35,809 nt of DNA, from assembly GCA_003003615.1 (NCBI GenBank), contig PVWD01000033.1, positions 1 to 35,809 of the forward strand. Direction: 5' to 3'. Both the position numbers and the translations under genes were made by a program. Below, in pieces: positions 1-35,809 of the stretch. How positions within the stretch are numbered: the stretch's first letter is position 1; each line of letters starts with the position of its first letter. This DNA comes from a filamentous cyanobacterium CCP2. GTDB taxonomy: Bacteria; Cyanobacteriota; Cyanobacteriia; Elainellales; Elainellaceae. The notes below the pieces were generated by a model that had not been told where the DNA came from, searched no databases, and saw only the letters and a program-made list of their open reading frames with translations.

Positions 1-602
1 CCGGTTAACACATAGGTTTTACCTGTATGAGCGGCTGAATTTTGCAGGCAGGTTGTGGCAACAGTACCAATATCGCGGGCATCAATCCAACTGACTCTCG
101 CATCGTTATAGGGTAGGTAAATGGCATTCTGCCGTTTAATCGTTTCGCTGTAAAACGAAATAAAGTTTTGCATGAAAAAGTTGGGCTGGAGGATGGTGTT
201 TGCCAATCCAGATTCGTTGAGGTAAGCATCGAGTTGTCCGTGCCAATATCCGGTAAGCAGGGTTGCTTCGGGTGAGGCTCCGATGGCTGAAAGTCTGACG
301 ACATATTCAACGCTTGACTGCTTTGCTGCATCTATCAAGGTTTTTCCGAGTTCAACCAACTGCGGCACAAAAGGAACCAACAAAAACGCCCTGCTGACTC
401 CTTGAAATGCTTGGTCTAAGCTTGCAGGGTTGTCCATGTTTAGCTGCACGGTTTCTGTAACGCCCAAAGCTTCCAGGATTGCCTGACTGCGTGGATTGTT
501 GTAAGCGGCTCGCACTGGAACACCATCTGCAACGAGGGCTTTGATCACTTCTGTGCCGATCGTCCCTGCGGAACCTGTAACCAGTACTCGATCTTGGCTC
601 AT
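1..602 (-). CDS. NmrA-type NAD(P)-binding SDR, 3' end outside window
   Basis: I translated this reading frame by hand; it is open from the ATG at 602 to the window edge without a stop, about 200 residues. The N-terminus has a Rossmann fold with the glycine motif TGSAGTIG (residues 9-16), followed by V-R-A-A-Y-N and a strand ending in F-L-L-V-P-F. This is typical of atypical SDRs of the NmrA / QOR2 (YtfG) type, which bind NAD(P)H and act either as quinone or azo reductases or as redox sensors. The classic YxxxK is not evident, as expected for that group. It lies head to head with a LysR regulator over a 79-bp gap holding a dyad, so it is the likely regulated target. Substrate unknown. Confidence 0.85.
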   Translation of the reverse strand, partial: MSQDRVLVTGSAGTIGTEVIKALVADGVPVRAAYNNPRSQAILEALGVTETVQLNMDNPASLDQAFQGVSRAFLLVPFVPQLVELGKTLIDAAKQSSVEYVVRLSAIGASPEATLLTGYWHGQLDAYLNESGLANTILQPNFFMQNFISFYSETIKRQNAIYLPYNDARVSWIDARDIGTVATTCLQNSAAHTGKTYVLT

Positions 603-642
603 AATTTAGTATGTCTTGCAATGAGTCGATAATTCTAGCTTC

Positions 643-672
643 AATCCATTACAATTATTTGTCCAATGGATT
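643..672. promoter_or_regulatory. Dyad operator between SDR and LysR genes
   Basis: The shared promoter region holds a perfect 8-bp inverted repeat, AATCCATT (643-650) and AATGGATT (665-672). Nested inside it is a second repeat, ACAA (651-654) and TTGT (659-662). Its position, 9 bp before the LysR start and 41 bp before the SDR start, suits a LysR-type site that represses its own gene and switches the divergent one. Binding is inferred. Confidence 0.5.
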
Positions 673-681
673 ATTCATATA

Positions 682-1599
682 ATGGCAATTCACCATATCA
701 ATTTAGCGGCGATCGACCTGAATTTACTGGTGGTTTTCGATGCTCTCATGACAGAACAGCACGTCACACGAGCCGCCGATAAGCTGGGCTTGAGCCAACC
801 TGCGACCAGTAATGCCCTGGCTAGACTGCGCTCTGTCTTTAATGATGCCTTGTTTGTCCGCACTTCCACCGGGATGCAGCCCACCCCAAAAGCTCAAGCT
901 TTAGCAGAGCCAATTCAGCACGTCTTACTTCAGATCCAAGCCACCCTCAATTCCTCCAGCGAGTTTGACCCGCAAACCTCAGACCAAATCTTTACGATCG
1001 GCACAACCGACTATGGCGAGTTTATTCTCTTGCCTAACCTGATGGCGCAATTACAAACGATTGCTCCTCACGTCCGTATCCAGGTATGGGCAGCAGAACG
1101 GCCACAACTCATCAAGCTTTTAGATGACGGTCAGCTTGACCTGGCCCTAGGAGTATTTCCCGACTGCGCTTCCTGGCAAGCAAAGCAGGTTTTGTTTCAG
1201 GAACAGTTTGTTGGCGTTGCCCGCAAAAATCATCCGATGCTAACAGAACCCATTACCTTAGCGTCCTATCTGGCAGTTCACCATTTGCTGGTTTCTACTC
1301 ATCAGGGAGATTTGTTTGGTTGGATTGACCAAGTGCTGGCACAGCAAAACCTAAAACGGCAAGTGACGATCGCCGTTCCCCATTTTCTGGTTGTTCCGTC
1401 TATCCTGGCGCAAACTGACTTAGTTGCAACGTTGGCGAAACGAGTCGCTCAAGTTTGTACTGAAATGCTGAATTTGCAAGTCTTTCCCTTACCGTTTGAG
1501 GCGGGTGGCTTTGAAATGAGCTTGCTGTGGCATCGCAAAAATGCCGATGATTTGGCCCATCAGTGGTTCCGTCAAACTGCGATAAAACTTTTGACCTAG
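682..1599 (+). CDS. LysR-family transcriptional regulator
   Basis: A 305-aa protein of usual LysR length. Residues about 12-70 form the winged helix-turn-helix (L-N-L-L at 14, then A-A-D-K-L-G-L-S-Q-P-A-T-S-N-A-L-A-R-L-R, cut here at its 20-residue core). Residues about 95-300 form the periplasmic-binding-like effector domain, opening with T-I-G-T-T-D-Y and resembling the NodD/PcaQ-like subgroup. It presumably senses a small molecule and controls the divergent NmrA-type reductase gene through the dyad at 643-672. The start ATG at 682 has no strong ribosome site; the protein N-terminus nevertheless begins at the usual distance before the helix-turn-helix. The ligand cannot be read from the sequence. 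Confidence 0.93.
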   Translation: MAIHHINLAAIDLNLLVVFDALMTEQHVTRAADKLGLSQPATSNALARLRSVFNDALFVRTSTGMQPTPKAQALAEPIQHVLLQIQATLNSSSEFDPQTSDQIFTIGTTDYGEFILLPNLMAQLQTIAPHVRIQVWAAERPQLIKLLDDGQLDLALGVFPDCASWQAKQVLFQEQFVGVARKNHPMLTEPITLASYLAVHHLLVSTHQGDLFGWIDQVLAQQNLKRQVTIAVPHFLVVPSILAQTDLVATLAKRVAQVCTEMLNLQVFPLPFEAGGFEMSLLWHRKNADDLAHQWFRQTAIKLLT

Positions 1600-2272
1600 A
1601 ACGCTTTCACAGGTTCTAAAACCGCGTCATTTTAGAGGGCAAATTTGCTGTTTCAGAAAGTGATATGGCAGAAAAATCTATCCAGCTTTGCCCTATATTA
1701 GGGCGTGGAGTTCTGCCCGAATCAGTTCAATCAGGATTAGAATAGGAGAGGTTAGATTGCAGTTCCATAACTTGTCTCCATGTTGAAACATTTATCTTGT
1801 CAGATTTAATCGCGATAAGATACCAGGCGAAAGCAGGGATTTATGGAAGTGTTGTCCATTACTCTTGTAAAACGGTTTTCCTATTCTCTCGAACGTTCCA
1901 TCTAGGAGCTATCCGGCCCCTGTTCACATTTCAGATCGGAACGTAGCACATCATCCGGCACACGCTAAGCCACAATCAGGCACGATCGCGATCGTTCACA
2001 AAAGTTGTTAATTCCTGAAAATCGCTCTTGTTGTCGCTCGTCGCTTGTATCGTTACCAGGCTAACCACCCGTATAAATTCACTCAATCTAGTCTTAGCTC
2101 AGAGCCAATCAGTGATTCAGCCAAAAGGGTGATTCCTACTATGCTGACGAGTTGGTATTCTTCCTGAGCGACACCGAGATTTCTAGTGGTTATCCTAGAG
2201 ATAAAGGTAATTTAGTACACCCGAATTTACTTTGCTCCCAATTTTGCGTCTGTTCGCTCACACACTAAAGCT
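1600..2272. other. 673-bp gap with hairpins, no gene seen
   Basis: No convincing reading frame or tRNA. It holds a 6-bp hairpin overlapping the LysR stop (TAGAAC 1597-1602 / GTTCTA 1613-1618), a tight hairpin GCCCTA-tat-TAGGGC (1690-1704), neither followed by a T tract, and a 14-bp perfect palindrome ACGATCGCGATCGT (1982-1995) built on the HIP1 core. The right end should carry the promoter of the stress-protein gene. Confidence 0.5.
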
Positions 2273-3022
2273 ATGAATATCCAAGCAATACTTTTACAGT
2301 TACAAAATGCCCTCGGTCAAACCAATTTGAGTCGCCAAATGCTTCTCTATCCAGGGTTAGCCGCTTCAGATCCCTGGGTTGAAACGCCTATCGCTGACGA
2401 AACGCCCTCTCAATCCATTGAGCCAGCAGAGCAGGCAGCAAACTTTGTCGTTGGTTATAGTGGCTCTCCCAATAGCCAGACGGCTCTAGATTTTGTCTTT
2501 TGGATGGCACATCAGGCGCGGCTAACCCTCCAGCGTCCGGTGACGGTTCATGTCGTATACGTATTAGATAGCTGTCATTCATTAAATACTTCCTGCGTTG
2601 CGGCTTCCAGTCTCAGTGAGTTGCGGACGCAGTTTTCTACCGTTTCCCAAGCTCAACCCTCCCTACGGGCTGCAAACCGATCGCGGACTGCCGTTTTGAC
2701 CCGTTCTGAAACAGAACCTCTGGCGGACTCCCAGCTAGTGACTTCGATTTCGTTGACAAGCTCCCTGGAATACGCTGATCGCATCCTGTGGCAAGCCCGC
2801 TGTTTGGCAGATGAATGGCGCGGTTCCCTGGAGGCACACCTCCGCTTTGGTTCTGTCACCTCTGAATTGCGGCAGGTTGTTGAAGCGGTCAATGCTGACT
2901 TGCTGTTTGTTGGTTGTAGTTCCCCCGATCACGCCCTACTTCAGCACTTCCCATCAGAATTTCCCTGCCCCATTCTCGGTATTCCCACAGAGTTAGAGGC
3001 AGAGCCAAATCAGGACAACTAA
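2273..3022 (+). CDS. Universal stress protein (UspA)-like
   Basis: A 249-aa cytoplasmic protein. After a roughly 55-residue variable N-terminus comes a Usp strand (F-V-V-G-Y-S-G-S-P-N-S at about 57-67), a helix, and a strand V-T-V-H-V-V-Y-V-L-D. A long low-similarity insert follows, then the closing half L-W-Q-A-R-C-L-A-D-E-W and A-D-L-L-F-V-G-C-S-S, ending P-C-P-I-L-G-I-P, the standard last strand of Usp domains. The nucleotide-binding GxxG(x9)GS/T motif is not preserved, so ATP binding is doubtful. Such proteins are common near carbon and energy genes in cyanobacteria, but the role here is unknown. It stands alone on the plus strand, converging on the 72-aa gene. Confidence 0.7.
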   Translation: MNIQAILLQLQNALGQTNLSRQMLLYPGLAASDPWVETPIADETPSQSIEPAEQAANFVVGYSGSPNSQTALDFVFWMAHQARLTLQRPVTVHVVYVLDSCHSLNTSCVAASSLSELRTQFSTVSQAQPSLRAANRSRTAVLTRSETEPLADSQLVTSISLTSSLEYADRILWQARCLADEWRGSLEAHLRFGSVTSELRQVVEAVNADLLFVGCSSPDHALLQHFPSEFPCPILGIPTELEAEPNQDN

Positions 3023-3038
3023 GGGAGCTGATCGAAGT

Positions 3039-3075
3039 TTCCCTGCAAGGGTAATTCAGTTTTGCTAACAGGGAA
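3039..3075. terminator. Possible bidirectional terminator hairpin
   Basis: Perfect 7-bp inverted repeat TTCCCTG (3039-3045) / CAGGGAA (3069-3075) with a 23-nt loop, between two converging genes. There is no good T tract, so this is a weak call. Confidence 0.3.
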
Positions 3076-3086
3076 TCGTTGAACCC

Positions 3087-3305
3087 TTAAGCCTCTGATT
3101 CATCTTCAGGGGCAATTTCTGCATTTTTACCCCGCACAGGCGGCAGCCGATCGACTAAGCCCATTTCAAAGGCTAGATCGGGCAACTCCCCGACTAAATA
3201 CTTTCCGGGTTCAAACAATCGACCCGGAGTAAAACACATTTGCCGCAGTTCAACCACTTCGCCGGGTTGAAACATCTGTCTAGACATTCTCCGTTCAATT
3301 GCCAT
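3087..3305 (-). CDS. Small conserved-looking hypothetical protein, 72 aa
   Basis: A 72-aa protein with no signal peptide or membrane segment. It has a basic, Met/Arg-rich start (M-A-I-E-R-R-M-S-R-Q-M-F) and an acidic tail. The middle, Q-P-G-E-V-V-E-L-R-Q, reads like a small beta-rich fold. The start is well supported: AGGAGA lies about 8 bases before the ATG at 3305. It is downstream of acetyl-CoA synthetase on the same strand, separated by a 135-bp structured gap. Small proteins of this kind are known in cyanobacteria without assigned function; I do not assign one. Confidence 0.65.
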   Translation of the reverse strand: MAIERRMSRQMFQPGEVVELRQMCFTPGRLFEPGKYLVGELPDLAFEMGLVDRLPPVRGKNAEIAPEDESEA

Positions 3306-3354
3306 AACGTATTTCTCCTAGCACCTCTCCAGGCTATCTCAAAAATTCGATCGG

Positions 3355-3425
3355 GGTGAGCCGGTGTATGGGGTGGACTGGGCGGGCAAGATACCCACCC
3401 CACAAGAATTACAGTTATACTCACC
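3355..3425 (-). promoter_or_regulatory. Nested inverted repeats after acs, before the 72-aa gene
   Basis: An inner perfect 8-bp repeat TGGGGTGG (3369-3376) / CCACCCCA (3395-3402) sits inside an outer pair GGTGAG (3355-3360) / CTCACC (3420-3425). A 14-mer also repeats imperfectly (12/14) at 3405-3418 and 3431-3444, the second copy covering the acs stop. It could end acs transcription or be a leader for the 72-aa gene. Confidence 0.4.
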
Positions 3426-3440
3426 TCACCAGAGTTGCAG

Positions 3441-5411
3441 TTATGAACCACTGCGGAGTTTGTCGAGAACCGATCGGTCTTCCAGGGTGGAGGTGTCGCC
3501 GGAAACTTCTTGACCTGCCGCTAAGGAGCGGAGTAGCCGCCGCATGATTTTGCCCGATCGCGTTTTGGGTAGGGCATCGCTAAAGCGAATTTCCCCAGGA
3601 CGGGCGATCGCCCCGATTTCTTGAACAACGTGCTTTTTCAGTTCGTTGACCAGTTCATCGCTAGGCGAAAAGGTGCTGTCAAGGGTGACAAAGGCCACAA
3701 TGTCATTGCCCTTCACCTCGTCGGGTTTGCCCACCACTGCTGCTTCCGCCACGGCCGGATGAGACACCAGAGCCGACTCAATTTCCATCGTGCCCAAGCG
3801 GTGTCCAGCGACGTTAATTACATCATCTACGCGACCCATTACCCAGAAATAGCCATCTTCATCCTTGCGGGCCCCATCACCTGCAAAGTAGAAGTACTGC
3901 CCATCTTTGGGGGGAATATGCTCCCAATAGGTGCGCCGGAAGCGATCGGGGTCGCCATAGACCGTTCGCATCATGCCGGGCCAAGGATGCCGCACTGCCA
4001 GATATCCGCCCTCATTTGCCCCCACCGGATTACCTTCTAGATCCACAATATCCGCCAGGATACCGGGGAAGGGACGGGTTGCCGATCCGGGCTTAGTGGG
4101 AATGGCTCCAGGAAGGGGAGTAATCATAATGCCGCCGGTTTCCGTTTGCCACCAAGTATCGACGATCGGGCACCTTGCTCCACCAATAACCCGGTGATAC
4201 CAGATCCAGGACTCTGGGTTAATGGGTTCGCCGACGGTTCCTAGCAGGCGCAATGAAGTGAGATTTCTGGCTTTGGGCAAGTCTTCCCCCATGCGGATAA
4301 AGGCCCGAATCGCTGTGGGAGCCGTGTAGAAAACCGTAACGCCGTACTTTTCAATCACATCCCAAAAACAGCCCGGATTAGACGGACGAGGGGCCCCTTC
4401 ATACATCACCGTCGTTGCCCCATTGGACAATGGCCCGTAGACGATGTAGCTGTGTCCGGTAATCCAGCCGACATCTGCCGTGCACCAGTAAACATCGGTA
4501 TCGCGCAGGTCAAAGATCCACTTGGTGGTGATGTGGGTATAGAGGTTATAACCGCCCGTTGTATGCACTACTCCCTTTGGTTTGCCCGTACTGCCGGAGG
4601 TATAAAGGACAAACAGCATATCTTCACTGTCCATTGGCTCAGCCGGACAATCCGCCGAAACCCCCTGCCGGATTTCATGCCACCAATGGTCGCGGCCGGC
4701 TTGCATAGGAACGCCCTGCTTGGTGCGCTCCACCACCAGCACATGCTGCACGGAGGGGGCACTGTTATTTTCCAATGCCCGATCGACCTGTTCTTTGAGG
4801 GGAACGATCGCATCTTTGCGCCAGCCGCCATCTGCCGTAATCACCAGCTTGGCCTCTGCATCCACCAGCCGATCGCGCAATGCCTCTGCACTAAAGCCGC
4901 CAAACACCACCGAATGAGGGGCCCCAATTCGAGCGCAGGCCAGCATCGCGATCGCCGCTTCAGGAATCATGGGCATATAAATTCCCACCCGATCGCCCTT
5001 TTTCACCCCTAATTGCTTCAGCACATTGGCAAACTGGCAAACTTCCCGGTGCAGTTGGGCATAGGTTAGGGTGCGAGCATCGCCCGGTTCTCCTTCCCAA
5101 ATCAGAGCGGCTTTGTTGCGCCTCCATGTGGTGAGATGGCGATCGAGGCAGTTATATGAAATATTAATTTTGCCGTTGACAAACCATTTCGCAAAAGGGG
5201 GTTGCCAATCCAGCACGGTGTCCCACTTTTGAAACCAATCGAGTTCTTTTTCCGCTAATTCTGCCCAAAAGGCCTCTGGGTTTGCCTTGGCTCGCTCATA
5301 AAGCTGCTCATACTCCTCTAGGCTCTTAATCTGCGCCTGCTGCGAAAATTCGGAGGAGGGAGGAAAAGAGCGATTTTCATGCAGAATCGATTCGATCGTT
5401 GCTTCTGTCAT
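3441..5411 (-). CDS. acs: Acetyl-CoA synthetase (AMP-forming)
   Basis: A 656-aa protein, the normal length for Acs. It makes acetyl-CoA from acetate, ATP and CoA through acetyl-AMP, in the cytoplasm. Visible motifs in order: the N-terminal ACS domain ([11 protein letters not shown]), [12 protein letters not shown] near 170, the phosphate-binding loop [11 protein letters not shown] near 268-278, D-T-W-W-Q-T-E-T-G near 415, and the C-terminal [11 protein letters not shown] with the catalytic lysine near 620. That lysine, in its standard S-G-K context, is the residue acetylated in regulated Acs enzymes. The start ATG at 5411 fits the family; the upstream ribosome site is weak. Confidence 0.97.
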
Positions 5412-5512
5412 AGATCGTGTAGTAACCCTAACCTAAAATGCCTTCTATCTTTCTTTACCAAACCATACTTTTTTTAGGGGTGAATTGATCCAGAAGTTAG
5501 GCTTTCTTCAAT

Positions 5513-5546
5513 GTTGGTTAGCGTTTTGGGTTGGTTAGCGTTTTGG
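5513..5546. repeat. Perfect 17-bp tandem duplication
   Basis: GTTGGTTAGCGTTTTGG occurs twice in direct succession (5513-5529, 5530-5546), in the gap between the M48-like stop and the acs start. It may lie in the acs promoter region. Confidence 0.85.
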
Positions 5547-5556
5547 GCAATATTCC

Positions 5557-6927
5557 CTACTCCCCCAAAATTTGATCAATCCCCTGCTGCTGTATCCGTG
5601 CGTGAACGCGCAGTTGATTTTGACCAAAGCTTTCATAATCTAAGGCTTGGGCACTGGTTTCCAGGTTCGATCGCCCTTGGGTTTCCCACTGTTCGTGCTG
5701 AGGCGTGAGGGTTTGAAGAGCTTCCAGGCGATCGGCCGTTTCCGTAGAAGCAGATACACCTGCTGTCGATGGCATGGCTTGAACGGCGCGAATACAGCCC
5801 TGAGGGTCGAAGCCTGCTCTCACCATGTATTCATAGCCCAGACGATCGGCTTCCAGGGTTTGCTGATCGGCCAGTTCTGCCCATTGCTGTTCAGTTTCTA
5901 CCACCTTTGCCTGGTATCGTTCCTCAATTTGCTGCTGCCGCTCTGCTGCCAGTTCTGCTTCCTGCTCAGAACGCTGATTGTCAATGATGGTATCTGCTAC
6001 GCCCGTTACGACTGTGCCAATGCCGCCAAATAGCCGACCGACCCCTCGCAACACCGTTCCACCCAGGGAATTACGACGATCGGACTGATCATCTGTGCCA
6101 AATTCTTGTGCAACCTCGGCTTCGGCATCGGCTTGGAGTTGGGCAAACACCCGATCGCGTTCGGCTGCCGTGATGAAGGTGTGGCGTTGGATGGTATGGG
6201 CCATTTCGCGCCCGACGATGCAAGCTAGAGCATGAACATCCCCATGCAGTTGGTCAAACAGGGCCCTGTCCATCATAATCCGGTTGGCTCGCTGAGCAGA
6301 GGTGGACTGAGCCGCATCATTAACCAGATTCACTTGCCAGGAGTATGCATCCAACTGATTGGCGCGAGACAACCGATCGACCATGCGGTACAGCGTGTAA
6401 AACTCTTCAGTCAGTTCTGTTTTGGCGCGATCGTATCGGTTTTGGTTCCAGGCAGTAATCCGCTGCTCAGGTGAAACTTCTTCTTGTGCTGGATTCTCTT
6501 GAGTTAGCCCATCCTGGACAGGCTCTTGTGCTGGATTCTCTTGTGCTGGATTCTCTTGGACTGAATCATCCTGTTGTCCTTCCAGTTCCGACGGCTGCGA
6601 TGGGGCGACGGAATCCAACATTTGGTAAATCGGATGAATTTGATGAATCTGATCAATCGATCGATTTGGCTGATCAATTAGCTCGTCTGCCTCGTCAAAT
6701 TGTTCGATTTGCTCCAAAGCATCGGTTTGCTCTGGAGTATTGATTTGCTCCAGAGTATCGGTTTGCTCTGGAGTAGCCAACGGCATTGGCTCTGAGGTAT
6801 CCATTTGCTCTAAAGCCTCGACCCGGTTCATTTGAGCCAGGGCAGACTGAGCCTGTAGCAACCCTGTGGTGGTGAAGGTGACAAACAGGGCTAAAACGAT
6901 AGCAGGTTGACGCTGGAAATAGTGCAT
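5557..6927 (-). CDS. Secreted M48-like protein with altered zinc motif
   Basis: About 456 aa from the ATG at 6927. An in-frame GTG at 6972 would add 15 mostly acidic residues, but the ATG start puts a clean signal peptide at the front (M-H-Y-F-Q-R-Q-P, a hydrophobic run, then A-Q-S-A-L-A-Q). Next comes a low-complexity Gln/Glu/Asp/Pro stretch with repeats such as EQTDTLEQINT and ENPAQ. The core resembles peptidase M48: helix G-R-E-M-A-H-T-I-Q-R-H and the third-ligand helix L-E-A-D-R-L-G-Y-E-Y-M-V-R-A-G-F-D-P. The first zinc-binding His of HExxH is Arg here (codon CGC). A Gly-rich membrane-like segment (about F-G-G-I-G-T-V-V-T-G-V) lies between the two. Likely periplasmic; it may be catalytically dead. 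Confidence 0.8.
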   Translation of the reverse strand: MHYFQRQPAIVLALFVTFTTTGLLQAQSALAQMNRVEALEQMDTSEPMPLATPEQTDTLEQINTPEQTDALEQIEQFDEADELIDQPNRSIDQIHQIHPIYQMLDSVAPSQPSELEGQQDDSVQENPAQENPAQEPVQDGLTQENPAQEEVSPEQRITAWNQNRYDRAKTELTEEFYTLYRMVDRLSRANQLDAYSWQVNLVNDAAQSTSAQRANRIMMDRALFDQLHGDVHALACIVGREMAHTIQRHTFITAAERDRVFAQLQADAEAEVAQEFGTDDQSDRRNSLGGTVLRGVGRLFGGIGTVVTGVADTIIDNQRSEQEAELAAERQQQIEERYQAKVVETEQQWAELADQQTLEADRLGYEYMVRAGFDPQGCIRAVQAMPSTAGVSASTETADRLEALQTLTPQHEQWETQGRSNLETSAQALDYESFGQNQLRVHARIQQQGIDQILGE

Positions 6928-7110
6928 ATGCAAATGAACATTGCTATCAGCAGGATCTCTATCTTGTTTCACGATCGAATCGGGGTGAATGTTCCGCAGA
7001 ATCGCATGGGATTCTCACGCAATTGGGCGATCGGACTCCCATAATGTTTTACAACTAAGGGTAATAGAGATGACAGTATAAACGCATTTGAATCGATCGC
7101 AACGCGGGTT

Positions 7111-7791
7111 ATGGATATTTTGCTGGTAGATGATGAGCGAGAACTAACAGAACCCCTCAGCCGCATTTTGAAACGGGAAGGCTACCGAGTGGATGTGGCC
7201 CATAGTGGTGATGAGGGAAGTCGTTTGGCGATCGAACAGACCTATGACCTGCTGATTTTAGACTGGATGTTGCCCCATAAGACAGGGCTAGAAATTTGCC
7301 AGCAGCTTCGATCGCGGGGAGATCAAACCCCGGTTTTATTCCTCACGGCAAAAGATACGCTAGACGATCGCGTAGACGGGTTAGATGCAGGAGCCGATGA
7401 TTACCTGGTTAAGCCCTTCGAGCTAAGGGAACTGTTGGCAAGAGTCCGGGCTTTGTTGCGTCGTCCTCCTACACTGGAGCCACCCCAGCCCCAACGCCTG
7501 CACGTTGAAGATCTGGAACTGGATCTAGATAATCAGGTGGCCTATCGGCAAAACCGGGCGATCGAGCTATCGGAAAAGGAAACCCAACTGTTGGCGTACT
7601 TTATGCGGCATCCCAACCAACTCCTTACCCACGAGCAGATCCATCAGCAGGTTTGGGGGGAAGGGGAAAAACCAGGCAGTAATGTGTTAGCGGCTCATGT
7701 TCGTCTGTTGCGGCGAAAGGTTGAAGCAAAGGGGGAAACCACCTTAATTCACAGTGTTTACGGCAAGGGCTATCGGTTTGGCTCTGCGTGA
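7111..7791 (+). CDS. OmpR-family response regulator (RppA-like)
   Basis: A 226-aa two-component regulator. The receiver domain (1-118) has the acidic pair D7-D8, the phospho-acceptor D51 (L-I-L-D-W-M-L-P), T79 and K101 (L-V-K-P-F). The C-terminal winged helix (about 125-226) ends with the usual L-I-H-S-V-Y-G-K-G-Y-R-F. The phrase D-W-M-L-P-x-x-T-G-L-E-I-C-Q recalls cyanobacterial RppA/NrsR-type regulators. No histidine kinase gene lies beside it in the window, so it is an orphan here. It diverges from the M48-like gene across about 180 bp, which may be its target. All catalytic residues are present. Confidence 0.93.
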   Translation: MDILLVDDERELTEPLSRILKREGYRVDVAHSGDEGSRLAIEQTYDLLILDWMLPHKTGLEICQQLRSRGDQTPVLFLTAKDTLDDRVDGLDAGADDYLVKPFELRELLARVRALLRRPPTLEPPQPQRLHVEDLELDLDNQVAYRQNRAIELSEKETQLLAYFMRHPNQLLTHEQIHQQVWGEGEKPGSNVLAAHVRLLRRKVEAKGETTLIHSVYGKGYRFGSA

Positions 7792-7800
7792 GTTTGATGT

Positions 7801-7831
7801 AAAAAATAACCCCATTGCCGAGACAACGGGG
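7801..7831 (-). terminator. Terminator of the secreted Gln/Pro-rich gene
   Basis: Read on the minus strand, an imperfect stem with CCCC/GGGG ends (7810-7831, TTG/CAA inside) is followed by TTATTTTTT. It lies about 57 bp after the stop of the 180-aa gene. Confidence 0.6.
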
Positions 7832-7862
7832 ATGTTAAGGATTCATTTACAGGAATTGACTA

Positions 7863-7892
7863 AAATACTGCCTTACCAAATACTGCCTTACC
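7863..7892. repeat. 15-bp tandem duplication over a stop codon
   Basis: AAATACTGCCTTACC is repeated without a gap (7863-7877, 7878-7892). The right copy contains the stop of the 180-aa gene, so an in-frame second stop lies exactly 15 nt further on. Confidence 0.85.
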
Positions 7893-8430
7893 ATAAAGCC
7901 GGAACAGGCTGTGCGGGAGCAGGTTGTTGAGCAGGCTGTTGGGCAGGTGGAGTAGCCGGGGCAGGTTGCTGCTGGGGAACTTGCTGCTGCTGGGTTTGCT
8001 GCTGGGTTTGCTGCACCTGAGTTTCGGTTGTTTGAGTGGTTTCTAGCTCTGTTAATAGCTGGTTGGCTTCATCTTCAGTCACAATCTCCGTGGCAACGAC
8101 TTCATCAGCTTCATAGTCAACAATGAGATAGGTGCCAGGAACAATCCGACGAGTATCTCCTAAATACCGAAATTCGATCGGGCGAGTCTCCCCGGTATTC
8201 AGGAGTTCCACCTGAGCATAGTCATTACCAAATACTCTAATTACTCTCGCGGGAACACGAGTAATACCATCTGCTGGTGTTTGAACGGGTGCATCTCCTT
8301 CTAGAGGTGCTTGGCTCACCAGGGAATCACCTGCTTGGGGTAGGGGAGACGCTGCAACTGATTGAGCGAATCCTAAACCCAGGGCGGCGATTAGGGCTGT
8401 ACCTGCTACTGCTTTGATCCGTAAAGACAT
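7888..8430 (-). CDS. Secreted protein with Gln/Pro-rich tail
   Basis: A 180-aa protein. Residues 1-27 are a signal peptide (M-S-L-R-I-K-A-V-A-G-T-A-L-I-A-A-L-G-L-G-F-A, cleavage near S-V-A-A-S), so it is periplasmic or exported. A small beta-rich domain (about 55-120) follows, with R-V-P-A-R-V-I-R-V-F-G-N-D-Y-A-Q-V-E-L-L and P-G-T-Y-L-I-V-D-Y. The last 50 residues are almost only Gln, Pro, Ala and Thr (Q-Q-T-Q-Q-Q and P-A-Q-Q-P-A repeats). GGAG stands close before the ATG. The low-complexity tail may span the cell wall or stick to other material. I do not recognise a named family. Confidence 0.75.
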   Translation of the reverse strand: MSLRIKAVAGTALIAALGLGFAQSVAASPLPQAGDSLVSQAPLEGDAPVQTPADGITRVPARVIRVFGNDYAQVELLNTGETRPIEFRYLGDTRRIVPGTYLIVDYEADEVVATEIVTEDEANQLLTELETTQTTETQVQQTQQQTQQQQVPQQQPAPATPPAQQPAQQPAPAQPVPALW

Positions 8431-8593
8431 TGCTCCAAGTCCTTTTTTTTCAGGTTTTCATCAAAATTCCCTAAAAATCAGGAATTAAAGCCATCCTATT
8501 TCACGAAATTACCTCTGGGCAATCGTACTAAAGGCATATCTCACTGGGCATACCTATCTCCCACGAACCCAACCTCATCCCTCCAAAACCTAC
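8431..8593. other. Upstream region of the secreted-protein gene
   Basis: This should carry the promoter of the minus-strand 180-aa gene. A ribosome site (AAGG...GGAG) precedes its start. No other feature is visible; the MITE-like element begins at about 8594, preceded by the left copy of its target duplication (8583-8593). Confidence 0.4.
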
Positions 8594-8741
8594 CGTGTAC
8601 ACAGATCTTGGCTGAGAGTCCCAAACCCTGATAGATCCCCCTTGACAAAGGGGACTTCTAATCCGTTTCCCTCCAAAAGGAGGGTTAGGGAGGATCAAAC
8701 CCAGTCGTGGCTAGAGCAGATGACTTGTGTGTACACCGTAA
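8594..8741. mobile_element. MITE-like element with terminal inverted repeats
   Basis: About 148 bp bounded by inverted ends: TACCGTGTACACA (8591-8603) and the complement of TGTGTACACCGTA (8728-8740), 12 of 13 matching. It is flanked by a direct repeat CCAAAACCTAC (8583-8593 and 8742-8752), which looks like an 8-11 bp target duplication. Inside are two hairpins, CCCCCTT-gac-AAAGGGG-like near 8636-8653 and CCCTCC-aaaa-GGAGGG near 8670-8686. No coding capacity. The right target copy contains the stop codon of the neighbouring gene, which is unharmed. A parent transposase is not in the window. Confidence 0.7.
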
Positions 8742-8748
8742 CCAAAAC

Positions 8749-11700
8749 CTACTCCTCTACAATCAGTCCTGCTGCCGTTTGAGCGGTGACAGGGGCACTA
8801 AAGAGATAGCCTTGACCTAGCTCACAGCCAAAGGTTTGAAGTTGCTGTAGCTGTGCATTTGTTTCAATGCCTTCGGCGATCGCATCAATGCCAAGCTGAT
8901 CGGCAAGGGTGATGATAGTTTTGGCAATGCTGAGATTTCTTTGGCTATCCAACAACTGGCTGACAAAGGAGCGATCGATCTTGAGGTTATTCACCGGCAA
9001 GCGATGGAGATAGCTCAGGGAGGAAAACCCGGTGCCAAAATCGTCAATGCTGATTTGAATCGATCGATTTCTTAAGTGGGTCAAGATTTCGCTGATGGAT
9101 TCAATATCGTGCATCAACATACTTTCGGTTATTTCCAGAGCTAAACAACTGCCCGGTAGACCCGTCTCCGCTAAGACCTGCTCAATCTGCCTGAGCAAGT
9201 CGGGTTCTTTTAACTGCCTAACTGATAAATTAACGCTGATTTTAAGCGACGAGGCCGCCGGAAACTGTTCTTGCCAACGGATCATCTGCTGACAGGCCTC
9301 CTTTAAAATCCACTGACCGATCGGCACAATTAAGCCTGTTTCTTCGGCGATCGGAATAAACTCAGCCGGGGAAATCATGCCCTTCGTGGGGTGCTGCCAG
9401 CGTACCAGAGCTTCAAACCCCAACAGCTTTTCGGTGGGCAAAGCGACGATCGGCTGATAGCGCAGGGTAAACTCCTCTTGTTCAAGGGCGCGTCGTAAAT
9501 CATTTTCCAGTTCAAGCTGTCTCAATGCCTGCTGGTGCATTGCTGGGTTAAAGATGGCATAGCACCCCCTTCCTTTAGCTTTGGCAGAATACATGGCAAG
9601 ATCTGCATCACGCAACAAATCCTGACCACTTTCATAGGTGGTTGAACTCATGACAATGCCAATACTGGCTCCCATTGCCACCTCATGGGTTTCCAGCGTA
9701 ATGGGAGTGCGTAGGTTGTCTAGGATTCGCTCTGCAATCCGGATGGCTTCCTGCAAGCCGCTGATTTCTTCTATCAGCAAAACAAATTCATCTCCACCCA
9801 GGCGTACTGCCAGATCGATCGGACGAATCACATGCTTTAGCTTGGCTGCTGCTTCCAGAAGTAGCTGATCGCCCGTCAAATGCCCCAGGCTGTCGTTAAT
9901 CACCTTAAAGCGATCGAGATCAATAAACAGCACAGCAAAGTGAAAATCATCGTGTCGTCTGACCCGCTCCAGGGCTAAATTCAGCCTTTCTAGCAGCAAA
10001 CTGCGATTTGGTAAGCCTGTTAAACTATCATGCACTGCATCATACTGAAGCCGTTCTTGATACAGCATTTTGTCTGTGACATCTCTGGAACTGGTTTGGA
10101 AATAAACCTGCTCACCTTGCTCATCGGCGATCGTTTTCACCAAACTTTCCAGCCAAATGTATTCCCCCGTCTTTGTGCAAGCTCGATACACCACTGGCGA
10201 CTGTTTATTCTCTTGGGCAAGCTGCCGAACTGCTACCTGAACCGTACTTCGATCGTCTGGATGGAGAAAGTTGTATGGGTTTTTGCCCACCAATTCGCGG
10301 GGTTCAAATCCGAGCAGCACAGCGCAAGAAGGGCTGAGGTAAAGGAAACGCCCGTTTGGATCGTGCAAGCAAATCAAATCTCGAACATTTTCTGCTAGCA
10401 GGCGAAACCGTTCTTCACTTTCTCGGAGGGCCGTTTCTGCACGCTGTCGTTCCAGTTCGGCGGCAGCTCGGATGGCAAAAATATGCAAAATTCCAGCGTA
10501 GTGATTGCGGTTGCCAAGGGGCTGTTTGCCAATAATGCAGAGTGTTCCCAGCACTTCTCCCACTGAATTCTTTAAGGCAACCCCCAAATAGCCTTGGGCT
10601 TGTAATGCTTCTAGGTAAGGATTCGCTGGAAACTGTTGAATGACATTGGCGGCACAGTAGTAAGAGCCTTCATCAACAATTTGTTGGCAGGGTGTGTTTT
10701 CAATGCAATAGGCAATATTGGGGCGAAACTGCCCCTCTGACCAAAAAGAGAGGGTTTGCAGCATTCCTCCATCCTGCTCTGCCACAAAGACATGATCCAC
10801 CCCAAGGGCCATCGCCAAATGCTGTACCAACGTGGGAAAAAAACTCTGTCCTGTGGCAGATGCCGTACTTTCCATTAAGGTTTTGAGCAGTTCTTCGGAG
10901 TATTTGCGATCGGTAATGTCACGCTTAATCACCGCACAACGGTAAATCTTTCCCGTTTCATCGCGAATGGGAAAAGACCGATCCCACACCCAGCAAATAG
11001 AACCATCTGCCATCATCAGGCGATATTCATCATCAAAAAATGTTTCACCTGTAATCTCGGACTGAAACGCCTCCAAAACCCGCGATCGATCGTCTGGATG
11101 CACTGACTTGAGCCAGCTTTGCGGATCGTTATATAGCTCGTTCACATCCGATCCGTGCAGTTTGGCGTATCCAGGATTGAGGTAAATGACCTTTCCCGTA
11201 TTGATCTCTTTAAGCAACAGGGCATCCTGGATGTTGTCAACAATTTGGCGAAGCTGTTCCTCACTGCGATGGAGCGATTCTGCCATTTGTTTGCGGGTGG
11301 CTAGTTGCGCTTCCAACTCCTGTTCATGGGCAATCAATTCATTGATCAACTGGCTAAGTGCCTGGGAGAGCTTGGCCGTTTCTTTTTGACCCAACACCAT
11401 GGGAATTGCCACGTTGCGGTTGCCCTGCCGGATTTGATCTGCGGCGGCAGCAATTTTCAAAATGGGGCGAGACACCCTCGCAGCGACCAGCCAGCCTAGC
11501 ACGGCAAATCCACTGCTGAATAGAAGCCCTCCCGCCAGGATTCGCCCATAAAGCTGTTGGACTGGAGCAAAGGCGATCGTGGTTGGTTCGCGTACCAAGA
11601 CGATCCATCCTAGCCCTGGATAAGTTGCGTAGCCTTGGCTTTGGGTGAAGCCAACTAAGTAAGTTTCTTGATCAGACCACTGTTCAACAACATATCCATC

Positions 11701-12459
11701 TTGCTGAGATTGGGCGAGTTGGACGCTTTCTAGATCTAGAGATTCCTCTTCTGGGTTTTTTTCGTGCCAGCCCGGTGGAGCAAGGAGGACAGTACCATCT
11801 TTGGCAAGTATGAACAACTCTTTCCCTTGAGCGGCAGGGCTATCCATCAGTAAGGATTCAGTGGTGGTTGCCCAGTCCCAACTCAGGTGGGCCCCCAATA
11901 CACCCTGAAATCCGCCCTGAGCATCAACAACTGGCGTTGAAACATCCACAAACCGCAGAGGATCTCCGGTGGGGTTGGGTAATAACTTTGCCAGCAGTAC
12001 GGCTTCATGAACATCACCGACATAAGGCCCCGTTTGGGCACCCGTAAACCAGGGTCGTTCTGCAACGTTTTGCCCCTGCAAAAGCCCTTTGGTACTAGCC
12101 TGCACAACACCTTCTGCATCTGCAAAGCCAATCCAGGAGTAAGTGGGGTAGGTATCCTGGAGAATGTTGAGTAAGTCTTGCTGCTCAGATAGAGGCGTTT
12201 GGGGGTTACGAAATGGAGCAAGCCCAGCAATGATTTGGATCTCGCGGTAACGCTCAAACATATCGCGATCGAGATTATAGGATAAAGATTGCGATAGATG
12301 AGCAAGCTCAGATCCAACCCGTTGCTCAAGCTGTTTCTGGGCAGATGTTGCGGCAGCAATCCCAAGAACGAGAGCAGACAGAAACGTCATTCCAGCAAAC
12401 ACCAGACCTAATTGGATGGAGAGGCTAAGTTTTGCCCGTTGTGCAAACAGTTGATTCAC
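8749..12459 (-). CDS. Cache-HAMP-PAS-GAF-PAS-GGDEF-EAL c-di-GMP enzyme
   Basis: A 1236-aa inner-membrane sensor. Order: membrane helix (about 16-38), an extracytoplasmic double-Cache domain (about 40-300), second helix (about 305-325), HAMP (about 325-375), PAS (about 400-515), GAF (about 530-690), PAS (about 695-810), GGDEF (from about 810) and EAL (about 990-1230). The cyclase motif is intact (G-G-D-E-F near 888) with an inhibitory RxxD site (R-P-I-D) five residues before it. The phosphodiesterase half is also intact (E-A-L near 1016, N-L-S-V-R-Q-L, L-E-I-T-E-S, D-D-F-G-T-G-F-S-S-L, K-I-D-R-S, A-E-G-I-E-T). It can therefore in principle both make and break c-di-GMP. The start is GTG at 12459, with AAAGGG six bases ahead. 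It lies between the secreted-protein gene and pyk, apparently with its own promoter. Confidence 0.95.
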   Translation of the reverse strand: MNQLFAQRAKLSLSIQLGLVFAGMTFLSALVLGIAAATSAQKQLEQRVGSELAHLSQSLSYNLDRDMFERYREIQIIAGLAPFRNPQTPLSEQQDLLNILQDTYPTYSWIGFADAEGVVQASTKGLLQGQNVAERPWFTGAQTGPYVGDVHEAVLLAKLLPNPTGDPLRFVDVSTPVVDAQGGFQGVLGAHLSWDWATTTESLLMDSPAAQGKELFILAKDGTVLLAPPGWHEKNPEEESLDLESVQLAQSQQDGYVVEQWSDQETYLVGFTQSQGYATYPGLGWIVLVREPTTIAFAPVQQLYGRILAGGLLFSSGFAVLGWLVAARVSRPILKIAAAADQIRQGNRNVAIPMVLGQKETAKLSQALSQLINELIAHEQELEAQLATRKQMAESLHRSEEQLRQIVDNIQDALLLKEINTGKVIYLNPGYAKLHGSDVNELYNDPQSWLKSVHPDDRSRVLEAFQSEITGETFFDDEYRLMMADGSICWVWDRSFPIRDETGKIYRCAVIKRDITDRKYSEELLKTLMESTASATGQSFFPTLVQHLAMALGVDHVFVAEQDGGMLQTLSFWSEGQFRPNIAYCIENTPCQQIVDEGSYYCAANVIQQFPANPYLEALQAQGYLGVALKNSVGEVLGTLCIIGKQPLGNRNHYAGILHIFAIRAAAELERQRAETALRESEERFRLLAENVRDLICLHDPNGRFLYLSPSCAVLLGFEPRELVGKNPYNFLHPDDRSTVQVAVRQLAQENKQSPVVYRACTKTGEYIWLESLVKTIADEQGEQVYFQTSSRDVTDKMLYQERLQYDAVHDSLTGLPNRSLLLERLNLALERVRRHDDFHFAVLFIDLDRFKVINDSLGHLTGDQLLLEAAAKLKHVIRPIDLAVRLGGDEFVLLIEEISGLQEAIRIAERILDNLRTPITLETHEVAMGASIGIVMSSTTYESGQDLLRDADLAMYSAKAKGRGCYAIFNPAMHQQALRQLELENDLRRALEQEEFTLRYQPIVALPTEKLLGFEALVRWQHPTKGMISPAEFIPIAEETGLIVPIGQWILKEACQQMIRWQEQFPAASSLKISVNLSVRQLKEPDLLRQIEQVLAETGLPGSCLALEITESMLMHDIESISEILTHLRNRSIQISIDDFGTGFSSLSYLHRLPVNNLKIDRSFVSQLLDSQRNLSIAKTIITLADQLGIDAIAEGIETNAQLQQLQTFGCELGQGYLFSAPVTAQTAAGLIVEE

Positions 12460-12580
12460 AAGCCCTTTGTATAAAGGTGTAGGTTCCGTAATACTGCTTC
12501 AGTATTCCCGCAAGAAAAAGTTTAATCAACTTTTCTCAAAGCGATGGTTAACCTTGAAAACCGTATTCTTGCGGCATGAA
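12460..12580 (-). promoter_or_regulatory. Structured 5' leader of the c-di-GMP gene
   Basis: Three perfect inverted repeats precede the start codon: CCGCAAGAA (12508-12516) with TTCTTGCGG (12566-12574), AATACTG-ctt-CAGTATT (12490-12506), and CCTTT (12464-12468) with AAAGG (12473-12477). In the transcript the last one pairs the ribosome-binding AAAGG with CCUUU, so it could hide the ribosome site. An A-rich stem (AAAAGTT/AACTTTT) lies within the outer pair. It does not match the c-di-GMP-I riboswitch consensus as I know it. Confidence 0.45.
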
Positions 12581-12843
12581 AACGATATAACTTCATGAAA
12601 TCTTAAGAAAGAAGCGATGTTAAAGTATTAATTGGACAGCCAGCTTTTAGGAGTACTAAAACAGAAGAAATAGGTGGGCGATTTACCGCTATTTCCAGTT
12701 AATATGCCACAGTTAGCTTTTGAAAAACCACGCAGAGTTTGGCTTTATTATTATTCTTTAAGATTATAAAAACGGTATTGATACAGAAAACGGGTAAGCA
12801 ATGCCCACCCGATGAAAAATTATCGCAATCTTTTTTCTAGGTT
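12581..12843. other. Rest of the pyk to c-di-GMP gene gap
   Basis: On the minus strand this follows the pyk stop. A weak terminator CGGGT (12791-12795) / ACCCG (12807-12811), followed on that strand by TTTTC, probably ends pyk. The remainder (12581-12780) is AT-rich, with no gene; it should include the promoter of the c-di-GMP gene. Confidence 0.45.
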
Positions 12844-14265
12844 CTACTCGATCGTGTGGATTTTGAGAAAATTTGTTCCGCCAGCAGTTCGCATCGGAAT
12901 TCCCCCCATAATGAGTACTCGATCGCCTGGTAAAGTAAGCTGGTATTCGAGCAGGTGGGCTTCTGCCTGTTTAACGGCTTCCTCAAAGGTTTCGACTTCG
13001 CGCTCAATCAGAATCGGCTTTACCCCCCAAACCAGGTTCAGTTGATGGTAAACCTTGAGGCTGGGAGTGAGGGCAATCACAGGTGCTTTAGGACGTTCTG
13101 CTCCAGCGAGCCGAGCCGTGTATCCGGTGCTGGTATAGGCGACGATTGAGCGTAGGTTCAATGTTTCATCGATCGCGTTCAGGGCTTCGCTCAAAGCATG
13201 GGTTTCATCGGATTTGGCCGGTGGATTGTTGACAAACCGCAAACCCTTTTCCACCTCAGAGGCAATCCGCGCCATGATTGCAACCGCTTGGACAGGATAC
13301 GCCCCTACCGCAGACTCGCCCGAAAGCATAATCGCATCGGTTCCATCGACGATCGCATTTGCCACATCGCTGGCCTCCGCCCTTGTGGGACGAGGATTTT
13401 GAATCATGCTCTCCAACATTTGAGTGGCCGTAATCACCGGAATGCCAATTTGGTTACAGCGACGGATAATGTGCTTTTGCAACATTGGAACTCGCTCCGG
13501 GGGTAGCTCTACCCCTAAGTCACCCCGCGCCACCATAATGCCGTCACACTCAGGCAAAATGTCTTCCAGGTTTTCGATCGCCTGCGGTTTTTCAATCTTG
13601 GCTAAAACGGGAGTGTCTGATTTTCCCTTCTCAGCCAACAATGCTTTGAGGGCACGAACATCTTCTCCTCGTCGGACGAAGCTTAAAGAAATCCAATCTA
13701 CCCCTTGGGCAAGCCCAAACTCCAGATCGCAGATATCCTTCTCGGTCAAGGATGGCAACCGCAGATTGAGGGTTGGCAAATTCACGCCCTTACGGCTTTT
13801 CAACAGCCCTCCTTTCACCACCTGACAATGAACTGCATTTCCCTCCACATCCTTAACGTTAAGCTCCAGCAAGCCATCATCTAAGAGGATTTGGGTTCCG
13901 GGGGTTGCTTCCTCTGCTAGGTAAGGATAGTCGATCGATATCGTATGGGGCTGATCGTGAAATTCATCAATGGGAACCAATGTTAAAATTCCACCTTCGG
14001 TTAGATGCATTCCCCCATTCCGCGTTTCACCCACCCGAATCTTCGGCCCTTGCAGGTCTTGCAGAATGGTGACGGGCATCTCCAGTTCTTCAGAGACTTG
14101 CCGAATCAGGGTTACAGTTTGAGCGTGATCATCGTAGCTGCCATGGGAAAAGTTTAGACGTGCGACATTCATCCCGGCCCGAACCATTTGCTTCAATACA
14201 TCGGGCGATCGGCTGGCGGGGCCGATAGTTGCAACGATTTTGGTGCGATGCGTGAGAAGTTGCAT
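12844..14265 (-). CDS. pyk: Pyruvate kinase
   Basis: A 473-aa enzyme that converts PEP and ADP to pyruvate and ATP in glycolysis. I chose the ATG at 14265 ([17 protein letters not shown]), the family's usual N-terminus; an in-frame TTG two codons earlier is less likely. Visible are the active-site signature [11 protein letters not shown] (about 220), A-R-G-D-L-G-V-E, and A-T-Q-M-L-E-S-M with P-T-R-A-E-x-S-D-V-A-N-A. It has the classical barrel plus C-terminal regulatory domain but lacks the extra C-terminal PEP-utilizer-like domain found in about 590-aa cyanobacterial isoforms. It is divergent from the aldo/keto reductase gene. Confidence 0.96.
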
Positions 14266-14560
14266 AAGCAAGTCATGGTGAAAGAGTCCTCACCGTCAAG
14301 ATATACATTCTGTTTGTTAAGAGTAGTTTAGAGTGTACAGATCTCATAAAGATTCTCAAAAATGAGGGCAAATGTAATCTACAGCACTAAGTCTTGAGGG
14401 AAGTAATGAATCTATTCACCAGATTAAGTTAAGCGTTTGAAGTGAGATGTCGAGCGTCACATCTTGTGAGGGTATCCCATTGGGGGATGTAGAGTTTGCT
14501 CAGTGACACGATGATAACAAGAGTGGGCTATCCTTAAACCTAAATATCATTCATATCGTT

Positions 14561-15469
14561 ATGCAAACTTCACGCATTGCACTTCATCCGGATGGCTTAA
14601 CTTGCTCAAGATTGATTTGGGGCGTTTGGCGATTGGCAGAATGGAATATTTCTACGACAGAATTGCGATCGTTTATTGATACCTGCCTGGAACTGGGTAT
14701 CACTACATTTGACCATGCTGATATTTATGGTGAATATACTTGTGAGAGCCTATTTGGAGAAGCTCTAAAGACAAATTCCTATCTGCGCGATCGAATGCAG
14801 TTAGTCAGCAAATACGGCATTAAACTTGTTTCACCAAACCGTCCTGAACATACGCTCAAACATTATGATACGAGCCAGCAACACCTCCTTGCTTCAGTAG
14901 AGAATTCTCTTCAAAACCTACAGACCGATCGCCTAGATTTGCTGTTGATTCACCGCCCTGATCCCTTCATGAATGCGGATGAAGTGGCAGAAGCATTTAC
15001 AAAGCTCAGACAAGCTGGCAAAGTTTTGTACTTTGGCGTGTCGAACTTTACGCCGAGCCAGTTTGACTTATTGGCATCCCGCTTAGATTTTCCGTTAATT
15101 ACCAATCAAATTGAACTATCTGTAATGCATCTGACTCCCTTTGAAGACGGCACTTTGGAGCAGTGTCAAAGATTACGGATTGCTCCAATGGCGTGGTCGC
15201 CCCTTGGCGGAGGGGAACTCTTCTCTGGTGAAACGCCGAAAGTAATCCGGTTACGTCAAGCTTTAGAGGTGATCGCTCAAGAACTCAACGCAACGATCGA
15301 CCAGATCGCCTTGGCGTGGCTGCTAGCTCATCCGGTGAACATTGTGCCAATCTTAGGTTCTGGAAATCTCGATCGGATTCGATCGGCGGTTGGGGCAGAG
15401 AGATTCCATCTTCCCCGTGTGGAGTGGGTTACAATTTTGATCGCTTCTACAGGAGTGCCAGTCCCCTAG
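14561..15469 (+). CDS. Aldo/keto reductase, YdhF-like
   Basis: A 302-aa NADPH-dependent (beta/alpha)8 oxidoreductase. The catalytic tetrad of the superfamily is complete: D51 and Y56 (F-D-H-A-D-I-Y-G), K84 (V-S-K-Y-G-I) and H131 (L-L-L-I-H-R-P-D). The tail carries the cofactor segment V-P-I-L-G-S-G-N-L-D-R-I. F-D-H-A-D-I-Y-G and the closing A-S-T-G-V-P-V-P match the YdhF group (COG4989). Substrate unknown; the group reduces small carbonyls. There is no strong ribosome site before the ATG. It converges on the GT4 gene: the two stop codons share the palindromic CTAG at 15466-15469, so there is no room for a separate terminator. Confidence 0.93.
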   Translation: MQTSRIALHPDGLTCSRLIWGVWRLAEWNISTTELRSFIDTCLELGITTFDHADIYGEYTCESLFGEALKTNSYLRDRMQLVSKYGIKLVSPNRPEHTLKHYDTSQQHLLASVENSLQNLQTDRLDLLLIHRPDPFMNADEVAEAFTKLRQAGKVLYFGVSNFTPSQFDLLASRLDFPLITNQIELSVMHLTPFEDGTLEQCQRLRIAPMAWSPLGGGELFSGETPKVIRLRQALEVIAQELNATIDQIALAWLLAHPVNIVPILGSGNLDRIRSAVGAERFHLPRVEWVTILIASTGVPVP

Positions 15470-16824
15470 GGTTTTGAGCGTTGGTTTTGAGCGTTGACAT
15501 AAGGTTTCCAGTCAACTTGTTCTTGCAAAAGAAACTGACGGAGCTGTAAGCCGATCGCCTTCAAAGAAAAACATTCTTCTGCCCGTTTTCGAGCATTTTG
15601 CCCCATTTCATACTGGAGATCTGGATCATCTAAAACTTGTCCGATCGCCGTTGCGAGGGCTTTAGAATCTTCGCGAGGAACAACAATACCACCTGCGGAC
15701 TTTCCGCCTGCCAGAATATCAGGAATACCAGGAGCCGCTGTCGCCACAACGGGTAGCCCACAGGCCATCGCCTCAATCGGAGCAACCGGAAATCCTTCAT
15801 GACGAGACGGTAGTGTGTATAAATTTGCCGCTGCTAAATACTGACAAATCAGGTTTCGATCGCGCACATATTCATCAATCCATTTCACATGTTGAATCTG
15901 TTTTTCAGCAATGAGTTGGTGGAGCTTTTGAGAATCGTTGCCCGTGCCAATTAAGATTAGCTGGAGAGGTTGATGAGGCCGATCGCGGTAAACTTTTTGC
16001 CAAGCCTCCATCAAAATATCCAGACCTTTACGATACAGGTCAATTCGCCCGTGATAGATGACCACCTGAGCCTCAAGCGGAATTCCCAGCATCTGACGAG
16101 CCGAGGTTTGATTGGGCGGTTGCCAGCTTTCAACATCCATTGGATTAAAGATTTGGGCAATTTTCTTTGCTGGGATGCCGTACTGCTGCTGCACTCGCTG
16201 AATTTCCGTTTGAGTGGCAATAATTAACCCGGCACATTCCTTCAAGGCGATCGGTCGTAGCGGACGCTCTAAGCGGCTCAGTTGAAAATCTCCTCCCTGA
16301 AAGGTGGCAAAAACAGGAATTCCCAAAGAACGTCCTAGCATGACGCACACATCAAACCGGGCGTATTCATATTCCTGACAGAGGATAGCCTGCACATTTT
16401 CTCGTTGCAATTCCTGCCGTAATTGTGCCAGTGGCGTTGCCAAATAAGGCGCAACATCGCGAACCAGAGAATACCAAAAATGACGAATACCTTGAACCTC
16501 TCCAAAAACATCCTTTGTCGTCCATCCGTAGGGATCAATCATGGAGCGACGAATGGTGTGATAAATTTTAGGACAAGGCAGAACACAAATCGTTATGTCT
16601 GTGGGTTGATGCTTGTATCGTTTTACTTCAGTTGTTTGTCGTGAAATACAAAAAAGCACAACTCGGACATTGGCTAAACGTAATGCATCAATGTAACCAA
16701 AGAGCCAACCGCCTGTCATTTCGTTGCAGAATGACTCGAAACTGACTGCGATCGAATCTAGAAAATCTTCAATCGCATCTCCCCAATGTAAAAGGGCGAT
16801 CGAGGGTTGGGAAAAAGTATTCAT
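15466..16824 (-). CDS. GT4-family glycosyltransferase
   Basis: A 452-aa cytoplasmic, GT-B fold retaining transferase. The C-terminal half has V-V-I-Y-H-G-R-I-D-L-Y-R-K-G-L-D-I-L and the EX7E donor-site motif H-E-G-F-P-V-A-P-I-E-A-M (glutamates near 341 and 349), followed by G-L-P-V-V-A-T and G-x-V-V-P. The N-terminal acceptor half is variable. It is the last gene of the minus-strand polysaccharide cluster, 42 bp after the GT39-like gene. The extreme C-terminus is altered by a 13-bp tandem duplication (15470-15495), which repeats the codons before the stop in a new frame. Confidence 0.92.
   Translation of the reverse strand: MNTFSQPSIALLHWGDAIEDFLDSIAVSFESFCNEMTGGWLFGYIDALRLANVRVVLFCISRQTTEVKRYKHQPTDITICVLPCPKIYHTIRRSMIDPYGWTTKDVFGEVQGIRHFWYSLVRDVAPYLATPLAQLRQELQRENVQAILCQEYEYARFDVCVMLGRSLGIPVFATFQGGDFQLSRLERPLRPIALKECAGLIIATQTEIQRVQQQYGIPAKKIAQIFNPMDVESWQPPNQTSARQMLGIPLEAQVVIYHGRIDLYRKGLDILMEAWQKVYRDRPHQPLQLILIGTGNDSQKLHQLIAEKQIQHVKWIDEYVRDRNLICQYLAAANLYTLPSRHEGFPVAPIEAMACGLPVVATAAPGIPDILAGGKSAGGIVVPREDSKALATAIGQVLDDPDLQYEMGQNARKRAEECFSLKAIGLQLRQFLLQEQVDWKPYVNAQNQRSKP
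15470..15495. repeat. 13-bp tandem duplication at GT4 gene end
   Basis: GGTTTTGAGCGTT occurs twice without a gap (15470-15482, 15483-15495) in the last codons of the GT4 gene. The unit is not a multiple of three, so the last residues before the stop are in a shifted frame. Confidence 0.85.
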
Positions 16825-16866
16825 CCGTTAATCGTTTTTTGTAAATAGCGTTTGCATAAAACCCCA

Positions 16867-18573
16867 TTAAAGATGTTTCTTTAAAACAAAAATATTACCT
16901 TCCCCCCAGGGTATCCATCGTCTGAAAGGATATCGAGCAATTTCGTCATACCCGTCTACTGAATTGAGCGCAACGACATAATCATCACGATCGACCCAAT
17001 ACCAACTCTTTTCTGGTTCTTCATTCCAATCATCATAATCTTCGCGGTACAGGTACCAGGCATTAAATTCAAATCCGCCATCGATAAGATTCGGAGAGAT
17101 TCCTTGATCCTGAACAAGATGATTGAGTGCATCCCAACGAGCACGATTCCAGGTGAGGGAGTCTCGCGTTGCAGCAACTGTGAACCCGCCATAAAGTAAA
17201 AGGATACTCAATGAAAAGGCAACTATTTTTCGATTGGTAAACCATTGATTTACACCACGACTAACCAGAACCGCCATCATCATGAGCGGCGGCAAAAGGA
17301 ATAGCAAATAGCGATCGTAGAAACCAAAGGCACTCAATCCTAAAAGGCATAAGGGAAGTAAGTAGACGACTGTAATGGTAAGACTGAGGATAAGAATCGG
17401 CAGATAAAATGATGATCGAAAATTGTAATAATTACTCAAGATAATGGAAATTGCAAGACAAAAGTTATGTACCAGGAGCGTCGCACCAATTACCCCGATC
17501 GCAGTTATCATCATCCAGAAAAACGGGGGAGCTTTTGCCCATTCACTATCTTTCAAAATGTGAACACCCACTCCCAAATCAACCAGAATATTTCCATGCA
17601 ATGGCATGAGACGCTGCTTGGAAATGAGCGTACTTAGAACAATAAAAATGATAGTTGATAAAACTGAAAGGCTGAAGATACGATGTTGTAAGGATAAGTT
17701 TTTTAATCGAGTTACCAGTGAGAGGAGCAAAAACGGAAACAGGAATACTCCCAAATAGACAAGGGCGTAGAGTGCGATCGTCGTGAAATTAATTGCCGTA
17801 TTTCTTAAGCCTTGAGAAACTTCTTGAACTAGTGTGTTGATTTGATTACCATACTTAGCTGGAGCACGTAACGTAATCTCCAACCAAAACTGGTAAGTGA
17901 GCTGGATAATAACCCCTAAAGCAGTAGGAGCAAAGCCAACTACAACCGTTCGCAGACTCAACCCCTTCTTAAGGATATATGCAATGCCAAAACCAAATGG
18001 CAGAATTAAGCCAAGTTGTCTGGACAGAAGCGCAACATACGAAACCAGAATACCGATGATGCAATCAAAAGATGAATCTTGCCTAAGTCCCCGCACGAGG
18101 AAATAAAGAGCGACGATCGCAAAGCCAAAGAAGGGCACATCATTCATGAAAGAATGGGCAAGTGAGAAATAGATGGGATTTAGCGCAACAACCAAAGCTG
18201 CAAAAAAGGACAGAGGTCGGCTAAGATTCACTTCTCTCAGCAAACCATAGGTGGCTAAAATCCCAGCTAATCCCAACGTTAGCGTTGAAAACCTCAGAGC
18301 CGTAAACGAAAAGCCGAAAGGCAGACAAAATAACGTGCCCCACAAAACCTGAGTGAGTAGATTTGTGGCTGTCCAGTCTGAAAACTGAAAATCTCCTGTT
18401 TCCAAAAGCTCCCTGACGCTAAAAGCATACGCCCAATCATCATTGATGGGGAATTCGCCGATCGGATTGACAATCAAGATCAAAATTCCCCAGATGGCAC
18501 TAATCGCAAAGAGCCAGGGAAGTTCGTCTTGCAGATCTTTTATCTCTAATTTAATCCCTTTCATAGACAACAT
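16867..18573 (-). CDS. GT39/ArnT-like membrane glycosyltransferase
   Basis: A 568-aa integral membrane protein with roughly ten or more hydrophobic helices. The first external loop holds the conserved acidic pair (I-N-D-D-W-A-Y-A-F-S-V-R-E-L-L-E-T-G near residues 41-57), typical of GT-C enzymes of the PMT/ArnT/Dpm-dependent kind that transfer a sugar from polyprenyl phosphate. After the last helix comes a short soluble tail (Y-L-Y-R-E-D-Y-D-D-W, then R-Y-P-F-R-R-W-I-P-W-G). The start is uncertain between 18573 and an ATG three codons later (18564). It lies 42 bp before the GT4 gene and 148 bp after the GT87-like gene. A donor is plausibly made by the MT-GT2 fusion at 20913-22421. Confidence 0.85.
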   Translation of the reverse strand: MLSMKGIKLEIKDLQDELPWLFAISAIWGILILIVNPIGEFPINDDWAYAFSVRELLETGDFQFSDWTATNLLTQVLWGTLFCLPFGFSFTALRFSTLTLGLAGILATYGLLREVNLSRPLSFFAALVVALNPIYFSLAHSFMNDVPFFGFAIVALYFLVRGLRQDSSFDCIIGILVSYVALLSRQLGLILPFGFGIAYILKKGLSLRTVVVGFAPTALGVIIQLTYQFWLEITLRAPAKYGNQINTLVQEVSQGLRNTAINFTTIALYALVYLGVFLFPFLLLSLVTRLKNLSLQHRIFSLSVLSTIIFIVLSTLISKQRLMPLHGNILVDLGVGVHILKDSEWAKAPPFFWMMITAIGVIGATLLVHNFCLAISIILSNYYNFRSSFYLPILILSLTITVVYLLPLCLLGLSAFGFYDRYLLFLLPPLMMMAVLVSRGVNQWFTNRKIVAFSLSILLLYGGFTVAATRDSLTWNRARWDALNHLVQDQGISPNLIDGGFEFNAWYLYREDYDDWNEEPEKSWYWVDRDDYVVALNSVDGYDEIARYPFRRWIPWGEGNIFVLKKHL

Positions 18574-18721
18574 CAGTTAATTGATCAAATTGCAATGATT
18601 AAAGCAGCAATCAGTTTTTACCGATTGACCAACCCAACTAAAACGAAGATACGAACAAGGCGATTAGAGAGAGCAATTGAGAAATCTGAAGGAATCTAAG
18701 TGAAAGAATGGTAGACGCATA

Positions 18722-20089
18722 TTATGAATGATTTTTTACCTCTATTGACGAATTTAGAGATGAAGAGGATGACTCATTTTTCTTTTGAACCACTTGCTGG
18801 GGAAATATCCAGCGCGGTAATGTTACGAACAACATGTATGTAAGGAAAAATAAAAGCACCCAATTATTGAATTGATCAAAATACATTACTACTCTTTCCC
18901 AACGGCTTGGTTCCCAATTTCCGATCATCTTGATCCACATTGTCAGAATGATACTGAATAGTGTTAAGGTTGACAGCCTACTTAGTGAACTCTCCGTTTT
19001 TATCCAAAAAAGAATTTGAGGAATTGTAAAAATTAAAAATATTAAGCGATAAGCCCAATTATTGCCAAAAAGTAAAAATGTTCCAATATAAATCATTGCT
19101 CCTACTCTAAATGCATCAATAACCCCTTCCTCAACATCAACTTTTGCAGAACCCGGAGGTAAAGCCCAATGCAGAAACCTCATCCCCCTCTTGGAACTCA
19201 GGAGCAGCAGAGCCAAACACAGCACTACTAGTCCCACCTTGAGGAAGCTTATCCTGCCAAGCAAAAATTCTTTTTGGAGCAAGCTCAAAATAACCCTATA
19301 GCCATAAGACCAGAAGTCTTCCTTTAAAGTTGCGCTGCTAATTAACTGGATGTCATTAAGATTTACGATTAAATAGAAAGTAAAAATTCCCACAACTAAG
19401 GAAAATAAAATTAGAAATTTTTTTCGTCTTTCCCTAATAAAAGCTACTGATGCAAGAATTGGAAATATCTTGAGAAATGCAGAAAACAGGATTAATGAAC
19501 TGGAAAACAAAAGCCGTTTTTTAAGTTGACTATTCAAAATTAGAAGGGATGCTGCTAAAAATGTAAAAATAATTAGATCGTTATTACCTCGCTCTATCCC
19601 CAGCATTACTGCTGGAGAACATAGGATAAGTGTATACACTGCGGCTTCAGCATAATTTATTCTCTGTATAATGAGAAGAGTTGATATGAAAAATAGAAAT
19701 CCAAAAATGACACCTATTAAGGCAGTTTGCTCTTGATCAATGCCAAGATTGGCTAGAGCTAGCCAAATTTTAGGATAGTTCATCGGCATAGGTGGCACAT
19801 ATGGATCGCAGGGATTATCAATGCGCGGTTCATAACCTAGCCTGTAGCATTCATATCCAGATGTGATCACTCGTAAATCTCGAAATGAAGGCCACATTTT
19901 GGGAACCCCCGGAAAAACCCACCAAGGATGATTCCATTGTTCTGATTCATGGGAGAAGAATGCTTTGGCAAAGATAGGTAAGAAATACGATATCAGAGGA
20001 ACGAGCAACAGAACCCGTCCATCTATCCATGTCTTTCTGTTCAGATGAGAAATAAAATGGAAGTAAGCGATTCGCACAATATGCATCAT
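18722..20089 (-). CDS. GT87-like (DUF2029) membrane glycosyltransferase
   Basis: A 455-aa protein with about ten hydrophobic helices. The external loop after helix 1 reads R-D-L-R-V-I-T-S-G-Y-E-C-Y-R-L-G, then P-P-M-P-M-N-Y-P-K-I-W-L; later comes G-I-E-R-G-N-N-D-L-I-I-F. These resemble DUF2029/GT87 enzymes, such as polyprenyl-phosphate mannosyltransferases, in position and hydropathy. The exact donor is unknown. The gene is AT-rich and contains no CGATCG, unlike most of the window. AGG precedes the ATG at 20089 by 5 bases. It is followed, 46 bp upstream, by the FkbM gene on the same strand. Confidence 0.78.
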   Translation of the reverse strand: MMHIVRIAYFHFISHLNRKTWIDGRVLLLVPLISYFLPIFAKAFFSHESEQWNHPWWVFPGVPKMWPSFRDLRVITSGYECYRLGYEPRIDNPCDPYVPPMPMNYPKIWLALANLGIDQEQTALIGVIFGFLFFISTLLIIQRINYAEAAVYTLILCSPAVMLGIERGNNDLIIFTFLAASLLILNSQLKKRLLFSSSLILFSAFLKIFPILASVAFIRERRKKFLILFSLVVGIFTFYLIVNLNDIQLISSATLKEDFWSYGYRVILSLLQKEFLLGRISFLKVGLVVLCLALLLLSSKRGMRFLHWALPPGSAKVDVEEGVIDAFRVGAMIYIGTFLLFGNNWAYRLIFLIFTIPQILFWIKTESSLSRLSTLTLFSIILTMWIKMIGNWEPSRWERVVMYFDQFNNWVLLFFLTYMLFVTLPRWIFPQQVVQKKNESSSSSLNSSIEVKNHS

Positions 20090-20135
20090 AGTTACCTATT
20101 AAAAAAGTTTGTTTCAAGTTCATTTAGCTAAAGTA

Positions 20136-20849
20136 CTACAAGGATGTATTGACAAAAATGAAGTTTGTGCAGGTGGTATGAACCAGCCGATAGGGAAGCT
20201 TTTCAAAGAATGCTTTAATTCTGTTAGCATCATTATCAAGCCCAAATGTGTAATATTCTATGATTACAACCTTAGGTTTATGTTTCTCGTAATCTAATGT
20301 TTTCCAAACATCAATCTCAGATCCTTCAACATCAATATCTAATAGATCAATTTGACCAATTCGGTGTTTTTGTAAAATTGTCTCAAGGTGATAAGAAGGA
20401 ACCTTAATAACTTCCTTTAAAGGAACACGAAAATAACCCTTTTCTGCTTGTTCAACCGTGCTTGAGTAACTGGGAAAATAAGACTGGGCAAATTCAACTT
20501 TTCCTTCTTGCGACGAAATAGCAGCCCACTCAACAGTTGCTCTTTCTTGTTGCAAAAGCTCACATTGAGTGGGATCAGCATCTATGCAGATACCTGTCCA
20601 GCCATTTTTCTCAAAAAAGTAAGTATTCGACAGATATGTAGGATGCCCTGCCCCTACATCGACAAAAACGCCCTTTGCTGGAAGATCAATATTTTTATAA
20701 ATATATCTATCTTCGCCGAACTGGGAATGGAACCTCGGATATTCAACAGATCCACTGTTCAACTTAAACAAACTATTCCTTAGGCTATTAATCTGCCGTT
20801 TAGTTACAGATTCAACAACTTTAGTCCACTTAATGCCCTGGGAATTCAT
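20136..20849 (-). CDS. FkbM-family methyltransferase
   Basis: A 237-aa SAM-dependent methyltransferase. Motifs: S-Q-F-G-E-D-R-Y-I-Y, the SAM loop V-F-V-D-V-G-A-G-H-P-T-Y-L-S-N-T, acidic strand-2 residue in C-I-D-A-D-P, and L-L-D-I-D-V-E-G-S-E, all characteristic of FkbM. These proteins usually O-methylate sugars or polyketides. I set the start at the ATG at 20849 because GGAGAAGG lies eight bases before it; ATGs further out (20867) give 6 more residues. AT-rich, without CGATCG. Part of the polysaccharide cluster, 42-46 bp from its neighbours. Confidence 0.88.
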   Translation of the reverse strand: MNSQGIKWTKVVESVTKRQINSLRNSLFKLNSGSVEYPRFHSQFGEDRYIYKNIDLPAKGVFVDVGAGHPTYLSNTYFFEKNGWTGICIDADPTQCELLQQERATVEWAAISSQEGKVEFAQSYFPSYSSTVEQAEKGYFRVPLKEVIKVPSYHLETILQKHRIGQIDLLDIDVEGSEIDVWKTLDYEKHKPKVVIIEYYTFGLDNDANRIKAFFEKLPYRLVHTTCTNFIFVNTSL

Positions 20850-20912
20850 CGTAGAAACCTTCTCCATCAAGTTTATTCATCAGGAAATACTACAACATAA
20901 ACTTACGTTGCC

Positions 20913-22421
20913 TCACCTTTTCTTCTTATGACTAAAAACACGCTTTACCCAAAGTCGAAACAAAACTTGCCAGTAACCTCCACCAACTTTTATCAAGCGA
21001 AATGAGGAGATTCCCATGTCTGGAGTACGGTTGATCCAGGAAACTGCCACTTCCCTGACGGTGTAACCCATCAGTAGAGGTAAAAGACCTGTCTCAGCAT
21101 TAATCGCAAAACCTGACTGGGTTAACTCTAAGCTTTCATATACCTCCCGTCGCATTAACTTAAGGTTATTTGTTAAGTCACGAAACTTTTTCCAAAACAG
21201 TATCCGTGCTAAAGCATGAAAACCTCGATTGACAATGATTTTTTGAATAGGATAGTTAAGTAGAACGCTATGGCGAGAGAAACGGCTTCCCACAACCACA
21301 TCGTAGCCATCGGCAGCAGCATCGAACAAATCTCTAATCTCAGGTAGCAGATGTTGAAAATCGCAATCCATCGAGAGGATATAACGACCTGTTGCTGCCT
21401 TGTATCCATCCTGCAAGGCTCGCCCTACTCCATTGGGTGGAGTTCTGTAGATTGGTTTGATCAAGCTATCCTCGTTTGCTAGGCGGGCTATCACTTCACG
21501 GGTGCCGTCACGGCTGTTGTCATCTACTAGAATGATCTCCCAGAGATATTTACCAAAGTGTGTTTTTAATCGTGCAATCAATGGCTCAATGTTCATCTCC
21601 TCGTTGTGGCAAGGAATCACAACGGAAATCGCATTATAGAATTGCTCATGATTACAAAGTGAAACTGAAGGGCGTTCTACGCTACGGGGCGGTTTCTGAG
21701 CATGAATTAAAATGACACCTGCCAAGGTTTTGATACCGGGTGTATTTTCTAGCAAGATTGATAAGTTTCGCAGCAACCAAATCAAATCGCGGGTGAGTGG
21801 AGTGTAAACGAAGTCGTGGAAGGTTGCAAATACGCGAATAAATCCAAGTTCAGAAATGAGTTCGTAGAGTTCGGGACGATTAAGCAGTTTGCGCGGATCT
21901 TTTTTACCAAAAATTTGCAAGAATGCTCGCCGCATTTTCAGTGCAATGTTCCAGGGATTACTTTCGTAAAAAAGAACCTGTCCACCCGGTTTGAGTAGAT
22001 CATAAACTTGTTGAAGAAACCAAGCGCAGTTCCGCTTGTCCATTAAGTCTACTGCAACAATAAAATCAAATTGCCTACCTGCTAGATCAGTTAATAGCGA
22101 TCGACTATTAACAAACTCAACTGAATCTGATAGATCGATCGGTTTAGAATGATTAGAAAAGGTGACAGCAGTGATCGGATTTTCGTGACGTGAAACACGC
22201 AATAGCTGTTGAGTAAAAAATCCTTGACCACAACCGAGTTCTAAAATGGTTTGACCAGGTAGCAAATGCACCATATGGCGAAAAGACTGTGCCCTCCAGA
22301 GTAATCGATCGCTGTAAATTGGATCGCGTTCTTTTAGATATTGATCCCGGAAGTTTTCTCGTATACCAAGAATGCTTTCAAAACATGAATCTTGTTTAAG
22401 ATTAGGAATTGATTGAACCAT
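20913..22421 (-). CDS. Fused SAM methyltransferase and DPM1-like GT2
   Basis: A 502-aa two-domain protein. Residues about 1-240 are a class I methyltransferase (T-I-L-E-L-G-C-G-Q-G-F-F-T near 60, F-D-F-I-V-A-V-D-L-M, L-K-P-G-G-Q-V-L-F-Y-E). Residues about 265-490 are a GT2 domain: I-S-V-V-I-P-C-H-N-E-E-M-N-I, I-I-L-V-D-D-N-S-R-D-G-T, L-S-M-D-C-D-F-Q-H (DxD) and G-S-R-F-S, a pattern of polyprenyl- or dolichyl-phosphate sugar synthases. No C-terminal membrane helices are seen (the end is basic, V-K-R-V-F-S-H-K-K-K-R), so a partner would be needed at the membrane; the GtrA gene lies just upstream. The start ATG at 22421 has only a weak ribosome site. Confidence 0.88.
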   Translation of the reverse strand: MVQSIPNLKQDSCFESILGIRENFRDQYLKERDPIYSDRLLWRAQSFRHMVHLLPGQTILELGCGQGFFTQQLLRVSRHENPITAVTFSNHSKPIDLSDSVEFVNSRSLLTDLAGRQFDFIVAVDLMDKRNCAWFLQQVYDLLKPGGQVLFYESNPWNIALKMRRAFLQIFGKKDPRKLLNRPELYELISELGFIRVFATFHDFVYTPLTRDLIWLLRNLSILLENTPGIKTLAGVILIHAQKPPRSVERPSVSLCNHEQFYNAISVVIPCHNEEMNIEPLIARLKTHFGKYLWEIILVDDNSRDGTREVIARLANEDSLIKPIYRTPPNGVGRALQDGYKAATGRYILSMDCDFQHLLPEIRDLFDAAADGYDVVVGSRFSRHSVLLNYPIQKIIVNRGFHALARILFWKKFRDLTNNLKLMRREVYESLELTQSGFAINAETGLLPLLMGYTVREVAVSWINRTPDMGISSFRLIKVGGGYWQVLFRLWVKRVFSHKKKR

Positions 22422-22570
22422 AGTAATCGCCCCAACTCATCTGTATCGTTAACTATAAAATTTCTTTGTACACCACTGTTTTTCAATCGGATGTTAGATT
22501 CGAAATCTTTATCTCCTTCAACTTAGTTTACAAGCTTGAAAATTGCTCGTGCTTAACATTTTTCTGTTTT

Positions 22571-22987
22571 CTACCTCGATTTAAACACAACTCGATCGTT
22601 GACAGTGTAATTGAATCCAGAACCAACAATGATTCCAACTAAGGTATTAGCCACATAGTGAAGTCCTAACCAATCTAGAATTGGAAACAATAGAAAACTA
22701 CGAATGACAATTGCAGCCGCACAAGACAGATGATAGAGAGGGACTTCTCGCCTAAGCATTTGCTTTAGGTTCCATTGTGGGCTTGACCAAACCCAAAGGC
22801 GATAAACTAAGAAACTAAAAAACACAGAAATTTCAATTGAAACTACGTTAGCCAGGTTGCGATGCAATGATTCTTCAAGGTCAAGCGACTCAATCAGCCC
22901 AGCAATTAAAACGACATTGAAAACAGCCGTAATTGCTCCGAAAAATAGAAAACGAATAATACGATTTTGATAGAACTTTTTCAACAT
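22571..22987 (-). CDS. GtrA-family membrane protein
   Basis: A 138-aa protein with four hydrophobic helices. It starts with I-I-R-F-L-F-F-G-A-I-T-A-V-F-N-V-V-L and has F-x-x-Y-R-L-W-V-W near the middle; it ends with a conserved N-Y-T-V-N-D-R-V-V-F-K-S-R. That is the usual GtrA signature. GtrA-type proteins are thought to flip or anchor polyprenyl-phosphate-linked sugars; GtrA in phage gtrABC operons works with a GtrB GT2 and a specific GT-C. Here a GT2 (in the fusion), 149 bp downstream, and two GT-C genes follow it. Confidence 0.9.
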   Translation of the reverse strand: MLKKFYQNRIIRFLFFGAITAVFNVVLIAGLIESLDLEESLHRNLANVVSIEISVFFSFLVYRLWVWSSPQWNLKQMLRREVPLYHLSCAAAIVIRSFLLFPILDWLGLHYVANTLVGIIVGSGFNYTVNDRVVFKSR

Positions 22988-23037
22988 AATGAGTTACCAT
23001 TGGAAGGCATTTTCTTCAAACACCGAAAAACGTAACT

Positions 23038-24102
23038 TTATATCCATCGCTGAACATTTTGAGTGTAAATTTCCTTCAAAATGTCTGTGACTGAGTAGGT
23101 TAGTTCCCAACTGGGATAGTGATGCTTGAATTTGTGAATGTTGCTAATCCACCAGATGTGATCACCAATGCGATTTGACTCAACATACTTCCAGTCCAAC
23201 TTTTTGCCAGCGATCGCCTCACAATGTTGAATGGCTTCGAGCATTGAGCAATGACTGAAACGACTACCGCCAATGTTGTATACTTCTGCAACTCTAGGAG
23301 CCTGATAGAAGTGGTAAAATGCATTCACTAAATCGTGGCTATGAATGTTGTCGCGCACCTGCTTACCCTGATAACCAAAAACCTGATAAGGAGTGCTTGT
23401 CATGGTGCATTTCATCAAGTAAGACAAAAAGCCGTGCAGCTTTGTCCCAGAATGACCTGGCCCCGTCAAACAGCCACCCCGAAAAATACCTGTCTTGATG
23501 TTGAAATAGCGACCATATTCTTGAACCAACACATCGGCTGCTACTTTAGATGCCCCAAACAGAGAGTGTTTAGTCTGATCAATACTCATTGATTCATTAA
23601 TTCCCTCTTGGTAAGGATGGGGCGAGTCAATTTCCCAGCGTGTCTCCTGTTCAATTAGCGGTAAATTGTTTGGAGTATCACCATAGACTTTGTTTGTAGA
23701 ACAGAAGATGAAAACAGCATTTGGACAATGCTGACGAGTATTTTCCAGGAGAACTAGAGTTCCATTGGCATTAACTGAGAAATCCATGTGAGGGTCGTTT
23801 GCAGCCCAGTCGTGGGAAGGTTGAGCGGCAGCATGGATGATTAGATGAATATCGCTGCTGTATTCCTGAAAAATAGTGGTAATCGCTGCTTGATCTCGAA
23901 TATCGACGGATTTATGAATATAGCGATCCCCATAGTCCTGCAAAAGTCGATCGCGGTTCCATTCGGTTGATGCATCATCACCAAAAAACACACGGCGCAA
24001 ATCATTGTCAATGCCTACTACGGTATAGCCTCGATCGCAAAAAAAGCGTACCGATTCTGAACCAATAAGCCCTGCTGAGCCTGTTACTAAAATAATTGGC
24101 AT
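23038..24102 (-). CDS. CDP-paratose-2-epimerase-like extended SDR
   Basis: A 354-aa NAD(P)-dependent nucleotide-sugar enzyme. I set the start at the ATG at 24102 ([14 protein letters not shown], the Rossmann glycine motif, with GGAT ahead); a longer frame would overlap the next gene and is unsupported. The phrases [36 protein letters not shown], and G-K-Q-V-R-D-N-I-H resemble CDP-tyvelose/paratose epimerases and relatives. The catalytic YxxxK position reads F-G-A-S-K: Phe replaces Tyr. The exact sugar is not known. Confidence 0.85.
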
Positions 24103-24170
24103 ATCTATCCGTTTTGTGGGTGAATGATCAAAATAAAAAATTAAAATAAGGAAAATCAATTTATCTCTAG

Positions 24171-24911
24171 TTAATCGATCTTTTGCCAAAGGGATGCTGT
24201 TTCTGTGCCCCAAAGATGAGCAGGTTGAGTGTAGTAACCCAGCCATTTCAACGGGCTAAAAAATGTGTACAGAACCTCCTTTCTGCGAGGGGAAAGCTTG
24301 GAGAAGGAAACATCGTGAGTCAGAATTGTTAATTGATTAATAAAGGTGGCAGTTTTTACGCACGGTAAATTGATTAGAGCCTTTAACTCATCTAATGTAT
24401 AACCTCGCCGGACATGCCCCCACTCCGCCATGATTTCGGATTCGCTTGGGCAGTAGGGCTTCATAAAGCTGTAATAGGGAAACCGCCAATTTTCGTTCGG
24501 TGTGCTGACTAAAAGAAACCCATTTGGCTTTAAAACTCTTAGTGCTTCAGAAATTGCCTGCTTGTGATCAGGAACATGTTCCAGAAGATCAAACATCGTT
24601 ACTGCATCAAACGATCGATCTTCAAAGGGCAGATGAGTGGCATCTCCACAAACAAACTGCACTTGTTTTTGTTGATTACATGCAGCGTTTGCATATTCAG
24701 CATTGAGATCAACATTGACAATTTTCGCCTGGGGATACAGTAAAGCGGTTAAACCACTTTGTCCTCCTCCAACTTCCAAAATATTCGTAAAGGATTTTTC
24801 TGGAGCGATCGAATGAATAGCCCGCATCTTTTCCCGGTAAAAGAAACCCTGAGTATAAGGTTGGGGAAATGGATTGCTAGAAAGAAATTGGTTGAGTTTT
24901 TGTTTATTCAT
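24171..24911 (-). CDS. Class I SAM methyltransferase
   Basis: A 246-aa protein. The SAM loop [12 protein letters not shown], the acidic residue in [20 protein letters not shown], and [15 protein letters not shown] place it in Methyltransf_11. Probably methylates a sugar or lipid-linked intermediate in this cluster (context). AAAGGA lies about 13 bases before the ATG. It follows the next methyltransferase gene by 18 bp, so the two are probably co-transcribed. Confidence 0.87.
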
Positions 24912-24930
24912 TGATTACGATAAGTCCTTT

Positions 24931-25770
24931 TCAAGAACTGAGTGAACTTGCTTTAAAGAACCTGCGCTGCAAACTTACCTTGAGCAGAAATGGCAAAACT
25001 GCCAGTACCTCTCTCAAGGATCTATTTCGTAAGTCTGCTTTTTCGGCATACCTTTCAGCTTCAGAAATGTACCACTGTGCTACCTTTCTTTCTGCTGCAT
25101 AATTCTCAGCCATCTCTAAATATTTCTGGGGATGAACTAACGGCAGTCCATTAAAATTAGTTCGGTTAGATGCTGTTTTAAGTAGACTGTATTCTTCCAA
25201 CTCAAGATACTCTTCTCGAATCAAGATCAGCATATTTTGGGCATACCAATACTCCACACAACTATTTCGCCAAATTTGGCTTCTCATGCAATCTACTGGA
25301 ACATAATTCTTGTCTCTAAAGCACTCTATCCAATAATCTATCCACTGCTCATTGACGTGCCCTGTTCCACCTTGAAAGGGAATGGCCGCAGAGAAAAGAA
25401 TGACCGGAGCCAATTGTGTAAGAGAATCTACGAAGGATGTAGCACACTCTGGTGGCAGATGTTCAGCCACCTCCAGAGAGATTGCTAGGTCAAATTTTCT
25501 GTCAAGAACCAAAGGTTTTGTCAAGTCAAATGCTAGAAACAGTTCCTTGGGAATTTCTAACTGATCCTGACAAACGTATTCTCCATCAACACCCAAAATA
25601 TCTTCAATACCACACTCACGCAAAGCAGAAAGCCAAATTCCTGCACCACAACCCACATCAATCACTGATTTCGGCTGCACAAATTCCAGGACGATCGGAA
25701 TAATTTCTTTTGCCGATCGAATGGTGCCTTCTCTCATAGCGTCATAAAACTTTTCAGTATAAGGTTGCAA
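24931..25770 (-). CDS. SAM methyltransferase, TTG start
   Basis: A 279-aa protein: S-V-I-D-V-G-C-G-A-G-I-W-L-S-A-L, then L-G-V-D-G-E-Y and F-D-L-A-I-S-L-E-V-A-E-H-L-P, standard class I methyltransferase motifs. The start is TTG at 25770; GGAG stands seven bases before it, which makes this non-ATG start credible. The last 50 residues are a basic and coil-like tail (Y-A-A-E-R-K-V-A-Q-W-Y-I-S-E-A-E-R-Y-A). It sits 18 bp upstream of another methyltransferase gene. Target not known. Confidence 0.87.
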   Translation of the reverse strand: MQPYTEKFYDAMREGTIRSAKEIIPIVLEFVQPKSVIDVGCGAGIWLSALRECGIEDILGVDGEYVCQDQLEIPKELFLAFDLTKPLVLDRKFDLAISLEVAEHLPPECATSFVDSLTQLAPVILFSAAIPFQGGTGHVNEQWIDYWIECFRDKNYVPVDCMRSQIWRNSCVEYWYAQNMLILIREEYLELEEYSLLKTASNRTNFNGLPLVHPQKYLEMAENYAAERKVAQWYISEAERYAEKADLRNRSLREVLAVLPFLLKVSLQRRFFKASSLSS

Positions 25771-25840
25771 TAGTTTACTCCAAAATACGTGAATGAATAT
25801 GTTTTAGCTTGATTTATCTTTTAAGTTTCTATAATTAAAA

Positions 25841-27127
25841 TCATCTTCGAGAAAAATAGAAACCAATGCCTGAAAAACAACCAAAAATCTCTGTGATGAG
25901 GGTCATATTTCTGCCCTTAAAACCTTTGATCAATGCATTCCAGAGCAGCCTACTGTAATATCTTGGCAAAGCCACAAAGAGCCGACGAAGATTTCCCCAA
26001 TGATGATATTTAGCAAACTGAATCAGTAAAGCAGTGACATGTCCACGCATATATTGAAATGACTGTTCCTGTAGGTGCTCTAACTCTTTTCGGTGATAGT
26101 GAAACACAACAGCGGCAGGTTCATAGCGGCAGTGCCATCCCTCAGCCAGAATGCGATACCACAGTTCTGAATCTTCGCTACAGCCGGATGCACCTGCCCC
26201 CAAGCGTTCATCAAACAGTCCAATCTTATTAAAAACTTCTCTGCGGAAGGCCATATTTGCACCTGCCCCTACAAACCAAGCCGGAACGCCAAAGGGTTTC
26301 ATTGCTTCAAAAAACTCAGAATCAAACACCAAAGCGCGATATTTCCAGCCTGGCCCACCTACGCCTCTGTGAAAAATTAGCTGGGCTTCACTGTCCAATT
26401 CCGCAGGAAGCATGAGTCCAGTGACTGCCATCACCCTCGGATCGTGAAAACCTTGTTGCAGTCGAAAAATCCAATCTGGATGTACTTCTACATCATCATC
26501 CGTAAAGGCAATCAGGTCTCCAACGGACGCTTGAATGCCTGTGTTGCGCGCAATACTTAATCCTGGCTGTGGCTCTAAAAGATAGCGTACTGCTGGAAAC
26601 TGAGCCACAACGTTTTTGGTGGCATCGGATGAAGGAGCGTTATCAACCACAAGAATTTCAGTGGGTTGATGGTGTAGGTTTTGCAGAGAGCGCAGACAAT
26701 GCTGTAATTGCTCTGGACGATCGCGAGTGCAGATGATCACTGAAACGCTGCTTTGAGGCGGGATTTGGATTTGTTCTAGCTGTTGAGATAGCTTTTGCAG
26801 TGGGTTTTGGAGGGAAATAAGGGCTGAATAAGCAGGCGGAAAATCTTGAGGTAATTGCGCTTTTGTAACGGGTAAACTTGCTTTGAATCCATGTTCTAGC
26901 AATCGATCGCCCACGGGCAGGGTAATTGCTGGCAGAATTTGCTGGGTTAGCTGTGCCGGAGATAGAGGCGAATTCTGGGTGAGAATTTCTAGTGCCCCTA
27001 GAGGAATGCGGTGCCACCAAACCACCAAAAAGATACCCTGATATCTACCATCTGGCAGCAGTTCTGGAATGCCTTCGCTAAGTTCTAAGTTCAATACCTT
27101 GTATGGTCGAAACGGAGTGGCTTTCAT
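25841..27127 (-). CDS. GT2 glycosyltransferase with N-terminal extension
   Basis: A 428-aa inverting transferase. I placed the start at the ATG at 27127: GAGG lies five to seven bases ahead and the gap to the previous gene is then 7 bp; an upstream frame would overlap it. An about 110-residue N-terminal domain precedes the GT2 core: V-S-V-I-I-C-T-R-D-R-P-E-Q-L, E-I-L-V-V-D-N-A-P-S-S-D, Q-P-G-L-S-I-A-R-N-T-G-I, A-F-T-D-D-D-V-E-V-H (DDD donor site), and later a G-A-N-M-A-F-R-R-E-V-F segment. Its neighbour at 27135-28361 is a clear paralogue with the same layout. Confidence 0.92.
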   Translation of the reverse strand: MKATPFRPYKVLNLELSEGIPELLPDGRYQGIFLVVWWHRIPLGALEILTQNSPLSPAQLTQQILPAITLPVGDRLLEHGFKASLPVTKAQLPQDFPPAYSALISLQNPLQKLSQQLEQIQIPPQSSVSVIICTRDRPEQLQHCLRSLQNLHHQPTEILVVDNAPSSDATKNVVAQFPAVRYLLEPQPGLSIARNTGIQASVGDLIAFTDDDVEVHPDWIFRLQQGFHDPRVMAVTGLMLPAELDSEAQLIFHRGVGGPGWKYRALVFDSEFFEAMKPFGVPAWFVGAGANMAFRREVFNKIGLFDERLGAGASGCSEDSELWYRILAEGWHCRYEPAAVVFHYHRKELEHLQEQSFQYMRGHVTALLIQFAKYHHWGNLRRLFVALPRYYSRLLWNALIKGFKGRNMTLITEIFGCFSGIGFYFSRR

Positions 27128-27134
27128 AGGTTCC

Positions 27135-28361
27135 TCAAGAAAATTGCTTACGAATTTGCTCAACTCGCTTTTGCGATCGACCATATTCACCAAACAAACC
27201 CACAATTCCACCCCATATTTCTGCCCAAACCAGGGCTGGAGGGGAAGGATTCCGTCCGCGAAGGCTCTGTTTTAAATTGTGATACTGGTACTTAAACCAC
27301 CATTTAATCAGCCAACGTAACCGAGATCGTTGTAGTGGATCAGTGTGATAGGACTTCACAACAAATGCCATAAACCCTAACCCCCAGCTCCAATACTGAC
27401 GGCGTAGCTTATCGTATTCTCGTCGATGCTCATGAAAGACCAGATATTGCGGCTCATAAACCAGGGAATATTCTGCCCGAATCACGCGGTAAAAAATGTC
27501 TAAATCTCCTCCTCCTGGCAATGGGGAACCAGTATCCAGAGCTTCATCAAAACCACCCAGATGCAATAGAACATCTCGACGAAATGCCATGTTGCATCCT
27601 GCTCCAAAAATACCTGCTCCACAGGGATAAAGCGGATTTCCAGGCAATGTTTTTCCGTAGCGAATTTTTTCAAATCCTCGACGAAATCCGCCACGTCGCT
27701 CAAACAAAATCTGAGCATCTGTTACGAGTTCGTAGGGCAGCACCAGTCCTGTGAAGGCGGCTGCATCGGGGTTTTCTTGCCATGCTTCCACCAGCCCATC
27801 AAACCAGTGGCGATCGACCACAACATCATCATCTAAAAATGCCAGAAGTTCTGTCTTCGTTTCTTGAATGGCTCGATTGCGGGCAAAGTCTAAACCCGGT
27901 TTTGGCTCTTGAACGTAGCAAACTTGCGATAAGGAAGCCACCAAATTCTGAGTGCGATCGTTTGAAGGGGCATTATCAACCACAAGAATTTGAAATTGGG
28001 GAGGACGATCGCCTCTGGGCTGTTGGAGTTTGAGTAATGCCTTTAAGCAGCGATCGACATTATCAGGACGATCTTTGGTACAAATTGCAACCGTTAAAGA
28101 CGGGAAAGATAAATGTCCTTGAACAGATGGAAGTAATTCCTCGCGGATGTTTTCTTGAAGCAGTTTAGTCTTCAAATCTTGAACGATCCACTCCGATAAC
28201 ATATCGGGACACAGAATAGTGCCTTCTGAATAGCTACGCATCAAGAAGCCGATCGCTCTCCCCTTCCGCCTCAGCAAAAAAGCAAATCCAGTTTCACCGG
28301 ACTTGAGAACAAGTTTCGGTAAAGGTTCAGTCACCTCAATTTCAACAATTCTATATGTCAT
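27135..28361 (-). CDS. GT2 glycosyltransferase, paralogue of its neighbour
   Basis: A 408-aa transferase with the same order as the gene after it: an N-terminal domain (about 1-105), then L-T-V-A-I-C-T-K-D-R-P-D-N-V, Q-I-L-V-V-D-N-A-P-S-N-D, K-P-G-L-D-F-A-R-N-R-A-I, L-A-F-L-D-D-D-V-V-V, and G-A-G-C-N-M-A-F-R-R-D-V. The pair (7 bp apart) looks like a tandem duplication followed by divergence. Its stop is near the next start, its own start is 17 bp after the ABC exporter stop. Acceptor unknown. Confidence 0.92.
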   Translation of the reverse strand: MTYRIVEIEVTEPLPKLVLKSGETGFAFLLRRKGRAIGFLMRSYSEGTILCPDMLSEWIVQDLKTKLLQENIREELLPSVQGHLSFPSLTVAICTKDRPDNVDRCLKALLKLQQPRGDRPPQFQILVVDNAPSNDRTQNLVASLSQVCYVQEPKPGLDFARNRAIQETKTELLAFLDDDVVVDRHWFDGLVEAWQENPDAAAFTGLVLPYELVTDAQILFERRGGFRRGFEKIRYGKTLPGNPLYPCGAGIFGAGCNMAFRRDVLLHLGGFDEALDTGSPLPGGGDLDIFYRVIRAEYSLVYEPQYLVFHEHRREYDKLRRQYWSWGLGFMAFVVKSYHTDPLQRSRLRWLIKWWFKYQYHNLKQSLRGRNPSPPALVWAEIWGGIVGLFGEYGRSQKRVEQIRKQFS

Positions 28362-28378
28362 AGAACCTAAATTTAGCC

Positions 28379-30178
28379 TTATGTAATTGAAACTTGGCGA
28401 TTTTGTAAGGAATACATTTTTGCAAAGAGTCCATCTTGCTTGAGTAAACTCTGGAGATCTCCGTGTTCTACAATTTTTCCATTTTCTAAAACAATGATTT
28501 GTTCTGCATGCTCAATGGTAGAAAGACGATGTGCAATAATAATGACCGTCCGATCCCGACTTAACGTATTCAATGCATCTTGAATCAAGTTCTCGGCAAT
28601 ACTATCAAGGGCATTAGTAGCCTCATCCAGAATCAAAATATCTGGATCACGCACGATCGCCCGTGCTAGTGCAATGCGCTGCCGTTGCCCTCCTGATAGA
28701 CGCATCCCCTGACTGCCGACTTGAGTTTCGTATCCATGCGGCAATTGGCAAATAAAATCGTGAGCGTTTGCCAGTTTTGCTGCCTCAATAATTTCGCTAT
28801 CCATAGCATCTAAACGCCCATAGGCAATGTTCTCCCGAATTGAAGCATTGAAAATGTAAATATCCTGACTCACAATCGCCATTCGATCGCGCCAAGTTTG
28901 CAAATCTAGCTCGCACAGTGGGCAATCATCGACATAAATAGCTCCCTTGACCGGATCATAAAATCGAAAAATTAGCCCAATCAAAGAGGATTTACCGGCA
29001 CCTGAGGGCCCAACTAGGGCTGTCGTCCGACCCGCAGGAATCGAGACGGAAACGTTTTGTAGGGCAGGTGTAGCCTCAGGGTGGTATGCAAAAGTGATTG
29101 ACTCCAGCTTGATTGCCTGCCTCAGTGTTTGAAAGGGCATTTGCCCAGAGCGAATGTAGGGCTTATTAGAGCTATCCAGTAAAGCAATCACATCCTCAAC
29201 TGAGCTACTGAGGCGCACCAAGCTCACTCGCGCAGAATCTAGCAACTTAATTTTGGGCTGCAATCGATAAAGAATGAAAACAAAGGTGAGCAATGTTGGT
29301 AATGACGATCGACTTTGAAACAGAACAACAGCCAGAATGCATAACAGCAACGCAGCGGATAACACTTCAGAGATAGGGTTAACCAAACCTGAAAGAATAT
29401 CCAGCTTCAGGAAAATATTTTGAACTTGAAGAGAGGCATCCTCAAAGCGGTTCTGCTCATACCGTTCTCGCCCAAATGCCCGAATCAGCTTCATTGCCCC
29501 AAAGCTTTCCCACATCCGGTTCGCCAAAACTTGATTAATTTCCACGGTTTGCTGTCCCAGCGTTTTTACTCGACGGGTCACCCATTGAATAAAAAACGAA
29601 ATGCAGACAACGGCAACTCCAACAACTAACGTTAGTCGCCAGGAAAGCAGTAGCAATAGCAACACAAACACGACAACAGTGCAGGTATTGATAATTAGCC
29701 CAACCAAAACGCCTAATGCTCGACTAGTTGCCCAGGTTTCAGTCGCTAAAGTGTTCATTAATTTACCCGACTCATTACTTTCCCAAAAGCTATAGCTAAC
29801 GCTGAGCAACTGCTGAAAAATACCAGCACGGAGCCGATGACTGATACGCGAATTTAGCCAGGCAAATAAGACTTCATTACTGTAGGTTAAGCCGTTCTTA
29901 AGTAAAATACAGCCAAAAATAAAGGCGGCAATGATTAGCAGGCGATGTTCGGAGGAGAATTCTTGTAATGAAAAATAGTTGAGAAACCGCAGAAAAAAAT
30001 TATTAGTTTCTGGAGAAGTAGACTGCTCTATGTTCTGAAACAAGGGAATAAATAAGCTAATTCCAAACCCTTCACAGAAGGATGACAGGACTCCGATCGC
30101 AATGATTACTGGAATTGCCCAAGGATAAATTTGTAGCAGGGGCAATAAAGTTTTAATTGCCTCGATCGTCCTTTTCAT
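28379..30178 (-). CDS. ABC exporter, MsbA/HepA-like
   Basis: A 599-aa half-transporter, membrane domain first and nucleotide-binding domain second. Six helices (about 20-320), then Walker A G-P-S-G-A-G-K-S-S (about 389), signature L-S-G-G-Q-R-Q-R (about 494), Walker B I-L-I-L-D-E-A-T (about 514) and the switch H in A-H-R-L-S-T-I (about 550), all intact. It resembles cyanobacterial HepA and MsbA, which export lipid-linked glycans or polysaccharide lipid. GGAGAG stands ahead of the ATG. Its start overlaps the stop of the upstream GT2 gene by 4 bases (ATGA). Confidence 0.95.
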   Translation of the reverse strand: MKRTIEAIKTLLPLLQIYPWAIPVIIAIGVLSSFCEGFGISLFIPLFQNIEQSTSPETNNFFLRFLNYFSLQEFSSEHRLLIIAAFIFGCILLKNGLTYSNEVLFAWLNSRISHRLRAGIFQQLLSVSYSFWESNESGKLMNTLATETWATSRALGVLVGLIINTCTVVVFVLLLLLLSWRLTLVVGVAVVCISFFIQWVTRRVKTLGQQTVEINQVLANRMWESFGAMKLIRAFGRERYEQNRFEDASLQVQNIFLKLDILSGLVNPISEVLSAALLLCILAVVLFQSRSSLPTLLTFVFILYRLQPKIKLLDSARVSLVRLSSSVEDVIALLDSSNKPYIRSGQMPFQTLRQAIKLESITFAYHPEATPALQNVSVSIPAGRTTALVGPSGAGKSSLIGLIFRFYDPVKGAIYVDDCPLCELDLQTWRDRMAIVSQDIYIFNASIRENIAYGRLDAMDSEIIEAAKLANAHDFICQLPHGYETQVGSQGMRLSGGQRQRIALARAIVRDPDILILDEATNALDSIAENLIQDALNTLSRDRTVIIIAHRLSTIEHAEQIIVLENGKIVEHGDLQSLLKQDGLFAKMYSLQNRQVSIT

Positions 30179-31386
30179 AAAATTTTCTCTCCTAGCTGGG
30201 TGGAGATCTGAGAGGGATTTGGAGCAGAGTTTAAATTGAAAACTGTTTTCTGAGAAAGTTCTTTAACTACCTGCCACCTTCGATTCAGCAGGTAATATCG
30301 AAGTTGCCACCAAGGGATATTTTCCGTTCGCCGCCTCATCTCTTCTATCTCGATAATTGTCTTTTTTCTCGCCTTGGCAAGCTTTGAATCTCTTTTGAAA
30401 CTCATCCAATTTTTACAAGATAGAAATAGTTTTTGACTAAGGAGATTAAAAGACAATTTTAGAAAACTGACGAAAACAAGCTTGAGTAAACCAAGGTGTA
30501 AAGTAACTACTGGATCAAATAAAAGTAATTTAGCAAACCACTGTAAAACTTCCCAATGACTGTTTGAGAGATGACAGCGATATAAAACATACAGATAATG
30601 GCTACTATCAGACCATCGATAAACAAATTGTGGAAGTGAATACTTTTGTTTGATTTTCTCGTGAACTAAAAGATGAGATTTTAGCATTCTGTGCCAGTTA
30701 CAAGACATACTGCCATTTGTACGGCGGTATTCCATCAAAAATTCTGGCACGACACGAAACTGATAGTACTCTGCTATCCGAAGGTATAAATCAATATCTT
30801 CACATCCCTCTGCATTTTGGGCACGAAGTTGAGGATCATAATAGCCTGCTTTTTCAAAACAACAACGACGAATAAGAGGAACACTGGCATGACCTAAAAA
30901 ATTAGTGTAGGTGAGGGCAATAAGAGCATTTCCCTCCAGCGATCGAGCATGGTAGCCGCCGGTTAAATTACCCTGGTCATCAATATCAACCGACCAGGTG
31001 TACACCAAACCAATCGAATCATCGGCTTCTAAAAAACATTGCACCTGTTTCTCTAATTTTTGGGGATACCACACATCATCGGCATCTACCGGAGCAATAA
31101 ACTCACCTCTGGCAAGTTGAATCGCTAAATTACGGGCAGCAGCAACTCCCTGATTCGTTTGTTGCAAAAGTATAATTCGCCGATCGCGCTGAGCATAACT
31201 AGCCACAATTTCAGCGGTTCGATCGCAAGAACCATCATCTACAACAATAACTTCAATGTTCCTGTAGGTTTGTTCGAGAACAGAATCTAATGTTTCACGA
31301 ATAAAACGCTCGGCATTGTAAGCAGGGATGACGACTGACACCAAAGGCATTAGCCCAGGAGCCTGTCTACAACATTCATTTTTCAT
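30175..31386 (-). CDS. GT2 glycosyltransferase
   Basis: A 403-aa inverting transferase: P-L-V-S-V-V-I-P-A-Y-N-A-E-R-F-I, V-I-V-V-D-D-G-S-C-D-R-T, Q-G-V-A-A-A-R-N-L-A, P-V-D-A-D-D-V-W-Y-P (DxD donor site), and A-E-G-C-E-D-I-D-L-Y-L-R. A C-terminal hydrophobic, basic region (about 280-350) may bind the membrane. Its stop overlaps the ABC exporter start by 4 bases, pointing to translational coupling. A 7-bp hairpin (31405-31426) lies 18 bp before its ATG. Confidence 0.93.
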   Translation of the reverse strand: MKNECCRQAPGLMPLVSVVIPAYNAERFIRETLDSVLEQTYRNIEVIVVDDGSCDRTAEIVASYAQRDRRIILLQQTNQGVAAARNLAIQLARGEFIAPVDADDVWYPQKLEKQVQCFLEADDSIGLVYTWSVDIDDQGNLTGGYHARSLEGNALIALTYTNFLGHASVPLIRRCCFEKAGYYDPQLRAQNAEGCEDIDLYLRIAEYYQFRVVPEFLMEYRRTNGSMSCNWHRMLKSHLLVHEKIKQKYSLPQFVYRWSDSSHYLYVLYRCHLSNSHWEVLQWFAKLLLFDPVVTLHLGLLKLVFVSFLKLSFNLLSQKLFLSCKNWMSFKRDSKLAKARKKTIIEIEEMRRRTENIPWWQLRYYLLNRRWQVVKELSQKTVFNLNSAPNPSQISTQLGEKIL

Positions 31387-31404
31387 TTGATTAAGGCAAT
31401 AATC

Positions 31405-31426
31405 GCTCTACCTTGGAAAGTAGAGC
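31405..31426 (-). promoter_or_regulatory. Leader hairpin before the GT2 gene
   Basis: Perfect 7-bp inverted repeat GCTCTAC (31405-31411) / GTAGAGC (31420-31426) with an 8-nt loop, 18 bp before the ATG. It may stabilise the messenger or affect initiation; no function is proven. Confidence 0.4.
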
Positions 31427-32019
31427 CTTTAAAAATTGAGGGAAAACTGCTTTTCTAAGGAAGAAGTGGGGCGGGGCGATGCGATTTTCAGGGTGAAGCA
31501 TGATCTTTCCAGTGGAAAGCTTCAAGGGGCGTTTGAAAAAATTCAGAATGGCTAACCTAATTAGAACAACCTCCTTAACTGTCCTGTAGTGGCACTTTGC
31601 CAGTTACTCAATCCGGGAAATTTGCTTCTTGTAGGTAGGAACCCCAACATAAACGAGAAAGCAAATCACTCTAAATAGATTTTTTACCGCAGTAGTCCAC
31701 TCTCAAACCTGCCCCGATCAAGAACCTAGGACTGAGGTTTGAAGAAATAAAAACATGAGAAAACTCTTAGACGACAATATCGCTCTATCAGTAGAAGCAG
31801 CAATAAGGCTGAAAGAGATTTCATCGATTCTTTAAAGTCTGATCCCATTCCCCTGAAAATCCCCTGAAAATCCCCCAGAATACCTCTAGAATTTCCATAA
31901 AGCTATCAAAACAGCAACATTTATTCAAACAAAGAGCCATTTTCAGTAATTATTTAGAGGTGCTGCTTTTTTCTTAGTCATTCTCGCTGCTATATTGGTC
32001 ACTGAAGCATTAAACAACA
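31427..32019. other. 593-bp gap with repeats, no gene seen
   Basis: No credible reading frame. It holds a 7-bp inverted repeat CAAACCT (31704-31710) / AGGTTTG (31735-31741), and a perfect tandem repeat CCCCTGAAAAT twice (31850-31860, 31861-31871), followed by CCCCC. Promoter for the cluster's first transferase and terminator of the VanZ gene are expected here. A small RNA cannot be excluded. Confidence 0.45.
31850..31871. repeat. 11-bp tandem repeat
   Basis: CCCCTGAAAAT occurs twice in a row; five more C's follow, so a partial third copy begins. Confidence 0.85.
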
Positions 32020-33588
32020 TCACTGGATTAGATGAACAGTTTGGTTTTTTGTAGGAGATGATGAATGGACAAGAAGGCCTACGCCTGCGATCGTCCCACC
32101 TGTGATTGCCATACCAAGCAAAAGAGATGCCAAGTTAAACTCTCTTCCACTCTTGAGCGACAGTAACACCTCCAACGCAATGGGAATCAGCAACACACTT
32201 TCAATGATTAACACTGCGGAATAGGCAATACCACGCCTAGTGAGAGCAACAATTATTCCAATAAAAATGCCGAGAGGCACAAAGAAAAGACTGTAATAAA
32301 GAGCCTTACAAACAATCAAACTAGAATTCTTTAGCTGCTCAAGCGGCAACAGCTTTTGAAAGAGAACAAGACCTGGATTTAACTCAAACGAAGTTTGATT
32401 CTCTAGCTGATCAATATAAAACCGCAATACAGAGCGATCGTAGGTGATGATTAAATGATGAGGATCTGCATCTGTAAAAACATCAGGGATCACCAGTTCA
32501 GGCCTTGTTCCCTTCTCTCCAGTCACAGATGTTCGTAGCCAAAAGATCAGATTTTCACCATACTGAGCAAGGGCGAGATTACGGCGATCGGTGGATTGAT
32601 TAGAAAGTGAAACGATTGGAACAGATTGAGTTTGCTTCACATCATCAGTGGCTAGAATCACGCTCAAAGTGAATTGGGAGGTTTGGCTCAAGCGTTGATT
32701 AATGAATGAAGCGGGAGCCTCTGTTTCTAGCCAGTGATTTGCATTCACGCTGCTAGTAATGTTGTCTTTGGGCGTAGTAATACCTCGCCAAACGAGTTTT
32801 GGAGAATTCCCCGTGATGTCAGGATAGCTGTCATGATATGAAGCTAGTGAATAGGAAGCCACCACAGATTTTGACAATGGATTAATCAAACTTTTTTCTA
32901 CAAACGCTTGTCTTACCTGATCCTCTGAAGCAGCCTGATCAGCAATAGCAAGGTTGGAAATATTTCCATGCCAAGGTTTCCCAGTTGCTTCATCATTTCC
33001 GACAAGTAATGGATAAACAGGTGTCCAATTGCTAAAACTGATGACCGTTTGCAGCCCGATTGAAACTAAAAAAATAAGAAGAAGGTAGCCGATCAGAACT
33101 AGAGATATATTTTGGATGGGTAAATCAGCAATTCTTCTTGTGTGCGTTTGCATCGATAAAATTATGTCAGAAACAATCGTATGCCCCAGGTAGTTGAAGC
33201 ACTGCATCCCTAAAATACTACCGACCGTATTGGCATAAATATCTGTGGAACTGGGTATTCGTGAAGGGAGAAATAGCTGCAAGATTTCAACAGCAGTTGA
33301 TAAGCTAAAGGCAACTAAAATGATGCAGACAAGTTGAAATAATTTGCTAATTTTTCGAGTTTGCAACCAAGCCGCTAAGCTAAAACCGAGTGGAACGTAC
33401 AGTAAAAGGTTGACTATCCAGTCATCTAACGAACTTCGATGCCTAAACTTACCAATGATTTCCAGAAAGGATTGATCTTCCTCAAAGGCAAAGTTGAAGG
33501 GTGCCAGTGTTAAAATAACTATTGTCAAGAGACTAATGATGCATATTCCAGTCGTCCATTGCTTTCGAGATAGGCTTGAGTTAGTCAT
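32020..33588 (-). CDS. VanZ-like membrane protein with LamG-like domain
   Basis: A 522-aa protein. Residues about 10-140 are VanZ-like, with hydrophobic helices and the charged S-L-D-D-W-I-V-N-L-L-L-Y-V-P-L-G-F-S plus E-I-L-Q-L-F-L-P-S-R, D-I-Y-A-N-T-V-G-S. A helix near 155-175 leads to a concanavalin/LamG-like beta domain (about 185-400: G-N-I-S-N-L-A-I-A-D, then H-L-I-I-T-Y-D-R-S, L-R-F-Y-I-D). Three or so C-terminal helices close the protein. VanZ-LamG fusions are seen with cyanobacterial exopolysaccharide loci; the lectin-like part could bind glycan outside the membrane. Exact role unknown. Confidence 0.82.
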   Translation of the reverse strand: MTNSSLSRKQWTTGICIISLLTIVILTLAPFNFAFEEDQSFLEIIGKFRHRSSLDDWIVNLLLYVPLGFSLAAWLQTRKISKLFQLVCIILVAFSLSTAVEILQLFLPSRIPSSTDIYANTVGSILGMQCFNYLGHTIVSDIILSMQTHTRRIADLPIQNISLVLIGYLLLIFLVSIGLQTVISFSNWTPVYPLLVGNDEATGKPWHGNISNLAIADQAASEDQVRQAFVEKSLINPLSKSVVASYSLASYHDSYPDITGNSPKLVWRGITTPKDNITSSVNANHWLETEAPASFINQRLSQTSQFTLSVILATDDVKQTQSVPIVSLSNQSTDRRNLALAQYGENLIFWLRTSVTGEKGTRPELVIPDVFTDADPHHLIITYDRSVLRFYIDQLENQTSFELNPGLVLFQKLLPLEQLKNSSLIVCKALYYSLFFVPLGIFIGIIVALTRRGIAYSAVLIIESVLLIPIALEVLLSLKSGREFNLASLLLGMAITGGTIAGVGLLVHSSSPTKNQTVHLIQ

Positions 33589-33842
33589 AGCTCAATTTTT
33601 ACGGTTGAATAATATTGTTAAGTCTGGATGCATTTCATAAAGTTGAAAACTATATTTGATAGTGCGTGTTTCCTAGATGGCATTCAGGCTCTATAATTTT
33701 ATTCAAAATCTTCAATAGATAACCTGCTGCAACTAATGTTGCTAAATGAATTTATCAAATATTAACTCTGGCTCTCAGCTCTAAGCAACTTTATGCGGTT
33801 TTTAGAGTGTAGTTTAGCAACTTTAACCGATCGCAAATGGCT

Positions 33843-34754
33843 CTAATCCCTGTCGCTCTCTTGCAAAATCCACTTTTGCAAAAGTGGATTGACTAACTCA
33901 GGGGCTTCATCTTGGGGGCAATGACCAATCCCTTCCAACGGGATAAACTGCTTGACTGCTGGAAATTTGGTAAATTCCTGCCCAAGGGCGATCGGTTCCC
34001 AAGGATCACTGGCACCCCACAGGATCAACGCTGGACACGAGAGTTTTTCCAAAAGTTCTTCCGGCAGTGGCCCTTGAGAATAACGGGTAAAAGCAATAAA
34101 TACGTCAGCTGCTCCCACATCCAGTGCAGGTGCCATGATCATTTCAACTAGTTCATCTGTAACTGCCTCCGATCGACCATACGCTTGTAATAAAATCTTA
34201 CGAACGGTATTCGGTTTTGCAATCAGCTTGAAAAAAGTGTGCCCTATCCAACGAATGCCCAAAAGATTTTGTAAAACTGGAGCACCGATGCTGCGATACC
34301 AGGGCAGACTGGCTCGACGGCGATCGTGCAACATTCGTAGAGAACAGTTGAGCAGAGCGACTCCCAAAACTAGTTCAGGAGAATCTACAGCCGTTTGCAT
34401 GGCAACGATACAGCCGATTGAATTGCCAATTAAAAATGCCGGAGTTCCAACAATTTCTTGACAAAAATCGGCAATCTGCTGTCCCCAGGTTTCAAAAGTG
34501 TAGCTAAATTGACTATCGGGAGTTGGTTTAGCTGAATGACCAAAACCTAACAAATCGATCGCATAAACCCGCCCAATTTCAGCCAAAGCCGGAATCGTTT
34601 TGCGCCAATGTCCCCAAGATGCTCCGAATCCGTGTATCAAAATAACAGCAGGCCCTTCGTGTCCTTCTGTGTAGTAACAAATCTGGCAACCTCGCCATAT
34701 CCAAGTCTGAGGATTTTCCAGGGGGAGAGAGTAGAACGCGGAAGGGGTAATCAT
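33843..34754 (-). CDS. Alpha/beta hydrolase
   Basis: A 303-aa enzyme with the complete triad: S112 (I-G-N-S-I-G), D250 (W-G-A-S-D-P-W) and H278 (G-I-G-H-C-P). The oxyanion region is H-G-F-G (41-44). The set, with D-L-L-G-F-G-H-S, is typical of single-domain hydrolases common in cyanobacteria and plastids; the substrate is not known. It diverges from the Wzc gene across 238 bp. Close to its C-terminus the DNA contains a 24-bp perfect palindrome (33867-33890), which reads in frame as N-P-L-L-Q-K-W-I. Confidence 0.93.
   Translation of the reverse strand: MITPSAFYSLPLENPQTWIWRGCQICYYTEGHEGPAVILIHGFGASWGHWRKTIPALAEIGRVYAIDLLGFGHSAKPTPDSQFSYTFETWGQQIADFCQEIVGTPAFLIGNSIGCIVAMQTAVDSPELVLGVALLNCSLRMLHDRRRASLPWYRSIGAPVLQNLLGIRWIGHTFFKLIAKPNTVRKILLQAYGRSEAVTDELVEMIMAPALDVGAADVFIAFTRYSQGPLPEELLEKLSCPALILWGASDPWEPIALGQEFTKFPAVKQFIPLEGIGHCPQDEAPELVNPLLQKWILQESDRD
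33867..33890. repeat. 24-bp perfect palindrome inside coding region
   Basis: Arm AATCCACTTTTG (33867-33878) is followed directly by its exact complement CAAAAGTGGATT (33879-33890). It lies in the last codons of the hydrolase gene, about 15 codons before the stop. In RNA it could fold as a stem of about 10 bp with a 4-nt loop. Confidence 0.9.
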
Positions 34755-34787
34755 TATTACACAAAATTCAAGAATGATAATCTACAG

Positions 34788-34823
34788 TAATTTTACAGTC
34801 ACAATTCACAATAACTTTACGGT
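34788..34823 (+). promoter_or_regulatory. Direct repeat upstream of the Wzc gene
   Basis: TAATTTTACAGT (34788-34799) and TAACTTTACGGT (34812-34823) match at 10 of 12 positions with a 24-bp period, in the divergent gap between the hydrolase and Wzc genes. They look like a pair of protein-binding sites. The factor is unknown. Confidence 0.35.
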
Positions 34824-34992
34824 TGCCTGAATTGGAAGGTTATATCTTAAAGGAAATGTGTTACCTAAACCTCCTGTTACGCCTCAGGGACTTCACGTCA
34901 AAGGCTGAGAGTTGCCAGCGTTTGGTGTGTACCTTGAACCCTATGTTTCGGCATTTGAATATAACAAGTTTACCGTTATCGGCTTACGCACT

Positions 34993-35809
34993 ATGGTTGA
35001 GCCTACAGGTTATTCCGAAGAAATCGATTTACAGAAATACTGGTACGTTCTAAAACGGCGATGGCTTGTTGCGATCGGGGTGTTTGGAGCGGTTCTCATT
35101 CTTTCGTCTCTGCAATTATTGAGGCAAAAGCCCTCCTATATTGCAGAATCAAAACTTATTTTCAAGCCCGATCGAACATCAGCACTAACGGGGGTTGCTG
35201 GAGAATCAAATTTAGGAAACCTTCAATCGATTGATCGTAATTCTGCACCACTGGAAACACAGGCTGAAATCATTAAATCAATACCGATTTCTCAGGAGGT
35301 GATTCAAGCGTTAAACCTTGACTTTCAACCTGAACAGTTGGCTTCCTCAATCAAGGCCTCACCTGTCCAAGGTACTGATGTTTTGTCGATTACCTTTGCA
35401 TCCGGTGATCCTGATTTATCTCTGGCAATTGTCAATAAGGTTGTCGAAGTTTACCTCCAGGCGAACGTCCAGGCAAATCGGGCAGAAGCTGCCGCAGCCC
35501 GCGAATTTATCATGCAGCAACTCCCTTCAAGCGAGGCGGCTGTTAGTGCGGCTGAGGCTGATCTCCGACGATTTAAGGAGAATAACGGTATTGTCTCTCT
35601 GGTAGATGAAGCAGATGCTGCCGTTTCCATCATTTCAAACCTGGACAGGGAGATCGCATCAGCCCAAGTGCAACTGTTTGAGGCAACAGCCCGATCGGAG
35701 GTATTGCGAAACCAGGTTGGGTTGGATTCTGAGCAGGCGATCGTTTTTGCTGCATTGAGCCAATCGTCCGGCGTACAAGATATTTTGACTCAGCTTCAAG
35801 CTGCCCAAG
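34993..35809 (+). CDS. Wzc/GumC-type chain-length regulator, 3' end outside window
   Basis: The frame is open from the ATG at 34993 to the window edge (272 codons). It begins E-E-I-D-L-Q-K-Y-W-Y-V-L-K-R-R-W, the usual Wzz N-terminus with a first membrane helix at about 24-40 (L-V-A-I-G-V-F-G-A-V-L-I-L), then the extracytoplasmic Y-I-A-E-S-K-L-I-F segment and long coiled-coil helices (A-A-A-R-E-F-I-M-Q-Q-L, R-R-F-K-E-N-N-G-I-V). Full-length relatives usually carry a C-terminal tyrosine kinase (BY-kinase) domain; that part is beyond the window, so only the polysaccharide co-polymerase role is supported. Non-ATG starts upstream (GTG at 34927) are possible but less likely. Confidence 0.92.
   Translation, partial: MVEPTGYSEEIDLQKYWYVLKRRWLVAIGVFGAVLILSSLQLLRQKPSYIAESKLIFKPDRTSALTGVAGESNLGNLQSIDRNSAPLETQAEIIKSIPISQEVIQALNLDFQPEQLASSIKASPVQGTDVLSITFASGDPDLSLAIVNKVVEVYLQANVQANRAEAAAAREFIMQQLPSSEAAVSAAEADLRRFKENNGIVSLVDEADAAVSIISNLDREIASAQVQLFEATARSEVLRNQVGLDSEQAIVFAALSQSSGVQDILTQLQAAQ

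Follow-up and report, generated by a model that had tools for sequence, protein, structure and literature searches.

A gene for a 502-aa protein, in which a methyltransferase (MT)-like domain is joined to a putative DPMS-type GT2 glycosyltransferase domain, was found to belong to a real family of MT-GT2 fusions, the constant partner of which is not GtrA but a short-chain dehydrogenase resembling CDP-tyvelose 2-epimerase (F-SDR). On the basis of domain content, fold match, conserved residues, gene order and co-occurrence, the fusion is probably the cytoplasmic DPMS-like synthase of a surface-glycan decoration module, with GtrA as its membrane partner, feeding GT-C enzymes. The window (the whole stretch of DNA analysed, 35,809 nucleotides from the filamentous cyanobacterium CCP2) was rich in glycosyltransferase genes. 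On its minus strand, the genes ran in the order SDR, GtrA, fusion, FkbM, GT87-like, PMT_2-type GT-C and GT4, separated by gaps of 42-149 bp, as follows:

23038..24102, minus strand: F-SDR, CDP-tyvelose-2-epimerase-like short-chain dehydrogenase, 354 aa, start ATG at 24102
22571..22987, minus strand: GtrA family protein, 138 aa, 3-4 membrane helices, PF04138 E 2.1e-16
20913..22421, minus strand: fusion protein of MT-like domain and putative DPMS-type GT2, 502 aa
21672..22370, minus strand: MT-like half of the fusion, residues 18-250, motif I ELGCG kept, beta-2 acid missing (T87)
20925..21638, minus strand: GT2 half of the fusion, residues 262-499, DPMS-like, C-terminal amphipathic helix 476-499
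20136..20870, minus strand: FkbM-family methyltransferase, 244 aa, PF05050 E 2e-19, between the fusion and the GT-C genes
18722..20089, minus strand: probable GT-C, GT87-like below cut-off, 455 aa, about 11 hydrophobic segments
16867..18573, minus strand: GT-C of PMT_2 type, 568 aa, first-loop NDDW motif
15466..16824, minus strand: GT4 glycosyltransferase, a neighbour with no role assigned, terminating the same-strand gene run

The start of the F-SDR gene was placed at 24102, as the mechanically called ORF (23038-24246) begins too early. The gene lies directly upstream of GtrA and belongs to the module, although it had been omitted from the first-pass annotation of this DNA. That annotation had described a GtrA gene followed on the same strand by a 502-aa MT-GT2 fusion, and both were confirmed, with the ORFs at the positions listed here and the former matching PF04138. 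The fusion gene starts 149 bp downstream of GtrA, and no unusual RNA fold was found in the gap between them, nor any Rfam family in the window.

To both halves of the fusion a Pfam domain was assigned, Methyltransf_23/25 at residues 55-194 (above cut-off) and Glycos_transf_2 at residues 266-430 (E 5.5e-32), and the frame contained no internal stop. A scan of species-representative genomes yielded 47 full-length or near-full-length relatives (41-75% identity), and one further fusion (76% identity) was found on a plasmid of Gloeothece PCC 7822, where the NCBI label of the protein is only 'glycosyltransferase'. The resulting 48 relatives (41-76% identity) were spread over about nine phyla, namely Cyanobacteriota, Bacteroidota, Nitrospirota, Chloroflexota, Acidobacteriota, Gemmatimonadota, Rokubacteria, Fibrobacterota and Proteobacteria, and the MT and GT2 domains occupied one frame in 49/49 loci, window included. 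As the window frame is free of internal stops and the same architecture recurs in 48 other loci, the fusion is neither a product of chance nor of a sequencing error; the possibility, raised in the first-pass annotation, that the two halves are in truth separate genes affected by such an error was thereby excluded. Among cyanobacteria the gene is rare, since, at the limits used, no orthologue was found in 40 relatives or in another 385 genomes from the phylum, a search that returned distant unfused GT2s only, and its being a common cyanobacterial gene was ruled out. A phage-borne gtr cassette was also ruled out, as phage and viral collections gave no full-length relative of the fusion and only GT2 pieces (25-42%). 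In the fusion tree most phyla clustered, with some interleaving (for example, a Chloroflexota row within Bacteroidota, 97/75), which is compatible with lateral spread but is no proof of it. Literature searches returned no usable paper on the fusion or on methylated polyprenyl-phosphate sugars. In the genome of Nostocales cyanobacterium HT-58-2, two complete copies of the F-SDR, GtrA and fusion module were observed (L015 and L016).

The GT2 half had been proposed to be DPM1-like, and this was supported by fold and profile alike. In the AlphaFold model of the fusion (46 rows; pLDDT 87.7, pTM 0.87), the GT2 half matched the DPMS of P. furiosus (5mlz) with a Z of 25.6 and an rmsd of 2.4 Å over 227 residues at 30% identity (Foldseek, 1.4e-15), with ArnC and GtrB next in the fold comparison (Z about 22). 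In profile matching, DPMS (E 2.2e-29) was likewise ahead of GtrB (E 1.1e-17). Residues D352 and D354 (the DxD pair), R380, D415 and R465 were invariant in the 46 fusion rows; the DxD aspartates, R380 and R465 align with DPMS positions, and catalytic or acceptor-binding roles have been described for the matching positions of DPMS and GtrB (PMC4728340, PMC5526996). Read from motif order, D415 may be the counterpart of D157, the proposed catalytic aspartate of GtrB (PMC4728340). The absence of membrane helices from the fusion, also proposed previously, was borne out in that no transmembrane-type hydrophobic segment was found, and in the AlphaFold model the GT2 chain terminates in a helix (476-499) at the site of the DPMS/GtrB interface helix. 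The fused GT2s formed a clade apart from every unfused GT2 of 242 cyanobacterial genomes (442 vs at most 160 bits). In type II DPMS the catalytic chain is helix-free and depends on small membrane subunits; in type III the enzyme includes a membrane domain of four helices (PMC5526996). Pfam places this domain together with GtrA (PF04138, 'GtrA/DPMS, transmembrane domain'). Sequence and model together indicate that the GT2 half is a DPMS-type polyisoprenyl-phosphate glycosyltransferase.

A GtrA gene was located near the fusion in 9/11 cyanobacterial and 3/3 Rhodobacteraceae loci and in 0/35 other loci. The cyanobacterial genes were upstream of the fusion on the same strand, either adjoining it or with one to two genes between, and those of Rhodobacteraceae lay between F-SDR and the fusion in 3/3 loci; the order F-SDR, GtrA, fusion, multi-membrane-spanning protein was seen in L013, L039, L041 and L043. 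As fusion genomes that contain GtrA hold only 1-4 copies of it, this adjacency is not due to chance. It is therefore very unlikely that GtrA and the fusion have nothing to do with each other beyond lying in the same large glycan gene cluster. The abundance of glycosyltransferase genes in the window and the lack of GtrA beside the fusion in most other phyla could be cited for that explanation, but it does not account for 12 loci, from two phyla, in which so scarce a gene lies close to the fusion, in each case upstream and on the same strand. Furthermore, in 9/17 of the nearest unfused cyanobacterial GT2s, GtrA preceded the GT2 within one chain, and with about half of these relatives fused to GtrA in this way, the GT2-GtrA partnership is well grounded. 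GtrA was, however, missing near the fusion in 37/49 loci, and no GtrA gene was found anywhere in 8/26 fusion genomes, so that GtrA does not define the module and appears from its distribution to be a lineage-specific membrane partner of the fusion.

The description of the locus as a reorganised gtr module was accordingly upheld only in part: GtrA adjoins the fusion in cyanobacteria and Rhodobacteraceae and GT-C genes are nearby, but GtrA is absent from most loci and the synthase is DPMS-like. A classical gtrABC-type cassette, in which GtrA, GT2 and GT-C would be obligate partners and the MT merely built in, is considered unlikely. Although GtrA adjacency in two unrelated lineages and the GT-C genes downstream would be expected of such a cassette, eight fusion genomes without any GtrA, a synthase lacking the two transmembrane helices of GtrB, and a constant partner, F-SDR, that is absent from gtr cassettes as described (PMC11127046) would not.

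The family nearest to F-SDR was CDP-tyvelose 2-epimerase, matched over the whole length (E 2.6e-51). In 34/49 loci, many of which are on short contigs, the fusion had an F-SDR orthologue no more than about 6 kb away. Of the fusion genomes examined, 26/26 contained F-SDR, usually in one copy, compared with 50/242 genomes of the class (Fisher p 5e-6, calculated for 8 cyanobacterial fusion genomes). The protein keeps the TGxxGxxG motif, the Thr, Asn and Lys of the TNK segment and the Lys of YxxxK; the family Tyr of YxxxK, however, was Phe230 in 27/27 aligned F-SDRs (HSLFGASK), whereas it was present in the neighbouring Y-type SDRs. In TaTyvE the corresponding Tyr164 is the probable general base (PMC13098431). 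Compared with CDP-tyvelose 2-epimerase (TyvE; 1orr, 9rl0; PMC13098431), F-SDR therefore shares the whole-length match, the TNK segment and the glycine motif, but differs in having Phe for Tyr164 in all 27 aligned sequences and PSHD in place of the VAM segment. A related module without the MT domain was observed in five cyanobacterial loci (L135, L137, L138, L139 and L140) and one of Fibrobacteria (L133), in which F-SDR is accompanied by a DPMS-like GT2, often fused behind GtrA, and by a second TyvE-like SDR with a normal YxxxK. As F-SDR also accompanies unfused DPMS-like enzymes, its action would seem to be on the sugar of this pathway. A second F-SDR was noted in the genome from which the window derives (G000:C68:17348-18406, L134), adjoining a 2131-aa frame with an FkbM match.

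The MT half adopted a class I MT fold over residues 13-246 and matched CmoM with a Z of 18.8 over 225 residues, in a structural match list that was filled by the GT2 domain and in which rows for the MT half were scarce. Motif I was retained, with E61, G63 and G65 of E61-x-G63-x-G65 conserved in 45-46 of 46 rows; W42, R48, H52, N155, D203 and E225 of the pocket were invariant or nearly so in the 46 rows, and the ESNPWN segment was strongly conserved. In class I MTs, an acid at the end of beta-2 normally holds the SAM ribose. At this position (87) the 46 rows had T35 V6 S3 R2 and never D or E, and with the Gloeothece fusion (T) included the acid was missing in all 47 sequences, whereas it was D or E in the nearest unfused MTs and in the aligned solved MTs. 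The MT half was also the faster-diverging of the two (mean identity 59% vs 68% for the GT2 half), its identity being as low as 31-35% within the Acidobacteriota clade. The full SAM motif was present in the unfused MTs nearest to it (L063-L065). Two of these, in L064 and L065, adjoin GT2 proteins of 425-434 aa, and the GT2 protein of L065 carries an MT-like part at its own N-terminus, so that it may be a second MT-GT2 fusion of independent origin.

From the conserved residues it would appear either that the MT half binds SAM differently or that it serves a different purpose. As the half is kept in every relative together with an invariant pocket, it may well act on the same sugar or carrier complex. 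Methylation of a sugar is the single most likely role, at a little under an even chance, and a role other than methylation must be given a considerable, somewhat smaller share. The earlier suggestion that the fusion may methylate the polyprenyl-linked sugar was unsupported in the form in which it was made and, with the beta-2 SAM acid absent, stays a possibility. Thus, an ordinary SAM-dependent O-methyltransferase acting on a polyprenyl-linked (or nucleotide) sugar during its synthesis, such that the module would deliver a methylated sugar to the outside, is a doubtful reading: the CmoM-like class I fold, the retained motif I and pocket, and the unfused relatives in L063-L065 with the full SAM motif, two of them next to GT2-containing genes, speak for it, but T, V, S or R replaces the acid in 46/46 rows where unfused and solved MTs have D or E. 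Conversely, the MT half may have lost methyl transfer and persist as a structural or sugar-binding part, for example in docking F-SDR or closing the acceptor site. This is held to be equally doubtful, for although loss of the acid in every relative and the faster divergence, most marked in the Acidobacteriota clade, are in its favour, motif I and ESNPWN are kept more strongly than a dead cofactor site would predict.

The first-pass annotation had further named two GT-C enzymes following the fusion. The protein encoded at 16867-18573 matched PMT_2 above the cut-off (31.3 bits vs 26.1), but the match of the 18722-20089 protein to GT87 was below the Pfam cut-off (21.4 vs 25 bits), and the FkbM gene, which that annotation had passed over, intervenes between the fusion and both. 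This FkbM methyltransferase was not conserved beside other fusions, and its gene (20136-20870) may therefore serve a separate methylation step. A neighbour was counted as a multi-membrane-spanning protein if it was 380 aa or longer, had no fewer than five hydrophobic segments and lay at most two genes from the fusion; such a protein was found in 40/45 loci. The partner itself varied, with six or more families represented. PMT_2 was matched by 15/43 membrane neighbours; a 13-member family with a DE first-loop motif occurred beside the fusion in cyanobacteria and Bacteroidota, and a seven-member family was common to cyanobacteria, Bacteroidota, Chloroflexota and Rhodobacteraceae. Relatives of the PMT_2-type (NDDW) family of the window lay near the fusion in L013, L017, L042 and L053, and weak GT87-like matches were obtained in L050 and L052. 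An AlphaFold model of the PMT_2-type protein, built from four sequences, was too poor (pLDDT 48) to add evidence. Two candidates were rejected: the downstream protein of Nitrospira as a GT-C, this being a cellulose-synthase-like GT2 (five Nitrospirota cases), and a 455-aa neighbour in Gloeothece as an orthologue of the GT87-like protein of the window. Given the recurrence of GT-C-like families on the one hand and the cellulose-synthase-like GT2 of Nitrospirota on the other, a GT-C step is likely in most, not all, members of the module.

Taken as the DPMS-like synthase of a surface-glycan decoration module, the fusion may be placed in the following scheme, in which substrate, direction of transfer, docking on GtrA and activity of the MT half are what we infer. 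F-SDR would supply or alter the sugar, which the GT2 half would load from a nucleotide-sugar donor onto polyprenyl phosphate on the cytoplasmic side of the membrane. The fusion, itself devoid of membrane helices, would dock through its C-terminal amphipathic helix and, in cyanobacteria and Rhodobacteraceae, also on a separate four-helix GtrA, which would take the part of the DPMS/GtrA transmembrane domain as anchor and possibly flippase. The MT half would modify or hold the sugar, and a GT-C enzyme (here the PMT_2-type 16867-18573 and GT87-like 18722-20089 proteins) would pass the sugar from its lipid carrier to an extracytoplasmic acceptor. The module would thus represent a DPMS/gtr-like route in a new arrangement. 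Weighing against this explanation are the loci and genomes without GtrA, the varied membrane partner, an F-SDR without its Tyr and an MT half without the beta-2 acid. The last two are strictly conserved alterations of active sites, and it is conceivable, as an outside chance, that the MT-like domain lacking the SAM-ribose acid and the TyvE-like SDR lacking Tyr form one machine, which together with the DPMS-type synthase would build a sugar of an undescribed kind and modify it on the lipid carrier, in a module present in about nine phyla.

Like DPMS type III (P. furiosus, 5mlz; PMC5526996), the fusion has a GT-A catalytic domain with DxD, acceptor arginine and C-terminal interface helix, and its four-helix membrane partner is of the same Pfam family, PF04138; unlike DPMS type III, the membrane part is a separate GtrA gene or absent, and an MT-like domain is present at the N-terminus. 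The GtrA/GtrB/Gtr(type) cassette of O-antigen glucosylation resembles the locus in having GtrA, polyisoprenyl-phosphate GT2 and GT-C genes side by side. However, GtrB, as known from Synechocystis sll0501 (PMC4728340), has two C-terminal transmembrane helices where the fusion, closer to DPMS, has none, and the cassette lacks the extra MT domain and the F-SDR partner and differs in that GtrA is not constant here. In GtcA/CsbB-type teichoic acid glycosylation (PMC7389260), a GtrA-family protein is likewise required alongside a C55-P-sugar synthase and an extracellular glycosyltransferase, but with neither MT fusion nor SDR, and whether the GtrA-family protein acts as flippase or anchor is debated (PMC7389260). 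The three-component pentofuranose systems (Kelly et al. 2024, PMC11127046) also share a lipid-linked sugar, an SDR epimerase in the cluster and GT-C transfer on the outside, and, of the published systems whose cluster includes an epimerase, are the nearest analogy, although the synthase is different: they employ a PRPP-using synthase, an SDR that keeps YxxxK and a GT136 GT-C, whereas a GT2 and an SDR without Tyr are found here (PMC11127046).

Conservation of the fusion extends from cyanobacteria to Bacteroidota, Nitrospirota, Acidobacteriota and alphaproteobacteria. As a rule, a stand-alone synthase produces the lipid-linked sugar donor. A synthase with a built-in MT-like domain points to a sugar that is perhaps modified at the carrier stage, and a donor of this kind would be new to surface-glycan chemistry. 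F-SDR, as a recurring partner, provides a concrete handle on a module of three or four genes. Moreover, a helix-less DPMS-type enzyme with a separate GtrA offers a bacterial test case for the dispute over GtrA as anchor or flippase (PMC7389260).

Two further features of the window were recorded outside the module. At 25841-28361 on the minus strand, two similar GT2 genes lie in tandem, their mechanical ORFs overlapping by 77 bp, and the GTG start of the downstream gene is probably placed too early. At 32020-33588, also on the minus strand, a VanZ-like domain is joined to a laminin-G-like lectin domain (Pfam VanZ 1.5e-13, Laminin_G_3 1.1e-9).
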